Origin: Nitrospirota bacterium
GTDB taxonomy: Bacteria > Nitrospirota > Thermodesulfovibrionia > Thermodesulfovibrionales > Magnetobacteriaceae
DNA length: 63,455 bases
Assembly: GCA_015233015.1 (NCBI GenBank)
Contig: JADFYO010000016.1
Coordinates: forward strand, 1 to 63,455
Direction of reading: 5' to 3'
Positions 1-63,455 of this stretch are shown here, one piece after another. Both the position numbers and the translations under genes were made by a program. The number at the start of each line of letters is the position of its first letter. Position 1 is the first letter of the stretch. The notes beneath the pieces were generated by a model that was not told the DNA's origin, made no database searches, and saw nothing but the letters and a program-made list of their open reading frames with translations.

Positions 1-16
1 GCGTCCCTTGTGCCAT
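1..16 (-). CDS. Start of a probable cold-shock protein (partial)
   Basis: An ATG at 14-16 on the minus strand reads Met-Ala-Gln-Gly-Thr and runs off the left edge. A GAGGTG ribosome-binding site sits about 8 bases upstream. MAQGT is a common beginning of CspA-family cold-shock proteins, small RNA-binding OB-fold proteins. The long, gene-free stretch upstream (17-150), with a small CCCGT/ACGGG hairpin at 71-84, would suit a structured csp leader. Only five codons are visible, so the family call is a guess from the N-terminus and the leader. Confidence 0.35.
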
Positions 17-152
17 AATATATTCACCTCGTTGGTGTTAGTTTTTTGTTCCACAAACTTATTCTAACATCCCGTTCCCACGGGTAACAACGAGGTTCCC
101 TTCTTTTTTTGATGGTGAATCAGGGCCTGCCTAAATCCACCAACGCACATCT

Positions 153-2354
153 CTACTCTACTTCCACATAGGTGCCGTTTATCCTGTTAACGGTGCGGCG
201 GATGAAGTAGTACTCGTTAAAAGGCCTGTCGTCGGTTATCGTAAGTCTTTTATCCTCTTTTAATATATATCTTATATCAAACTCAAACTCGAATATCCGT
301 TTTATAAGATTCTCAGGGTCCTTGTCTGTGAACCATTCGACGAGGTCTTCTCTTGCCCTTAAAGGCATTTTCTTTACGAACCCGGCTGAATCTACAGGCC
401 TGATGGGTTTCATAGAGGCTATGAAGTGAAACCCCTGTTTATTCGCGAGCGATTTATATACCCTTACATATGGGAAAGATTTAACTATGGCGCGGGTCAT
501 CGCATAGAGTATTTTATCTTCACCCATATGAAACCATTGGTGGAGTATACCGCCGTCGTTCAGGTGTCTCTTCGCCAATTCATAGAATTCCTCCGAAAGA
601 ATCAGGCTCACCCCCGCGCCTTCAATTGGAGGCGAGTGGTCCAGGGTTATAACGTCGAAGGTCTGCTTAGTCCTTGCCAAAAACCTCCTTCCATCGTCAA
701 CTAAGATGTGTCCCATTGGGTTTTTCAACAGCTCATCGGCGTCCTTGTGATAGTAGCCAAAGGCATCGACGACCGAGGGCATTAGTTCCACTGCGGTTAC
801 ATCGATACCCCAGCTCATAAGCGACCTGTATGTGGTGCCCATTCCAAAGCAGATAACCAGCGCGGACTTTGGCTGTCCCGCGGTAAATAAAAGCGGCATG
901 TGGGCCATGTTTTTGGTAATTCCTGTCAGCACTGTAACGGGGATACCGTTGACTATGAGTTTTTTCCCATCGCCACGGTCATCGGCAGGCGTTACAGATA
1001 CGACAGTGGAGGCATAGTCCCTGCGAATTTCGGCGCCCTGTTTCATAAAAAATTCCTCGTAACTGAGGTTTGTAGTCAGTGTGAAATAAATGAACGCGGC
1101 CGTGATTATCCCCATTGTTGTAAACCAGTCAGTCTTTTGCGCGCCTCTCCTGATGTAATAGAATATTGCGGTAAACGGCAGGGCGAGGACTATCATATTG
1201 AATCTCAGGCTGATAAGCGGCAGCATAAGATATGAGACCATGACAGGGCCGGCAATGCAGCCGACGACATTTACTGCATATGCCCGTGCGGCCTCTTTGG
1301 GATTGCCGCCCGAGTACTCATCTATCAATTTTGGGGTCAAATAACCCAAAACAGCACAAAGCGGTATAATGCTCAGGATAACCATAAATGGATTTCCAGC
1401 AATGCGCGGGTCGTTTAACAGGACGGGTAAAAATGATACCGCCGCGAGTATTGCGATAAGTTTCGATGTGTCAAACGGCGCGCCTTCGCTGAGGTGCTTT
1501 CGATAGTAGTATGAACCTGCCCACGTTGCGGCCAGATATGAGGCAAGAATAGCGGCAAAGGCGTATATGGTGTTGCCAAAGATTATTGTATATGCCCGTA
1601 TCCACACCACCTCCATAGCCATAGAGGAAAACCCTGTCGTAAAGAGAATGACAAGCGTAAGAAGCGGGCGCTCTATAAGATGTGCGGCCGGGGCTGCCTT
1701 ATCATCTGTGCCACCGTAAATGCTTTTATGGCGAATGCCGATTATGATGCTTGTCAGGGCAATGGAGAAATTACACAGCGCCGCGATATATGAAGACTGC
1801 CTGAAGCCATAAAGCTCTACCAGTACATACGCCGTAAGGAGTGTGCCAGCTATCGCGCCCAGCACGTTTGCCTGATACAGGAAGCTGAAACTCCGGTTAT
1901 TGTCACTCTGAGTTTCTCTGATAAAGGCCATCATAAACGGGAAAGTAAGGCCCATCATAACGCACCACGGCAGCATTGCCGCGGCAATAATCGCACCTGA
2001 AAAAAACAAGTAACTAAGGGAGTTCATCTGTTCGATATTGAAGAGAAGCCGCGTGCCGCGGGAAAATAATATGGGAACCCCAAAAGCGCCAAGGCCGATA
2101 CCTATTTCGGCTGCCGCATAGAAGTATATCGCGGAGATTTTAGTTATTTTCGTAAGAGGCGCTATGCACCTCCCTCCGACATAAGAACCAAGGGCAAGGC
2201 CGAGCATAAAAACCGAGATTACGATTGACATGACCGGCGTGATTATCCCATAGGCGGCAAAACTGAGCCTGAGCCACACGACCTGGTAAAGCAGCCCGCA
2301 AAATCCGGATACAAAAAACAGCAAATATAAAGTGGCTGTTAACTTCTTTGACAT
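153..2354 (-). CDS. Membrane protein with C-terminal spermidine-synthase-like domain
   Basis: About 733 residues from the preferred ATG at 2354 (MSKKLTATLY); an upstream in-frame start at 2426 would add 24 unconvincing residues. The N-terminal two thirds is a series of hydrophobic segments (LLFFVSGFCGLLYQVVW begins the first) with an MFS-like look. The C-terminal third is a soluble Rossmann methyltransferase fold of the spermine/spermidine synthase superfamily, with the glycine loop degenerated to CFGMGTTYRS, an acidic VELMPSVV strand end, and DDGRRFL. Such fusions are widespread and mostly uncharacterised; true polyamine synthesis is not established. It is monocistronic as seen here. The fold assignment is fairly sure, the substrate unknown. 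Confidence 0.75.
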   Translation of the reverse strand: MSKKLTATLYLLFFVSGFCGLLYQVVWLRLSFAAYGIITPVMSIVISVFMLGLALGSYVGGRCIAPLTKITKISAIYFYAAAEIGIGLGAFGVPILFSRGTRLLFNIEQMNSLSYLFFSGAIIAAAMLPWCVMMGLTFPFMMAFIRETQSDNNRSFSFLYQANVLGAIAGTLLTAYVLVELYGFRQSSYIAALCNFSIALTSIIIGIRHKSIYGGTDDKAAPAAHLIERPLLTLVILFTTGFSSMAMEVVWIRAYTIIFGNTIYAFAAILASYLAATWAGSYYYRKHLSEGAPFDTSKLIAILAAVSFLPVLLNDPRIAGNPFMVILSIIPLCAVLGYLTPKLIDEYSGGNPKEAARAYAVNVVGCIAGPVMVSYLMLPLISLRFNMIVLALPFTAIFYYIRRGAQKTDWFTTMGIITAAFIYFTLTTNLSYEEFFMKQGAEIRRDYASTVVSVTPADDRGDGKKLIVNGIPVTVLTGITKNMAHMPLLFTAGQPKSALVICFGMGTTYRSLMSWGIDVTAVELMPSVVDAFGYYHKDADELLKNPMGHILVDDGRRFLARTKQTFDVITLDHSPPIEGAGVSLILSEEFYELAKRHLNDGGILHQWFHMGEDKILYAMTRAIVKSFPYVRVYKSLANKQGFHFIASMKPIRPVDSAGFVKKMPLRAREDLVEWFTDKDPENLIKRIFEFEFDIRYILKEDKRLTITDDRPFNEYYFIRRTVNRINGTYVEVE

Positions 2355-2541
2355 TGTTTTGGGCACACCCCTGTCATTGGATTTGAGCACACTGCCGCAG
2401 GGCAAGAACCGTACATAGCTTATCATAAGTAAACAGTTGAGAATAAATCAATGCGGCGGTATTTTTCTCAGGGGCAACCGCACCCTAAGAAAGAGTGCCA
2501 AGGGTTTAGCGCTTTTTTCTATTTTCCATTTCCATAATTAC

Positions 2542-2585
2542 AAAAAAAGCGGACTAAACAAAAGATGTCCTTGTGTTTAGCCCGC
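2542..2585 (-). terminator. Rho-independent terminator of the 2655-3251 gene
   Basis: The stem pairs GCGG (2549-2552) with CCGC (2582-2585), then, after one A/C mismatch, CTAAACA (2554-2560) with TGTTTAG (2574-2580). On the minus strand it is followed by seven T residues (2542-2548). It sits about 70 bases past the stop of the minus-strand gene ending at 2655, so it closes that accessory transcription unit. Confidence 0.75.
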
Positions 2586-2654
2586 CTCCTCTGTCCTAAT
2601 GCTGGTGACTTTAAAGCAGGGTGTACGGTGAAGTCTTTATCTTTTCTCCAGTTA

Positions 2655-3251
2655 TTACTTCATCTCGCAAAACAAGATATAATTGTTAGTATGACCTCCG
2701 CCGCACTCTACACGTGCATTTGTCTTTCTGATTCTTTTATATATTTCTCGTTTAGGAGAAACCCATGCAACCGGCAGGTCTTCATAGTATTGTTTTCCTC
2801 TTTCCACAATCCCCGTGCGTACAAATATATCTTTTATTTCCCATACGTGCTCCATATCAGGGATAACGGTAGTAAGGCGTTTACCATTGACAGTAAGCTG
2901 CCAAAGAAAACCGTCATCGAATATCAGGTAAAACCGCATCTTCACATATGAACCGCTCTTGATTCTTTTGGGAACGGCACCAAATGAGTAGGCGTATATT
3001 CCACAATCAAAGAGAGACATCTGCCCGTTGTTATAGTCGTCAATGTTAATTATTTTGCCGACTCCCTCATAGAGATTGAGGTCAAGTTTTTTTATATACT
3101 TTGTCGTGCTTTGAGATAGCTCCATTTGCGTATCTACAAAACTTAACGCGCTGCGCAAATTATCTCCAACTTCATACTCACCAAATTCATGGAGTGACAT
3201 TGAGTCGCAATTAATCCCGAATATGCCAATATCCTTCTTCACGTTATCCAT
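2655..3251 (-). CDS. Hypothetical protein, possible immunity partner
   Basis: A 198-residue protein with no family I recognise. The start is set at the ATG at 3251 (MDNVKKDIGI) because GGAGG lies six bases before it; the in-frame ATG at 3257 abuts the GGAGG directly. There is no signal peptide or membrane segment. The middle contains beta-strand-like alternating segments (MRFYLIFDDGFLWQLTVNG) and the C-terminus is basic and Gly/His-containing (ECGGGHTNNY). It is the last gene of a minus-strand set downstream of the toxin-like gene at 3649-4737, and a terminator follows it. Position alone makes it one of two immunity-protein candidates; no sequence evidence proves this. Confidence 0.6.
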   Translation of the reverse strand: MDNVKKDIGIFGINCDSMSLHEFGEYEVGDNLRSALSFVDTQMELSQSTTKYIKKLDLNLYEGVGKIINIDDYNNGQMSLFDCGIYAYSFGAVPKRIKSGSYVKMRFYLIFDDGFLWQLTVNGKRLTTVIPDMEHVWEIKDIFVRTGIVERGKQYYEDLPVAWVSPKREIYKRIRKTNARVECGGGHTNNYILFCEMK

Positions 3252-3342
3252 TTTCATCCTCCAGGTTTATTTTATGACCTGCATCTATTATACATAAGTA
3301 TTGATAAAGAGTGCATCCACCATAAGGAAACGCACCAGCCGC

Positions 3343-3618
3343 TTACTTCTTCAGTTTAGCTTGCCGTTGTTTTCTCTTTAACAACTTATTCCTGAGACGC
3401 TTCAGAAATGAGGATTGTTTAGGTCTCGGTGTTAACTCTTTTTTCATTTCCTCTACAACTCGCTTCAGGGCAGCCTCTCCATATTTCTTGTTTATAGTTT
3501 GCAAGAAAAGCGAAATAAACGCTCCGGCCTTGATCTTATCCTGCAAAGCCTGGGCATGTGTAATGATCATATATGCAAGCGCCTCACAGTAACTCTCTGA
3601 CATGACTTCGTCGTTCAT
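3343..3618 (-). CDS. Small basic hypothetical protein
   Basis: A 91-residue protein. The first 60 residues look helical (ALAYMIITHAQALQDKIKAG, then an amphipathic helix up to EEMKKEL), followed by a very basic tail rich in Lys and Arg (LRNKLLKRKQRQAKLKK). The start at 3618 has GAGG about ten bases upstream. It lies 30 bases downstream of the stop of the toxin-like gene, so the two are probably co-transcribed. No family recognised. It could be a small immunity or nucleic-acid-binding protein; that is inference from position and charge. Confidence 0.55.
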   Translation of the reverse strand: MNDEVMSESYCEALAYMIITHAQALQDKIKAGAFISLFLQTINKKYGEAALKRVVEEMKKELTPRPKQSSFLKRLRNKLLKRKQRQAKLKK

Positions 3619-3648
3619 CGTTAGTAACCTCCTGTAGTATATTTAGTT

Positions 3649-4737
3649 TTATTTAGGTGGTGGTACTTTCCACATTGTCAATAAAGTCAGTTTTTTCCCT
3701 TCGACCTTGTAGGCTATTTTTACAACCTCCCCATTTTTTTGTTTTGCCGTATAGAGTACCGATTCATATTTCCTTCCTCCTTTTGGTTGAAACTCGTAAG
3801 TACCTGCCGCAACCGCCTCCTGACGATACTTTTCTATATTCTGGTAATCCTCTTTTTTCAGAGGCACATTGCCCCTTTGTTCTTCAGGAGTTATATTTTT
3901 TTCTTTTACTTTCCTTCCTGCCGCCTCTGCCCCCTCTGTTATTTTTTGCTTATCACCGAACTCGCCATGCCCCCATTTTGAATGTTCAATTCCTGCGTGT
4001 GTTACCTCTGTTGTAACGCCATCAAAGTTTGTTGAGGAATTTGCCCTTCTGGCCATTTTGGTCAAATTCTCTGCCTCTTTGGCACTCAGATCTCCGGTTT
4101 TTACCCCCACTATCTTCTTCACTGCATCTGGCATGGTGTTATATCCCTTCTTCGCTATATCGTCGCATATTTCACCAATTTTCTTTCTCACTTTGCCGTC
4201 TAACATTGCCTTTTTAAGGGTCTCCTCGGCTTTTGCTGCTTCTGCAGGTGACATTCCTCTGACCATACCAAAAGCAAGCGCGGCGAGTGCTATGCCAATA
4301 GGACCCTCATACCCGGGAAACTTCTCCTCAGCATATTCCCTCAGCTTATCCAGCGAAACATTTAAAGCTATGTTGCCGAGAATAGATTCCACCAGGCCGA
4401 CGGCACCAGCAACCTTCGCAGCTGGGAAAGCTTCGACAGGATTCTCCGGAGGATTTGGTATAAGCGTATCGTAGTCTTTCATAAACTTTTTCTCTTCCTC
4501 TGTCCATTGAGAATAAGGTTTTCTCAATATTTCCAACGCCCTCTGTGATTTCTTGTCATCTTCTACAGATTTCCCGCTTGCCTTCGCTTCTTTTTCAAGA
4601 TTCGCATCAGGCACTGCCACATCAGCATTTGTTTTGTTATCGGATATCTCCACAACACCTGACTTCTCCATTTTGCAGCCCGGCCTTCTCCCTATAAATC
4701 TACCGTGCTCATCCTTTATCCAGCATGTATCTGCCAT
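3649..4737 (-). CDS. Toxin-like protein with C-terminal BECR/PBECR-type nuclease-like domain
   Basis: A 362-residue protein starting at ATG 4737, with GAGGAG about nine bases upstream. The N-terminus (CWIKDEHGRFIGRRPGC) is short and charged. A Lys/Glu-rich linker follows, then a hydrophobic Ala/Gly stretch (IGIALAALAFGMV) around residues 145-160. The last ~110 residues contain HAGIEHSKWGHGE, a Lys/Glu-rich helix and a terminal beta-hairpin region (ESVLYTAKQKNG, VVKIAYKVEG). This pattern of a His-rich motif followed by strands resembles the phage barnase/EndoU/colicin/RelE-like (PBECR) nuclease domains found at the ends of MuF-like and polymorphic toxins. There is no classical signal peptide. 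The resemblance is by eye only; a structural or phage minor protein remains possible. Confidence 0.5.
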   Translation of the reverse strand: MADTCWIKDEHGRFIGRRPGCKMEKSGVVEISDNKTNADVAVPDANLEKEAKASGKSVEDDKKSQRALEILRKPYSQWTEEEKKFMKDYDTLIPNPPENPVEAFPAAKVAGAVGLVESILGNIALNVSLDKLREYAEEKFPGYEGPIGIALAALAFGMVRGMSPAEAAKAEETLKKAMLDGKVRKKIGEICDDIAKKGYNTMPDAVKKIVGVKTGDLSAKEAENLTKMARRANSSTNFDGVTTEVTHAGIEHSKWGHGEFGDKQKITEGAEAAGRKVKEKNITPEEQRGNVPLKKEDYQNIEKYRQEAVAAGTYEFQPKGGRKYESVLYTAKQKNGEVVKIAYKVEGKKLTLLTMWKVPPPK

Positions 4738-5304
4738 AGCTCACTCTCCTCGCTTCAATTAATTTTTACGCCCATATATATATGTATGAAATTCGCATGA
4801 ATGCCACTTAAAGCCAATAAATACGCCATTCTCCTATTCGCATGGATCGTAAAAAACGCAATTTTGTGCAAAAATGCCTACAATATTGTAATATTACTAC
4901 ATTATTGTAGCTCTTAAAATCATACCTGTGGCGGTAACTTATTGATATTACGATATATAATTTATTTTCGCTTTTAAAGCTATAAAAAATGGCACAAAGT
5001 GTCTTGTAAAATAACGTTGGTTGAAAATCACAAAGACTGGCTTACAATCTCATTCTACAAGGGAATCAGGACGGTTTGAGTGTAAACTGTTCACCTTTAC
5101 GCACTATTGCAGGGTTGTTATACATGAACTTTTCGCAGGGACATCACCATTGCCTAAACAATTGACATTATGACATAATAGCTTAGTCATAGATTTGGTG
5201 TTTACGGCATGCGTGGAGCTGCCTCAGGCAAAACTCCCGGACATCGGTTGTCAGGCACCATAATTAAATAAACTCATGGTATATATAACAGGGGATTTTA
5301 AAAA
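4738..5304. other. Long AT-rich intergenic region between divergent units
   Basis: About 570 bases separate the divergent toxin-like gene and pilB. I see no coding signal. It contains an inverted repeat CTACAAT (4878-4884) / ATTGTAG (4914-4920), a TTGACA (5162-5167) without a convincing -10 box, and a stem-loop at 5215-5237 (GGAG, TGCC, loop TCA, GGCA, CTCC) in the probable pilB leader. It must hold promoters for both directions, but none is clear enough to call. No riboswitch class was recognised. Confidence 0.4.
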
Positions 5305-7053
5305 ATGGCAGCGTTAACATTATTAGGCCAGCAGTTAGTCAAGGCAGGGTTCGTAACAGAGAAACAGGTGGAGGAGGGGCTTGTAGTTCAGAAAAACGAA
5401 AATGTAAGGCTTGGGACAGCCCTGGTAAAATTAGGGCATATTAAAGAACTGACACTTATGGAGTTTTTAAGCAAGCAGTACAACACTCCGCTCATAGACC
5501 TTTCCAAGTATCAGGTTGACACATCCCTGATGAAGGTATATCCATATGAAAAGGCAAAAAAGAATATGATGATCCCGGTCTCAAAAGACGGGTCGTCTCT
5601 AAAGGTGGCCATCGCTGACCCGTCTAACAGACCTGCGGTCGAAGAGGTACAGTTTATAACAAAAATGAAAATATCTTTGTATGTCGCCTCAGAGGCATCG
5701 ATATTAAAGGCGATAGACGAATTCTATCCGAAAATGGACAAACAAAAAGTCGCCCTTGACGGTGCGCCACCATCCTCGAAGGTCTCTTTGGGCATGGAGG
5801 AAATCAATAAACTGATTGGCAGGGCATCTAAAAATGTAACGATACTCGAGGACAAAGAGGAGCGGGTCTCATTAAAAGACGCCGAGGCTGCCCCGATAAT
5901 AACGCTTGTCAACGGCATACTGATTAACGCGGTAAGCGACAGGGCAAGCGATATTCATATTGAACCTACAGAAAAGGAAGTCATACTGCGCTACAGAATG
6001 GACGGTGTTCTGAAACTGATTATGCCATTGCCTGGTTCTATCAAAAATGCCCTCACATCGAGGATAAAAATAATGGCGCGGCTTGACATAGCCGAACGCC
6101 GTATTCCTCAGGACGGCAGGATAAAACTCAAATACGACGCCGGTGGCGAGATAGATTTTCGTGTCTCAACGCTGCCGACCATTTGGGGCGAAAAAATCGT
6201 TATGCGTCTGCTTGACAAATCCAACCTTCAGCTCGATTTGACAAAGCTGGGTTTTCTTCAGAAACAACTTGACGACTTTCAGGAGGCCCTCAGCAAACCC
6301 TACGGTATGCTGCTTGTTACCGGCCCAACGGGAAGCGGTAAGACGACCACGCTCTATAGCGGCCTTCAGTCGGTGAATCATCCAGACGTTAACATCATGA
6401 CCGCAGAGGACCCGGTTGAGTATAATCTCGCCGGAATAAACCAGGTTCAGATTAAACAGGAGGTCGGCCTCACGTTTGCGGCCGCGCTGAGGGCGTTTCT
6501 GCGGCAGGACCCTGACGTAATCATGGTTGGTGAAATAAGAGACCATGAGACAGCCGAAATAGCGGTAAAGGCCGCCCTGACCGGACATATGGTATTGAGC
6601 ACACTGCACACAAACGATGCGCCAAGCACGATAACAAGGCTTATGAATATGGGGATAGAGCCATTTTTGGTATCGTCGTCCGTAATTGCGGTGATGGCAC
6701 AGAGGCTTGCCAGAAAGATATGTGAAAAATGTAAAGCCCCAATAACCGTATCGGAAAAGATACTCACATCGGTAGGAGTTTCCAAGGAAGATTTGCCCAA
6801 TTTTAAAACAATGTCGGGGGCGGGCTGTGATGCCTGCAATCAAACCGGCTATAAAGGAAGAATTGCCTTATACGAGGTAATGCCTGTAAAGAACGAACTC
6901 AAAGAGCTTATTCTCAGCGGCGCAACCGTAAGTGAGTTAAAAACTGAGGCAATCAAATTAGGAATGCTGACACTGAGACAAAGCGGGCTGGTCAAGGTGA
7001 ACGAGGGTGTTACGACGGTAGATGAGGTGCTTAGGTGCACATTCGGCGATTAA
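5305..7053 (+). CDS. pilB: Type IV pilus assembly ATPase PilB (GspE/PilB family)
   Basis: A 582-residue secretion ATPase that would power pilin polymerisation at the inner membrane. The N-terminal ~150 residues form a GSPII_E/MshEN-like domain with two RLGxxLxxxG-type segments (LLGQQLVKAG and RLGTALVKLG). The ATPase core has Walker A GPTGSGKTTT, an Asp box around MTAEDPVEYNL, Walker B-like DPDVIMVGEIRD, and a His box (TGHMVLSTLHTND). A tetracysteine zinc site (CEKC and CDAC) follows, as is normal for the family. Length and motifs are typical. GGGGA precedes the ATG by about ten bases. A pilB versus gspE call is not certain without neighbours; no pilin genes are in view. A cyclic-nucleotide-fold gene follows after 25 bases. 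Confidence 0.9.
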   Translation: MAALTLLGQQLVKAGFVTEKQVEEGLVVQKNENVRLGTALVKLGHIKELTLMEFLSKQYNTPLIDLSKYQVDTSLMKVYPYEKAKKNMMIPVSKDGSSLKVAIADPSNRPAVEEVQFITKMKISLYVASEASILKAIDEFYPKMDKQKVALDGAPPSSKVSLGMEEINKLIGRASKNVTILEDKEERVSLKDAEAAPIITLVNGILINAVSDRASDIHIEPTEKEVILRYRMDGVLKLIMPLPGSIKNALTSRIKIMARLDIAERRIPQDGRIKLKYDAGGEIDFRVSTLPTIWGEKIVMRLLDKSNLQLDLTKLGFLQKQLDDFQEALSKPYGMLLVTGPTGSGKTTTLYSGLQSVNHPDVNIMTAEDPVEYNLAGINQVQIKQEVGLTFAAALRAFLRQDPDVIMVGEIRDHETAEIAVKAALTGHMVLSTLHTNDAPSTITRLMNMGIEPFLVSSSVIAVMAQRLARKICEKCKAPITVSEKILTSVGVSKEDLPNFKTMSGAGCDACNQTGYKGRIALYEVMPVKNELKELILSGATVSELKTEAIKLGMLTLRQSGLVKVNEGVTTVDEVLRCTFGD

Positions 7054-7078
7054 ATAATTAAGGGCGGGGTGGCAAACG

Positions 7079-7549
7079 ATGTCAAATATGGTCAAAATAT
7101 TAGAGATTCTGAGCGATGATGATATTCAGTGGCTTTTGTCGATGGGCATGGAAGAACACCTTGAACCGGAGACAATGATAATAAAAGAGGGTGAGTTTAC
7201 AGAGGCCGTCTATATAGTTCTCGAGGGGCTTTTAGGCGTCTTTGTATCTGCAAGCGGCTATAAGCAGGTTGCGACGATTGGCGCCGGCGAGATTATAGGA
7301 GAGATGTCCTATCTGGAGAATGAGCCGACATCGGCCGCAGTCATTGCAATTGAGCCGTCAATACTGCTTTCCATTTCAAAAGATGCTCTGGACAACAGGA
7401 TTAACTCAGACCCCACATTCGGAAACCGCCTATACAGAGGCATAGGCACGGCAATATCGCAGCGCCTGAGAAAGGCTATGTCGCGCATCGAATTTATACT
7501 TGCTCAACTGGAAATCGCCAAAAAATTTCCCATAGAAACCTCAGAATAG
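7079..7549 (+). CDS. Cyclic-nucleotide-binding-fold protein without DNA-binding domain
   Basis: A 156-residue single-domain protein of the CRP/cNMP-binding beta-barrel type: an early helix, then IIKEGEFTEAVYIVLEGLLGVF, GEIIGEMSYLE and a C-terminal helical tail (IGTAISQRLRKAM). In the phosphate-binding cassette the usual Arg after the Pro is replaced (NEPTSAAV instead of PRSA), so ordinary cAMP binding is doubtful. There is no helix-turn-helix, so it is not a Crp-type regulator. It follows pilB by 25 bases and may modulate the pilus motor or act as a protein-interaction module; that role is inferred from position. Confidence 0.75.
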   Translation: MSNMVKILEILSDDDIQWLLSMGMEEHLEPETMIIKEGEFTEAVYIVLEGLLGVFVSASGYKQVATIGAGEIIGEMSYLENEPTSAAVIAIEPSILLSISKDALDNRINSDPTFGNRLYRGIGTAISQRLRKAMSRIEFILAQLEIAKKFPIETSE

Positions 7550-7561
7550 AGCCATGATCAA

Positions 7562-8050
7562 ATGACAATTCATACAATAGGACATTCCGACATTTTAACA
7601 TCGGACTTTATCAAACTCATCGATACAGCCGAAATCGAAACTCTCGTTGACGTAAGAAGCAGCCCGTACAGCCGCTACGCCCCGCAGTTTAACAGAGAGA
7701 ACCTAATACGTGCGCTTCAGAAAACTCCCATTCGATATCTCTACATGGGCGGCCAATTAGGTGGATACCCAAAAGACGCGCCCATATACAGGGGAAAACA
7801 CCCCGATTACGATCTGCTTCGCAAGCAGACATTCTACATAGACGGCCTTAAAAAACTCCTTGACATCGCCTCAACCGGCAGCATTGCCATCATGTGTTCA
7901 GAGGAAGACCCATATACATGCCATCGAAGAGCCTTAATCGGCTTTGACCTGCATGAACGGGGGATTAAGGTAATTCACATACGAGGGAACGCCACAATGT
8001 GTGAGGACGATTTTAGTGATATATCAACCATTCAACTATCATTATTTTAG
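7562..8050 (+). CDS. DUF488 protein with C-terminal QLSLF motif
   Basis: A 162-residue DUF488 family member. Diagnostic segments are TIHTIGHS at the start, VDVRSSPYSRYAPQFN, the GGQLGGYP segment and CSEEDPYTCHR near residue 120. The last five residues are QLSLF, which matches the bacterial beta-sliding-clamp binding pentapeptide QL[S/D]LF and stands at the free C-terminus. The biochemical activity of DUF488 is not established; conserved Cys, His and Arg residues suggest an enzyme or nucleic-acid-handling role. It is the first gene of a DUF488-DUF488-dual-OB set and lies only 12 bases after the cNMP-fold gene. The ribosome-binding site is weak. Confidence 0.85.
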   Translation: MTIHTIGHSDILTSDFIKLIDTAEIETLVDVRSSPYSRYAPQFNRENLIRALQKTPIRYLYMGGQLGGYPKDAPIYRGKHPDYDLLRKQTFYIDGLKKLLDIASTGSIAIMCSEEDPYTCHRRALIGFDLHERGIKVIHIRGNATMCEDDFSDISTIQLSLF

Positions 8051-8060
8051 CTCAGTAGCT

Positions 8061-8117
8061 ATTATAACACTATGAAAATATTATAACATTATGATAATAT
8101 TATATCACTATGACAAT
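8061..8117. repeat. Three tandem 19-bp repeats covering the start codon of the second DUF488 gene
   Basis: Three contiguous 19-base units start at 8061, 8080 and 8099. Each begins ATTATA and contains an ATG (at 8072, 8091 and 8110), and the copies differ at only a few positions. The ATG in the third unit is the start codon of the gene at 8110. The 57 bases are more than 80% A+T and contain no Shine-Dalgarno sequence. Confidence 0.85.
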
Positions 8118-8550
8118 ACACACGATAGGCTTCTCAAAGAAACCTGCCAAGCTGTTTTTCTCTATTCTTCGTGCCAACTCCATAAGACAGATAGTTGATA
8201 TAAGAGAAAACAACACTTCTCAGCTTGCAGGATTTACAAAAAAAGAAGACCTGAGATTTTTCCTGAGAGAAATCCTCGACGCCTCATACATACATATCCC
8301 CGAACTTGCCCCCGACAAACTCATACGAACAACCTATAAGACGACAAAAAACTGGGAGCAATACACGGCATCCTACATTAAACTAATCGAAGACCGCAAC
8401 ATAATAAGCCAGTTAAAAGCTGATAACCCATTTATCGAACCCTTCGCACTTCTATGTTCGGAGCCAAAACCAGATAAATGCCACAGGCGGCTAGCCGCCG
8501 AAATGATAATTGAGCGCTTATTCCCCAATGGAGAAATCTTACACCTATAA
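8110..8550 (+). CDS. Second, divergent DUF488 protein
   Basis: A 146-residue paralogue of the preceding gene. It keeps TIHTIGFS at the N-terminus, the VDIRENN segment in place of VDVRSSP, and a CSEPKPDKCHRR motif near the C-terminus, but it has lost the SR..PQFN and LGG segments and has no clamp-like tail. The two paralogues next to each other suggest a heteromer or a divided function. The start codon lies in the third unit of a 19-bp repeat with no ribosome-binding site. The 3' end overlaps the next gene, which implies translational coupling. Confidence 0.8.
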   Translation: MTIHTIGFSKKPAKLFFSILRANSIRQIVDIRENNTSQLAGFTKKEDLRFFLREILDASYIHIPELAPDKLIRTTYKTTKNWEQYTASYIKLIEDRNIISQLKADNPFIEPFALLCSEPKPDKCHRRLAAEMIIERLFPNGEILHL

Positions 8551-9286
8551 GTTTAAACGTACACACGTATTGATTGCCGACCTCACATACATGAGAAACG
8601 GTGTATGTATAGCGGGAATCAATCTCGACAATTTCAAAAACATTCGATCTGTACTATTCTCCGGCCATTTCCAAATGGACTTTATAGAAAAAAACAACAT
8701 CTACCCATGCGCCATAGTCACAGTTGAAGGGATGCCGAAGATTAACGTCATCCCGCCGCACACAGAAGATTTTCAAATAAGAGACAACCCCGAATTCAGG
8801 CGTTTCGTCTCACAAAAAGAGTGGCTTGAGATACTTCGTCAATGCTCACATCACTCCCTTCACGACAGATTGAATAATTCAATCCACGAAAACAAGTGGA
8901 TAACTCCGGGGACAGATGTACCTTCCCTCTCACTTATCAAACTCGAGAACAGACCACTAATCAGCTCAATCACAATAAAAAGAGACACCAGCACTGACAT
9001 CAGGGCATCATTTATCTCTGGCGATAGCGCATTCAATCTTAAACTCAACGACATCCAACTCGTTGATTTTATCGTTAACCGCTATAGAATAAGAACGCTG
9101 GACTCCCCCTCATATGCCGGAGAACAGGTACTTCAGGAAGTAAACGATGAACTATTCCCCGAAAACCAGCACTATTACCTAAGAATCGGCCTGACACGGC
9201 CTTATCAGGAGAAATGCTGGCTTCAGATAAACGGGATTTATTCCGAACGCTCAGACATGCCAATAAGAAAATTCACCGCTGAATAA
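8528..9286 (+). CDS. Dual-OB-like protein of the DUF488 operon
   Basis: About 252 residues from the ATG at 8528 (MEKSYTYKFKRTH). An in-frame TTG at 8510 is possible, but neither start has a good ribosome-binding site; both lie inside the previous gene. The N-terminal half begins LIADLTYMRNGVCIAGI, and the rest is strand-rich with EKCWLQINGIY near the end. This resembles the dual OB-fold proteins annotated beside DUF488 genes, which are predicted to bind nucleic acid. The overlap with the DUF488 gene indicates co-translation. The fold is by recognition only and the function is unknown. Confidence 0.6.
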   Translation: MEKSYTYKFKRTHVLIADLTYMRNGVCIAGINLDNFKNIRSVLFSGHFQMDFIEKNNIYPCAIVTVEGMPKINVIPPHTEDFQIRDNPEFRRFVSQKEWLEILRQCSHHSLHDRLNNSIHENKWITPGTDVPSLSLIKLENRPLISSITIKRDTSTDIRASFISGDSAFNLKLNDIQLVDFIVNRYRIRTLDSPSYAGEQVLQEVNDELFPENQHYYLRIGLTRPYQEKCWLQINGIYSERSDMPIRKFTAE

Positions 9287-9315
9287 TGATACCTTATAGC
9301 TTAAGGATTAAAGAC

Positions 9316-9336
9316 GAAGGGGGATAATCCCCCTTC
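9316..9336. terminator. GC-rich perfect palindrome, terminator or REP-like
   Basis: GAAGGGGG (9316-9323), loop ATAAT, CCCCCTTC (9329-9336): an eight-base perfect stem 30 bases after the dual-OB gene. No T-run follows, so it may be an mRNA-stabilising or REP-like element rather than a classical terminator. Similar palindromes occur at 13828-13872 and 23720-23754. Confidence 0.5.
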
Positions 9337-9426
9337 ACCCCTGGTTCTCGCACATGTTCTATCTATTGAATTCAATCTGCCGCCCGTTGGCGGCTTCAGT
9401 ACTCCATCTAAAGACTATTATGCTAT

Positions 9427-9500
9427 CATGAGTAATTTACCTATAGTGATTTGCCCTGAATACCATTGACAAATATACTTCAATAATCACACACTAAAGG
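9427..9500 (+). promoter_or_regulatory. Conserved upstream block of chemoreceptor 1
   Basis: This stretch is almost repeated before chemoreceptor 2 (11630-11703). Both copies share ATTTACCTATAGTG, TTGCCCTGAA, an ATTGACAAAT segment and ATAATCACA. The TTGACA at 9467-9472 can serve as a -35 box with CACACT 18 bases later (CATACT in the second copy, closer to a -10). A shared promoter duplicated with the gene is the simplest reading; the exact start site is not resolved. Confidence 0.5.
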
Positions 9501-9523
9501 CTAACGCGGATTAAGGAGGGTAT

Positions 9524-11554
9524 ATGTTTAAAAACGTCAAGATTAGTGCCAAGTTGTTTTCGCTGGTGGTATTCATGGCTCTGATAATTATATTTCTGGG
9601 GGTCTTAGGCCTTAAATCATTAGTCAACCTCAACAATAACTTCGATTCTCTATATTCAAACAGGATGGTTCCTCTTGGGGAACTCTCGCAGATTAACGAT
9701 AAAATGCGGGAAAATGTCCAGCAGCTGCTCCTTGCAGCATTCCATGACCCGACGCTGGAAGTCAGCAAAGTACACAACGCCGACCATCCTATAACCAAAC
9801 ACACCGGCAAGATCGAGGCAAATATAGATGAGATCTCTAAAACATGGACGAGCTTCACATCCAGGACTATGACTGCCGAGGAAAAAGCACTTGCCGATAA
9901 ATATGCCGAAGACAGGGGGAAATTCGTAAAAGAAGGTCTAAAACAAGGCATCGTTTACCTTAAAGAAGGGAACTTCAACGAAGCAAACTTATTTACCGTA
10001 AAGAAAGTCCTGCCGCTGTACACTCAGGCAAAAAATAGTTTCGATGACCTTGTGAAATTCCAATACAAAATAGCCGTGGAGCTGGATGAAACAAATTCTA
10101 GCGCATACAGCCAAAACAAAAAGCTGACGATATACACAATCATATTAAGCCTGCTACTTTCGTTTCTCGCCGCATGGTGGATAATTAACGGCGTGTCAAG
10201 GTCTATCAAAGAGGGAGTAGCAGTAGCCGGCAGCCTTGCCGACGGCGACCTTAACGTTGACATTAATGTTACAAGCAACGACGAAACTGGACAGCTTCTG
10301 AATGCAATGAAAACGATGGTTGATAAACTAAAGGAAGTAATCGGGAACGTGAGAACAACATCCGGTAGTGTGGCAATAAGCAGCAACGAGCTAAGCGCAA
10401 ACGCGCAGAGGATATCGGAAGGGGCCACAGAACAGGCGGCATCCGTTGAGGAGACATCGTCGTCAATGGAGCAAATGAGCTCCAACATCCAGCAAAACAC
10501 AGATAACGCCGTGCAGACGGAAAGACTGGCGTCAAAATCGGCCAAAGACGCAGCTGAAAGCGGCAAGTCAGTAACAGACGCTGTGGCCGCGATGAAGGAA
10601 ATCGCCAGCAAAATATCAATCATAGAGGAAATAGCCAGGCAGACAAACTTGCTGGCCTTAAACGCAGCTATTGAAGCAGCCCGAGCCGGAGAACACGGCA
10701 AGGGATTTGCGGTCGTGGCATCGGAAGTAAGAAAACTTGCGGAGCGTTCGCAGAAGGCCGCCGGTGAGATAACCCACCTGTCGGCAACAAGCGTAGTAGT
10801 AGCCGAAAAGGCCGGGAATATGCTGACAATGCTTGTCCCCGATATTCGAAAGACTTCGGAGCTGGTTCAGGAAATCGCCGCCGCAAGCAACGAACAAAAC
10901 TCCGGGGCACAGCAGATTAACAGGGCGCTGCAACAGCTCGACCAGGTAATACAACAAAATGCCTCAGCCGCCGAAGAGCTGGCCTCCACATCCGAAGAGC
11001 TAAACACACTCGCAGATGAACTTCAATCTGCAATAAGTTTCTTTAGTATAGGTAATGCAGGCGAGACGGCAACAAAACTTATCAGCACCCAGGCAAGAAA
11101 GCCAAGGTTAACTCAACAAATCGCTCATCATACCGCCAATGCCAAGCCGGCACCGGTAGTGTTGGCAAAAGCCCATACGCCCCATCCTGTTCGTAAAGGT
11201 GTTGCCGAAGCGTTTGACTTTTCCAACGCAAGAAGTAAGCACCTCCTGTGGAAAAGCAGGTTGAGAGACTTCCTTGACGGCAAAGAAAGCCTTACTGAAG
11301 CACAAGCCGTATCACATAAGGATTGCGACCTCGGAAAGTGGTTATACTCCAAAGGAATCGATAAATTCGGCCATTTGCATGAAATGCAAAAGCTCGAAAC
11401 AATTCATGAAGACCTCCACACAGTGGTCAAACAAATCGTCACACTGAAAAACTCTGGAGATTCGTCAGGGGCGGAGGATCAATACTTACAAATAGGCCCT
11501 ATGAGCAAAACAATAATCGACCTCCTGACAGCAATAGAAAAGAAAATAGCATAA
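9524..11554 (+). CDS. Methyl-accepting chemotaxis protein 1 with C-terminal CZB domain
   Basis: A 676-residue chemoreceptor. The N-terminal membrane segment ([20 protein letters not shown]) is followed by a ~170-residue periplasmic four-helix-bundle-like sensor, a second membrane segment around residues 205-222 ([13 protein letters not shown]), HAMP, and the signalling hairpin with tip [22 protein letters not shown]. The last ~110 residues are a chemoreceptor zinc-binding (CZB) domain with SKHLLW, CDLGKW and IHEDLH, which supply the His/Cys ligands. CZB domains elsewhere sense zinc or oxidants such as hypochlorous acid. AAGGAGG precedes the ATG. A near-duplicate gene follows. The ligand is unknown. 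Confidence 0.93.
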
Positions 11555-11618
11555 GTTAATAGCATAAGTGTTAATAGCATAAGTTATAAGATAACCAACG
11601 GTTTAAGATAACCAATGG
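11545..11618. repeat. Short tandem repeats at the end of chemoreceptor 1
   Basis: The 12-mer AATAGCATAAGT occurs at 11545, 11558 and 11573; the first copy includes the stop codon of the receptor gene. Two copies of AAGATAACCAA[C/T]GG follow at 11588 and 11605. These look like replication-slippage products in the spacer between the two receptor genes. Confidence 0.8.
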
Positions 11619-11629
11619 CTAAAGGCTGT

Positions 11630-11703
11630 CATGAGCAATTTACCTATAGTGCGTTGCCCTGAAATACTATTGACAAATTTACTCCCATAATCACATACTA
11701 ACG
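11630..11703 (+). promoter_or_regulatory. Conserved upstream block of chemoreceptor 2
   Basis: A near copy of the block before chemoreceptor 1. It has TTGACA with CATACT 18 bases downstream, a plausible sigma-70 pair. The copied regulatory region suggests both receptors are expressed under the same conditions. Confidence 0.5.
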
Positions 11704-11762
11704 GCAATCGCTGATCGCGGTATAGGCTGCTAAGTTTCTACAATGAAAGGGAGGTATTACAA

Positions 11763-13784
11763 GTGTTGAAGAATATGAGGATTGCCGCGCGGTTGTATCT
11801 GTTTATCACGTTTATTTCTATGATGACAATATCTGTTGGGATTTGTGGCCTTAGTTCCACCGCCGCGACAAACAGCCTGATGAAAATCGGACTCGATAAG
11901 GCTAAAATGTTTTCGGACGGTGTTGACACGGCAAGGGAGGCACAGGTTACCTTCAAGAAACAAGTGCAGGAGTGGAAAGATATTTTGTTGAGAGGCAACG
12001 ACCCGGAGGCCTTTAAAAAATATACCGGAGGTTTTGCCAAGCGTGAGGAAGGCGTACAGGAAAACCTGAAGAAATTGAAGGCGATTATGGAAAAACTCGG
12101 ACTTGAATCATCGTCTGTTGACGAAGCCCTGAAGGTGCACGGTGAACTGGGCGTAAAATATAAGGAAGCCCTTAAAAGTTACGATGTCGACAAAGCCGAG
12201 AGCTACAAGGTTGTCGATAAACTCGTCAAAGGCATTGACCGTGCCCCTACGGACAGCATCGATGGAATCGTAAAACTTATACAAGAAAAACAGGCCGCGG
12301 CAATTTCGGAAATTCAGAGCGAGGGAAATCAAAAGTATAATTCGTCGTGCCGTACTTCAATCATCGTTATCATAACGATGGTGTTCCTTTCGATATTTAT
12401 CGCAATACTTATAATACGCAACATTACCAATTCGCTTCTTAAGGGTCTTAAAGCAGCGAACGGCATGGCTGACGGCGACCTGACAGTTGAAATCGAAGCT
12501 GATGGAAACGACGAAATCAGCATGCTTTTACGTGCAATGAAAAACATGATGGACAAGTTGAAAGATATCATGTCCAATGTGAGACTTTCCGCTAATAACG
12601 TTACTTCCGGCAGCAGCCAGATTAGCTCGACAGCGGAGGAGCTTTCCAAGGGAACCATCGAGCAGGCGGCATCCGTTGAGGAGACATCGTCGTCAATGGA
12701 GCAAATGACCGCCAACATACAGCAAAACACAGACAACGCCGTGCAGACAGAAAGGCTGGCATCAAAATCGGCCAAAGATGCAGCCGAAAGCGGCAAGTCA
12801 GTAGCAGACGCGGTGGCTGCGATGAAGGAAATCGCCAGTAAAATATCCATCATAGAGGAAATTGCCAGACAGACAAACTTGCTGGCCTTAAACGCGGCTA
12901 TTGAAGCAGCCCGTGCTGGAGAACACGGCAAGGGATTTGCGGTCGTGGCGTCGGAAGTAAGAAAACTTGCTGAGCGTTCGCAGAAGGCCGCCGGAGAGAT
13001 AACCCACCTGTCGGCAACAAGTGTAGTAATAGCCGAAAAAGCCGGAGATATGCTGAATAGGCTTGTCCCCGATATTCGAAAGACATCGGAGCTGGTTCAG
13101 GAAATCGCCGCCGCGAGCAACGAACAAAACTCTGGGTCACAGCAGATTAACAGGGCGTTGCAGCAGCTTGACCATGTGATACAGCAAAACGCGTCAGCCG
13201 CTGAAGAGCTGTCCTCCACATCCGAAGAGTTAAACTCCATGGCAGAAGAACTCCAAAGCGCAATAAATTTCTTTAGTATAGGAAATGCAGGCGATACGGC
13301 CAAAAATCTGAGCATCACCCATGCAAGAAAACCCAGGTTAACTCAACAAACGACTCATCAAATCACCCATGCCAAGCCGGCACCGGTAGTGTTGGCAAAA
13401 GCCCATACGCCCCAACCTGTTCGTAAGGGTGTCGCCGAAGCATTCGACTTTTCCAACGCAAGGAGTAAACACCTCCTGTGGAAAAGCAGGTTGAGAGATT
13501 TTCTCGACGGCAAAGAGAGCCTTACTGTGGAACAGGCCGTATCACATAAGGATTGCGACCTCGGAAAGTGGTTATACTCCAAGGGAATCGATAAATTCGG
13601 CCACTTACCGGAAATGCAAAAGCTCGAATCAATCCATGAAGACCTCCACACGGTGGTCAAACAAATCGTCACACTGAAAAACTCAGGGGATTCGTCGGGG
13701 GCGGAGGATCAATACTTACAAATAGGCCCAATGAGCAAAACAATAATCGACCTCCTGACAGCCATAGAAAAGAAAATAGCCTAA
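11763..13784 (+). CDS. Methyl-accepting chemotaxis protein 2 with C-terminal CZB domain
   Basis: A 673-residue paralogue of the preceding receptor, starting at GTG 11763 with GGGAGG about eight bases upstream. The first ~200 residues (membrane segment [17 protein letters not shown], then a periplasmic helical sensor of different sequence) diverge strongly from receptor 1. From about residue 300 to the end the two proteins are nearly identical, also at DNA level, including the signalling tip and the CZB motifs SKHLLW, CDLGKW and IHEDLH. Recent duplication followed by sensor divergence, or gene conversion of the 3' halves, explains this. It should join mixed arrays with receptor 1. Confidence 0.93.
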
Positions 13785-13827
13785 GTTATATAGCAACAAT
13801 AAGCCTATAGCGAAGCGATGTATGGGT

Positions 13828-13872
13828 CGAGGGGGGTTACCCCCCTCGCGGGAGTTTGAGGGCAGCGCCCTC
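13828..13872. terminator. Double GC-rich palindrome between converging genes
   Basis: CGAGGGGGG (13828-13836), loop TTA, CCCCCCTCG (13840-13848) forms a perfect nine-base stem. GAGGGC/AGC/GCCCTC (13858-13872) forms a second. They lie between the stop of chemoreceptor 2 and the stop of the convergent AICAR transformylase gene, where a bidirectional terminator or a REP/BIME-like repeat is expected. There is no strong T-run. Confidence 0.55.
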
Positions 13873-13887
13873 GATGTCTTTAGTCTT

Positions 13888-15180
13888 TCAATGCTTAAAA
13901 ACTCGTTGTCCTGTGAATACCATAGTTACTTTAGGGTCGGCCTCGTTACAAGCGGTTATGGACTCAAAATCGCGGTCAGAGCCTCCAGAATGAACAATAG
14001 CACTCACACCTTCCTCGATACCTACGTCCACACCGTCTCTGAAAGGGAAGAATGCGTCTGAAATCATAGCAGAGCCTATCAGTCCGCCGCGTGCCTGCTT
14101 TGTCTCACTGGCTATTTCATCGAGGGCGTCTCTTTGACGCTTACCCTCTTTGACTTCCTGTTCAAACACCTTTAACGCTATGTTAAATCGCTTAAAACAC
14201 AACGCATCGGCGTACTTCGTGTATGCCTTAAACACGGCTATTTCGGCCACCCCTACCCTGTCCTGCTCACCCGTACCAATTCCCACGGTAACGCCATCTT
14301 TTACGTATATCACGGAGTTTGAGGAAATCCCCTGTTCAATGTTCCAGCCAAAAAGCATATCCTCATATTCACTGTCTTTTGGAGCTCTTTCTATAATATA
14401 ATCCACGCCCTTATATGTGGCCTTCGCAAGCAGAAAATCCTCTTTAGTCCTTATCTTATTAGTCTGCGATTGCTGAATTATCAACCCTCCATCCATCAGA
14501 GATTTGAAATCGATATACTTCACGTCCTTGTATCCTGCAAGATCCCCCATCCTTTTAAGCCGTATTATCCTCAGATTCTTCTTTTTCGTCAGTATCGATA
14601 ACGCGCCATCCTCAAACTCAGGGGCGGCAACAACCTCCAGATAATTAGTAGATATAGCCTCTGCCGTTGCCTTATCTACTGACCTATTCAAAGCCAGACA
14701 GCCGCCAAAGGCAGCAATCCGGTCAGCCATATCCGCCTTTAAATAAGCCTCTTCAATTGTATTGCCATAAGCAGCCCCGCAAGGATTATTATGCTTCAGA
14801 ATAACAGCGGCCGGCCTTTCCGTAAGATACTTCAGAATATTCAGCGCATTATCCAAATCTGTAAGGTTTATCTTACCCGGATGTTTTCCGGCCTGAACCA
14901 TATCCTCTTCGGTGATAGCGCTGACCAAACCCTTTCCCGGCCTCACATACTCACAACCGGCAATCGTAAGATTCCCATTGACCAGCTCATAGACAGCCGC
15001 CTCCTGGTCGGGATTCTCTCCATACCTAAGTCCCTTCTCTATTAAATCCCCTGTCTTGTCGTCCGGTATCTTCCAGGTCCTCTTTTTATAGACCAACTTT
15101 GTATCCCCAAACGTTATAGTCAAATCATCGGGAAAGTGATCATCAAGAATTGTCTTATACATCTTTTTCAGTTCTGCCAT
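13888..15180 (-). CDS. purH: AICAR formyltransferase, stand-alone half of PurH
   Basis: A 430-residue protein equal to the C-terminal domain of bifunctional PurH. It would transfer a formyl group from 10-formyl-tetrahydrofolate to AICAR, the ninth step of purine synthesis. Diagnostic segments are LRYGENPDQEA near residue 50, the catalytic VILKHNNPCGAAYG, AAFGGCLALNR, and FFPFRDGVDVG with SGGSDRD close to the end. GGAGTG precedes the ATG. The cyclohydrolase half is encoded separately at 16045-16638, with a DUF89 gene between; the DUF89 stop is five bases before this start. This is a true gene split rather than a frameshift, since an entire gene lies between. Confidence 0.9.
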   Translation of the reverse strand: MAELKKMYKTILDDHFPDDLTITFGDTKLVYKKRTWKIPDDKTGDLIEKGLRYGENPDQEAAVYELVNGNLTIAGCEYVRPGKGLVSAITEEDMVQAGKHPGKINLTDLDNALNILKYLTERPAAVILKHNNPCGAAYGNTIEEAYLKADMADRIAAFGGCLALNRSVDKATAEAISTNYLEVVAAPEFEDGALSILTKKKNLRIIRLKRMGDLAGYKDVKYIDFKSLMDGGLIIQQSQTNKIRTKEDFLLAKATYKGVDYIIERAPKDSEYEDMLFGWNIEQGISSNSVIYVKDGVTVGIGTGEQDRVGVAEIAVFKAYTKYADALCFKRFNIALKVFEQEVKEGKRQRDALDEIASETKQARGGLIGSAMISDAFFPFRDGVDVGIEEGVSAIVHSGGSDRDFESITACNEADPKVTMVFTGQRVFKH

Positions 15181-15184
15181 ATTA

Positions 15185-16048
15185 TCACTCCTTATTGAGT
15201 TGGCCCTTCAACAGCATAGAGCCTTTAGTTAGATTCAGATGTGCGGCTATGACGTCGCATTTTGCCTGAAACAGGAAAAATACATTCTTATTTTTATCAG
15301 ACTCGAGGGTCTCGAAATTCCCCTGCCCCTTGCTGATAATCAGAGAATGCCTGTTATACTCCCCAACAAAACCCGGGCTGCAAAACTGCAAATCAGTACC
15401 TACGGCGTCAGTGCCGTTGTCTATCACCCTGCAATGGCGTGTTATTCCTGCTTCAAGGGCATCTTCCATAGTAGCATCGTTTATGACCGCGCCGCCTTTG
15501 ACTACGGCCGTGACGCGCTTGCCCATCTCCGTCAGAAGCTCAATCAATAACCTGTCAAAGACTATCTCACCGGCATTGTCTAAGAGATAGAGAACCTCGT
15601 CATGCCTTTGCAGCTCATCTCTGAAGAAATCAAAATCATCGGCGGCGATTGACTTCTCAAGTGAACGGTCGATAGTCTTCTCTACGTCAAAAGACTCATA
15701 GATGCCGAAATCGATAATATTCCCGGCAATAGCAATACGTGCCGCGCTCCAAAGCGGCTCCTTACTCCTTAATACTCTGTCCCTAAGGCCGGAATAAAGA
15801 TTCAACGCAAACCGATTAAATTTTCGCTTCAGCAAGGCATACGGGTCGCGTCCTATCCTCTTTTTTATTGCCCGATATATAAAGGTAGTAGCGTATGCCG
15901 GCGTCCTTTCAACGTCAACATCTTTCAATACTCCCAGTACATCCCCGACTATCTGATAGCGCATACCCTCAGGCATATCAAACTGAGAGAGGGCAGAGAC
16001 CGTCTGCCGTAAAAAACACGGGAAACACTCTATACTAACTTGCATCAT
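15185..16048 (-). CDS. DUF89 (ARMT1-like) putative damage-control phosphatase
   Basis: A 287-residue DUF89 protein. The N-terminal ECFPCFLRQ pair of cysteines is typical of the prokaryotic subfamily, and the metal/phosphate signature [17 protein letters not shown] lies near residue 155, followed by [11 protein letters not shown] and a conserved [11 protein letters not shown]89 proteins are metal-dependent phosphatases thought to remove harmful sugar phosphates and damaged phospho-metabolites. Here the gene overlaps the IMP cyclohydrolase stop by four bases and ends five bases before AICAR transformylase, so it is locked in a purine operon. That suggests a phosphoribosyl-type by-product as substrate; this is inference. 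Confidence 0.85.
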
Positions 16049-16638
16049 CCCGCCGTCTTCAGGTATTTGGCAATAGCGGCGTCATAACCCGATATTATAT
16101 AAAAAACCTTCAAAGCCAACCCCATTCGAAAACCATAACTCAAGCCGCCGCCGGAAGCCCTCATCTCCTCTATTACTTTATCATAATCAACGGGGTCTAT
16201 AACCGGCGCAACATCCTTAAAATTCTTGGCCGCGGCGCGAAGCATCGTCGGGCCGCCGATGTCGATATTTTCGATGGCCTCGTCAAAAGTCACTCCGGGC
16301 TTTGCGACGGTCTTTTCAAATGGATATAGGTTTACCACGACAAGGTCTATAGTTTTAATGCCGTGAGCGGCTATGACGCTCATGTCGGCGGGGTTGTCTC
16401 TGCGGGCAAGTATGCCGCCATGCACCTTTGGATGGAGGGTCTTGACCCTGCCGTCGAGCATTTCGGGGAATCCCGTATATTCCGATATTTCAGTTACAGA
16501 CACCCCTGCCTCTCTCAGCGATTTTGCGGTTCCGCCGGTTGAAAATATCTTTACGCCCATCTCCTGAAGTTTAATTGAGAACTCAACAACGCCCGACTTG
16601 TCGGATACGCTTATAACGGCATTTTCTATCTTGCTCAA
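16045..16638 (-). CDS. purH: IMP cyclohydrolase, stand-alone N-terminal half of PurH
   Basis: A 197-residue protein equal to the methylglyoxal-synthase-like domain of PurH, which closes FAICAR to IMP in the last step of purine synthesis. Motifs: ISVSDKSGV at residue 9, [10 protein letters not shown], the [16 protein letters not shown] signature, [10 protein letters not shown] and [14 protein letters not shown]. It starts at TTG 16638, with GGGAGG six bases upstream; the nearby ATG is blocked by an immediate stop. It ends cleanly at the domain boundary. Together with the gene at 13888 it reconstitutes PurH activity. Confidence 0.9.
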
Positions 16639-16656
16639 GCCATACCTCCCTCGATG

Positions 16657-16662
16657 ATTATA
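16657..16662 (-). promoter_or_regulatory. Possible -10 box of the purH/DUF89 operon
   Basis: TATAAT on the minus strand about 20 bases before the TTG start, in the 96-base gap divergent from lptD. No good -35 hexamer stands 16-18 bases upstream (ATGTTA is the best), so the call is weak. Confidence 0.3.
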
Positions 16663-16734
16663 TTTATGTAAACTGATTTTAACATCTTATACAAATTGAG
16701 GTAAAGAATATGTTACACTGAATGCAATTTAATT

Positions 16735-18750
16735 ATGAAGAAACTTATACCCATATTTCTATTTCTGATTTTCATGGCAGCGGTCTGCGATGCAGCCACA
16801 GCCACCGACAACAAGACAAAAACGCTGGGCATAAGCTGGAAAAAAGGCAGCGGCACCGTCATAGATGCCGACAAACTCGACTATGACGGCGTAAGGAAGA
16901 TATACTACCTGACCGGCAATGTGGAAATCTCATCTAAGAAAGATAATTCTACCATCTTCGCCGACTACGCCGAGTTCTACGAAGACAGCTCTCTGGCCGT
17001 ACTCAAGGGAAACGTAATATATGAAGACAACGACGTAAGGGCGCTATCCGAAGAGGCCGAACTCTATACCGACAACAATACCGGCTTTATGACCCGCGCA
17101 AGGATACTATTTAAAAAAGATAATTACCATGTCAGGGGCGATACGATACACAAACTCAGCGCCGACAAATACTATGTAGAGAAAGGCTCCTTAACGACCT
17201 GTGACGCCCCTGTTCCGGCCTGGTGTTTTTATTCCGATGAGACCACCATAGTTTTAAATGATGAGATAGTCTCAAAAAATGTTTCGATGCGGGTAAATGA
17301 CAACACCATTCTCTACTCGCCATATTTCTATCAGGCACTTAAACGTCAAACGGGCTTCCTGATGCCCTTAACAGGTTACAATTCATTCAAAGGGCTTCAT
17401 ATCAGCGTTCCATTTTATTGGGCTATGTCGGAAAACAGGGACATGACTATCGTGCCGGATTATATGTCGAAAAGAGGCGTAGGCGGGGGCGTCGAATATA
17501 GATACACGGAGAAGGGCGGCATAGATGGCAGATGGTGGATTTACGACCTGCACGACAGGGTCGATGACAGAAACTATGTTCAAATCAAGGGGACACACAC
17601 CCAGTTTACAGACAGCGGTTTTTCAACTATATTGGAAGTTAACTATTTGAACGAAAAGGACTATTACCAGCTCTACAGTCCCTCTGTCCAGGCAAGCGTC
17701 TCGCGTTACATCGAATCATCCGGTGAGGTCGCTTATTCCAATGAAAAAATCAGGACATACCTTCTCTCACAGTACTGGGTGGATTTACAAAACCCAAACG
17801 GCTTCATATCGCAGCGAGTACCTGAGCTTGGGTTTACCGTCCATCCCATAGAAGTAGGCCCGGGGACATTTTCTATGACGTCTGCGCTGACTAATTTCAT
17901 ATCCGAACAAAATGTAAAAGGCGAGCGTCTCGATATATTCCCGAAGATTTCATGGTCAACGGGAGACGGTGTAAGATTCACGCAGACGGGCGGTGCGCGC
18001 TCAACCCTATACAATCTAACGCATACCCCCGATGGCCGGGACACAATGAACAATGTCGCCGCGGTCTATAACGCCTCGCTCGACGCCACACTTGTCAAAG
18101 ACTACTCATCGTTTACGCATGTCTTTGAGCCATCTTTGAGGTTCAACTATATATCACACGATCTATACACGGACAACGACACCTATGCAGCCCCAATTTT
18201 AGACTCTACAGAATTATTTAAAAGAACCGCCACTACCGAACTTGCCTTTATGAATTATCTGAGGAATAGCACCGGGGCGTTTCTGTTTCTTAATCTCCTG
18301 AACTCGTATGACGCCTTTGATCCGACATACAGGCTTCAGCCGATGAGACTTCAGCTGGCAATCAGGAACCCGTTTGCATTGAAGGCCGAAGCGGCATACG
18401 ATTTCAGGACCGGCGCAGTGACGAAGGTCAACTCATGGGTCGGCTTTAAGTTATCTGACAAAATTAATTTTTCCATTGGAGAGCGATATAACATGCCCAA
18501 CAACATTACGTATATCGCCACCACAGCGGACTTTCTGTTAAGCAAGGAATACGCCCTCAGGGCTAATACATGGTACGACGCAAGGGCTGGCGAGGTCAAA
18601 TGGTACAGCCTCGATGTGTTTTACAAAAAACAATGCTGGGGGGTTAATGTCACACTCGCACGCACCCCAACGTCGTTTGGCGTATATGTCATGCTCGATT
18701 TAAAGGGGTTTGGCTCCCAGCCGCTGTTCAACTTCGGCAGGACATCATAA
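16735..18750 (+). CDS. lptD: LPS-assembly outer-membrane protein LptD
   Basis: A 671-residue protein, somewhat short for LptD. A signal peptide (LIPIFLFLIFMAAVCDA) is followed by an OstA/LptA-like beta-taco domain (about residues 38-150: VIDADKLDYDG, YYLTGNVEISS, AVLKGNVIYED) and a long C-terminal beta-barrel with many alternating strands, including the GFLMPLTGYNSFKGL segment typical of LptD. Cysteines near residues 160 (CDAPVPAWC) and 640 (KQCWG) could form the interdomain disulfide. It inserts LPS into the outer leaflet with LptE. It is transcribed divergently from the purine operon and apart from lptCAB at 43.7 kb. Confidence 0.9.
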   Translation: MKKLIPIFLFLIFMAAVCDAATATDNKTKTLGISWKKGSGTVIDADKLDYDGVRKIYYLTGNVEISSKKDNSTIFADYAEFYEDSSLAVLKGNVIYEDNDVRALSEEAELYTDNNTGFMTRARILFKKDNYHVRGDTIHKLSADKYYVEKGSLTTCDAPVPAWCFYSDETTIVLNDEIVSKNVSMRVNDNTILYSPYFYQALKRQTGFLMPLTGYNSFKGLHISVPFYWAMSENRDMTIVPDYMSKRGVGGGVEYRYTEKGGIDGRWWIYDLHDRVDDRNYVQIKGTHTQFTDSGFSTILEVNYLNEKDYYQLYSPSVQASVSRYIESSGEVAYSNEKIRTYLLSQYWVDLQNPNGFISQRVPELGFTVHPIEVGPGTFSMTSALTNFISEQNVKGERLDIFPKISWSTGDGVRFTQTGGARSTLYNLTHTPDGRDTMNNVAAVYNASLDATLVKDYSSFTHVFEPSLRFNYISHDLYTDNDTYAAPILDSTELFKRTATTELAFMNYLRNSTGAFLFLNLLNSYDAFDPTYRLQPMRLQLAIRNPFALKAEAAYDFRTGAVTKVNSWVGFKLSDKINFSIGERYNMPNNITYIATTADFLLSKEYALRANTWYDARAGEVKWYSLDVFYKKQCWGVNVTLARTPTSFGVYVMLDLKGFGSQPLFNFGRTS

Positions 18751-18768
18751 AAAAAGATGATTTTGGCC

Positions 18769-19464
18769 TCAACTTTTGGGGTCTTCGCGCTCTCCATTCA
18801 AAGCCATAAGACAGTAGTTGCCCTCATTGTCCTTTTCCACTTTATAACCAAACATAATAACCGTATCTATGAGTGGACGGCCAAGCAGAAGGTCAAGATA
18901 TTCCTCTGGAATGCCTGATTTCTCTGTCAAAAGGGGGCGCAGATATGTGTCGTAACCAAGGATTTCAAGGACTTCGCCGGTTAAATCCTTCCCATCTGCT
19001 ATTGCTGCAAAAAGGTCTGAGAGTTTAGTGTAGGAGCATTTTTCGCTGTGAGCATTTACGATTTCGATAAGCTGGGTTTGTCCTTTCAATAGTTCGGTGC
19101 GCGTGAGTTTATCATCAGTGAAAGTGGCCATGAAATTATCTGTATCCCAACACTCATATGCGCGGCATTGGGCTGGCCTATGCTCGTAGATACCGCAGGC
19201 AGAGGCCTCCTGGTTGAAATAAATACATGTCCTCGCACCCTTCATTTCTCTTATCTTGATAAGCTCATAATCGATAGAGATGAACTCATCTTCCATGTTG
19301 TTGTAAACAAGCTCGCCTTCACGAATGGTAAAAAGGTCTTTATAGCCGAGAGTGCCGCTTTTTAAAAGCATTGAATCGCCGACATGAAGCGAAGGGCTTC
19401 CCTTCATGCAGCAGTCTCCGCAACGCGTACATTCGGCCTTAGAGCCGAGGGTCAGAATCTCCAT
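18769..19464 (-). CDS. YkgJ-family cysteine-cluster protein
   Basis: A 231-residue protein beginning MEILTLGSKAECTRCGDCCMKG. The CxxCxxCC cluster near residue 12, together with ACGIYEHRPAQCRAYECW, is the signature of the YkgJ-like zinc- or iron-chelating family. The partner or function is unknown. The C-terminal half is helical without clear motifs. It converges with lptD (18 bases apart) and lies 18 bases after the Tim44-like gene, probably in the same transcript. Confidence 0.8.
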   Translation of the reverse strand: MEILTLGSKAECTRCGDCCMKGSPSLHVGDSMLLKSGTLGYKDLFTIREGELVYNNMEDEFISIDYELIKIREMKGARTCIYFNQEASACGIYEHRPAQCRAYECWDTDNFMATFTDDKLTRTELLKGQTQLIEIVNAHSEKCSYTKLSDLFAAIADGKDLTGEVLEILGYDTYLRPLLTEKSGIPEEYLDLLLGRPLIDTVIMFGYKVEKDNEGNYCLMALNGEREDPKS

Positions 19465-19482
19465 AAATTCTCCTTATAATTA

Positions 19483-20454
19483 TCACTGCGGCTGTTGAAT
19501 CGATGTCAACTGCCAGTTAGATGTCCCAATATTCCTGACAAACGTCCAGTATTCGAGGAATCCTATCGGCGTGTTGTTGTCGCCGTCAATTACCCTGCCG
19601 GATACGTCCGTAGTATAATCAAGCATAGACGCGGCAATCTCAACCGTAATAAAGTCCTGGCCGCTTTCCTGCCATACCTCAGACATTTTGACTGTCCTGA
19701 CGCCGATGTTCTCAAGTTTATTAATACGTCCCTCGGCCTTCATCTTCAAAATATCAGCGTTCAAATCTCCGAAAATATCAGGCGCCAAAAGGCCTTTCAC
19801 ACTGTCTAAATCCCTGCGCGACCAGGCAGCCTGTATCTTATAAAATATATCCGAGACAATATCCTTAAACCTGTCTTCGTCGAAGAACTGGTCATAACGG
19901 CGTAAAGCGTCAAGACCGGCCTCTATCTCAGTCGGCTGATAGGACACCTCTTCGGGGGGCTGCCCTGTTTGATATTGCATGGAATAATCACCTCCGTCGT
20001 AAGGGTCTTCCCGTCTTTTTGATTTGACTATCCTGTAAATAATATAACCAATGACGGCAAGAAGAATAATATCGAAAAGCCCGATACCGCCTCCGCCATA
20101 ACCAGCACCGCCATAGCCGGCACCGCCGCCGAAAAGGGAGTGAAACAACATACCGCCAACCATACCGCCAACCATACCACCGGCGAAGCTGCGCCAAAAA
20201 CCGCTTTTGGCGGGGGCAGGCTGTACAACCGGTTGAACAGGCTGTTGAACCTGTTGCTGCCGTTGAGCGGGCTGAGGGGTGCGCGTCGGCTGCTTGGGGG
20301 GAACATTTGTCCGGGAGCCTCTGCTTCCAATGCTGCTTCGGCTTGAGCTGCTGCTTCTTCCGGCGCGGGCAAGTGTCTCGTCCGCAAAAAACAAACCAAG
20401 AACCGCAACTGCCACAATCCCGATTATGTATCTCTTCATACCCAGTTTAGCCAT
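19483..20454 (-). CDS. Tim44-like domain membrane protein
   Basis: About 323 residues from the ATG at 20454; GGAGG lies six bases upstream of it, whereas the in-frame TTG at 20460 would abut the ribosome-binding site. A signal/anchor segment (IIGIVAVAVLGLFFADETLA) is followed by Ser/Arg- and Pro/Gln-rich low-complexity sequence and glycine-rich repeats (GGMVGGMVGGM, GGAGYGGAGYGGGG). A second membrane helix (LFDIILLAVIGYIIYRIV) leads into a C-terminal Tim44-like domain from about residue 190 (FKDIVSDIFYKIQAAWSRRDLDSV). Bacterial members may bind the membrane or assist envelope insertion; the role is not established. Confidence 0.8.
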   Translation of the reverse strand: MAKLGMKRYIIGIVAVAVLGLFFADETLARAGRSSSSSRSSIGSRGSRTNVPPKQPTRTPQPAQRQQQVQQPVQPVVQPAPAKSGFWRSFAGGMVGGMVGGMLFHSLFGGGAGYGGAGYGGGGIGLFDIILLAVIGYIIYRIVKSKRREDPYDGGDYSMQYQTGQPPEEVSYQPTEIEAGLDALRRYDQFFDEDRFKDIVSDIFYKIQAAWSRRDLDSVKGLLAPDIFGDLNADILKMKAEGRINKLENIGVRTVKMSEVWQESGQDFITVEIAASMLDYTTDVSGRVIDGDNNTPIGFLEYWTFVRNIGTSNWQLTSIQQPQ

Positions 20455-20510
20455 AAGCAACCTCCATTTTCCATTATCGTCATGGGGACAAGCATGATTA
20501 ATTACGCGTC

Positions 20511-22034
20511 CTATCCCTCATCCTGGTCATGCTCAAGCATGGAATTTTCCCGAACTTTCGAGGCGCTCCCTTCATCGGTCTTAAAGTACGCAATAGCACT
20601 TCGCAGATGCTCCGACCTCGCGGATAACTCATTGGAAGTTGAAGCCATCTCCGAGGCGGCTGACGCGTTTTGCTGAATTACATTGTCTAACCGGTGAATG
20701 GCCTTGTTGATTTGATCCGCTCCGGTACTTTGCTCGTTACTGGCCGCGGTTATCTCTTGTACCAAATCAGCAGTCTTCCTTATATCCGGCACTAAATTAT
20801 TCAACATCGTGCCGGCCTGCTCGGCAATAGTTACGCTTGAGGCAGAGAGTTGACTTATCTCACCCGCTGCTTTCTGACTTCTCTCTGCAAGCTTTCTAAC
20901 CTCTGACGCCACAACCGCAAACCCCTTGCCGTGTTCGCCCGCCCTGGCCGACTCTATTGCCGCGTTTAACGCCAACAAATTCGTCTGCCTTGCTATCTCC
21001 TCTATAATTGAAATCTTGCTGGCTATCTCCTTCATAGCGCTGACGGCCTCCGATACTGCCTTGCCGCTGTCAATCGCATTGTTTGCCGCCGATGTTGCAA
21101 TTGCCTCCGTCTGCCTGGCATTGTCGGTAGTTTGCTTGATATTTGCGGTCATCTCCTCCATCGAAGCCGATGTCTCCTCGATTGAGGCAGCCTGCTCTGT
21201 GGCACCTTCCGACAAATCATGCGACCCCGCCGTAATCTTTCCAGTTGCCTCATACAATATGCCCGTAGTCTCTCTGACCTCCGAGACAACCTCTTCGATC
21301 TTTTCAATCATCTTGTTAAACCCCTTCGCAAGGGTTCCTATCTCATCGTCCACACTATATCCACAGTGAACGTTTAAATTGCCGTCCGCTACCAATTGTA
21401 TATCTTTCGACATATCAACTAAAGGTTTGTGCGTAATCCTGAACGTAACAAGAAAAACGACTATCAGGAGTACCAGACCGACAACTCCGGCCGATATATA
21501 GATATACTTGATCCTGTTAATTGAAGCCATCGAGTCCTTCATGGAAAGAACCATGGTTATCGCGCCCAGCACTTCCCCTTCTTTTACGTTATGACAGAGA
21601 AGGCAGTCCCTTCCCATGAAGTTCTTGCTTGCTATATACGGGTAAATCCCGCGTATATTTTCGCCTTCTATTACAATTTTCTCCTTGCCTGTCTTAATCG
21701 CTTCGATCTCCATAGCGTCTGACGGGTATTCATCCTCATCTCCCTTGCCGTAGTCCCTATCCAGCAGCTCACTTCTTCGCACTTTCACGTCGATTATCTT
21801 TGTCATCTGCTCGAGAAATGGCTTCCTGCTGTCTTTGATATTGCCGCTAATCATCATCGTGGTAAGGGCGTTTAAGACAGTGTCCCTATACCCTTTAAGC
21901 GCGCCGTTTCTTATTTCATCGATTACCATTTGCTTCGACATTATTACCGACGTAGCAACAATGGCCGTTATGACAAGTATCGATACTAAAATGATGGGGA
22001 TTACTGTCTTTGTAGAGATAGATAATTTGTTCAA
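20511..22034 (-). CDS. Methyl-accepting chemotaxis protein with c-type haem motif
   Basis: A 507-residue receptor starting at TTG 22034, with GGGAGG nine bases upstream. An N-terminal membrane helix ([21 protein letters not shown]) precedes a ~165-residue periplasmic sensor containing a single CLLCH (CxxCH) motif near residue 147, the site for covalent haem c. A second helix ([18 protein letters not shown]), HAMP and the signalling hairpin ([22 protein letters not shown]) follow. It has no CZB tail. Haem-containing receptors of this layout usually respond to oxygen, redox or NO. The signalling core resembles the two receptors at 9.5-13.8 kb but is clearly less close. Confidence 0.92.
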
Positions 22035-22105
22035 TGCCTTATTCCTCCCAGTATTTTATTCCTCCCATTACTACCCGCCCTAGAAGTTTACCATAGATAC
22101 TTTCG

Positions 22106-23686
22106 TTATTGCAACTTTGCTGAACTTGCCGTGCCTGACAAATACTCGCGCCACAGCCTCTCTTTTTCTATCCCGTTATCTATAAAATCCCACGGTAATA
22201 ACTCATCATAAGCCTTCTCGCGAAATATATATTCGGACGGGTCTATGGAATGCAGCTCGCAGGCCTTTTTCCAGTCTATGCCGTCTGCTATTGATTCTAT
22301 GACCGGAGAGAGACGCCTGTCCCCCATTGCCAACAACCCCTCTATATACGCGTATTTCAGAGCGTCGTGATGAACTTTTACATTTTTTTCTCTTTTCAGG
22401 CCGTCTTTTAATTGTTTCAACCGCGTAACGATAACCGAAGCTGCCGCCATAGGATGCCACTGAAAAGGCGTGAACGGTTTTGGCACAAACGCACTAACAC
22501 TCAACACTATGCGGCCAGACTTCGAAATGCCCCGGATCTCCTTTACCAGCCGGAGCATCTCTTCAATATCTTCATCGGTTTCGGTTGGAAGCCCTATCAT
22601 AAAATAGAGCCTCAGCATCGCAATGCCCGCCGAAAGCACAAGGCGCGACGTCTCGATTATATCTTCATAGGTTATCTTTTTATTTATCACCGCCCTCAGC
22701 CTCTTTGAGCCGGCCTCCGGGGCAATCGAAACGCTTTTTTTATTTCCTATCAGCGCGGTTATCCCGGCGGCCTTCCTGCTTGCCCTCAAGGACGAGATTG
22801 AAAACTCCACACCCTCAATCCTCAATAACTCGCCAATATGGGGATAGTCGGTTAACGAAGCCCCGATGACGCCTACCTTAGTTGCCTTAGCGCGCTCTAT
22901 CTCCTGCCGCATCGAAGACATCGCCCTCGTCCTCGGCGTGCCGTATATCCCGCTCATGGCGCAAAAACGGCACCTCCACGGGCAGCCCCTCATCGCCTCC
23001 ACAAGGTACATTGACGAAAACTCCGTATCCCGGCTCATCAACTGCCGAAAATCCGGCAGGGCGTCTATGTCTTTCAAAAAACGCCTCTTTACAGTTTGGG
23101 TGCCCTCTGCCGGTATATACATGCCTTCCACACCCTTTAATGCCTCTATAAGTTCCAACTTGCCGCCGGCTTTATTACACATATCCATAAATTCGTCTAA
23201 GACCGCCTCTGCCTCCGCCACTACCACTACGTCAAAAAACTCCACAAGCGGCTCCGGGTTCATAAACGCACACGGCCCGCCCATGATTAAAAGCGGGTAG
23301 TGTTTTGAGCCTCTGTCCCTCGCGTAAAGCGGTATGCCAGATGCCCTTAGTATCTTCACGACGTTTGGGAAATCGTTCTCATATGATATGGAAAATGCCA
23401 TTATGTCAAACTCTGAAGGCATTTTCCTGGACTCCAGAGTATAGATCCTCTCCTGAGCTTCCGACTCCGGTAAAAACACGCGCTCGCAGACGACATCCTC
23501 CCGTGAGTTGAGCATTCCATAGACAAGTCTGAAGCCGAGGCTGGACATTCCAATTCTGTATGTGTTAGGATACGCAAGGCAAACGCGGGTCTTACCGCCA
23601 TGGTCCTTATAAACCGTGCCGGTTTCCCTATCTAACAGGTGTTGCCGGTTTTCGTGTTGCCGTTGGTTTTTTTTCGCTGTTTTCAC
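22106..23686 (-). CDS. B12-binding-domain radical SAM protein
   Basis: A 526-residue protein of the TIGR03960-like group. The N-terminal ~180 residues form a cobalamin-binding-like Rossmann domain (VCLAYPNTYRIGMSSLGF, LLIMGGPCAFMNPEP). The radical SAM core has GCPWRCRFCAMSG (CxxxCxxC for the 4Fe-4S cluster), then the IAPEAGSKRLR and FMIGLPTETDEDI segments. The substrate of this family is unknown; in other genomes the gene often neighbours a DUF2344 or RNase G gene, absent here. It lies downstream of ftsZ on the same strand, separated by a palindrome. Confidence 0.88.
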   Translation of the reverse strand: MKTAKKNQRQHENRQHLLDRETGTVYKDHGGKTRVCLAYPNTYRIGMSSLGFRLVYGMLNSREDVVCERVFLPESEAQERIYTLESRKMPSEFDIMAFSISYENDFPNVVKILRASGIPLYARDRGSKHYPLLIMGGPCAFMNPEPLVEFFDVVVVAEAEAVLDEFMDMCNKAGGKLELIEALKGVEGMYIPAEGTQTVKRRFLKDIDALPDFRQLMSRDTEFSSMYLVEAMRGCPWRCRFCAMSGIYGTPRTRAMSSMRQEIERAKATKVGVIGASLTDYPHIGELLRIEGVEFSISSLRASRKAAGITALIGNKKSVSIAPEAGSKRLRAVINKKITYEDIIETSRLVLSAGIAMLRLYFMIGLPTETDEDIEEMLRLVKEIRGISKSGRIVLSVSAFVPKPFTPFQWHPMAAASVIVTRLKQLKDGLKREKNVKVHHDALKYAYIEGLLAMGDRRLSPVIESIADGIDWKKACELHSIDPSEYIFREKAYDELLPWDFIDNGIEKERLWREYLSGTASSAKLQ

Positions 23687-23719
23687 ACGCCGGTCTTCCT
23701 CTCTCTAAAGGAGGAGGGG

Positions 23720-23754
23720 GGGCAGAGGACGTCATGGGGGGTAGTCCTCTGCCC
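23720..23754. terminator. Palindrome between ftsZ and the radical SAM gene
   Basis: GGGCAGAGGAC (23720-23730) pairs perfectly with GTCCTCTGCCC (23744-23754), an 11-base stem just after ftsZ. No T-run follows on the minus strand, so it may stabilise the ftsZ mRNA end or be a dispersed repeat rather than a strict terminator. Confidence 0.5.
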
Positions 23755-23782
23755 TTCCTGGTGGAGAGACTGATAACTCTAT

Positions 23783-24949
23783 CTATTCTGATTTCTTCTG
23801 TTTTCTTATAAATGTCGGTATGTCCATATCGTCTTCATAGTTGGCTATGAGTTCGGTTGTAGGGATTTTGTCCTCTTTCGAGAAATCAAATAGGGACTTC
23901 GACAGTATTCTGTCCGAACCCCTCGAGAAGGAGCGTTCTTTTTCCTGGTTTTTCCATTTATTCAGCTCCGGGATAGAAATCTTGGCCTCTTTCTTTTCTT
24001 CAAATCCAGTAGCTATTACCGTAACCTTTACCTCGCCGCTTAGCGAGGGATCGATGACTGCGCCGAAAATGATGTCCGCGTCGTCGTGGGCAGAATCAAA
24101 TACCAGCTCTGAAGCGCCCTGTACGGCATCGAGCGTAAGGTCAGGGCCGCCGGTTATGTTAATAAGTATGCCTCTTGCGCCATCGATGGAGGTCTCTTCG
24201 AGGAGAGGATTAGATATGGCCTTTTTTGCCGCGTCTATGTGGCCCTGCTCGCCCTTGCCTTTTCCAATTCCCATTACCGCCTTGCCGGAGTACTGCATAA
24301 TCGTCTTTACGTCGGCAAAGTCGAGATTGATAAGGCCGGGCAACAGTATCAGGTCGGTTATGCCCTGGACGGCGTCTTTTAACACGTCGTTGGCAACCTC
24401 GAAAGACTTAATAAGAGGCGTGCCCTTTTCCACGACCAGGGAGATTTTATCGTTGGGGATAACAATAGTCGTATCGACGAACTGGTTAAGCTCCTTGATG
24501 CCGAGGGTTGCGTTGCTCAGACGCTTTCTGCCTTCATAAAAAAACGGCTTAGTCACTACCGCTACGGTGAGCGCCCCAAGGTTCCTTGCAATCTCAGCTA
24601 TTATTGGGGCAGCGCCTGTGCCGGTACCGCCGCCCATGCCGGCAGTAATGAATACCATGTCGGCGCCTTCCAGCATCTCTTTTATTCTATCGCTGTCTTC
24701 GAGGGCGGCCTCTCTGCCTACCTGAGGATTAGACCCGGCGCCCAGCCCTCTCGTTATCTTTGTGCCTATTTGTAATTTCAACTCGGCGTTTGATGAATTC
24801 AATACCTGTAAGTCCGTATTTACCGCAATAAACTCAACGTTTTTCAACACCGCGGCTATCATATTGTTAATCGCGTTACCGCCCGCCCCGCCTACGCCTA
24901 CTACCTTAATGTTGGCCTTTCCATCATTTGATTCCACTAGTTCAAACAT
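23783..24949 (-). CDS. ftsZ: Cell division GTPase FtsZ
   Basis: A 388-residue tubulin homologue that forms the Z-ring. Motifs: [15 protein letters not shown] near residue 16, the tubulin signature [10 protein letters not shown] near residue 106, and TNRPGxG-like contacts after it. The conserved C-terminal peptide DIPTFIRKQ, which binds FtsA, is present at the end. AAGGAGG lies about ten bases before the ATG. It is the last gene of the dcw cluster, 31 bases after ftsA. Confidence 0.98.
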
Positions 24950-24980
24950 ACCGTATCCTCCTTAAGTTGATATTAATTCT

Positions 24981-26201
24981 CTATTTAGTAAAAAACTTTC
25001 CTACAAGACCCTTAAACCACTTCGACATCGAATTCTGCCCCGTCGTAAAAGTGTCTGCAGAGCCGCCCTCGTAGAACCTCTTCCTCGTGTATGAAATCAA
25101 ACCCACGGTCGTCGAATACATCGGCCCGCGAATCTTATCACCTATCCCTGCCCACTCACATACACCAACCCTTACGGGCAAATCCAGCACACCGGAAATC
25201 AATCCCTCAAGGCCCTTCAACTCTGCCACCGCACCCGTTAACACCACAGACCAGGGCTGCCAGCTAAAGCCCGGAATGCCCAGTATCGCTTCCTTTATCA
25301 TCCCCGCAAGCTCCTCACTCCTTGCCTTTATTATCTCCGTTATAAACGATTTTGAAATACGCCTTTCTTCCTTGTTTGCCGTTACGGTTATCTCCTCGCC
25401 GAAATACTCATCAGGGAAAGTTGCCATACCATATGCCTTTTTCAACCTCTCTGCCTCATACACCGGAAGCCTCAGCCCTACGGCTATATCGTTGGTAAAC
25501 TGGTTGCCGCCTATGTCTATTACCGCGGCCCCCATAAACGAGCCATTCTTAAAGAGCGCTATGTCGGTAGTGCCCCCTCCGGCGTCTATCAGGATTGCGC
25601 CGTAGTCCTTTTCATCTTCCCTGAGAACTGCCGCCGCCGACGCCAGGGGGTTAAATACGCAATCGGCAACCTTCAGGCCGGCCATCTCACAGCACTTCAC
25701 CACATTATGTATCGAATTAGCCGACCCTGCCACTATCTGTACGTTTGCCTCGAGCCTTACGCCTTTCATCCCTAATGGGTTATATATCTGCCCTTCACCG
25801 TCAACCACATACTCTATGGGGAGCATGTGCATGATCTCCTTATCCAGGGGTACATATACTGTCCCGGCTGTCTCCATTACCTTGTCAATGTCTCTCTGTG
25901 TGACAACATCTGTAGTCAGCACTACCGCGCCCGTACTCTTAAAACTCTTTATGTTTACGTCGGAAAGCCCCGTACAGACCTCCTTTATATCTACGCCAGA
26001 TAACGCCTTCGCCTTCTTCACTACCTCTCTTATGGCGGCAGCTACGCTTTCAAGGTCAACAATGACGCCCTTTCTTACACCGGCCGAAGCAACCACACCC
26101 ATCCCGGCTACTTCAGTTGAGGTCTCCGTTACTCTGGCCACTATCGCGGCAATCTTTGACGTCCCTATGTCAAGTCCCGTTATATAGCTTCCTTCACCCA
26201 T
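24981..26201 (-). CDS. ftsA: Cell division actin-like protein FtsA
   Basis: A 406-residue actin-fold ATPase that tethers FtsZ to the membrane. The N-terminal ITGLDIGTSKIAAIVARV, the phosphate-binding ILIDAGGGTTDIALF and the C-terminal amphipathic segment (SMSKWFKGLVGKFFTK) for membrane attachment are all visible. The start overlaps the end of ftsQ by 22 bases, so translation is probably coupled. Confidence 0.97.
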   Translation of the reverse strand: MGEGSYITGLDIGTSKIAAIVARVTETSTEVAGMGVVASAGVRKGVIVDLESVAAAIREVVKKAKALSGVDIKEVCTGLSDVNIKSFKSTGAVVLTTDVVTQRDIDKVMETAGTVYVPLDKEIMHMLPIEYVVDGEGQIYNPLGMKGVRLEANVQIVAGSANSIHNVVKCCEMAGLKVADCVFNPLASAAAVLREDEKDYGAILIDAGGGTTDIALFKNGSFMGAAVIDIGGNQFTNDIAVGLRLPVYEAERLKKAYGMATFPDEYFGEEITVTANKEERRISKSFITEIIKARSEELAGMIKEAILGIPGFSWQPWSVVLTGAVAELKGLEGLISGVLDLPVRVGVCEWAGIGDKIRGPMYSTTVGLISYTRKRFYEGGSADTFTTGQNSMSKWFKGLVGKFFTK

Positions 26202-26944
26202 TTCATATCCTTTTTTAACGGTTTCACTATCAGTCTGTTTGCGAACCTCAAATCTATATACTCTATGGCTATGTTTCTGCCCACTATCTCGTCTTTTAGT
26301 GAAAAATAACTCGACAACTTCTTTTCGTAATCGCCAAAACCCATCAGTATCAACAATCCGTTTAATGTCAACGATATGTCCTCCGGCCTCATACCCGTTA
26401 TCTCTATGGTTTTACCGCTTAGCGCGTCCGTTTTATTTATAACGTTTACCAGCCTTACCGCCTCGGCGTACGCCCTCTTATACTGCTCCTCTATGTTTAT
26501 TACCGGTATGCCGGCCACCGGTTTTTCAATGTTGTCAAGTTTCACTCCGGTCTCGTCTATCAGAAACAACGCCCGTCCATCGTTTAACACTGCTGCCGGA
26601 GCCTTCTCTACAATCTTCACCAGTATTGACGACGGCAGTTCCTTTCTTATATATGACGTCTTAATCCACGGCGACGCGGAAAGTCTCCTTGCCAGTATCT
26701 CCGCGTTTACAGATAGTATGTTCTTTCCCTTTACATCCATCAGGTCAAATATGTCGCTGTCTTTTAAGTGGCTGTTTCCCTCAACTCCATATTTATTCAC
26801 CTTAAAGTATTCGGCACTCAACGTGTAATACCCCATAAATATCACCAGCCCCATCACCGTCAATACACTCAATGCAAGCCCTATCATTCTGCCGCTTATC
26901 ACATTGGGACGTTTATATGCCGGTATCTCTTTTTTAGCTTTCAC
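26180..26944 (-). CDS. ftsQ: Cell division protein FtsQ (POTRA domain)
   Basis: A 254-residue bitopic protein. A short cytoplasmic N-terminus is followed by one membrane helix (IGLALSVLTVMGLVIFMGYY), a POTRA domain (FKVNKYGVEGNSHLKDSDI) and a beta domain (WIKTSYIRKELPSSILVKI). It links FtsB/FtsL to the divisome. The start overlaps ddl by four bases and the end overlaps ftsA. Confidence 0.93.
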   Translation of the reverse strand: MKAKKEIPAYKRPNVISGRMIGLALSVLTVMGLVIFMGYYTLSAEYFKVNKYGVEGNSHLKDSDIFDLMDVKGKNILSVNAEILARRLSASPWIKTSYIRKELPSSILVKIVEKAPAAVLNDGRALFLIDETGVKLDNIEKPVAGIPVINIEEQYKRAYAEAVRLVNVINKTDALSGKTIEITGMRPEDISLTLNGLLILMGFGDYEKKLSSYFSLKDEIVGRNIAIEYIDLRFANRLIVKPLKKDMKWVKEAI

Positions 26945-27912
26945 AGGGCCGCCGACATCACCTGATTATTCTTTCTGAGTATAGCATCGATAAGCATCTC
27001 CTCGAGCAGCTCCAGAAACGACATACCCGCACCCTCCGCTATCTTTGGCAGTAGCGACGTCTCTGTCATCCCGGGCACCGTATTCACCTCGAGGACATAA
27101 ACATCGCCGTCCTCAGAGAGTATAGTATCCACCCTCGCAGCACCCTTGCAACCCAGACAGTCATATGCCTTGACGGACATCTCCCCGATTTTATCGTATA
27201 TCCCGGGGTTGACATCGGGCGGCAGTATGTAGTTTGTCATACCGCTGGTATATTTGGACTTGTAATCGTAAAACTCGCCTGACGGCCTGATCTCAACTCC
27301 ACCCAGCACTTTGCCGTTTACTATGCCTATCTGAATTTCCTTTCCCTTTATGAATTTCTCCACTATTGCCTTATTGCCATAGCTAAAGGCCTCCCTCAAT
27401 GCCCTGGCATAGTCGAGATCGCTTTTCACTATGCTGATGCCCACGCTTGAGCCTTCCTGGGCCGGCTTTATTATCCACGGAAAGGCAATGGCCGGCCTGT
27501 TTTGACGGCACATCGCGGCTACGCTGACTTCTGAGCCGTTAAACTCAATTGTTTCAAATGGCGGCACGCTGAGCCCTGCCCTGCCGAATAAGTACTTACA
27601 CATCACCTTATCCATAGCAAGCGCCGAGGCAAGCACCCCTGAACCAGTATAAGCCATCCCCATCACTTCAAGCATTCCCTGAACAGAGCCATTTTCTCCC
27701 CAGCCGCCGTGCAGTGCCGTCAGCACTACATCCGGCTCCAGCGACATGAGTTTTACCGCAACCTCCAAATCCGCATCTATGAGCCACACATTATACCCGC
27801 CGTCTTTCAGGGCGTTAAACACTGCCATGCCGCTCTTTAACGATATCTCCCTCTCCGACGATAACCCTCCGGCCAATACCGCAATCTTTTTTTCGCTTAA
27901 CTCTTCTTTCAT
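26941..27912 (-). CDS. ddl: D-alanine--D-alanine ligase
   Basis: A 323-residue ATP-grasp enzyme that makes D-Ala-D-Ala for the peptidoglycan stem. Visible: VLAGGLSSEREISLKSG at the start, TALHGGWGENGSVQG, the ATP-grasp IIKPAQEGSSVGI, and EVNTVPGMTETSLLP close to the end. It overlaps murB and ftsQ by four bases each (ATGA). Confidence 0.96.
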   Translation of the reverse strand: MKEELSEKKIAVLAGGLSSEREISLKSGMAVFNALKDGGYNVWLIDADLEVAVKLMSLEPDVVLTALHGGWGENGSVQGMLEVMGMAYTGSGVLASALAMDKVMCKYLFGRAGLSVPPFETIEFNGSEVSVAAMCRQNRPAIAFPWIIKPAQEGSSVGISIVKSDLDYARALREAFSYGNKAIVEKFIKGKEIQIGIVNGKVLGGVEIRPSGEFYDYKSKYTSGMTNYILPPDVNPGIYDKIGEMSVKAYDCLGCKGAARVDTILSEDGDVYVLEVNTVPGMTETSLLPKIAEGAGMSFLELLEEMLIDAILRKNNQVMSAAL

Positions 27913-28856
27913 ATCATATCCCCGATTATTCTGATTTCAGGAGCCAGACTGACATCGAACTTGGCCTTTACCATCGCCTTTACCCTGTCCATAAGGGAAA
28001 GGTAGTCTGAGGCCGTACCCCCTCCACGATTTATGAAAAAATTCGCGTGCACCATGCTTACTTCGATCCCGCCGCAAACTAGTCCCTTACACCCGGCGTG
28101 CTCTATCAACTCCCCCGCATATCCATTGGGCGGGTTTTTAAACACACACCCCGCCGAGTGAAAGGAATGCGGCTGGGTCTGTCTCTTTTTCGTCAAACAT
28201 TCATAGGCGCGCGCCGCTATAGCGGCAGGGTCGCCTAACGGCAGCCTCAAATCGATACTCACAATAACTGAATCTTCGGGAATGCAGGAACGCCTGTATG
28301 TAAAGTTTAAACCGTCGTCAATGTGGCCATCCCCTTTTTTCAGAACTTTAACCTTGCCGTCCATGCTTACAATCGTTACCGCGGCAACGACATCTTTTAT
28401 CTCTGCGCCAAAAGACCCGGCGTTTCCAAATACCGCGCCTCCCAGCGTCCCGGGAATTCCCGACAGGCACTCTACACCCTGTCCTGCCTCCTTCTGTGCG
28501 GCCAGGACAATTCGGGAAAGGGTTACCCCTGCGCCCGCACGTATAAATAAACCTCTGTCTGTCACCTGCGTCTCGATATTCCTGAAACCCTTAGAGCTGA
28601 CTACAACGCCGTCAAATCCCGCATCGCCAAATAGTACGTTGCTGCCTCCTCCCAACACCAAAAAGGGAACCGATTGTCTGTGCGCGCGCCGAATGAATTC
28701 AGTCAGCGAGGTCAGCCCCTCCGGCTTGAAAAACACCGCCGCCGGGCCGCCTATGCGCAGCGATGTGTGTTCGCTCATCGGCTCATTATATGAAACATGC
28801 CCTGACAGGTCAGACATCAGAGCTGACGTTATTGTGGTTGCCAGAGCGCTGCTCAT
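27909..28856 (-). CDS. murB: UDP-N-acetylenolpyruvoylglucosamine reductase
   Basis: About 315 residues from the ATG at 28856 (MSSALATTIT), which makes a four-base ATGA overlap with murC; an upstream ATG at 28901 would force a 49-base overlap and add an unlikely leader. FAD-binding motifs: LVLGGGSNVLFGD, SGIPGTLGGAVFGNAG. SAGCVFKNPPNGYAGELI and PEIRIIG follow. It reduces the enolpyruvyl group to give UDP-MurNAc. Confidence 0.95.
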   Translation of the reverse strand: MSSALATTITSALMSDLSGHVSYNEPMSEHTSLRIGGPAAVFFKPEGLTSLTEFIRRAHRQSVPFLVLGGGSNVLFGDAGFDGVVVSSKGFRNIETQVTDRGLFIRAGAGVTLSRIVLAAQKEAGQGVECLSGIPGTLGGAVFGNAGSFGAEIKDVVAAVTIVSMDGKVKVLKKGDGHIDDGLNFTYRRSCIPEDSVIVSIDLRLPLGDPAAIAARAYECLTKKRQTQPHSFHSAGCVFKNPPNGYAGELIEHAGCKGLVCGGIEVSMVHANFFINRGGGTASDYLSLMDRVKAMVKAKFDVSLAPEIRIIGDMI

Positions 28857-30226
28857 ATACCCGCACCCCGCATGCTTATGAGTCTCTCTCCCATTTTCCA
28901 TATATCTCCAGCCCCAAAAGTAACCAATATGTCGCCCTCCTGCAATGCCCCGTCTATCTTTGTTAAGGCATGTTCATGGCTGTCACAATAATCTGCATCC
29001 ACTCCGTTTTCCCTGAGCCTTGCACACAATACCTCCGACGATATGCCGGCTATCGGAGGCTCGCCGGCCGGGTATATGTCAAGCAGATAGAGCTTGCCAA
29101 CCCCGGAGAAAGACGACGCAAACTTGTCCATCAAATCGCGCGTCCTTGTGTATCTGTGCGGCTGGAACGCCACTATGAGCCTGTTAGGGATATGATTTTT
29201 TATCCCCCCTATGGTTGCCTCTATCTCCGTAGGATGATGACCGTAGTCGTCATAAACTCTTACACCGTCAAATTCACCCTTGAACTCCATTCTCCGCTTT
29301 ATGCCCGCAAACGACCCCAGAGAGGCGGCGGCACTGTCGATTTCCACACCAAGGGTCTCAGCGGCAGCAATAGCGGCAAGGGAATTTAACACGTTATGGC
29401 TTCCTGCGAGACGAATTTCGAACTTTCTTATGAACTGTCCTTCCTTATACAGGTCAAAACAGGAACGCATAAAGCCGTATTCGATATTCTTAGCTGTATA
29501 TAGAGCATCTGCGCCAAGTCCATACGTTATATATCTTCTGTTGACTTTCGGAAGAATTTCCCTTATGTTCGGGTCGTCGGTACATACAATGCCCACACCG
29601 TAAAAGGGCACCTTATTTAAGAAATCGACAAACGCGCCTTTAAGCCTTTCCATCGTTGAAAAGTAATCCATGTGCTCTCTGTCGATATTCGTGCAAACGG
29701 CAACCGTGGGATTGAGTTTGAGGAAAGAGCCGTCGCTTTCGTCAGCCTCGGCAACGAGGTAATCCCCCTTGCCCACCCTTGAATTACTGTTTGTTTCGTT
29801 TAACTTGCCGCCAAGCACAACCGTGGGATCATATCCGGCGTCAATTAAAACGGTAGCAATCAGAGACGAAGTAGTTGTCTTGCCGTGAGAACCGGCAACA
29901 AGGACGGTGTATTTAAGTCTGCCAAGCTCGGCAAGCATCTCCGCGCGTGGGATAACGGGAATGGCGCGCCGTTTGGCCTCTTCCACTTCCGGGTTACCCG
30001 AGTTTACAGCCGAGGTTACCACAACGACATGGGCATCGCCGATGTTTTCAGCCTTGTGGCCGATATTCACGGTTATACCGGAGGCCCTCAGCCTGTCCAC
30101 CGTAGCGGACTCTTTAAGATCAGAACCTTTGACTTCGTATCCGAGGTCTTTGAGCACCTGCGCAATGCCGCTCATTCCTATGCCGCCAATGCCTACGAAA
30201 TGAATTACTCTGTAACGGTTAAACAT
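28853..30226 (-). CDS. murC: UDP-N-acetylmuramate--L-alanine ligase
   Basis: A 457-residue Mur ligase. The N-terminal HFVGIGGIGMSGIA Rossmann motif, the ATP-binding VAGSHGKTTTSSL near residue 110, the carbamylated-lysine region and DDYGHHPTEIEAT are all typical. It adds L-Ala to UDP-MurNAc. Three bases separate it from the murG stop. Confidence 0.97.
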   Translation of the reverse strand: MFNRYRVIHFVGIGGIGMSGIAQVLKDLGYEVKGSDLKESATVDRLRASGITVNIGHKAENIGDAHVVVVTSAVNSGNPEVEEAKRRAIPVIPRAEMLAELGRLKYTVLVAGSHGKTTTSSLIATVLIDAGYDPTVVLGGKLNETNSNSRVGKGDYLVAEADESDGSFLKLNPTVAVCTNIDREHMDYFSTMERLKGAFVDFLNKVPFYGVGIVCTDDPNIREILPKVNRRYITYGLGADALYTAKNIEYGFMRSCFDLYKEGQFIRKFEIRLAGSHNVLNSLAAIAAAETLGVEIDSAAASLGSFAGIKRRMEFKGEFDGVRVYDDYGHHPTEIEATIGGIKNHIPNRLIVAFQPHRYTRTRDLMDKFASSFSGVGKLYLLDIYPAGEPPIAGISSEVLCARLRENGVDADYCDSHEHALTKIDGALQEGDILVTFGAGDIWKMGERLISMRGAGI

Positions 30227-30229
30227 AAT

Positions 30230-31417
30230 CTATTGAACTCCTGGTTTAGGCAAAGGTACCGGAGTTCCTTTGCGAAAAAAGATTTTTTTTTCCTTTATCA
30301 GCATAATCGATATATTGGCAACCTTCCTCGCGGCGTCCGGCTTGCCGAATGTCATACAATCACGGCTGAGCTTAGCCCTGAGGTTGTCATCGTTATAAAG
30401 GGTCTGAATATAATCGGCGAGGGACTTTCCGGTTAAGTCCTCCTCCTTAATCATCATGGCCGCGCCGCTTACGGCAAGCCTCGAGGCGTTTATCTCCTGA
30501 TGCGCAGAGGCCGCATACGGGTATGGTACCAGAACCGAAGGTATCCCGATGGCAGTTATCTCGGCAAGCGTAGTAGCCCCGGCCCTCGATATTATCATGT
30601 CACACGAGGCATATGCCTCAGGCATCTTATATATAAACGGCGCTACCGTGCCGCTCATACCGCGGCTTAAATACGCCGCCCTGACAAACTCGAAATCCTT
30701 CTCGCCGGTTTGATGCAGGAACTGTATCCTGTCTTTCAGCTCTGTAAGATGTTCAAGTGAATCTACCACTATCCTGTTCAGGGACGACGCCCCCATTGAC
30801 CCGCCAAAGATGAATATCGTAAAGCGTCCCTCTTTCAGGGAAAACATCTTCATCCCTTCAGCCTTATCGGCCTTGAGTATCTTCTCCCTTACAGGATTGC
30901 CCGTCAGGATGGTCTTGTTTTTCGGAAAATACGAAAGGGAATTCTCATAGGTTATGCACACTTTTTTAGCGAATTTTGCGAGAATTCTATTGGCCTGGCC
31001 CGGCACCGAGTTCTGCTCCTGCACTACTGTGGGAATGCCCAGAAGCACCGCCGCAAATACAGGAATGAACGAGGCATACCCACCCGTGCCTATTACAATA
31101 TTAGGTCTAAGTCCCCTGAGAAACGCGTATGCCTTAAAAAATGCCATAACAAACTTATACAGAGCGGCCACCTTCTTCTTAAACGAAACCCCCACGAAGC
31201 CGTCAGTTTTTAACAGCTTTACATAGTAATTCTCACTGGGCAATATCCTTGCCTCGATACCCTTTTCCGCTCCCATAAAGATGATTTCCACATCCTTTAA
31301 CTGCTTTACTATCTCCTCGGCAATCGCAATCCCGGGATACAGATGTCCACCCGTGCCTCCGCCGGCTATTACGACCGTTGCCTTTTTCCCTGACGTACCG
31401 TTTAAATCATTTCGCAT
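30230..31417 (-). CDS. murG: Undecaprenyl-PP-MurNAc-pentapeptide GlcNAc transferase
   Basis: About 395 residues from the ATG at 31417 (MRNDLNGTSG), with GGAAGG upstream; this overlaps ftsW by 11 bases. A longer frame to 31471 is open but would overlap ftsW by 65. Motifs: GGGTGGHLYPGIAIAEE, GTGGYASFIP, FGGSMGASSLN and ISRAGATTLAEITAIGIPS, which binds UDP-GlcNAc. A Lys/Pro-rich tail makes it longer than the usual ~360 residues. It forms lipid II on the inner face of the membrane. Confidence 0.95.
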   Translation of the reverse strand: MRNDLNGTSGKKATVVIAGGGTGGHLYPGIAIAEEIVKQLKDVEIIFMGAEKGIEARILPSENYYVKLLKTDGFVGVSFKKKVAALYKFVMAFFKAYAFLRGLRPNIVIGTGGYASFIPVFAAVLLGIPTVVQEQNSVPGQANRILAKFAKKVCITYENSLSYFPKNKTILTGNPVREKILKADKAEGMKMFSLKEGRFTIFIFGGSMGASSLNRIVVDSLEHLTELKDRIQFLHQTGEKDFEFVRAAYLSRGMSGTVAPFIYKMPEAYASCDMIISRAGATTLAEITAIGIPSVLVPYPYAASAHQEINASRLAVSGAAMMIKEEDLTGKSLADYIQTLYNDDNLRAKLSRDCMTFGKPDAARKVANISIMLIKEKKIFFRKGTPVPLPKPGVQ

Positions 31418-32624
31418 AGGTAAATATCCTTCCCTTTCTACGGGTATTTTTATAATCGGTATCTCCGGCAATTGCGGGGGTTTCCTGTCTGACGATTACC
31501 TCACCTTCGGAAAGGTTAAGAAGTATCCCTATCGCGGCAGCATTTAAGATCATAGACGACCCTCCATAACTTATAAATGGCAGCGGCAGTCCCTTTGTCG
31601 GAAGCAATCCCGATACTACCGCCATGTTTATCACCGCTTGTATCGATATCAGGAGCGTTATGCCCGCCGCAGCGTACATATAAAAACCTCCCTTTAGTCT
31701 GCTGACAATGTAGATACCTCTGATAAATACGGCCAAAAACAGAAACACCACCAGCGCGGCCCCGATAAGCCCCATCTCCTCGCCTACAATTGCAAAGATG
31801 AAGTCTGTCTTAGCCTCCGGCAGAAAAAATAGTTTCTGTGTACTTTTGCCTATTCCCACACCGTTAAGCCCGCCATTTCCCAGCGCCACAAACGACTGTA
31901 TAAGTTGAAATCCACTTTTTTTCTCGTCTGCCCACGGGTTTAAAAACACGAGAACGCGTTTTAATCTGTATGGCTCCATTATCAGTTTGGCTACCACAGG
32001 TATAAGGACAACGCCTAAAGATAATATATACTTAATCCTCACTCCCGCAAGAAACAGCATCGCAAATGTTATTATCCCGATTATCGCCGCCGAACCGAAA
32101 TCAGGCTGTAACAAGAGCATTCCCTGAAGTATCAGCATCAGCCCAATCGGCTTTGCAAAGGCCTTTACGCTGTCAGGTTTAAACGACGCTCCCGACAAGT
32201 ACTTTGCCATAAACAATACCATCGACAGTTTTACCAGCTCCGATGGCTGAAACGTTATGCCGGCCAGTCTTATCCACCTTCTCGCACCATTTACCGTAAT
32301 GCCAATACCGGGCATCTTGACCGCTATAAGAAGCACCGCCGAACAGATTAACAGCGGCAGCGCCGCCTTCTTTAGCGATTCGGCGTTCATTTTATATGTC
32401 ACCGCCAATAGGACAAACCCTAAAATTATCGACGCAAGGTGTTTTTTCAGATACCGCATATCGTTAAGAGACGCGGCCACAGTCTCAGTCCTTGACGGTG
32501 CCACCACGGAAGTAGCGCTATAGACCATGAACACACCGACGAAAAGGAGACACAAGACCGCCGCAAACAGTATTCTGTCGAACTGTCCCTTTTCCTGAGT
32601 TACCTGATTTGTGATCTCTTCCAC
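31407..32624 (-). CDS. ftsW: SEDS glycosyltransferase FtsW
   Basis: About 405 residues from the GTG at 32624 (preceded by AGGAG); an open frame to 32726 adds a Cys/Arg/Asn-rich leader that overlaps murD and is less likely. There are some ten membrane helices. SEDS features include MVYSATSV after helix 1, PSELVKLSMVLFMAKYL, FAIVGEEMGLIGA and LPFISYGGSSMI near the end. It polymerises lipid II at the septum with FtsI. The start choice is uncertain. Confidence 0.93.
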   Translation of the reverse strand: MEEITNQVTQEKGQFDRILFAAVLCLLFVGVFMVYSATSVVAPSRTETVAASLNDMRYLKKHLASIILGFVLLAVTYKMNAESLKKAALPLLICSAVLLIAVKMPGIGITVNGARRWIRLAGITFQPSELVKLSMVLFMAKYLSGASFKPDSVKAFAKPIGLMLILQGMLLLQPDFGSAAIIGIITFAMLFLAGVRIKYILSLGVVLIPVVAKLIMEPYRLKRVLVFLNPWADEKKSGFQLIQSFVALGNGGLNGVGIGKSTQKLFFLPEAKTDFIFAIVGEEMGLIGAALVVFLFLAVFIRGIYIVSRLKGGFYMYAAAGITLLISIQAVINMAVVSGLLPTKGLPLPFISYGGSSMILNAAAIGILLNLSEGEVIVRQETPAIAGDTDYKNTRRKGRIFTYAK

Positions 32625-32661
32625 TTTCTCCTGCTGTCCTGAATTATTCTGATTTTTGTTC

Positions 32662-34137
32662 TTACGATGCTGCGTTGCCTGCCGTCCTGCTGCCCGGCAG
32701 GCGCAGCACGGCCTCTTTGAATACAACGCCGCGTTCCTCGAAATCCTTAAACATATCGAAACTGGCGCAAGCCGGTGAAAGCAGCACTATATCCCCATAG
32801 CGCGCTATCTCCTGTGATTTGATGACAGCCGCATCCATTGACGAGGCCATGTGAACCTCTGTTATTCCGCTTACGGCATCCTTAATCTTCCCTGCCGCCT
32901 CGCCTATTAATACCACCGCCCTGACCTTTTCTTTTATTAAATCCTTCAACGGAGAGAAATCCCCGGCCTTGTCCCTGCCGCCGGCTATTAACACTACGGA
33001 CTCCTCAAACCCCTCGAGGGATTTCACCACAGACCATATGTTCGTTCCCTTTGAGTCGTTAAAATACTTCACCCCTTCAACCTCTTCCACAAATTCAAGC
33101 CTGTGCTCAAGCCCCTTGAATGTCTTCAGAGTGGTGTAGATATCCGAGACGGAACAACCGCTTACAAGCGCCATCAGGGACGCCGCCATTGCGTTTTCTA
33201 TATTGTGCAAACCCTTAATTTTGAAATTATTCGTATGAAACACCGGCATCTCATGTACGACAAGCTCGGGGCAAAGCACCTCAAGCTCAGGAATGTTAAA
33301 CGTAATTATGCCCTTGGAATAATATGCCCCCCTGACCTTGCTCTTCCGGCTGAAATAGAGAATTTCCGGCCCCATCGGTTTTACCTTCGCCGCGATTTTC
33401 GGTGTGAGCGGGTCGTCCGCATTCAGGACAAGGAAATTCATTTGGTCCTGGTTCTGAAATATCCTGCACTTTGCGTCCAGGTATTCGTCCATCGTATTGT
33501 GCCTGTCGAGATGGTCGGGGGTTACGTTTAATATCGCGGCCACCTTGGGCTTAAACTTCTCCGCCGATTCAAGCTGAAAACTCGACACCTCGGTAACAAT
33601 GTAGTCCGGGCTTACGAACTCCCGGGGACGTTCGAAATCCTTCACCAGCTTGCTTATCTCCTCGGTCAGGGCCTTGCCGATGTTGCCGCCGATAATCGCG
33701 TTAAATCTGCTGTGAAGCAATATTTCGTAAAGGAGTGTTGTAGTTGTCGATTTACCGTTTGTCCCGGTAATTGCCAGGAATCCGGCGGCTCCTGTTTTTC
33801 TCAACTCCTCGAGCACCTGATATGCCAGCTCCAGCTCTCCCACTATACGAATGCCTTTTTTTCTCGCCCTTTCAAATATCGGGATTGTCAGCGGCACACC
33901 AGGACTTGCCACTACGGTGTCTGCCGAGTCGATGATTTCCTCATTGTGCTTACCTAATTTAATTGTTACAGAGGGATCGAGCTGACTAATATACCGGGCC
34001 AGCTCATCATGGCCCTTCAAATCCATTACCGTCACGCTTGCCCCTAGTCTTACAAGAAGATTGGCTGCGCCTACGCCGCTCCTTGCCAGTCCCACTACCA
34101 CTACATGCTTGCCCTTATAATTTTTATACATTTCCAT
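32662..34137 (-). CDS. murD: UDP-N-acetylmuramoylalanine--D-glutamate ligase
   Basis: About 491 residues from the ATG at 34137 (MEMYKNYKGKH), which has GGTGG six bases upstream; the frame is open to 34281, but that extension lies inside the preceding carboxypeptidase gene. VVVVGLARSGVGAANLL gives the UDP-site Rossmann fold, ITGTNGKSTTTTLL the ATP loop, and YFNDSKGTN and VLLSPACASFDMFKDFEERG the C-terminal domain. It adds D-Glu to UDP-MurNAc-L-Ala. Confidence 0.95.
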   Translation of the reverse strand: MEMYKNYKGKHVVVVGLARSGVGAANLLVRLGASVTVMDLKGHDELARYISQLDPSVTIKLGKHNEEIIDSADTVVASPGVPLTIPIFERARKKGIRIVGELELAYQVLEELRKTGAAGFLAITGTNGKSTTTTLLYEILLHSRFNAIIGGNIGKALTEEISKLVKDFERPREFVSPDYIVTEVSSFQLESAEKFKPKVAAILNVTPDHLDRHNTMDEYLDAKCRIFQNQDQMNFLVLNADDPLTPKIAAKVKPMGPEILYFSRKSKVRGAYYSKGIITFNIPELEVLCPELVVHEMPVFHTNNFKIKGLHNIENAMAASLMALVSGCSVSDIYTTLKTFKGLEHRLEFVEEVEGVKYFNDSKGTNIWSVVKSLEGFEESVVLIAGGRDKAGDFSPLKDLIKEKVRAVVLIGEAAGKIKDAVSGITEVHMASSMDAAVIKSQEIARYGDIVLLSPACASFDMFKDFEERGVVFKEAVLRLPGSRTAGNAAS

Positions 34138-34147
34138 TGGCATCCAC

Positions 34148-35422
34148 CTATGATTTATTATTAATAAAGTTATCTGTCGAAACAATTGGATAGATATCGG
34201 AGATAGAACTCCCGTGTGCCGAGCAATTTCTTGACTTACCGCCTCTGCTGACAGTACGGCATGGGGCATTTCTATCGGCATGCCTGCATTTCCCCTGCTC
34301 TGCCCTTTGGGCTAATGCCCTCGATGCCTTCGATTTATTTTTTCCTTTTGATTTCTTTGTGGCCTTTTTGGCCATGTAATCCCTGTGGATATCGCCGCCG
34401 TCTGAAGCAGTGTCCGAAGACAGTGCCGCAACCGTCATCACACGGGATCTTCTGTCAGCCCTGTGTCTATTTGACCTGTGTCTTTTCCACTTGCCTGCGT
34501 GGGGCGTTCTGGATGCCGTTACCACTTTTTCATCGGCTATACTGCTGTAGTAGATGACAGGACTGGAGTGCGACTCCGATATGTTATAACCCTTGGACAG
34601 TACGAATTTCGCGTCCTTCCAAAGGTCTGACCTTCTGCCGTCGCCAAGCAGGGCTGCAACCAGCGTATTATCCCCCTTTTCAGCCGCAAACGCCAGACAG
34701 TTCCTCGCCGCGTTAGTGAAACCTGTCTTGCCGCCTATGAGGTCGCCGTCGCTCCACAGGAGCTTGTTCGTGTTTGACAAAACGAATGTCCTTCCTTCCA
34801 GAGACGCAACTACTTTCACCTTTGTGTTTATCGTCTCTCTTATAAGGCTATAGTCCAGAGATTTTTTCATTATCGTTGCCAAATCGTATGCCGTAATGTA
34901 CTGCCCTTCGCCGGGAAGCCCGTGGGGGTTTATAAATTTCGTATCCATTGCCCCGAGGTTCCTTGCCTTTGAATTCATCAGAGATACAAACTCTCTCTCA
35001 TCGCCTGAGACCGCCTCGGCAAACGCAAGGGCCGCCTGGTTTACTGATTTCATCAGAAGCAGGCTTAACAGGTCTTTTACATAAAATCTCTCGCCCTCAC
35101 GCAGGGCGACATGCGGAGAGTGCAGCTTTGCCGCATTTCCCGATACGGTCACTATGTCGTTTGGTTTCAAATAGTCAAGCACCACCATCGCGGTAATCAG
35201 CTTTGTCGTACTGGCAGGGGGTTGTTTGAAATTTGGGTTTTTCGCGTATAACACCTTATCTCCATCCATAATGACGGCAGACCTTGCGGCTATTTCTCTG
35301 CTTGACGGCTCAGTGGCCGCCACTGCAAACACATCCAGGCCCGATAATGCCACGCTTATTACTATCGATAAGAACACATACGGCCTTAACTTCGATAAAA
35401 AACGCCTTTCCATTTTTGTCAC
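34148..35422 (-). CDS. PBP5-like D-alanyl-D-alanine carboxypeptidase inside the dcw cluster
   Basis: A 424-residue S11 peptidase. A signal peptide (YVFLSIVISVALSGLDVFAVAA) is followed by the catalytic triad of motifs: STTK near residue 70, SVN near residue 130 and KTGFT near residue 230. It trims the terminal D-Ala from the stem peptide in the periplasm. From about residue 310 the usual PBP5 C-terminal domain and amphipathic anchor are replaced by a very basic, low-complexity tail (KRHRSNRHRADRRSR, KKATKKSKGKNKSK) ending in a neutral segment. The gene overlaps mraY by four bases and stops 11 bases before murD. A dacA gene at this dcw position is unusual. Confidence 0.88.
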   Translation of the reverse strand: MTKMERRFLSKLRPYVFLSIVISVALSGLDVFAVAATEPSSREIAARSAVIMDGDKVLYAKNPNFKQPPASTTKLITAMVVLDYLKPNDIVTVSGNAAKLHSPHVALREGERFYVKDLLSLLLMKSVNQAALAFAEAVSGDEREFVSLMNSKARNLGAMDTKFINPHGLPGEGQYITAYDLATIMKKSLDYSLIRETINTKVKVVASLEGRTFVLSNTNKLLWSDGDLIGGKTGFTNAARNCLAFAAEKGDNTLVAALLGDGRRSDLWKDAKFVLSKGYNISESHSSPVIYYSSIADEKVVTASRTPHAGKWKRHRSNRHRADRRSRVMTVAALSSDTASDGGDIHRDYMAKKATKKSKGKNKSKASRALAQRAEQGKCRHADRNAPCRTVSRGGKSRNCSAHGSSISDIYPIVSTDNFINNKS

Positions 35423-36501
35423 CTCAATTTAATAGTTGCCAAGCTTAGCAATGCCAGCATAATTCCAACAATCCAAAACCTTATTACAGTCTTAGGCTCC
35501 GGCCATCCCTTTAACTCAAAATGGTGATGTATGGGAGCCATCCTGAAAATCCTCTTACCTGTCAATTTATATGACGCTACCTGTAAAATAACTGACAGTG
35601 TCTCTACCACAAAAAGACCTCCTACTACTAGTAAAACTATCTCATGTCTGGTAATCGTTGCCAGTGTGCCAAGTGCCCCACCAAGCCCTAAAGAACCTAC
35701 ATCGCCCATGAAAACCTCTGCCGGATACGTATTGTACCATAAAAAACCAAGTGCCGCTCCCAGCATGGCACCGCAGAACACGGTTAACTCTCCGATGCCA
35801 GTTATGTATATTACTTGCAAATATTGTGCCAGACCAGCGTGCCCAGAGATATATACCAGCAAACCCGTTGCAAACACCGCTATTCCTACCAATCCGATAG
35901 CCAGCCCATCTATGCCGTCTGTCAGATTTACGGCGTTTGACGACCCTACCACTACCAGCGCCGTAAATGGTATATAGAAAACCCCAAAATCAAACAGCCA
36001 TTTCTTGAAAAACGGTATTATGAGCATTGTCCTGTATGGGTCTGATAAGTCACAATACTGAATCAGGCCGATAATCAGGGCCACTATTATTTGCAGGCCG
36101 AACTTGTACTTCGCCTTTAGTCCCTTAGGGTTGCGCTTTGAGACCTTCAGGTAGTCGTCTAAAAACCCTATCGCCCCGAAACAAAATGTTGACCCAAGCA
36201 TTATCAGGACATACTTATTCTCGAGATTTCCCCACAAGAGCACTGTAACAAGTATCGATACGATTATGAGAATGCCGCCCATTGTAGGCGTACCGGCCTT
36301 GGTTAGGTGGGTCTTGGGGCCGTCGTCTCTTATCTGCTGCGTCTTGCCTATGCGCTTAAGGAAGCGAATAGTCTCAGGGGCAAGGATAAATGTTATCGCC
36401 ATAGCGGTGATGACAGCAATGGCAGTGCGAAACGTGATGTATCTGAATACGTTCAGCGGCGAAAAGACATCTCTCAGACTGTATAAAAGATAGTATAACA
36501 T
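35419..36501 (-). CDS. mraY: Phospho-N-acetylmuramoyl-pentapeptide transferase
   Basis: A 360-residue integral membrane enzyme with about ten helices. KAGTPTMGGILI, GFLDDYLKVSKRN, NLTDGIDGLAIG and the HHHFELKGWPE motif near the end are diagnostic. It makes lipid I from UDP-MurNAc-pentapeptide and undecaprenyl phosphate. Five bases separate it from murF. Confidence 0.97.
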   Translation of the reverse strand: MLYYLLYSLRDVFSPLNVFRYITFRTAIAVITAMAITFILAPETIRFLKRIGKTQQIRDDGPKTHLTKAGTPTMGGILIIVSILVTVLLWGNLENKYVLIMLGSTFCFGAIGFLDDYLKVSKRNPKGLKAKYKFGLQIIVALIIGLIQYCDLSDPYRTMLIIPFFKKWLFDFGVFYIPFTALVVVGSSNAVNLTDGIDGLAIGLVGIAVFATGLLVYISGHAGLAQYLQVIYITGIGELTVFCGAMLGAALGFLWYNTYPAEVFMGDVGSLGLGGALGTLATITRHEIVLLVVGGLFVVETLSVILQVASYKLTGKRIFRMAPIHHHFELKGWPEPKTVIRFWIVGIMLALLSLATIKLR

Positions 36502-36505
36502 TATA

Positions 36506-37885
36506 TTACCCCAGCACCCTTTCCATTTTTAGTCCACGCGAACCCTTAATCAGCACCGTGTCGCGGGACATTAATTGTTTTAGTATTTGACCAGCTGCAA
36601 CAGCGTCTGCGGTGTGAAGGGCTGAACCGTTTTTAGCATGTCCCGATGCCTGCCGGGATTCATTAAATTCATCATAGGTTATTTTCATTAAACTCCCCAC
36701 GGCGATGAATACGTCAACCGGCTGTGCCGCCATCCACCTTCCCAGTTCCCTGTGATACTGCTCCGCGTATGCCCCAAGCTCGAGCATATCGCCAAGCACT
36801 GCAACCCTTCGTCCCTTTTTTTGCCTTATCAGCTCTTTTACCGCGTTTGCCATCGATGAGGGATTGGCGTTATAAAAATCGCAGATTACCGTAGAGCCGT
36901 TGACCTCCCTAAACTCCAGCCTCATCGCCACACCCCCGAAACCGGACAGTGCACGGGCAATGCCGTCAGGGTCAACGCCCATGAGAAACCCGGTGGCTGC
37001 AGCGCAAAGGGCATTATATACGTTGTGCATCCCGCCGCTCTTAATGGTTATGTCCATTTCCACACCGCTTGGGAGCCTGATAGACGCGTTTAAAGGCAAG
37101 GCAGCGTCATCGGTTATACGGCCTGTGAATGCCGCTGCCTTTTCAATGCCGAATGTGATGATTTCCCTTTTCAGCTGCTTATTCTTTTCCAATACGCCTT
37201 CCATCAGGAATTCGTCGTCCGCGTTTACTATGACGGTCATTGCGTAGTCCATGATTTCGAGTTTTGCCGCGCGCACACCCTCCATACTTATAAAACCCTC
37301 GAGATGTCCGGGACCGATATTCGTTACTATTGCAATGTCAGGGGCGGCTATCCCGCAGAGTTCGGCAATATCGCCCTGCTTGCTTGCCCCCATCTCGAGG
37401 ACTGCCGCGTCTTCATCGTCAAGCCTTAGCAGTGTAAGCGGAAGCCCGATGTGATTGTTAAGATTCCCTTCTGTTTTAAGAACGGAATATTTTTTACTCA
37501 GCACCGCCGCTGTCATCTCCTTCGTGGTCGTCTTGCCGTTTGTCCCTGTTACGGCGATAACCGGAATAGGTCGTATACGTCTTACATATGCGGCCAGGCT
37601 CTGGAGGGCCTTCAGCGTGTCGTCAACCAAAATCTGGATAAACCCTTCTTTTGCGCAATCTGTAATACGCGAAACAACGGCACCTGCGGCAACACCCGAC
37701 ACGCCGCCTATAAAGTCATGGGCGTCGTATTTATCCCCCGCAAGGGCGAAAAACAGGTCGCCGGCCTTCACCGTCCGGGAGTCCGTCGATACACCCGTAA
37801 AGACAGTGTCACGGGCGTCAGGGCGTCTCACCACCGCTTTCCCGTTAACGGCTCCAAGCACGTCATCTAAGGTTAATGGCCTCAC
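36506..37885 (-). CDS. murF: UDP-MurNAc-tripeptide--D-Ala-D-Ala ligase
   Basis: A 459-residue Mur ligase with GVSTDSRTVKAGDLFFAL at the N-terminus, the ATP loop VTGTNGKTTTKEM, EMGASKQGDIAEL and DFYNANPSSM. It adds D-Ala-D-Ala to complete the pentapeptide. It overlaps murE by four bases. Confidence 0.96.
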   Translation of the reverse strand: MRPLTLDDVLGAVNGKAVVRRPDARDTVFTGVSTDSRTVKAGDLFFALAGDKYDAHDFIGGVSGVAAGAVVSRITDCAKEGFIQILVDDTLKALQSLAAYVRRIRPIPVIAVTGTNGKTTTKEMTAAVLSKKYSVLKTEGNLNNHIGLPLTLLRLDDEDAAVLEMGASKQGDIAELCGIAAPDIAIVTNIGPGHLEGFISMEGVRAAKLEIMDYAMTVIVNADDEFLMEGVLEKNKQLKREIITFGIEKAAAFTGRITDDAALPLNASIRLPSGVEMDITIKSGGMHNVYNALCAAATGFLMGVDPDGIARALSGFGGVAMRLEFREVNGSTVICDFYNANPSSMANAVKELIRQKKGRRVAVLGDMLELGAYAEQYHRELGRWMAAQPVDVFIAVGSLMKITYDEFNESRQASGHAKNGSALHTADAVAAGQILKQLMSRDTVLIKGSRGLKMERVLG

Positions 37886-39390
37886 TGTGCTGCCTCCGGG
37901 GGTCGTCCAAAGTCCTTCATCCTTTTCAGGATAAATTTCTCGGCTAATTCCCTGTCATCAAACGGGTGTCTGACGCCCTTGATGTCCTGATAATTCTCAT
38001 GTCCCTTGCCGGCAATCAGAACCACATCGCCGGGGACGGCCATATTGACCGCCATTTTTATCGCATTTTTCCTGTCCGGCTCAACGGCATAGCGGTCTCC
38101 TTCGACACCGGCCAGAATATGCCTTATAATCTCGCCAGGGTCTTCGTACCTGGGATTGTCGGACGTAACAATGGCATAATCGCTCATTGTGGAGGCAATC
38201 CGCCCCATTATCGGCCGTTTTCCGGTATCGCGGTTTCCCCCGCAGCCAAACACGGTTATTATCCTTCCCGTGCACAGCTTTTTCATGCTGTCTATCAGAT
38301 TACGAAGGGCGTCGTCCGTGTGGGCATAATCAACTATCACCGAGAAATCCTGTCCACACTCTACCGGCTCAAACCGCCCGCGCACACTCCTGAGCTTAGA
38401 AATACCGCCGATTATTGCGTCATAGGGAATCCCAAGCGCCACCGATGCCGAGAATGCCGCAAGTATGTTATATATATTAACATATCCGCGAAGGTTGGAG
38501 ACGATATTAAACTCCTCGCCGCTATAAGAGATGTCGAAATCCAGGCCATTGGCAAAACGTTTTATATTTACCGCCCTGACATCGGCGCGGCTGTCCATCC
38601 CGTAGGCGATTATATCCGCGCCCCTTGACAACCGTTCTTTTATAAGTTCCCGGCCAAACTCGTCGTCCGCATTTATCACAGACACGCCGCCGGGCTTTAA
38701 CAGCTCATTGAAAAGTCTCTTCTTAGAATTGAAATAGTCGTCCATATCCTTGTGGTAATCAAGATGGTCACGCGTGAGATTCGTAAACACCACGACGTCG
38801 AATTCCGCCGCGTCAACCCTGTACTGCGCCAAGGCATGGGAGGAGATCTCGCTCACGGCGTACTCACAGCCCTGCCTGACCATTATATCCAGGTACATTT
38901 GAAACTCCGGGGCCTCCGGCGTTGTGTGGTGAGCGGTATAGACGGTATCGCCGACAAGATACTGTATTGTCCCTATCATGCCGGACTTTTTTCCATACGC
39001 GGTAAGTATCGAGCGCATCAGGAAACACGTCGAAGTCTTCCCGTTAGTGCCGGTTACGCCTGTCAGACTTAAATCTCTCGAAGGATCTCCGTAGTATCTT
39101 GCCGAGACATATGCAAGCGCCCTGCGGACATTCTCCACCCTGACCAGCAGAATATCTTTGCCGCCAAAGGCGTCCACGTCGATTTCGTCTTCGTAGATAA
39201 TCGAGTGTGCACCCTTTTTTATTGCCTCATCGATGTAAGCATGGCCGTCGGAATGCTGCCCTTTTACGGCAAAAAACATCGTTCCCTTCTCTATTCGCCT
39301 GGAGTCATAGGAGATGCCCTCCGCGCGCTTATTCAGGTTGCCATTTATCTCCCTGACGCCAATCTTGTCCAGTACCTGAGCTATATTCAT
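37882..39390 (-). CDS. murE: UDP-MurNAc-dipeptide--diaminopimelate ligase
   Basis: A 502-residue Mur ligase. SYDSRRIEKGTMFFAV, the ATP loop GTNGKTSTCFL, TTPEAPEF and VDYAHTDDAL are present. The DNPR motif (TSDNPRYEDPG) near residue 410 indicates meso-diaminopimelate rather than lysine as the added residue, in line with a diderm wall. It lies 36 bases after ftsI. Confidence 0.97.
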   Translation of the reverse strand: MNIAQVLDKIGVREINGNLNKRAEGISYDSRRIEKGTMFFAVKGQHSDGHAYIDEAIKKGAHSIIYEDEIDVDAFGGKDILLVRVENVRRALAYVSARYYGDPSRDLSLTGVTGTNGKTSTCFLMRSILTAYGKKSGMIGTIQYLVGDTVYTAHHTTPEAPEFQMYLDIMVRQGCEYAVSEISSHALAQYRVDAAEFDVVVFTNLTRDHLDYHKDMDDYFNSKKRLFNELLKPGGVSVINADDEFGRELIKERLSRGADIIAYGMDSRADVRAVNIKRFANGLDFDISYSGEEFNIVSNLRGYVNIYNILAAFSASVALGIPYDAIIGGISKLRSVRGRFEPVECGQDFSVIVDYAHTDDALRNLIDSMKKLCTGRIITVFGCGGNRDTGKRPIMGRIASTMSDYAIVTSDNPRYEDPGEIIRHILAGVEGDRYAVEPDRKNAIKMAVNMAVPGDVVLIAGKGHENYQDIKGVRHPFDDRELAEKFILKRMKDFGRPPEAAQ

Positions 39391-39426
39391 ATTATTATAA
39401 CCATTCCTTTCAATTTCACCGGCTTG

Positions 39427-41160
39427 TCAGTTATGTTTCTTGTTACCGGCGGATTCGTTTTCGACAACCAAAGTGGTGTTTTTTAGTTTTTCTTCTTTTG
39501 GCACGTTTAAATAAGTAAGGGCCTTTGTGGCGATGTTCTTGAAAACAGGCGCGGCAACAACGCCGCCATAGATAGCGCCCCGTGGTTTCCATATAACGAC
39601 TATCATGGAGAACGCCGGTTTGTCGGCCGGCACAAAGCCTACAAATGAACTGATAAAGTCTGTGGTCGAGTATCTGCCCTGCGCCCTGTCATAGATTTGA
39701 GCCGTACCTGTCTTTCCCGCTACGAGGTTGCCCTCGACGCGTGCGTACGTTGCCGTACCGCCCTCCTGTGTAACCATCGTGAAGGCAGTTTTGAGTATAT
39801 CGATTGTTTTTTTGGAGATCACCTGCTCGGTGCCATCATACTTTTTCTTCATCGGATGGGTCTGTCCGTCAGCGGTAACAATGTCCTTTACGACTGAGGG
39901 CGCTACTCTGAACCCGCCGTTGGCTACGATTGAATACGCCGTGACCATCTGAAGCGGCGTTACGGCAACCTCCTGGCCTATTGGGATACACCCGATAGAA
40001 ACCCCCGACCAGCGCTCAGGATTCCTCAGCCGTCCAGAGACCTCGCCCGGCAGGTCTATGCCGGTCTTATCTCCAAAACCGAATTTCTTGATATAACCGT
40101 GAAGTCTTTGTTTGCCCAAACGCAATGCGAGCTTAATCGTCCCCACATTTGAGGACTTTTGTATTACCTCCATAAATGTAAGGACGCCGTGAGGATGTGC
40201 GTCCTTTATCCTCTTGCCGCCGATTTCTATAGCACCCCCAAGGCAGTCTATCTTATCGTCCGGCTTGGCAAGGTTTTCCTCTAAGACGCCGGTTGCCGTT
40301 ACTATCTTAAACGTGGAACCGGGTTCATAGAAATCCGTAATGGCACGGTTGCGTCTGGAGTTTGGTCCGTATTTGCCCGGGGAGTTCGGGTCAAACGTGG
40401 GACGATTTGAAAGGGCAAGTATCTCGCCCGTATATGGGTCCATCATTATGGCGGTAGCGGCCACGGCGTGCCACTTTTCCATGGCGTCGTCCAGTTCCTT
40501 TTCAACGATGTACTGAAGCCCCTGATCTATTGTCAGAACGAGGGTGTTGCCGGTCCTTTCGTTTTCATTCGTATTATAGAACTGGTTGCCGCGGGCGTCT
40601 TTCTCGACGTAGTATTTGCCTCCCTGCTCGACAAGTTCTTTGTCATAGACGGACTCTATGCCCTCAAGCCCCTTGTTGTCTATGTTTACAAAACCTATGA
40701 CATGCGCGGCCATAAACCCAAGCGAATAGTACCTCTTTGGTTCAGCGGTTAAACCGATGCCGCTTAATCTCATCTCCTGCAGTTTATCGGTTTCTTCAAT
40801 AGGGATTTTCCGTTTAAGCCATACAAAGTTCTTTTTTCCCCTGACCTGAGCCGACAGCTCATCAAAGCTAACGCCAATAATATTTGACACTTCCTGCAGC
40901 CTTTTATCGCTCTCGTTATAATTTGTCTTGTCCAGATAGACCGAATTATTCTCGAGGTTTACGGCAAGCCTCCTGCCAAGCCTGTCAAGTATTATGCCGC
41001 GGCGCACCTGCACGTCAACCTCGGCCAGACGCTGATTTTCAGATTTCCTTACGAACTTGTCATGTTTCAAAACCATAATATCGAAGAGCCGTGCCAGTAA
41101 CACAAAAAAACCGACAAAGATCAGACCATACACAAATATAAAACGTCTGTTCATATCCAC
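39427..41160 (-). CDS. ftsI: Septal transpeptidase FtsI (PBP2B/PBP3)
   Basis: A 577-residue class B penicillin-binding protein. One N-terminal membrane helix (FVYGLIFVGFFVLLARLFDI) is followed by the dimerisation domain and the transpeptidase domain with YEPGSTFKIV (catalytic Ser), SSNVG and KTGTAQIYD. The extreme C-terminus is Lys/Asn-rich without a PASTA domain. It cross-links septal peptidoglycan with FtsW. It lies 42 bases after ftsL. Confidence 0.96.
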   Translation of the reverse strand: MDMNRRFIFVYGLIFVGFFVLLARLFDIMVLKHDKFVRKSENQRLAEVDVQVRRGIILDRLGRRLAVNLENNSVYLDKTNYNESDKRLQEVSNIIGVSFDELSAQVRGKKNFVWLKRKIPIEETDKLQEMRLSGIGLTAEPKRYYSLGFMAAHVIGFVNIDNKGLEGIESVYDKELVEQGGKYYVEKDARGNQFYNTNENERTGNTLVLTIDQGLQYIVEKELDDAMEKWHAVAATAIMMDPYTGEILALSNRPTFDPNSPGKYGPNSRRNRAITDFYEPGSTFKIVTATGVLEENLAKPDDKIDCLGGAIEIGGKRIKDAHPHGVLTFMEVIQKSSNVGTIKLALRLGKQRLHGYIKKFGFGDKTGIDLPGEVSGRLRNPERWSGVSIGCIPIGQEVAVTPLQMVTAYSIVANGGFRVAPSVVKDIVTADGQTHPMKKKYDGTEQVISKKTIDILKTAFTMVTQEGGTATYARVEGNLVAGKTGTAQIYDRAQGRYSTTDFISSFVGFVPADKPAFSMIVVIWKPRGAIYGGVVAAPVFKNIATKALTYLNVPKEEKLKNTTLVVENESAGNKKHN

Positions 41161-41202
41161 CTCGCCCCATTAAGGGTTCGCAGCCAGCCCTACCCCCGTA
41201 GG

Positions 41203-41499
41203 TTATAGCCGCTCTTTTACGTAGATTACTCTATTCCTGTCTGGAAATTCAAACCCCATCTTCTTTATAGCCAGCCGGTCGACAGAATTCAGAGACAAGA
41301 GATTTTCCTTTTGAGCCATCAGATTCCTTTGTTTTTTCAGTAGTTCATACTGCTTTTGCTGCATGTTGCCAAGCTTATACTCAAGAGACTTTATAGAAGT
41401 CCTCAACCACAGAGTATAAAACACACTGACAACTATCAGCAACGCGCCAAGGACCAACAAAAAGTTACTCATCATCGTACATCTCTTTTCACAAATCAT
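41203..41499 (-). CDS. ftsL: Cell division protein FtsL
   Basis: A 98-residue bitopic protein. A membrane helix at residues 11-30 (SNFLLVLGALLIVVSVFYTLW) is followed by a leucine-zipper-like coiled coil (KSLEYKLGNMQQKQYELLKKQ) and a basic end. Size, topology and position between rsmH and ftsI identify it; sequence conservation in this family is low. It overlaps rsmH by four bases. Confidence 0.88.
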   Translation of the reverse strand: MICEKRCTMMSNFLLVLGALLIVVSVFYTLWLRTSIKSLEYKLGNMQQKQYELLKKQRNLMAQKENLLSLNSVDRLAIKKMGFEFPDRNRVIYVKERL

Positions 41500-42386
41500 A
41501 ACTTTTGTCCTCCTCTGAGTTTCGCGCTCCTTGCGGCAGGGTTTTTTTCACCTGCACCGGGCGTAACCGGTTTTCCAGTAAGGACATTGAACGTACCCTT
41601 TAACTTTTCCTGTTTGAAAAAATTCTTTACAGTTCTGTCCTCGAGGGAATGATACGAGATTACACATAAACGCCCGCCTGCCTTCAGAACTGAAACCGAC
41701 GCCTCAAGCGCGCCATGCAAGGCGGTTAACTCACCGTTTACATATATCCTGAGCGCCTGAAAGAGCTTTGTCGCGGGATGCGTTTTACCGCGCCCGCCAT
41801 ACACCTCTTCAACAAGCGACGCCAGCTCGCGGCATGTGTCTATGGAGCGGCGCTTTCTGCTGCTGACAACTGCCTTTGCAATTTTGGCGCTCCGTGGCTC
41901 TTCCCCATATTCTTTTAAAATCTCTTCAATTTTTTCCATCTTATAGCGGTTCACCACTTCCCATGCCGTCAGAGACGCCCTGTTGTCCATCCGCATGTCG
42001 AGCCGGTACTCAGAATTAAAACTAAACCCTCTGCCCATGTCCTTCACCTGGCCCATCGACATTCCAAGGTCCAGCAATATGCCGTCAATTTCAGCGTAGC
42101 CGCAGTCCTTTACGATTGCCCCCAAGCGGGAAAAATCATCTCTGATGAAACTCACACGGCTGTCCTGAAGCCTTTGCGCCGCGTAACTCAGCGCATCCTC
42201 GTCTTTATCGACCCCAATGAGCCTGCCGTTTTCGCCAAGCCGCTTCAGTACCTCTGCCGCGTGCCCGCCCATGCCAAGTGTCCCGTCCAAATATACTCCT
42301 TCTCTTTTAACGTTTAACAGCCCCATTACCTCATCCACCATTACCGGACAATGAAGTGGCCTCAAATCTTCCCGAACATCGTCCAT
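41496..42386 (-). CDS. rsmH: 16S rRNA m4C1402 methyltransferase RsmH (MraW)
   Basis: A 296-residue SAM-dependent methyltransferase. HCPVMVDEVMGLL at the start, YLDGTLGMGGHAAEVL for SAM binding, ILLDLGMSMGQVKD, and VISYHSLEDRTVKNFF near the end are diagnostic. It methylates C1402 of 16S rRNA. Its start directly abuts the mraZ stop. Confidence 0.97.
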   Translation of the reverse strand: MDDVREDLRPLHCPVMVDEVMGLLNVKREGVYLDGTLGMGGHAAEVLKRLGENGRLIGVDKDEDALSYAAQRLQDSRVSFIRDDFSRLGAIVKDCGYAEIDGILLDLGMSMGQVKDMGRGFSFNSEYRLDMRMDNRASLTAWEVVNRYKMEKIEEILKEYGEEPRSAKIAKAVVSSRKRRSIDTCRELASLVEEVYGGRGKTHPATKLFQALRIYVNGELTALHGALEASVSVLKAGGRLCVISYHSLEDRTVKNFFKQEKLKGTFNVLTGKPVTPGAGEKNPAARSAKLRGGQKL

Positions 42387-42851
42387 CTATATCCAATCCG
42401 CTAACTCCTGTTCATAACCGGCCACAACTGAATCGTCAATGTCCCTGTATTTCTCGACCCACAGGTTCCTGTCCCAGACCTCCAGCCTGTCCGTAGCACC
42501 GGCGATGATTATCTCGCCGCTAAGGGAAATTCCTGCGTCCTCCCTAAGGGCAGGCGGCATGAGCAGCCTTCCCTGCTTGTCTATCTCGCACTCAAACGCG
42601 GAACTTACCACTTTTCTGATAAAGAACTTCACCGATTCCTTCGCCTTAGGCATCTCTTTTACCTTCGCCATCAGCTCCCTCCACTCCGTATCGGGAAAGA
42701 TATGGAGACACTTGTCCCTTACGGCGCAGGTTACAAAGATCTTAGGACCGTAGCTCCTCTTAAATGTCTCCCTGAAAGAGACCGGAACTACTACCCTGCC
42801 CTTGTCATCGGCCCGTAAGTTGTATCTTCCTATAAATCCGTCAGAGTCCAA
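42387..42851 (-). CDS. mraZ: Transcriptional regulator MraZ
   Basis: About 154 residues from the TTG at 42851, which has GGAGG nine bases upstream. A GTG at 42875 would add eight residues but lies inside the MraZ boxes and would place the ribosome-binding site inside the gene. Two SpoVT/AbrB-like repeats are visible: GRYNLRADDKGRVVVPVSFR and, about 70 residues later, FECEIDKQGRLLMPPALR. In other bacteria the protein binds 10-bp-spaced boxes before its own gene and controls dcw transcription; matching boxes are present here. Confidence 0.93.
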   Translation of the reverse strand: MDSDGFIGRYNLRADDKGRVVVPVSFRETFKRSYGPKIFVTCAVRDKCLHIFPDTEWRELMAKVKEMPKAKESVKFFIRKVVSSAFECEIDKQGRLLMPPALREDAGISLSGEIIIAGATDRLEVWDRNLWVEKYRDIDDSVVAGYEQELADWI

Positions 42852-42870
42852 GCTAATTATCCTCCGCTCC

Positions 42871-42900
42871 TCCACTTACCACCACAAAATACCACAATTT
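42871..42900 (-). promoter_or_regulatory. Three 10-bp MraZ-type operator boxes
   Basis: On the minus strand three direct units of exactly ten bases follow each other: ATTGTGGTAT, TTTGTGGTGG, TAAGTGGAGG (strictly, each centred on a GTGG at spacing 10). MraZ operators in Escherichia coli and mycoplasmas are also GTGG/GTGKG-like repeats with ten-base spacing. The first units overlap the -10 box, suggesting autorepression. Confidence 0.75.
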
Positions 42901-42914
42901 TACATTTATGTCAA
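42886..42914 (-). promoter_or_regulatory. Sigma-70 promoter of the dcw cluster
   Basis: On the minus strand TTGACA (42909-42914), a 17-base spacer, then TATTTT (42886-42891). Both hexamers are close to consensus and the spacing is ideal. The -10 box is covered by the MraZ boxes. Confidence 0.8.
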
Positions 42915-42941
42915 TATAAATTTTCTATTGGATAATTTTTT

Positions 42942-43080
42942 TTTGAGGGCAAGCTAAGGGCAAAGACCGGCTCACATACTGGTGTCAGCAATTGCCGGGG
43001 TTACGGTAACTCAGGACGGCGAGGCAGTGGCGTTTTCAATTATGACAGAGGGCTTCCTTCTCGAAAAGGCTTATATCAGG
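42942..43080 (+). pseudogene. Remnant of a PBP4-like (S13) D-Ala-D-Ala carboxypeptidase
   Basis: On the plus strand 42942-42981 reads FEGKLRAKTGSHTG, including the KTG motif of penicillin-binding enzymes. After a one-base frame change the sequence from 42982 reads VSAIAGVTVTQDGEAVAFSI and continues MTEGFLLEKAYIR. This order (KTG, then VS-AG, DGE-AFSIM, GF) is that of the C-terminus of DacB/PBP4 enzymes. Nothing upstream is left; an A+T-rich stretch and the mraZ promoter replace it. The end touches the chorismate mutase gene. Confidence 0.65.
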
Positions 43081-43582
43081 TCTGGACAGTGGCTTTTATT
43101 CGGGCAAGGGCATCGAGGAGTTTTATCTTCATCTCGTCTTCTATGAATTCTGTTTTGAGTTCGGCTCTAATCAATGTGACAGAGCGGGCACGGCAGTCCT
43201 TATTTTGTAAAAGCGGCAGTGTCTCCCTGATTTTCCTCACAATGCCGGCGCCTATTTCTATTAACGCCGGGCGGATTTGAGCCTCGAGGTCAGTATTTGA
43301 CTGGCCATCCTGAGGAAGAAAAAGAAAACCCTCCAGGTTCCATTTATTATGCCAGGCCGTTTGAACATGCTTTGCTATTTTAATCTGTAAGAGGAAAAAC
43401 TCCCTCATCGACTCCACATCGAGGCCCATATCTGCCGCCGCCGAAAGGGAATCCCTCAGCACGATGTCCTCGCGCCCGGCGTCATCGATAGACAGTCCCT
43501 CCGACCACTTATAGGCCGCCACCGCCTTCATATACGAAAGCCGCCGGTCAATCAGGGAAAACAGCCCCTTTAGCGCATCCAT
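43076..43582 (-). CDS. Gamma-type chorismate mutase (AroQ)
   Basis: About 168 residues from the ATG at 43582 (MDALKGLFSLIDRR); a TTG at 43618 would add 12 hydrophobic residues. The all-helical AroQ-gamma pattern is clear: LFSLIDRRLSYMKAVAAYKW, IDDAGREDIVL, GLDVESMREFFLLQIKIAKHVQ. The enzyme turns chorismate into prephenate for Phe/Tyr synthesis. Gamma forms are usually exported, but no convincing signal peptide is seen with either start, so a cytoplasmic location is possible. No ribosome-binding site is clear. It is divergent from lptC. Confidence 0.8.
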   Translation of the reverse strand: MDALKGLFSLIDRRLSYMKAVAAYKWSEGLSIDDAGREDIVLRDSLSAAADMGLDVESMREFFLLQIKIAKHVQTAWHNKWNLEGFLFLPQDGQSNTDLEAQIRPALIEIGAGIVRKIRETLPLLQNKDCRARSVTLIRAELKTEFIEDEMKIKLLDALARIKATVQT

Positions 43583-43679
43583 TACTAAAAAATAACACAG
43601 AAGGGAAGTTAAACTCAATCATTTTTTACGACGGTGGTGGCGTCAATACGGTAAAGGCAATTCGGCCCCCTAATGTTCA

Positions 43680-43709
43680 TTGAAAAGATACGGCCTTTCG
43701 TGATACAAT
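43680..43709 (+). promoter_or_regulatory. Sigma-70 promoter of the lptC operon
   Basis: TTGAAA (43680-43685), 18-base spacer, TACAAT (43704-43709). The expected start of transcription (about 43715-43717) falls on the lptC ATG, which has no ribosome-binding site, so the transcript may be leaderless. Confidence 0.65.
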
Positions 43710-43714
43710 GATTT

Positions 43715-44224
43715 ATGAGGAAGTTCATCCCGATTGTTTTGATAATTGCGGCGACAGTCTTATTTGTGTACTATACAAGCCAGGAGATATATAGTTTGAA
43801 AAAAATAACTATCATCCCCGGCAATTCATATCTGGAAAACGTGAAAATAACACACGCCGCCCAGTCAGTTGTTAAGTGGACGGCGGCGATTGAAAAGATC
43901 TCTGTCCTTAAGGTAGGAGAAGCCGCGGAGCTGCGCAACATTCAGTTCAATATCCCTGAAAAAGAAGTGACAATGAATGCAGGACAAGGCGCCTATGACA
44001 TCAAAAACAACAAAATAGTATTGTTGGGCGAGGTCACCGCCAATAACAAGGAGTTTCAGGTTAAATCTAAGGATATAAAATGGGATTTCAAGGCCGAGAC
44101 GCTGACTTCTGTAAATGAGGTCGTGCTCACAGGGAAAAACGTCAGGGTGCGGGCAGACTCGATTGAAACTTTCGGGGGAGAAAAGCTACAATTATCAGGG
44201 AATGTTATGGTTGTCTATAGATGA
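43715..44224 (+). CDS. lptC: LPS export protein LptC
   Basis: A 169-residue bitopic protein: one N-terminal helix (FIPIVLIIAATVLFVYYTS), then a beta-jellyroll (LptC/YrbK) domain with repeated strand pairs such as NIQFNIPEKEVTMNAGQGAYD and KNNKIVLLGEVTANN. It receives LPS from the LptB2FG transporter and hands it to LptA. It is first in the lptC-lptA-lptB-rpoN-hpf-rapZ unit. There is no Shine-Dalgarno sequence and the promoter is very close. Confidence 0.88.
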   Translation: MRKFIPIVLIIAATVLFVYYTSQEIYSLKKITIIPGNSYLENVKITHAAQSVVKWTAAIEKISVLKVGEAAELRNIQFNIPEKEVTMNAGQGAYDIKNNKIVLLGEVTANNKEFQVKSKDIKWDFKAETLTSVNEVVLTGKNVRVRADSIETFGGEKLQLSGNVMVVYR

Positions 44225-44240
44225 AAGGGGGTAGTTGACG

Positions 44241-44810
44241 GTGAAGGTGAAAGGGCGGGCGGCAGAAGTTATAAAAGGTATAATTGTTGCGATGGCGGCG
44301 GCAATAGTATTGACGGGTGTTTCTGCGCAGCATGAGCTGTTTGCCGACAACACGACTACTACTAAGGCGGCTTCCCCGGCAGCCCCGGCAACAGGCGGAC
44401 CGTCTTTCAAAAAAGGCCTGAAAGGCGACAAGGACAGTCCACTCATCATTACCAGCAAGACCCTGTTGGCCGATAACAAAAAACGAACGGCTGAGTTTAA
44501 CGGCTCGGTTAAGGCGGTAAAAGGCAATGTCACATTCTATGCCAACAATATGGTCGTCTTTTACACCGAAGACAAAAACCAGCAGATAGACCATATAGAC
44601 GCAAAGGGTAATATCATCCTCATTCAGGACAATAAGACCATTACCTCGGAACAGGCCGTTTACTATGGCTCTAATGAACGGGTGGTCTTTACGGGAAGGC
44701 CAGAGGCCAAAGAGGGCCGTAATATAGTAACAGGTACAAAGATAGAGTATTTCTTTGATACTGATGTATCTTTCGTGGAAAACAGCCGCGTACACCTCGA
44801 GGATAAGTAA
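44241..44810 (+). CDS. lptA: Periplasmic LPS-bridge protein LptA
   Basis: About 189 residues from GTG 44241 (GGGGG lies nine bases upstream; a TTG at 44235 is the alternative). A signal peptide (IIVAMAAAIVLTGVSA) is followed by an Ala/Pro/Thr linker and an OstA-like domain (SPLIITSKTLLADNKKRTAEFNG, TFYANNMVVFY, VVFTGRPEAKEG). It spans the periplasm between LptC and LptD. It sits 16 bases after lptC. Confidence 0.9.
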   Translation: MKVKGRAAEVIKGIIVAMAAAIVLTGVSAQHELFADNTTTTKAASPAAPATGGPSFKKGLKGDKDSPLIITSKTLLADNKKRTAEFNGSVKAVKGNVTFYANNMVVFYTEDKNQQIDHIDAKGNIILIQDNKTITSEQAVYYGSNERVVFTGRPEAKEGRNIVTGTKIEYFFDTDVSFVENSRVHLEDK

Positions 44811-44836
44811 TAACCTCCGGCCAATAGGGAAAACTG

Positions 44837-45583
44837 ATGAATATAAACTTAAATACATTGGCCGCAACAGGGCTGACAAAACACTATGGGAAAAAACTCG
44901 TAGTTGACAACCTAAGCCTGTCAATAAACACGGGCGAGATTGTAGGGCTTCTCGGACCTAACGGCGCCGGAAAGACGACGTCTTTTTATATGGTTACCGG
45001 CATTGTCAGACATAACAGCGGTTCCATAACCCTTGACGGCGAGGACATAGGCGGCATCCCGATGTATTTAAGGGCAAGAAAGGGCATAGCGTACCTGCCG
45101 CAGGAAGCGTCCATATTCAGAAAGCTGACCGTGCGGGAGAACATCGCGGCAGTCCTGGAACTTGCCGGCGATGGGGCGCGGCAGTCCGGCAAGGAGATTA
45201 ACGAAACAGTTGACAGGGTGCTCGATGAGTTCAATATTGGGCATATTGCTTCGTCCGTAGGCTATACTCTGTCAGGCGGCGAGAGAAGGAGGACAGAGAT
45301 AGCGCGGGCAATAGCCATGAATCCGGTTTTTATTCTGTTTGATGAACCCTTTACCGGAATAGACCCGATAGCTATTATCGATCTGAAAAAAATGCTGAAC
45401 TACCTGAAGAACAAGGGCATCGGCATTCTTATAACCGACCACAATGTGCGCGATACGCTGTCAATAACCGACAGGGCATATATAATAAATCACGGACGGC
45501 TTCTGGATGAGGGTACGCCAGAGAAAATCATAGATAACTATGCCGTAAAAAAGGCCTATCTTGGAGAGGGTTTCACGTTATAA
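44837..45583 (+). CDS. lptB: LPS export ABC ATPase LptB
   Basis: A 248-residue ABC ATPase: Walker A GPNGAGKTTSFYM, Q-loop region with YLPQEASIF, signature LSGGERRRTEIARA, Walker B FILFDEPFTGIDPIA and a switch His (TDHNVRD). The LSGGERRR form is typical of LptB. It powers LPS extraction by LptFG. Its stop is immediately followed by the rpoN ATG. Confidence 0.96.
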   Translation: MNINLNTLAATGLTKHYGKKLVVDNLSLSINTGEIVGLLGPNGAGKTTSFYMVTGIVRHNSGSITLDGEDIGGIPMYLRARKGIAYLPQEASIFRKLTVRENIAAVLELAGDGARQSGKEINETVDRVLDEFNIGHIASSVGYTLSGGERRRTEIARAIAMNPVFILFDEPFTGIDPIAIIDLKKMLNYLKNKGIGILITDHNVRDTLSITDRAYIINHGRLLDEGTPEKIIDNYAVKKAYLGEGFTL

Positions 45584-47032
45584 ATGGCACTTGAGACACG
45601 ATTAGAAGTAAAGCTGTCACAAAAGCTTATCCTGACGCCCCAGCTTCAGCAGGCTATTAAACTCCTGCAAATGCCCCAGCTTGAGCTTTCGCAGGCCATA
45701 AACCAGGAACTGGTGGAAAATCCATTTCTGGAGGAACTCTCCGAAGATATACAGGATACATCCCCGGACGATTCTCACGATGCCGTTGAAAAGCCGGAAA
45801 ACACCGGCGATGTCGAAGGCGATGTCGAGATGTCAGACACGATAAGCACGTTTGCCGTGGACGATTATTTTGACGAAAGGGGAAGCGATGGGCGGGACCT
45901 GGGATATTTCAGCTCCGGCTATGTCGATAAACCCGGCTTTGAGACCTTCCTGACAACAACCACGGGGCTTACCGAGCATTTGAAATGGCAGCTTGACATG
46001 ACAAACGCCTCAGACGATGTTAAAGAGGCGGCAGAGATGATAATAGGAAACATAGACGAAAACGGTTACCTGCAGGCAACCACAGAGGAACTGGCCAAAA
46101 TCCTGGGGCTAACGGAGGAAATAGTGCAGAAGGCAATAGCCTTGGTGCAGAGATTTGACCCCATGGGCATATGCGCTCGTAATATTAAGGAGTGCCTGCT
46201 TATTCAGATAAAGATGCTGAAGCTCAGAGGAACTCTGGTCGAGAAAATCGTTCAAAACAATCTTGAAGACCTCGAAAAGAACAGACTTGCAGCCATTGCC
46301 AAACAGTATGACGCGGTACTGGAGGATGTCCACACAGCCCTTCACATAATCGAAGGTCTTGAACCCAAACCCGGCAGAAAATTCTCAAACGTGCAGGTCT
46401 CCTACGTGGTGCCAGACGTATATATCGATAAAATTGACGGTGAGTACCGCATACTCTTAAACGACGACAGCATCCCCCGCCTGCGGATAAGCAGTATGTA
46501 CAAAGAGCTGCTCACACAAAAAAACACCTTTGACAAGACAGACAAGCAATACCTTATTGACAAATATAAATCCGCAATGTGGCTATTGAGAAGTCTTGAC
46601 GAAAGAAATAAGACTATTTACAGAGTAACCGAGAGCATCATGAAATACCAGATGGACTTTTTTGAAAAGGGCGTTGAATTTCTAAGGCCGCTGAACCTCA
46701 GAATTATCTCGGAAGAAATCGGCATTCACGAAAGCAATATAAGCCGTGTGACGTCGAACAAGTTTATCTCCTGCGCCCACGGCATGTTCCCGCTTAAATA
46801 TTTCTTCAGCAGTTCCCTCTCAGGAGACGAAGGCAGCGTATCGTCAACCAGTGTAAAGGACCTGATTAAGACGATAGTCGGGGAAGAGGACAGTGCAAAC
46901 CCCTTGACCGATCAAAGAATAGTGGAGATATGCAAAAGTAAGAATATCAACATAGCAAGGAGGACACTTGCCAAATATCGGGAAGAGTTGAAAATCCCAC
47001 CTCATACGAAAAGGAAGAAGCAGCACATGTAG
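45584..47032 (+). CDS. rpoN: RNA polymerase sigma-54 factor RpoN
   Basis: A 482-residue sigma-54. The Gln/Leu-rich region I (LSQKLILTPQLQQAIKLLQMPQLELSQAI), an acidic region II, the core-binding region and the C-terminal RpoN box ARRTLAKYRE are all present. It recognises -24/-12 promoters and needs AAA+ activators such as the NifA-like protein at 50.1 kb. It is placed after lptB and before hpf, a common arrangement. Confidence 0.97.
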   Translation: MALETRLEVKLSQKLILTPQLQQAIKLLQMPQLELSQAINQELVENPFLEELSEDIQDTSPDDSHDAVEKPENTGDVEGDVEMSDTISTFAVDDYFDERGSDGRDLGYFSSGYVDKPGFETFLTTTTGLTEHLKWQLDMTNASDDVKEAAEMIIGNIDENGYLQATTEELAKILGLTEEIVQKAIALVQRFDPMGICARNIKECLLIQIKMLKLRGTLVEKIVQNNLEDLEKNRLAAIAKQYDAVLEDVHTALHIIEGLEPKPGRKFSNVQVSYVVPDVYIDKIDGEYRILLNDDSIPRLRISSMYKELLTQKNTFDKTDKQYLIDKYKSAMWLLRSLDERNKTIYRVTESIMKYQMDFFEKGVEFLRPLNLRIISEEIGIHESNISRVTSNKFISCAHGMFPLKYFFSSSLSGDEGSVSSTSVKDLIKTIVGEEDSANPLTDQRIVEICKSKNINIARRTLAKYREELKIPPHTKRKKQHM

Positions 47033-47085
47033 CCCATAAGGCGGCATGTGTGTGGAGTTTAATTTAATAATTCAGGAGGTTTTTT

Positions 47086-47607
47086 ATGAACATAACTGTA
47101 ACAGGCAGGAATTTTGACATAACTGCTCCAATAAGGTCATATGCGGAAGGGAAGATCCATAAATTCGACAAGTTTTTAAGCGCCGACTCTGACGCCCTGG
47201 TCACAATGTCCGTAGAGAAATACAGACACAAGGCAGAGGTTGTAATAAAATCAAACGGCATACAAATCCAGGCAGAGTCAATAACGGGCGAGATGTACTC
47301 ATCCATAGACGAGGTGGTAGAAAAGCTCGACAGGCAAATAAGAAGGTACAAAGAGAAAATAACATCTAAGCGCAAGGGCGGCGGAAAGGGCGTACATGTC
47401 GAAGACGCCGCGTCCACCTCTGAGCGCATAAGTATTATTAAGAGAAAGAAGTTCGATATGAAACCCATGGATGCCGAAGAGGCCGCCATGCACATGGACC
47501 TGCTCGACAAGGACTTCTATGTGTTCACGAACGAACAAAGCGGCGAAATCAATGTAATATATAAGATAGCCGACGGAGATTTAGGTCTCATAGAGCCGGT
47601 AAAATGA
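47086..47607 (+). CDS. hpf: Ribosome hibernation-promoting factor (long form)
   Basis: A 173-residue protein. The N-terminal ribosome-binding domain (MNITVTGRNFDITAPIRSY, KHKAEVVIK-like strand, QAESITGEMYSSIDEVVEKLDRQIRR) is followed by a linker and a C-terminal dimerisation domain (MKPMDAEEAAMHMDLLDKDFYVF, INVIYKIADGDLGLIEP). This is the long form, which dimerises 70S ribosomes. GGAGG is six bases upstream. It overlaps rapZ by four bases. Confidence 0.95.
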   Translation: MNITVTGRNFDITAPIRSYAEGKIHKFDKFLSADSDALVTMSVEKYRHKAEVVIKSNGIQIQAESITGEMYSSIDEVVEKLDRQIRRYKEKITSKRKGGGKGVHVEDAASTSERISIIKRKKFDMKPMDAEEAAMHMDLLDKDFYVFTNEQSGEINVIYKIADGDLGLIEPVK

Positions 47608-48449
47608 AATCATCCCTTGTCATTGTAACGGGGCTTTCCGGGGCCGGCAAGACAGTTACCCTTAGGGCACTGGAGGATGCGGATTATTTCTGCGTCGATA
47701 ATCTGCCCTCCTCGCTTATCTATGAGTTTATAAAACTCACCGCCCTTAGTTCAGAGAAAATCGCCGTAGGAATTGACATCAGGGAAAAGAGTTTCTTAAA
47801 AGATATAGATAAAGTAATAAAGAAACTCAGGGATGCTTACAGCCTCAATTTAGTGTATCTCGAGGCCGAAACAGACATCATTATCAGGCGGTATAAAGAG
47901 ACCAGAAGGCCGCATCCACTGTCTAAGGCGGCTAAGGGGAATATAGAAAAGGCTATCTCTATGGAGCAAAAGATGCTTACGTTCCTTAGAGACGAGGCCG
48001 ATTCGATTATAGACACGTCAGCCTTTACTCCGCACGGCCTGAGGCAGTACATTACAGCCTCGCTTGGAGGCCTGAGCGCCGACTACTTAAAGTTCACCAT
48101 TATATCGTTTGGTTTTAAGTTCGGCATCCCACAGCACCTTGACATGCTCCTCGATGTGAGATTTCTCCCAAACCCCCACTTCATAGACGAGTTGCGTCCT
48201 TTTACAGGGTTAGACGAACCGGTTAAGAAATATATATTCGGCAGCGCCGTAACGGCGGAGTATATCGCGAAGATTGAAGACCTCATGGACTTTTTGATCC
48301 CTATGTATAAGAAGGAGGGCAAATCCTCATTCACTTTGGGAGTAGGATGTACCGGAGGGAGGCACCGCTCACCGGCAATCGTTGAAAGGGCTGCCGAGTT
48401 CTCAAAGAAATATGATATATCTATTGAAGTAATTCACAGAGATATGTGA
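47604..48449 (+). CDS. rapZ: RNase adapter protein RapZ (YvcJ family)
   Basis: A 281-residue P-loop protein: GLSGAGKTVTLRALEDADYF (Walker A), CVDNLPSSL, an Arg-rich TRRPHPL region and the C-terminal GCTGGRHRSPAIVE. In enterobacteria it guides RNase E to the GlmZ RNA to control amino-sugar synthesis; the target here is unknown. It overlaps hpf and the next gene by four bases each. Confidence 0.95.
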   Translation: MKSSLVIVTGLSGAGKTVTLRALEDADYFCVDNLPSSLIYEFIKLTALSSEKIAVGIDIREKSFLKDIDKVIKKLRDAYSLNLVYLEAETDIIIRRYKETRRPHPLSKAAKGNIEKAISMEQKMLTFLRDEADSIIDTSAFTPHGLRQYITASLGGLSADYLKFTIISFGFKFGIPQHLDMLLDVRFLPNPHFIDELRPFTGLDEPVKKYIFGSAVTAEYIAKIEDLMDFLIPMYKKEGKSSFTLGVGCTGGRHRSPAIVERAAEFSKKYDISIEVIHRDM

Positions 48450-48928
48450 CTGAGACGCCGTCTATGGAAAAGACATCGTGCGAATATATAAACGACTTCC
48501 TGTATTTTATAGTGAAACCCGGTGATGGCGAGGCGTTGACGTATTGTTCGGGCGTCAATATATCGCGTTTTACTCCATTGACATCGGGGAAACACCGGCT
48601 TGGACAGAATATCGTGATGAAAGGGCTTCAGTCGTTGAACTTAGAGCTTCGTTCGTATATCCTGTCACTTGGGGCTGAGCCGAAGACAATAAGAGGAGGC
48701 AGATGCGACGGCGTCAATATTCGCTCTTATGATGACCTTTGGAACTCGGAGGCCTTATCGATAGAACACGTACCGGAGGATTTCAGAGCGGCAGAGGTTG
48801 TCAGGTTTGCGGTGAAGAATTTTCTGAGGATAGTCCTGCCGCAGTGTGTGCCGCCGAGTGAAATACCCGAAGAGCCGCTCGACCCCATAGGGCTTCAGGC
48901 ATGGCTTTACTCGCGCTGCAAGACATGA
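48446..48928 (+). CDS. Hypothetical protein downstream of rapZ
   Basis: A 160-residue protein I do not recognise. The start is GTG 48446, overlapping the rapZ stop by four bases; an ATG at 48464 is the alternative. It has no membrane segment or signal peptide. Visible features are a GGRCDGVNIRSYDDLW segment in the middle and a Pro-rich stretch (PQCVPPSEIPEEPLDP) near the end. In many genomes a PTS EIIA gene stands here; this is not one. Tight coupling to rapZ suggests a real, translated gene. Confidence 0.65.
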   Translation: MTETPSMEKTSCEYINDFLYFIVKPGDGEALTYCSGVNISRFTPLTSGKHRLGQNIVMKGLQSLNLELRSYILSLGAEPKTIRGGRCDGVNIRSYDDLWNSEALSIEHVPEDFRAAEVVRFAVKNFLRIVLPQCVPPSEIPEEPLDPIGLQAWLYSRCKT

Positions 48929-48946
48929 GTACTGTAATAGCTGCGA

Positions 48947-49129
48947 CTATTTCACTATTCCTATCAGCTTTGACAGCAAGTCTATTGCCTTCGGATTAGT
49001 AAGCAAAACCAAAAAAGCAAGAATTATGAAGTAAAGCCTGATTTTTGCGTCTAATTTGGTTTCAAGCAACAGTAAATCGGCCTTAGTGGCAAGTTCTTTC
49101 GTAGATTCACCGTCAACATTGTTCACCAT
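48947..49129 (-). CDS. Small tail-anchored coiled-coil protein (DUF1640-like, truncated)
   Basis: About 60 residues from the ATG at 49129 (a GTG at 49147 is possible). ELATKADLLLLETKLDAKI is a short coiled coil, followed by a membrane helix (LYFIILAFLVLLTNPKAIDLL). It matches the C-terminus of the 52575-53201 protein almost residue by residue (ELATKEDL, LTNPKALDL), so it is a shortened paralogue. It lies 20 bases after the SocA/Panacea-like gene. Confidence 0.6.
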   Translation of the reverse strand: MVNNVDGESTKELATKADLLLLETKLDAKIRLYFIILAFLVLLTNPKAIDLLSKLIGIVK

Positions 49130-49167
49130 ATTTAAATTTAAAATCACGATAAAAAAGAACCGTGCCT

Positions 49168-49764
49168 CTATCCACTAAATACCTTTTTCATTTCTTCTCT
49201 ATCGGCAATACGCTCCAATGCCTCTTCTTTGGATATAGACTCACTTGAACCGTCAAGGGCAAGCATATAATCAATTTTTGCCCATAATCCTTCGTTTTGT
49301 ATGGTTGTATCCCACGGATGGTTAGGCAGGTGAGCTTCGTCTACCATATCCCTAACTTTTACTTCATGAAACAATAACGCTACTTTTTCGAGAATTCGTA
49401 ATTCCCTTTTTGTGAAATACTGATTGTCAAATTCTTTTATAGCTTGTATTACCTTAAAATTATTTGCAGTCCTTATAGAAATGTTTTCCTTCATATCAGG
49501 GTTTAGCGCGTCATTACTGAGTTCCCTGTGAAGTGATGAAGGAACCGGCCCAAACTTCCCTGCAAGGTAATCATCCATGTCTGTTACCGACATGCCGGTC
49601 TCTTTAAAATGTAAAAAATCAAGGTAATACATTAACCAACAAAGTTTTGCAATACCGCAGAACTTTGTCTTAGTCACAAAATAAATTATGGCATTAATCA
49701 TCTTCTCTCTATGGTGTTCTATTAACATATTCCTAGTATGTGATACCCCCATCATTATTGTCAA
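49168..49764 (-). CDS. SocA/Panacea-like (DUF4065) protein, possible antitoxin
   Basis: Up to 198 residues; the exact start is open (TTG 49764, or ATGs at 49728 and 49701). The core matches the DUF4065 pattern: INAIIYFVTKT, GIAKLCWLMYYLDFLHFKETG and YLAGKFGPVPSSLHREL. Members are antitoxins or proteolytic adaptors (SocA, Panacea-containing antitoxins), or sit in defence loci. The usual toxin partner is not obvious; candidates are the small membrane protein 20 bases downstream or the nuclease-like gene 22 bases upstream. The pairing is inference. Confidence 0.7.
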   Translation of the reverse strand: MTIMMGVSHTRNMLIEHHREKMINAIIYFVTKTKFCGIAKLCWLMYYLDFLHFKETGMSVTDMDDYLAGKFGPVPSSLHRELSNDALNPDMKENISIRTANNFKVIQAIKEFDNQYFTKRELRILEKVALLFHEVKVRDMVDEAHLPNHPWDTTIQNEGLWAKIDYMLALDGSSESISKEEALERIADREEMKKVFSG

Positions 49765-49786
49765 TGATTATCAACCGCCTCAACAC

Positions 49787-50149
49787 CTACGGCATATTAA
49801 TCCTCAGGTCATAGCTTCCTACGGCCACATCGGCGGCTAATCCCATGTCCCAGAGCAGGCCTGTCACCTTTGACCTCGCCTTTTCGGGTATCATAAGGAT
49901 GAGTTTTACTCCTTTTTGTGACAAGGACTTCCAGTGTTTTGCCTTTTCGGCGTTTATCGTCTCCTCTGTCTCCACTTCTACGACGGCCATTGCCATGCCG
50001 TAATTCTTCAATATTAAATCCGGATAAAATCCTTCGAACTCATGTTTCTCTTCTCCGTCAAGATTACAGGTAATCTCTGTATATTGTCTGGACAGCCTGT
50101 TTTGTAAGTGTGTTACGAGCCAGTTATGAAATACCTTTTCCGATTCCAT
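49787..50149 (-). CDS. Small PD-(D/E)XK-nuclease-like protein
   Basis: A 120-residue protein. [14 protein letters not shown] followed by [13 protein letters not shown] gives an Asp and a Glu-x-Glu in strand-like context, the spacing of restriction-endonuclease-like folds, with a conserved-looking KHW and a final LILMIPEKA strand. No Lys of a full catalytic triad is obvious, so it may be inactive. It overlaps the NifA-like gene by 26 bases and precedes the SocA-like gene by 22 bases, so all three are co-transcribed. Confidence 0.55.
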
Positions 50150-51632
50150 ATTTCTTCACCTTATATCCGATTTGTCTGGGCGTGATGCCCAGTAGTTTCG
50201 CTGCCTTGGCGTGAACCCACTCTGTGGTTTTGAGGGCTTCTATTATTCCATCCTTTTCCGCCTGGTCCAGCGGCATAATCCTATGCTCATAGACTTTGCC
50301 GGTCAGGGTTCTTATATTTAACGGCAAGTTCTGTGGTTGTACTGTCTTTCCAGGGGACATGATGACAATGCGTTCTATTGTATTTTCGAGTTCCCTGATG
50401 TTGCCAGGCCATGAGTACTCAGCCATCGCCCTTACCGCCTCCGGCGATATTTCCACATCCTCTGAATTTTCCTTGTTGAATTTATCAAGGAAGAAATCAA
50501 TCAACTCGCCAATGTCTTCAGTTCTTTGCCTTAACGGCGGCAGGAACATCGGCACTACGTTGAGCCTGTAGTACAGGTCTTCTCTGAAGTTACCCTCGCC
50601 AACCATCTGGACAAGGTCTTTGGCCGTAGCGGCAATTACCCTTACATCGACTTTAATTGTCTTTTCCGAGCCTACTCTTTCAAACTCCCTCTCCTGTATA
50701 ACACGGAGAATTTTGGGCTGAAGCCCCAGAGACAAGTCCCCTATTTCATCGAGGAAGATAGTGCCTTTATGGGCAAGTTCAAATCTGCCCCTTCTTACAG
50801 ACGCAGCCCCCGTGAATGCTCCCTTTTCATGACCAAACAACTCCGTCTCCAAAAGTCCCTCGGGTATCGATGCGCAGTTCAGTTTAATAAACGGCTGCTT
50901 TGCCCGCGGGCTCATATAGTGGACGGCCTTTGCTATAAGCTCTTTCCCTGTGCCGCTTTCCCCTGTTATCAGCACTGTCGCCTTTGAGCCGGCAACCTTG
51001 TGGACGGCCTCAAATACCTCCTGCATTATCGGGGATTTGCCAATTACGTTTTCTATCCGGTATCTGCCTTTGAGTTCGATTTTCAGCGTATCCCGCTCGG
51101 CTATCAACTCCTGCACTTCATTTTCCACCTGCCGGCTGAGTTTAATGTGCTGGGCTAAAAGCGAGGCTATTATCTTCAATAGTCTGAGGTCTGCGTCGAA
51201 AGACGCACCCTCGTCGGCAAACAGCCTGTCAACGCTCAATACCCCAAGTACGTTACTCTTAAACACAATAGGCACGCATAAAAAGGCAATGTTATTCTTT
51301 TTTATATTCTTTCTTGAGCCTGTCCTGTTTAGAAACACCGGTTCGTCGCCAACATTTGGCACCACTATGGGATAGCCCGACTTTGCCACCTGGCCGATTA
51401 TTCCTTCGCCCAGTTTATATCTGCCCAGCTGGAGTTCTTCTATTGTCAACCCGTGTGCGGCCTTTATGATGACCTCGCCTCCTTCGACAAGCGCAACTGT
51501 GCCGCGCTGCATATCGAGGAAATCAGAAAGCACCCGCATCGCCCCCTTGAGCGTCTTATTCAGATCTAAAGAAGCCCCCAGCAGCTTGCTTATCTCATAA
51601 AGCGTCATCAGTTGCTGTGAATGCTTGTTCAT
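50124..51632 (-). CDS. nifA: NifA-like sigma-54-dependent activator
   Basis: A 502-residue activator. An N-terminal GAF domain (about residues 20-165) precedes an AAA+ domain with Walker [14 protein letters not shown], the sigma-54 contact loop GAFTGA and Walker [12 protein letters not shown]. The C-terminal Fis-type helix-turn-helix has [26 protein letters not shown], which closely matches NifA. It would activate nitrogen-fixation promoters with RpoN. No nif structural genes are in view, but glnB and glnA lie 4.5 kb away. It overlaps radC by one base. Confidence 0.85.
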
Positions 51633-52336
51633 TAGAGCAGCCCCCTGTCGTAAAAACTAAAAAATGAGTGTCTTGTGACAATTAAATGGTCGTGAATGGT
51701 CATCCCAAGCCGTGCGGCAGTCTCCCTCAGGCTGTTCGTGAGTTTGATGTCATCGTCTGACGGCGATGGAGACCCGGTCGGATGGTTGTGGACAAGGATT
51801 AGAGCGCTTGACTTATGCTTAAGCGCGTTTTCAAATATCTTTCTCGGATGCACGACGCAGCGGTTGACTATTCCTTCGGTTATTATCTCCTCCGCAACCA
51901 CTTCGTTAATCGTATTCAGATAAAGAACGAGAAAATGCTCATCGGCTTTTGAGCCGATGGAAGTCCTCAGGTAGTCAATTATGTCGTCTGGACTATTTAC
52001 CGCCTTCTTCCTGATTTGCTTCTGTCTTAAGTATATGGTACCGAGGTCTTTGACAAGTTTAATCAGCGTGGCAGTTTGAAGGCCTATGCCTTCGACCTCC
52101 ATGAGGGCGTCTTTGTCAGCGTCGAGGACGTTTTGAATGCTGCCAAATCTTCGCAGCAGCATCTTGGCCTCTGGCTTGACGTCTTTGCGCATATGGACAA
52201 AGGTCAGAAGAAGCTCAAGCACCTCGTATTCGGCCAGGGAGCTTTCCCCTGCGTCCAGATACCGCTGCCGCAGTCTTGTGCGATGCCCCGCGTAATTAGG
52301 CTTGCCAGACTTACCATTATCAGGTTTAGTGTTCAT
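51632..52336 (-). CDS. radC: RadC-family JAB-domain protein
   Basis: A 234-residue protein. An N-terminal helix-hairpin-helix-like region ([18 protein letters not shown]) is followed by an MPN/JAB domain with [11 protein letters not shown] and the metal motif [14 protein letters not shown]. The DNA-repair role once assigned is doubtful; the domain is a predicted metalloprotease or nuclease. It is the first gene of the nifA-containing minus-strand unit. Confidence 0.93.
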
Positions 52337-52574
52337 TCAGGCCAGTTTGGGTCTCCATAGCACCCCACGTAAAAATAACATATTTCCATATATCTTATCA
52401 ATAAAATCGTTTGCACGGGAGATGTCAGACATGAGTGAATTACTTACTGCATTTTGGTATTGTACAATAGTCCATTGACATCACAACTTAAAAAAAATCC
52501 CCTAAGTGCCCCACGAAAAAACAGAATATGAAAAGGCAGCCTGTCAACTTATTTGCAACGGAGGGACTGGACTG

Positions 52575-53201
52575 CTACTTTACCAGGCCAAAGATTCTGG
52601 CTATGAGGTCGAGGGCCTTAGGGTTGGTCAGGAGGATGACGAAAAGCAGGATGAGAAAATATATCTTCATTTTCCAGTCTATAGCAGTTAATTTCTCGCT
52701 TAACCGGCCTTCAACAGCGGTAATTCTCTCGTTAACAGCGGCAATCTTCTCACTAAGTCTGCCTTCAAGGGAGGTAATTCTCTCATTAAGCCCGCCTTCA
52801 AGGGAGGTAATTCTCTCATTAAGTCTGCCTTCAAGGGAGGTAATTCTCTCATTAAGTCTGCCTTCAAGGGAGGTAATTCTCTCATTAAGCCCGCTTTCAA
52901 CTGAGGCAATCTTCGCACTAAGCCCGCTTTCAACTGAGGCAATCTTCGCACTAAGCCCGCTTTCAACTGAGGCAATCTTCGCACTAAGCCTGCCTTCCAG
53001 CCTTGCTAAATCCTCTTTAGTAGCCAGCTCATTCGTTAACTCCTCTTTAATCTCAGCCTTTTTTTGAACAATAAGAGCCTCTGCCCTTATCTCGATAGCG
53101 TCAATAGAAGCCGTTAATACCTTCCCGAACTCACGAGCCTCTTCTTTGCCAATCTTCCTTTCAAGCAGGTCGTACATCTCTACCGGTAATGTCGTAGCCA
53201 T
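52575..53201 (-). CDS. Tail-anchored coiled-coil protein with hendecad repeats (DUF1640-like)
   Basis: About 208 residues from the ATG at 53201 (MATTLPVEMYDLL); the TTG at 53237 is a poorer start. An N-terminal helical region (KIGKEEAREFGKVL) precedes a long coiled coil made of 11-residue units: SAKIASVESGL about three times, then NERITSLEGRL about four times. A C-terminal membrane helix (KMKIYFLILLFVILLTNPKAL) closes it. This layout fits the DUF1640/CCDC90-like group. The repeat count is set by 33-bp DNA repeats and may vary between strains. Paralogues are at 48947 and 59752. Confidence 0.75.
   Translation of the reverse strand: MATTLPVEMYDLLERKIGKEEAREFGKVLTASIDAIEIRAEALIVQKKAEIKEELTNELATKEDLARLEGRLSAKIASVESGLSAKIASVESGLSAKIASVESGLNERITSLEGRLNERITSLEGRLNERITSLEGGLNERITSLEGRLSEKIAAVNERITAVEGRLSEKLTAIDWKMKIYFLILLFVILLTNPKALDLIARIFGLVK
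52762..52992. repeat. Seven 33-bp tandem repeats in two blocks
   Basis: Four near-identical 33-base units start at 52762, 52795, 52828 and 52861, and three units of a second type at 52894, 52927 and 52960. All are in frame inside the coiled-coil gene and each encodes 11 residues. Units within a block are nearly identical at DNA level, a sign of recent slippage or unequal recombination. Confidence 0.95.
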
Positions 53202-53242
53202 AGTTTGATTATAGCTCAACGGCGAGGGAGAAATCAATTCCC

Positions 53243-54922
53243 CTAATTGCCGTTCCTGGGCAATAGTTGAATTATACCTTTTACCTCAAGTCCTGTAAAC
53301 GCCCGCCCCTTTATAACTGCTGCGTTCATAGGGTTTACGTTGCCGCCGCACTGCAGCTTATACGTGTATATTTCTACCGGAACGTCTTTAGCCTTGCCGG
53401 TGATTATTCTATCGTAGCCGGTTTTTTCATATGTTACAGCGCATGTGCCGGGCGTGTACTGGTTTAGCAGATTGTCTTTCAGCTCATCGGGGGAATAACC
53501 ATAGTCCATTGCGTGAAAATCGATAAACCAGTTCTTGTAAACCATGCGGCCGGTGAAGGTTTCTGAAAACGCCGCTCGCAGTGTGCCGTTTCTGTCGTAA
53601 GAGAAGAAATCCGGAAGCAAATATATCTTTTCCCCGCTCTCAAGGGCAGTTAAAACACCGTGAGCATATTCGCCGGCCTGGGTCTCTGAAGGGTTGAGCG
53701 GGTGAACGCCGCACTGCAGTCCCATAAAATATGGCACGAAAACACAGTTGTCCATCCCTAAGACCGTCGCGTTATCTTTGGCAATCGTTGCATTTTTGAA
53801 GAAATCGGCAACGGGATTATACCTGCTGTGAAACGAAAGTGCCGGATAAACGTCCAAAAATAATACGGTTGAAATACTAATCGACACGCCATAGATTAAT
53901 ATGTTTGAAAGCGATTCTTTTATTTTATATCGTTTCAGTAGTTCATCGAGCGCCACAGCCATAATCGGAAAGGACATAAGCCCCGGCCACAGGAAATGCC
54001 TGTACTTTACTACGGTAATGTTGCAGTAGAAATCTGAAATCGCTAAAAACTGAATGGCAAACGCCAGAGATATGAGCCTTTTCCTACGGTCATTTACCAT
54101 GAAAGGCGCCGCAAGGCCAATAAACTGCCCGATAAACAAGATATCGCCCACGCCGTATCTCCAAAACGCAACCCCAGTAGAGAAAAGGTCTGAAAACACA
54201 CCCAGAAATTGTCCGTCATACGGGGACTTGGTCTTGCGAATAAGGCCGATAAAATGTGAGCTGTCGATGATGAACGATACTATGATGGCAGCACTCATGA
54301 TTATCCCCACGCGTATCAGCCCCTTTTTAAGATTCGCCGGTATAAGCATGTCAGTCCAGGCGTCCTTAATATCTGCTGATGTGATATACACATAAAACGC
54401 GAAAAATGGCAGAAACAGGGTTATCGTATCCTTAGAAAGTATAGCAAGTCCTAACACAATGCCAGAGATATACTTACAGTACGAGGGGCGGCCCTTACCG
54501 GCAAGCCACAAGGCGGCGGTCATGTACATAAGGCCGATGAAATCCTCCTTGAGATGAGTAATAGTCATCAGGGCAGCGGGGGTTGCGAATAAAAAAAGCG
54601 TTGAGATGAAGGCCGACCTAAACCCTGCGAGTTCTTTTATCCACAGGTAATAGAAAAACAGGCCGGCAAGGGCACTAAGCGCTATAGTTATGGGCAGTGT
54701 CAGCTTGCCAAGTATGATGCTCAATGGAACAAGCGTATATCCGGTAACGCACCGCGCGTCGAAAAAACACTGGAGCTTAGAGGAATCTTTAAACACATCC
54801 ACAGTCTTCATATATAGCACTGTGTCATAATGATATGGCTCTCTAAGAGTAAACGCCAAAAGGACGGCAGAAAAGCAGAGAAACATCATCCCCACAGCAA
54901 CACTCTCTTTAGTAAGTTTCAC
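53243..54922 (-). CDS. GT-C-type polytopic membrane glycosyltransferase-like protein
   Basis: A 559-residue protein. A first membrane helix is followed by REPYHYDTVLYM, where the Asp stands at the place of the catalytic acid of GT-C/PMT (GT39/GT83-like) enzymes, and by about ten further helices, then a ~170-residue soluble C-terminus with LGMDNCVFVPYFMG. Such enzymes transfer sugars from polyprenyl phosphate donors to lipids or proteins. Acceptor and donor are unknown. It is monocistronic here; the 5' neighbour is a 460-base gap. Confidence 0.65.
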   Translation of the reverse strand: MKLTKESVAVGMMFLCFSAVLLAFTLREPYHYDTVLYMKTVDVFKDSSKLQCFFDARCVTGYTLVPLSIILGKLTLPITIALSALAGLFFYYLWIKELAGFRSAFISTLFLFATPAALMTITHLKEDFIGLMYMTAALWLAGKGRPSYCKYISGIVLGLAILSKDTITLFLPFFAFYVYITSADIKDAWTDMLIPANLKKGLIRVGIIMSAAIIVSFIIDSSHFIGLIRKTKSPYDGQFLGVFSDLFSTGVAFWRYGVGDILFIGQFIGLAAPFMVNDRRKRLISLAFAIQFLAISDFYCNITVVKYRHFLWPGLMSFPIMAVALDELLKRYKIKESLSNILIYGVSISISTVLFLDVYPALSFHSRYNPVADFFKNATIAKDNATVLGMDNCVFVPYFMGLQCGVHPLNPSETQAGEYAHGVLTALESGEKIYLLPDFFSYDRNGTLRAAFSETFTGRMVYKNWFIDFHAMDYGYSPDELKDNLLNQYTPGTCAVTYEKTGYDRIITGKAKDVPVEIYTYKLQCGGNVNPMNAAVIKGRAFTGLEVKGIIQLLPRNGN

Positions 54923-55383
54923 GGACTTTACGCCTCCCGATAGCAGGGTTCGTTATCGATTTACTGTATTTTTCGAGTCAGAGACTTAATTCCCAAGTCT
55001 GATACCTCTCCAATAAATGTCAATACTAAATTATGATAATCGAATATTACCTGAAAAAGCAAAGACATCCTTATATAACGCATCTGGCAGTAACGTGGCG
55101 GCTTGTTACAATGAGCGACAATACATAATTGTAGGATGCTACATTTATGTATCTCTTCCTGAGATAGTAACTGCTTATATATCGGCATGTTACAGGTTGG
55201 CATGGTTTGTGATAATGGAACATATGGGTAAAGTTATTGTATCTTTAAAGAATGATATTTTGGTGAAAATAATTCATCTCAAATTGATTTATGAAACTTT
55301 TGCACTGCGGTTTTGCTATAATAGCCGCTGAGGCACCAGGAGTGGCAGCTTCTTAAGACCATTTATGAAAAAGGAGTGAACCT
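54923..55383. other. Intergenic region with promoter and a possible decayed FHA start
   Basis: It holds no gene I can support. Two overlapping open frames on opposite strands look random. A plus-strand segment at 55224 reads MGKVIVSLKNDIL, which resembles the beginning of FHA-domain proteins but soon loses resemblance; it may be a remnant. The promoter of the glutamine gene set is at its right end. Confidence 0.35.
55314..55322 (+). promoter_or_regulatory. Extended -10 promoter of the amidotransferase-glnB-glnA set
   Basis: TGC directly followed by a perfect TATAAT (55317-55322), the extended -10 arrangement; a -35 box is weak (AAACTT at 17 bases). It lies about 60 bases before the ATG at 55384. 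I looked for a sigma-54 -24/-12 element upstream of glnB and glnA and saw none. Confidence 0.6.
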
Positions 55384-56417
<1,034 letters not shown>

Positions 56418-56452
56418 TCACCATCAATATACTAAATTCAGGAGGTTAACAA

Positions 56453-57865
56453 ATGACACCAAAAGAAGTACTCGCGTTGGCGAAGAAAAACGACGCAGTG
56501 ATGGTAAACCTGATGTTTGTAGATTTCCCGGGGTCGTGGCAGAATTTCTCCGTACCCATTGGGCAGCTCAGTGAAAAGTCGTTCGAAGAGGGTTTTGGAT
56601 TTGACGGCTCCTCGATAAGGGGATGGCAGGCCATTAACGCCTCGGACATGCTTGTATTGCCCGACCCTGAAACGGCTATCATGGACCCTTTCAGGCAGTA
56701 CCCGACTGTGAACCTTATTTGTAATATATTAGACCCTATAACCAAGGCGTCCTACACCCGCGACCCGCGCTACATAGCCCAGAAGGCACATTCCTATTTA
56801 CAATCCACCGGCATTGCCGACACTGCATACTTCGGGCCGGAGGCGGAGTTCTTTATCTTTGACGACATACGCTACGACCAGACGACAAACAGTGGTTACT
56901 ACTATATTGATTCTAAGGAAGGCATCTGGAACACAGGCAGGGACGAAAAGCCAAACCTCGGCTATAAGCCTCGCTATAAGGAGGGATACTTCCCCGTATC
57001 ACCGAATGACTCGATGGAAGACCTGAGAACGGAGATGGTCATAACGCTCCAGAAATGCGGCATCGAAGTAGAGGCACAGCACCACGAAGTTGCAACCGGC
57101 GGACAGGCAGAGATAGACATGAGGTTCTCACCGCTTGTAAAAATGGCCGACTGGCTGATGATATTTAAGTATGTGATAAAAAACGTGGCATATAAAAACG
57201 GAAAGACCGCAACTTTTATGCCTAAGCCCCTGTTTCAGGACAACGGCTCAGGGATGCATGTGCACCAGAGCCTGTGGAAGGGAGGAAAGCCGCTGTTTCC
57301 CGGTAAGGGATACGCAGGATTAAGCGAAATGGCCCTGCACTATATCGGTGGCATTCTCAAGCACTCAAAGGCGATTGCGGCAATAACGAACCCTACGACA
57401 AATTCATACAAGAGACTGGTCCCGGGATTTGAGGCCCCCGTTAATCTGGCCTACTCGGCACGAAACCGTTCAGCCTCGATAAGAATACCGATGTACTCAC
57501 CGTCGCCAAAGGCAAAACGCATCGAGGTGAGATACCCCGACCCATCGTGCAATCCATATCTGGCATTTACGGCGATGTTGATGGCGGGATTAGACGGTAT
57601 AGAAAACAGGATAGACCCGGGCGAGCCTCTCGATAAGGACTTATACGATCTCGAGCCGGAGGAGTTGGCCACTGTACCGCAGATGCCGGGAAGCCTTGAT
57701 GAGGCATTAAACAATATCGAGGCCGACCATGAGTTCCTGTTAAAGGGCGACGTATTTACGGAGGACGTGCTGAAGACATGGGTAGCCTACAAGTGGGAAA
57801 AAGAGGTTGACGCCATGAGACTAAGGCCGCACCCGTATGAGTTCTACCTGTACTATGATGTGTAA
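56453..57865 (+). CDS. glnA: Glutamine synthetase type I
   Basis: A 470-residue GSI. Motifs: [17 protein letters not shown], the ATP-region [35 protein letters not shown] and [17 protein letters not shown]. The adenylylation Tyr is present in [11 protein letters not shown] (Tyr397 region), so adenylyltransferase control is likely. GGAGG lies seven bases upstream. It makes glutamine from glutamate and ammonia. Confidence 0.98.
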
Positions 57866-57880
57866 AGACACTTAATAAGA

Positions 57881-58327
57881 GTGACAATAGTAGGAGTAAT
57901 TGGTGGAAGGGACGTAAGTCCGTGGCACCTCGGGGAAGCCGAAGAGGTTGGCAGGCTGATAGCATTAAAGGGCGGCCTGTTAATCTCCGGCGGCCTCGGG
58001 GGCGTCATGGAGGCCGCCTGTAAAGGCGCGAAAAAAGCTGGAGGCCTTACAGTAGGGATATTACCGCAAGGGGATAAAAGGCACGCCAACCCGCACGTAG
58101 ATATACCAATAGCAACCGGAATGGGCGCGGCCAGAAACGCCATAATAGCCCAAACCGCAGACGTGTTCATAGCCATAGGCGGCTCATACGGGACACTCTC
58201 CGAAATAGCCTACGCCCTCCAGTTCAATAAACCAGTAATAGGGCTTGGGACATGGGAGATTGAAGGAGTAATTACCGCAGGAACCGCGGCTGAGGCCGTT
58301 GACAAGGCGTTTAGTTACCATACGTAA
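57881..58327 (+). CDS. LOG/TIGR00725-family Rossmann protein
   Basis: A 148-residue SLOG-type protein starting at GTG 57881: VGVIGGRDVSP, LLISGGLGGVMEAACKGAKKAGG and IAIGGSYGTLSEIAYAL. The GGxxGxM and GGxxGTLxE segments are the nucleotide-binding signature of LOG (cytokinin riboside phosphate hydrolase)/TIGR00725 proteins. The enzymatic role of this subgroup is unknown. It follows glnA by 15 bases. Confidence 0.85.
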   Translation: MTIVGVIGGRDVSPWHLGEAEEVGRLIALKGGLLISGGLGGVMEAACKGAKKAGGLTVGILPQGDKRHANPHVDIPIATGMGAARNAIIAQTADVFIAIGGSYGTLSEIAYALQFNKPVIGLGTWEIEGVITAGTAAEAVDKAFSYHT

Positions 58328-58394
58328 ATCCTGCTCCAAAGTTCCTTTTAATAATTGATTTTCCTATATTTCTGTGTTATAGTAATATTTAATA

Positions 58395-58766
58395 ATGGAA
58401 AAAGAAGAAATCATTCGTGAAATTCAACGTGTCGCCTCTGAAAACAACGGCAAGTCACCAGGCATAAACACATTCAAAAAATTAACTGGAATATCACGAG
58501 ATGATTGGCGAGGAAAATATTGGCGAAATTGGAATGATGCTCTTAAAGAAGCTGATCTTGAAGAAAATGCGCTACAGAAAGCCTATGACAACGATTCCAT
58601 TATTCGTAGTATTATTTTGCTAACTAGAAAATATAATAGATATCCTACCCTCGCCGACATAAAACTGGAAAAAAGAATAAACAAATCTTTTCCTGGTCAG
58701 AAACCTGTTAATCGCCTCGGCACAGCAAAAAACGTCTTGAACTCGTTAGAGAATATGCAAAAATGA
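58395..58766 (+). CDS. N-terminal half of a GIY-YIG nuclease (homing-endonuclease-associated repeats)
   Basis: A 123-residue protein with IIREIQRVASENNGKSPG, FKKLTGISRDDWRGKYWRNW and NDALKEAD, the pattern of homing-endonuclease-associated (HNH_repeat-like) helical repeats. In related bacteria this region forms one protein with a C-terminal GIY-YIG/T5orf172 nuclease. Here it ends at TGA 58764-58766 in an A-rich context (CAAAAATGA), and the nuclease half begins in the -1 frame with a four-base overlap. Either translational coupling, -1 slippage or a recent mutation applies. Confidence 0.7.
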   Translation: MEKEEIIREIQRVASENNGKSPGINTFKKLTGISRDDWRGKYWRNWNDALKEADLEENALQKAYDNDSIIRSIILLTRKYNRYPTLADIKLEKRINKSFPGQKPVNRLGTAKNVLNSLENMQK

Positions 58767-59119
58767 ATAGTGAATATTCAGACATCCTTCAGTTTTTACC
58801 AGACCCCAAGCCAGCTGATTTTAAGGATAATCTTGAGACGCAAGATATGGAAAAAACTAATGGTTTTGTTTACATGGTAAAAGAGCAGTACAGTAAAAAA
58901 TATAAAATTGGAAAAACATTTGATGTGCCTCGACGCCACAGGGAAATTAATCTTGAACTTCCGGGAGATTTGAAAAAAATACATTCCATACAAACAGATG
59001 ACCCGGCTGGAATCGAAGCATACTGGCATAAACGTTTCGAGAAAAAACGAACCAAGGGGGAATGGTTTGCCCTCTCCCATGATGATATAAAAGCATTCAA
59101 GCGACGAAAATTCATGTAA
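58763..59119 (+). CDS. GIY-YIG (T5orf172/MUG113-like) nuclease half
   Basis: A 118-residue protein. GFVYMVKEQYSKKYKIGKTFDVPRR is the GIY-YIG-type core (here VYM...YKIG), followed by Arg and Glu positions (RHREINLELPG), EAYWHKRFEKKRTKGEWF and a C-terminal basic tail. The fold is that of T5orf172/MUG113 nucleases found in phages and mobile elements. It overlaps the upstream repeat-domain gene by ATGA; the two probably make one functional nuclease. Base composition is A+T-rich compared with neighbours, consistent with acquisition. Confidence 0.75.
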   Translation: MNSEYSDILQFLPDPKPADFKDNLETQDMEKTNGFVYMVKEQYSKKYKIGKTFDVPRRHREINLELPGDLKKIHSIQTDDPAGIEAYWHKRFEKKRTKGEWFALSHDDIKAFKRRKFM

Positions 59120-59206
59120 GGGTTTGCCAAAATAAAATGAGAAAACATTATGGACGGTGACATAGTTGTCATTCTAAATTTCGATCATATGAGAAAATAT
59201 AATATT

Positions 59207-59348
59207 TGTCATTCCTGCGAAAGCAGGAATCCAGTTATTTTCTGATAATAGTTAAACGCAAAATATTTATTATATATTTATTAATGTGTTGTATAAGGGT
59301 AATATCTATTTTCTTAAGGACTGGATTCCTGCTTTCGCAGGAATGACA
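59207..59348. mobile_element. 142-bp MITE-like element with 28-bp perfect terminal inverted repeats
   Basis: TGTCATTCCTGCGAAAGCAG (59207-59226, continuing GAATCCAG to 59234) is exactly inverted at 59321-59348. Each end is also palindromic in itself (ATTCCTGC/GCAGGAAT). The 86-base interior is A+T-rich and non-coding. Repeats of this GTCATTCC-GAAA-GGAATCCAG type are widespread as mobile palindromic elements. No clear target duplication was seen. Confidence 0.75.
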
Positions 59349-59396
59349 GACTTATTAATATTACTCATTATGCATAAAAAAAGGAGTGAAATATCT

Positions 59397-59640
59397 ATGA
59401 AGATAAAATTAAAAACCGTACCGATTTTTAACAACGAAGACGAAGAAAGAGAGTTCTGGAGTATCCACGATACATCGGAATATTTTGATTATGACAAGGC
59501 TGAAGCGGCTGTTTCCCCAAACCTGAGGCCTTCGACGAAATCTAAATCAGACTGCCGGATACGCTTATAGCGCACTAAAGATGATTGCCAATGAAAAGGA
59601 TGTCTCTTATCAATCGCTTATTTTAAGTATATCTTACTGA
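59397..59640 (+). pseudogene. Frameshifted CopG/BrnA-like antitoxin
   Basis: From ATG 59397 (GGAG ten bases upstream) the frame reads MKIKLKTVPIF, EREFWSIHDTSEYFDYD and NLRPSTK, the start of CopG/BrnA-type antitoxins (FW-DTSEY, LRPSTK). It then shifts: RLPDTLIA appears in another frame around 59550-59573 and LKMIANEKDVSYQSL in a third up to the TGA at 59640. Restoring two small indels rebuilds the ribbon-helix-helix C-terminus. No BrnT-like toxin gene is next to it. The MITE-like element ends 49 bases upstream. Confidence 0.8.
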
Positions 59641-59751
59641 AAAAATTGAACAGGGGATTAAGATTAGATAGCCCCTGCGCGATTTAAGCACAGATAAATG
59701 AGGGATGTCAAGAGCGTTGACAGGAAAATATTTATGTGATAAGATAAAGGT

Positions 59752-59976
59752 ATGAGCGTCATAGCGATACCTAAATCACTACGTGAGAAGTTAGGCGACG
59801 AGGCTACTGAAGACCTTGTTAAGATTATTAATGAGGCTGACTTGTCTTCCCGAAAGGATTTGGTTACAAAAGCAGACCTTGAAGCCGCCAAGTCAGAACT
59901 CTTGAAATGGTCGTTTATCTTCTGGGTGTCGCAGATTGGCATACTGATAGCCGCGTTAAAGTTCTTTGTAAAGTAA
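59752..59976 (+). CDS. Small tail-anchored coiled-coil protein (DUF1640-like)
   Basis: A 74-residue protein: IPKSLREKLGDEATEDLVKI, then DLVTKADLEAAKSELLKW (coiled coil) and a membrane helix (FIFWVSQIGILIAALKFF). It shares the [A/V]TK[A/E]DL start of the coiled coil and the tail anchor with the proteins at 48947 and 52575. The function is unknown. It is the only member on the plus strand in this window. Confidence 0.6.
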   Translation: MSVIAIPKSLREKLGDEATEDLVKIINEADLSSRKDLVTKADLEAAKSELLKWSFIFWVSQIGILIAALKFFVK

Positions 59977-59977
59977 T

Positions 59978-60105
59978 TCATCCCATAATCCCAAACCAGT
60001 TTTCCCTTCTCTCCGGCTTGCCAAGTTCCTGGACCTCGACAAACTCAACTTCGGGAAGTTTTTGTATGACGGCTTGAGCAATTTTATGCAAATATCTCCG
60101 TTGAG
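59978..60105 (-). pseudogene. C-terminal remnant of an unidentified gene
   Basis: The minus strand is open for about 42 codons ending at TGA 59978-59980 and reads RRYLHKIAQAVIQKLPEVEF, then VEVQELGKPERRENWFGIMG. It looks protein-like (amphipathic helix, charged end) but has no start codon: an in-frame TAA lies just upstream. The 3' end of the adenylate cyclase gene abuts it. The family is not recognised. Confidence 0.35.
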
Positions 60106-60109
60106 AAGT

Positions 60110-62410
60110 TTATTTCGAGGTCATCTTCCAAACGCCGTCCCATGCGGCAGGGGGTTCAGCCTTCAGATGTTCGCATCTTTCGACGTAGATTTGCGATAGT
60201 TTATCGCCGGGGTGCAGCTTCAGGGATTCCCTGAATGACCTTACGGCGCGGTCCCAGTCTCCAGACTGGTAGGCCTTTCTACCCTCTCTGAAATTGCCAG
60301 CTACCTCCATAAGACTTGGAAATGTCTCCTCAGTATGATAATCGAGGACTTCATATATCCTCACGGCTTTCGTCTTTCCCTTCACTATAACATCGTCAAT
60401 ATCGCGAACCTGATATATGCCGCGCAGTTTGTGATAGGTGTTTTCGGAGATGAGAATTTTCGCGCCGTACTGTTTACACGCCGACTCAAGCCTCGACGCC
60501 AGATTGACACCGTCTCCTATCATCGTAAAATCCATTCTTTTGGGCGAGCCAATATTCCCGGACACAACGGTATCGGTGTTGAGGCCGATGCCTATGTCTA
60601 TGGGTTTCATCTTGTCGGCGTTGCGCTTGATATTCCACTGCCACAAGGACTTGAGCATCGCGATGGCGCAGCGCACCGCCCTGTCCTCGTTATCGTCATA
60701 CGTGATAGGCACTCCGAAGCCCGCCATAATGGCGTCGCCTATGAACTTGTCCAGCATTCCCCCTTCGGCCTGGATACATTCCATCATCAGGGTAAAGTAC
60801 TCATTAAGGAGGCTGACGGTGCCGTGCGCCCCAAGCTCCTCTGTAAATGTGGTGAAACCGCGAATGTCCGAGAATAACACCGTGGCCGGCGTACTCTTGC
60901 CTCCTAAAATATCGTCGCCTCCGGCGAGGAGCTGATCGGCCAGCGCCGGGTCCATATAACGCGACATCGTTGACTTCATACGCTTCTCGCCGGAGATGTC
61001 CTCCAGGATTATCATATTGCCGAGCTTTTTCCCCTCGCCGCTTACCAGCGGCAGCGCCGTAACGTTGGCCGAGACACTCTCACCGTTAAATATAAGTACG
61101 GCATCCATGGTTATCTCAGCACTACGGGTCTGCTCAACCTGCCTGACCTTATCGACAATCCATGAGTTTTGACCTGTGAAAAATGTGCCCGTCTCCTTGC
61201 CGATTATCTCATCGATGTCTGTCTTTAATATGCGCAGCCCCGAGGCGTTGCATGTGATAATCTTTCCTTCCTCATCGAGCGTAATAACGCCGTTACTCAT
61301 ACTTTGGAGCATACTTTCATTATAATTCTTCATATTTTGAATGTCGTTAAAGAGTTTGGCATTCTCGAGGGCGATAGAGATCTGGGCGGTAAATGCCTTC
61401 AGCCGTGACTCGTCCTCATCGGTGAACGGCCCTCCGCGCTTATTCAACACCTGTGTGACGCCTATAACTTTGCCCTGCTTGTTTGCCACAGGGGTGCAAA
61501 GTATAGAGCGCGTGAAAAATCCCGTCTTATAATCGAATGCGGGATTAAAACGCAGGTCGGCATACGCATAAGGGATATTTACGGACTTGCCGCTGGTAAA
61601 GACCGCCCCGGCAATGCCTAAATGATTGGGGAACCGTATCTGGGTGACAGCTATTCCCTCGCCTACCATAGACCATAATTCATTGGTCTTAGCGTCATTG
61701 ATAAAAAGTGTCGAGCGCTCGGCGTGGAGCATCTTCGTTGCCTCGCTCATCACCTTCTGGAGCAGCGTGCTCAGCTCAATCTCCGACGTGATGTCGGCCA
61801 CTATGTCGAGGAATTCCAGTTCCTGGGCGCGTGAGCACTGCATCTGCTCAACGAACTGGGCTGTTTGCAGCACTATTGCCGCCTGTGTGGTCATTGCCTC
61901 GAGGAGATTCATATCATCTATGGCAAACTTACCCGTCTTTTTATTCAGGATCTGAACAACTCCAAGCACCTCAGCCTTTCCCGTAACAATCGGGACGCAA
62001 ACCATGTTTCTGGTTTTAAAGCCCGTTTGCTGGTCGATTTCCCGATTAAACCGCTTATCTTTATAAGCGTCGTTGACAATGACGCCTTTAGCCATCTTAA
62101 AAACGTCGCCGGCGATACCGCTCGTATTGAGAAACCGAATTTGGCGTTTAAACCCTCCCTGGGCTACAATGGAGTATAGCTCGCCTGTACATCTGTCATT
62201 GAGGAACAGGGAGCCGCGCTCAGCTGAAAGTTCAGCAATGGCCATACTAACAAATACTTCGAGAATCCCATCCAGAGAGTCGATTGCGGCAAGCTTATGC
62301 GATATACCAAGCAGCATCTCCGCTTGTTTAAGGCTCCTTTCAAGCACCTGGAGATTGGTCTGCAAAGTATCCTGTCCGGCTGATGTATTGTTGTCTGATT
62401 TCTTTTTCAT
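60110..62410 (-). CDS. GAF-GAF-PAS class III adenylate cyclase
   Basis: A 766-residue soluble cyclase. Two GAF domains (about residues 45-190 and 215-365, each with a KTG-type end such as QQTGFKTRNMVCVPIV and DYKTGFFTRSILCTPV) precede a PAS domain (MSNGVITLDEEGKIITCNASG) and a class III catalytic domain. The latter has both metal Asps (VLFSDIRGFTTF, FIGDAIMAGFG), the adenine-selecting Lys in LDKFIGD and IGDGVNLASRLES. A TPR-like C-terminus (YQSGDWDRAVRSFRESLKLHP) ends it. The input ligands are unknown. It overlaps the coiled-coil gene upstream by four bases. Confidence 0.92.
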   Translation of the reverse strand: MKKKSDNNTSAGQDTLQTNLQVLERSLKQAEMLLGISHKLAAIDSLDGILEVFVSMAIAELSAERGSLFLNDRCTGELYSIVAQGGFKRQIRFLNTSGIAGDVFKMAKGVIVNDAYKDKRFNREIDQQTGFKTRNMVCVPIVTGKAEVLGVVQILNKKTGKFAIDDMNLLEAMTTQAAIVLQTAQFVEQMQCSRAQELEFLDIVADITSEIELSTLLQKVMSEATKMLHAERSTLFINDAKTNELWSMVGEGIAVTQIRFPNHLGIAGAVFTSGKSVNIPYAYADLRFNPAFDYKTGFFTRSILCTPVANKQGKVIGVTQVLNKRGGPFTDEDESRLKAFTAQISIALENAKLFNDIQNMKNYNESMLQSMSNGVITLDEEGKIITCNASGLRILKTDIDEIIGKETGTFFTGQNSWIVDKVRQVEQTRSAEITMDAVLIFNGESVSANVTALPLVSGEGKKLGNMIILEDISGEKRMKSTMSRYMDPALADQLLAGGDDILGGKSTPATVLFSDIRGFTTFTEELGAHGTVSLLNEYFTLMMECIQAEGGMLDKFIGDAIMAGFGVPITYDDNEDRAVRCAIAMLKSLWQWNIKRNADKMKPIDIGIGLNTDTVVSGNIGSPKRMDFTMIGDGVNLASRLESACKQYGAKILISENTYHKLRGIYQVRDIDDVIVKGKTKAVRIYEVLDYHTEETFPSLMEVAGNFREGRKAYQSGDWDRAVRSFRESLKLHPGDKLSQIYVERCEHLKAEPPAAWDGVWKMTSK

Positions 62411-62850
62411 ACCCGTGTGTGCTTGTCCTCTAATTCCTGCCTAAGCGTCTGAATAGTTTTTTGCAACTGATTTATTTCACTTCGATGTGCCGCGCGTTCA
62501 TCATCGAGGCGTTTATCAAACTCAAACGACATTGCCTCCATCTCATGGCGCATAGCCGCGACTATTGCCTTAATCTGATTTGTCTCATCATTCATAGAGG
62601 CGGCAGTTTTCTGTACCTCCTCGTCTTTTTCATTGCCCAGACGCTGGAGTTCCTTTCTCAGCTCTACAATGGTGGCCTGAAGCTGGGCAATTTCGGCGTT
62701 TGCCGCAATAGCAGCCCTTCTGATAAAGTCATCTCTGTCATATTGAGAGAATTCGAGCTGTTTGCGCATCGCCTCTATTGTATCTTTCAGATACCGGTTC
62801 TCTGTAAGAGCGCCCTGCAGTTCGTCTTCAATTTCAAGATCTCTTTGCAT
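62407..62850 (-). CDS. Coiled-coil protein coupled to the adenylate cyclase
   Basis: A 147-residue, almost wholly helical and charged protein (ENRYLKDTIEAMRKQLEFSQ, QLQATIVELRKELQRLG, INQLQKTIQTLRQELEDKH). There is no membrane segment. The ATGA overlap with the cyclase suggests fixed stoichiometry, perhaps as a scaffold or dimerisation partner. No family was recognised. Confidence 0.7.
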   Translation of the reverse strand: MQRDLEIEDELQGALTENRYLKDTIEAMRKQLEFSQYDRDDFIRRAAIAANAEIAQLQATIVELRKELQRLGNEKDEEVQKTAASMNDETNQIKAIVAAMRHEMEAMSFEFDKRLDDERAAHRSEINQLQKTIQTLRQELEDKHTRV

Positions 62851-63151
62851 ATCGGATATTGAATATTATCATAGAAGTGGTAATGTCCGCAATAAAAAAG
62901 AAACTCCGCCCACAATTCTCAATATATTTCAAAATCACGGGGATATCAAAAGTCCCGGGGACGATAGCAGACCTCGACGCCTCCGACGCCATCACACACC
63001 GCGCCACATCTCAGAGGCCATTCAGTACAGGACGCTTGACAGGGAGGCGATTTAGAGATTTCAGAGTTTTAGGATGTTCACCATTATGTCCCTAATCAGA
63101 CGGATAAATAGGGGGAAAGTTCAGGTCCGATGCAGCTATGAATGGCTAATG
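62851..63151. other. Intergenic region, no supported gene
   Basis: A 78-codon plus-strand frame (62859-63095, MSAIKKKLRPQF from an internal ATG at 62883) is the best coding candidate, but its second half (FSTGRLTGRRFRDF) looks random and another frame competes. It is divergent from the coiled-coil gene, so a promoter for that unit should be here. I could not place one. Confidence 0.3.
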
Positions 63152-63334
63152 CTACAAACTATTGTTATTTTTCTGCAAAGCTGATCTAATTTCATCTAAA
63201 GTCTCTTCTTTATATTTCATTGCGACATTGACAAAGATTCTCCCTCTCCAAATAAGAAAAAGCGGAAAAAACACCATTACAAGCGATAAGGCATAACCAA
63301 TTGCAAAGCAAGAGTTTGAAGTGTAAGACAGCAA
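63152..63334 (-). CDS. Small membrane protein, possibly the end of a larger gene
   Basis: A 60-codon frame opening at TTG 63334. AIGYALSLVMVFFPLFLIW is a good membrane helix, followed by VAMKYKEETLDEIRSALQKNN, a plausible amphipathic C-terminal helix. The N-terminal part is weak and no ribosome-binding site is visible, so it may be a remnant. A different minus-strand frame overlaps (63210-63419) but looks less protein-like. Confidence 0.3.
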   Translation of the reverse strand: MLSYTSNSCFAIGYALSLVMVFFPLFLIWRGRIFVNVAMKYKEETLDEIRSALQKNNNSL

Positions 63335-63455
63335 TTCTCGGTGAAGTAAAAATGCAAGTAAGGAAGGGGGAAAAGAGAGGGAGTAAGAAATATTTTTCGC
63401 GCAGCGGGAGTATATACATATATATAGTCTAGATTTTTTTAATGATGTATGTTTA

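What the first reader, a model, noticed from the sequence alone, without database searches (positions are those of the whole stretch)
7562..9286. DUF488-DUF488-dual-OB operon with a beta-clamp-like tail
Two divergent DUF488 paralogues and a predicted dual-OB protein are translationally linked. The first ends exactly in QLSLF, the consensus bacterial sliding-clamp binding peptide, at a free C-terminus. A nucleic-acid-binding partner plus a clamp tether suggests a replication- or repair-associated (or defence) complex of unknown chemistry. The families are established, but their function is not; the clamp link is inference from the motif.
Basis: partly seen in the sequence, partly recalled or inferred. 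Interest (0 to 1): 0.72.

Follow-up and report, generated by a model that had tools for sequence, protein, structure and literature searches.

The report
DUF488 trio with clamp-binding-like tail
Three neighbouring bacterial genes, relatives of an already catalogued candidate anti-virus system, encode two small enzymes and a DNA-binding protein, and one enzyme carries a strongly conserved floppy tail identical to the peptide that replication and repair proteins use to hold on to the ring-shaped DNA sliding clamp.

Summary
Window 7562-9286 encodes DUF488-1 (ends QLSLF), DUF488-2 and a dual-OB protein (DuOB). The trio is not new: PADLOC lists it as phage-defence candidate PDC-M45, although this DuOB escapes PADLOC's PDC-M45A models, and order and fusions differ. 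What is new is the tail. QLSLF is identical in six close relatives, while every codon of it has changed synonymously. AlphaFold leaves it disordered. A Qxx[LMI][FLIV] motif recurs in 22 of 31 diverse trio-type DUF488-1 tails (shuffled mean 2.7), at the C-terminus or internally. It also persists in DUF488-1 genes whose genomes hold no DUF488-2, so that partner is not its target. QLSLF is the measured clamp-binding peptide of B. subtilis PolC. Against a purely DnaN role: archaeal members keep Qxx[L][F/V/I] without having DnaN and without the PCNA motif. DuOB is fused to RecQ or HRDC in relatives; its first OB domain resembles ssDNA-binding OBs; plasmid trios lie beside CBASS or CRISPR genes; lone DUF488-2 genes lie with uvrA, uvrB or a RarA-like gene in formaldehyde-resistance islands. 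Best reading: a clamp-tethered DNA-processing complex in defence or repair. Clamp binding is plausible but unproven.

The parts
7562..8050 (+). DUF488-1 (PADLOC PDC-M45B-like), 162 aa
   Evidence: PF04343 70.2 bits; PDC-M45B E 1.3e-44; AlphaFold mean pLDDT 89.9
7895..7927 (+). Putative active site of DUF488-1, residues 112-122 (CSEEDPYTCHR)
   Evidence: C112, E114, C120, H121, R122 invariant in 32 homologues
8012..8047 (+). Flexible tail of DUF488-1, residues 151-162
   Evidence: pLDDT falls to about 52 and then 36; residues 158-162 below 50
8033..8047 (+). QLSLF clamp-binding-like motif at the free C-terminus
   Evidence: Identical peptide with synonymous codon changes in 6 close relatives; recurrent Qxx[LMI][FLIV] in distant homologues
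8060..8118 (+). AT-rich spacer: 3.1 copies of a 19-bp unit, the last supplying the DUF488-2 start codon
   Evidence: TRF; sequence
8110..8550 (+). DUF488-2 (PDC-M45C-like, DUF488-N3a 'active'), 146 aa
   Evidence: PF04343 and PF22751; PDC-M45C E 1.3e-45; invariant C116, E118, C124, H125, R126 apart from one near-invariant position
8528..9286 (+). DuOB protein (dual OB), 252 aa from ATG 8528; overlaps DUF488-2 by 23 nt
   Evidence: PF22557 41.5 bits; AlphaFold mean pLDDT 91; first OB like telomere-end-binding protein, RecO, PriB and SSB

Best explanation
The operon makes a three-part DNA-directed complex related to PDC-M45. DuOB binds single-stranded DNA or DNA ends. Two different DUF488 enzymes of the rhodanese-phosphatase fold, both with intact Cys/His/Arg sites, act on the DNA end or on an adduct or modified nucleotide. 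The disordered C-terminal QLSLF of DUF488-1 docks in the peptide pocket of the sliding clamp DnaN and so brings the complex to replicating or repairing DNA. Shown here: gene content, intact catalytic residues, OB fold, disorder and conservation of the motif, RecQ/HRDC fusions in relatives. Inferred: complex formation, clamp binding, chemistry, and whether the target is phage or plasmid DNA or damaged host DNA.
For: QLSLF is invariant in L002-L006, L025 and the window although all five codons vary synonymously. Qxx[LMI][FLIV] occurs in 22 of 31 non-redundant trio-type tails against a shuffled mean of 2.7, maximum 8, terminal or internal (GQLSLFDD, NGQLSIFD, RQGSLFD, QLDLFED), as expected of a short linear motif. 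The tail is disordered in the model. It is kept in DUF488-1 of genomes without DUF488-2 (L009 QNTLF, L010 QLTLF, L097 QGVLF), so DUF488-2 is not its target. Literature: QL[S/D]LF, more generally QxxLF, is the clamp consensus; B. subtilis PolC carries it at its C-terminus and a QLSLF peptide binds DnaN at about 7 uM (PMC12309361); a transposase given QLSLF binds the clamp of Leptospirillum, phylum Nitrospira, and C-terminal QLxLF motifs are a general way to reach the clamp (PMC4549789). DnaN is present in this genome. DNA role: DuOB-RecQ-RQC-HRDC and DuOB-HRDC fusions, ssDNA-type OB matches, plasmid trios beside CBASS (L190) and CRISPR csm6/csx16/cas1 (L189).
Against: No binding was tested. Six archaeal genomes with trio or DUF488-1 genes lack DnaN, yet their tails keep QLTLV, QLPLI, QKKLF, QNTLF or QTTLF and did not become the PCNA form QxxIxxFF, as happened in transposases. 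The PDC-M45B subclade of Nitrospira and Proteobacteria mostly has xxDLF without Q. Chemistry is unknown; structural matches of DUF488-1 are weak. In this genus the locus sits in a fixed chromosomal place without defence neighbours.
Confidence: 0.45

Rival explanations
1. The tail is a docking peptide for another member of the module (DuOB or a RecQ-type helicase), not for the clamp.
For: Conserved in archaea that lack DnaN; DuOB-RecQ fusions put a helicase in the same complex.
Against: Tail retained in genomes without DUF488-2, and G158 and G183 also gave no DuOB match; the Q-x-x-L-F pattern is the bacterial clamp consensus specifically.
Confidence: 0.25
2. The tail mimics the C-terminal tip of SSB (acidic residues and a free Phe) and binds SSB partners such as RecQ or RecO.
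For: Window tail is acidic and ends in Phe (CEDDFSDISTIQLSLF); RecQ link.
Against: Motif is internal in many homologues, and the archaeal tails are basic (KKPKKRTVQLTLV is the tail type of L008).
Confidence: 0.05
3. The xxLF element is an inherited structural or truncated piece of the DUF488 C-terminus (or a degron) with no specific partner.
For: In PDC-M45B of Nitrospira and Proteobacteria a homologous internal DLF is followed by a conserved stretch.
Against: Disordered in the window protein, with purifying selection on the five residues.
Confidence: 0.15
4. On the biological role rather than the tail: the module repairs DNA adducts (for example aldehyde damage) and is not an anti-phage system.
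For: DUF488-2 homologues stand alone in formaldehyde-resistance islands beside uvrB (L165), uvrA (L169) or a RarA-like gene (L167); stable chromosomal locus in this genus; RecQ and HRDC fusions.
Against: Plasmid trios beside CBASS, CRISPR and R-M genes; patchy distribution: DuOB in 15 of 296 genomes of the phylum.
Confidence: 0.4

Closest known systems
PADLOC phage-defence candidate PDC-M45 (DuOB, DUF488, DUF488)
   Same: Same three families in one operon; DUF488-1 hits PDC-M45B (1.3e-44) and DUF488-2 hits PDC-M45C (1.3e-45)
   Different: DuOB is not hit by the PDC-M45A models; gene order 488-1, 488-2, DuOB instead of DuOB first; terminal QxxLF instead of a long tail with internal DLF; RecQ or HRDC fusions in relatives
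DUF488/DUF4326 systems of the rhodanese-phosphatase superfamily (Burroughs and Aravind 2023, lqad029; title seen, content from memory, paper not held)
   Same: DUF488-N3a 'active' subclade and DuOB are named Pfam families; DNA-end processing in conflicts was, as I recall, their prediction
   Different: I could not check whether that paper mentions a clamp-binding tail
Clamp-binding peptides of PolC and IS transposases
   Same: Identical QLSLF, or QLxLF, at a free C-terminus (PMC12309361, PMC4549789)
   Different: Unrelated proteins; DUF488-1 binding not measured; archaeal homologues do not carry the PCNA form
Plasmid DuOB, DUF488-2, DUF4326 operons (L166, L168, L192, L193)
   Same: DuOB and DUF488-2 adjacent
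   Different: DUF488-1 replaced by a DUF4326 protein (with an mSLOG domain in L168)

Membership tests
PDC-M45 | PDC-M45B and PDC-M45C proteins adjacent | tested here: met
   E 1.3e-44 and 1.3e-45
PDC-M45 | PDC-M45A (DuOB) matched by PADLOC's models | tested here: not met
   No PADLOC match at E up to 1, nor in this genome with PDLC04656; it is homologous through Pfam DuOB. Filed as a PDC-M45-like variant, not as a member
DUF488 / rhodanese-phosphatase superfamily | PF04343 domain with conserved Cys...Cys-His-Arg | tested here: met
DUF488 / rhodanese-phosphatase superfamily | Fold like rhodanese or Cys-phosphatases | tested here: inconclusive
   Best Foldseek row is a putative phosphatase 2f46, E 0.011, prob 0.99; VIA rows mainly diphthine synthase-like methylases and a KAP phosphatase, Z 8-9
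DuOB | PF22557 above cut-off with OB folds | tested here: met
   41.5 bits against 27; first OB matches telomere-end-binding protein, RecO, PriB and SSB, Z 7.6-8.5; the second OB was barely tested by that search
Bacterial clamp-binding motif (CBM) | QxxLF consensus in a flexible segment | tested here: met
   QLSLF*; pLDDT below 50
Bacterial clamp-binding motif (CBM) | Motif conserved by selection in homologues | tested here: met
Bacterial clamp-binding motif (CBM) | Motif confined to hosts with DnaN | tested here: not met
   Archaeal genomes without DnaN carry Qxx[L][F/V/I] tails; hence the motif is called clamp-binding-like and not filed as a proven CBM
Bacterial clamp-binding motif (CBM) | Physical binding in the DnaN pocket | not testable with these tools

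The most novel reading that the evidence does not exclude
A candidate defence or repair module of paired DUF488 enzymes and a ssDNA-binding DuOB protein is recruited to replicating DNA through a sliding-clamp peptide, so that the clamp serves as the landing platform of a nucleotide- or DNA-end-modifying system; archaeal members use the same short peptide on PCNA or on another partner.
Probability: 0.4. Interest if true: 0.72.

Novelty: new variant of a known kind. Interest (0 to 1): 0.5.

Why it matters
PDC-M45 and the DUF488 family have no established function. A conserved clamp-type peptide gives a concrete, cheap test of where the complex acts, and the RecQ fusions and repair-gene neighbours suggest its substrate is DNA. 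If true, it would connect an unsolved enzyme family and a defence candidate to the replication fork.

Tried and rejected
L017/L074, which looks like a fused DUF488-1/DUF488-2, is most likely a frameshift (the linker reads like the out-of-frame tail) and was not used as evidence of an interface. Sequence search of solved structures gave no relative of DUF488-1 or DuOB and only chance-level rows for DUF488-2. Phage records: DUF488-2 has no match; DUF488-1 matches only distant DUF488 genes in actinobacterial phages. Papers: no held paper was found to name PDC-M45; the key DUF488 classification paper is not held. Host control: DnaE shows a candidate xPSLF at about the internal clamp-motif region and no canonical Q (not aligned formally), so the host's own preference is only weakly informed. 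VIA-align rows for DUF488-1 do not settle its nearest fold. The motif shuffles treat sequences as independent; the tree needs 5 changes for the terminal-Q state against 13.3 in shuffles, so relatives share it by descent. The regex classes label a few near-matches (QLSFF, QLTFL, QLSLGLF) as none.

Full report
WHAT IS THERE. The three genes are as described. DUF488-1 (7562-8050) ends in QLSLF; DUF488-2 (8110-8550) belongs to the Pfam 'active DUF488-N3' subclade; the third protein is a DuOB (dual OB) protein, best started at ATG 8528. DUF488-2 and DuOB overlap by 23 nt, also in L005, L006 and L025. DUF488-1 and DUF488-2 are separated here by 59 nt containing a 19-bp tandem repeat, so strict coupling of the first pair is not shown.

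ALREADY KNOWN AS. PADLOC calls DUF488-1 PDC-M45B and DUF488-2 PDC-M45C. PDC-M45A is the DuOB: its models hit the DuOB of a plasmid trio at up to 3e-75 and the DuOBs of three Nitrospirota trios. The window's DuOB itself escapes those models, and the gene order here (DUF488-1, DUF488-2, DuOB) differs from the DuOB-first order of typical PDC-M45 loci. [quoted passage not shown] A 2023 classification of the rhodanese-phosphatase superfamily by Burroughs and Aravind (title) is, from memory, the origin of the DUF488-N3 and DuOB families and of a DNA-end-processing prediction; it could not be read here.

THE TAIL. In the six closest loci and the window the last five residues are QLSLF in every case, although the codons differ at every position (for example CAA/CAG, CTA/CTT/TTG/TTA, TCA/TCG/TCC, TTA/CTG/CTA, TTT/TTC), while several preceding residues change. 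The AlphaFold model of DUF488-1 is confident for the core and not for the tail (residues 158-162 below pLDDT 50). In a wider set the motif moves about in the tail: terminal QLSLF, QESLF, QPSLF, QLTLF, or internal GQLSLFDD, GQLSFFGT, NGQLSIFD, SQLTMFQE, RQGSLFD, QLDLFED. Of 31 non-redundant trio-type tails 22 match Qxx[LMI][FLIV]; 500 shuffles give a mean of 2.7 and a maximum of 8. Short solo DUF488 proteins of one Nitrospirota group end without any tail (...KVWVPK), which serves as a negative control, while another solo group often ends in ...PSLF, PRLF or LRLF. On a tree of the cores the terminal-Q state clusters strongly (5 changes, shuffled mean 13.3).

WHAT THE TAIL MAY BIND. The consensus for bacterial clamp binding is QL[S/D]LF, or QxxLF; the peptide QLSLF is the C-terminal motif of B. 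subtilis PolC and binds DnaN with micromolar affinity (PMC12309361). C-terminal QLxLF motifs also let many transposases reach the clamp, and a QLSLF-bearing transposase bound the clamp of Leptospirillum, phylum Nitrospira (PMC4549789). The motif survives in DUF488-1 of genomes where no DUF488-2 is found (G1144, G1145, G158; also G183, with QPSLF in a more distant solo DUF488), which argues against docking on DUF488-2. The counter-evidence is serious: six archaeal genomes have no DnaN but keep QLTLV, QLPLI, QKKLF, QNTLF or QTTLF, and none has the PCNA-type QxxIxxFF that archaeal transposases carry. Either the archaeal copies are transfers with a decaying motif (most nest beside bacterial sequences, and F5 has become V or I in several), or PCNA accepts the short form, or the true partner is something else. 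In the Nitrospira and proteobacterial PDC-M45B clade the leading Q is usually lost (xxDLF).

THE DNA LINK. Homologous DuOB proteins are fused to a full RecQ (DEAD, helicase C, RecQ zinc, RQC, HRDC; L011) or to HRDC alone in a closer Nitrospirota relative (L007; same sequence in G114). The first OB of the modelled window DuOB aligns best with telomere-end-binding protein, RecO, PriB and SSBs (Z about 7.6-8.5, near the level that common folds reach). Plasmid trios lie beside CBASS (Agrobacterium, L190) and Csm6/Csx16/Cas1 (Allochromatium, L189); a DuOB, DUF488-2, DUF4326 operon lies beside a NotI-type R-M system (L166). In L166, L168, L192 and L193 a DUF4326 protein takes the place of DUF488-1 (L193 judged by its sequence). 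Lone DUF488-2 homologues on IncHI2 and other plasmids sit in formaldehyde-resistance islands with uvrA, uvrB or a RarA-like gene. Both a defence and a repair role are therefore open.

LOCAL CONTEXT. In L003 and L004 the trio has the same upstream (PilB-like ATPase, cNMP-binding protein) and downstream (MCP) genes as in the window; L002 shares the upstream part; L005 and L006 share upstream genes with a large gene inserted. The trio proteins are less conserved (DuOB 62-67%, DUF488s 69-81%) than the flanking ATPase (77-93%). No PADLOC system was found among the nearest neighbours; the cNMP domain only resembles the sensor of Pycsar effectors. The locus is thus vertically kept in this genus, not a fresh island.

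VERDICT.

Noticed in passing
window 13888-16638 (minus strand): purH appears split: MGS plus the first 58 positions of AICARFT_IMPCHas (16048-16638) and the rest of AICARFT (13891-15180) are separated by an ARMT1-like damage-control phosphatase gene (15185-16048).
   Followed up: no
window 8060-8118: Three copies of a 19-bp AT-rich unit (TATTATAACACTATGAAAA), each containing an ATG; the last copy provides the DUF488-2 start. L003 has only a 4-nt gap there.
   Followed up: partly
window 7079-7549: A stand-alone cNMP-binding protein lies 12 nt upstream of DUF488-1 (same spacing in L003 and L004); its domain matches Pycsar effector sensors, but it also follows a pilB-like gene.
   Followed up: partly
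L165, L167, L169: Solo DUF488-2 (DUF488-N3a-type) genes in plasmid formaldehyde-resistance islands, each beside a different DNA-repair gene (uvrB, RarA-like, uvrA).
   Followed up: partly
L112-L136 (Nitrospirota solo DUF488): A separate solo DUF488 group repeatedly ends in xLF at the C-terminus (DPSLF, QPSLF, PRLF, TLRLF), perhaps an independent clamp-like tail.
   Followed up: partly
L166, L168, L192, L193: Plasmid operons DuOB, DUF488-2, DUF4326 (mSLOG-DUF4326 in L168), in which DUF488-1 is replaced by a DUF4326 protein.
   Followed up: partly
L005 610-3765 and L006 877-3993: A gene of about 1040-1050 aa is inserted between the cNMP-binding gene and the trio in two relatives; function not examined.
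   Followed up: no
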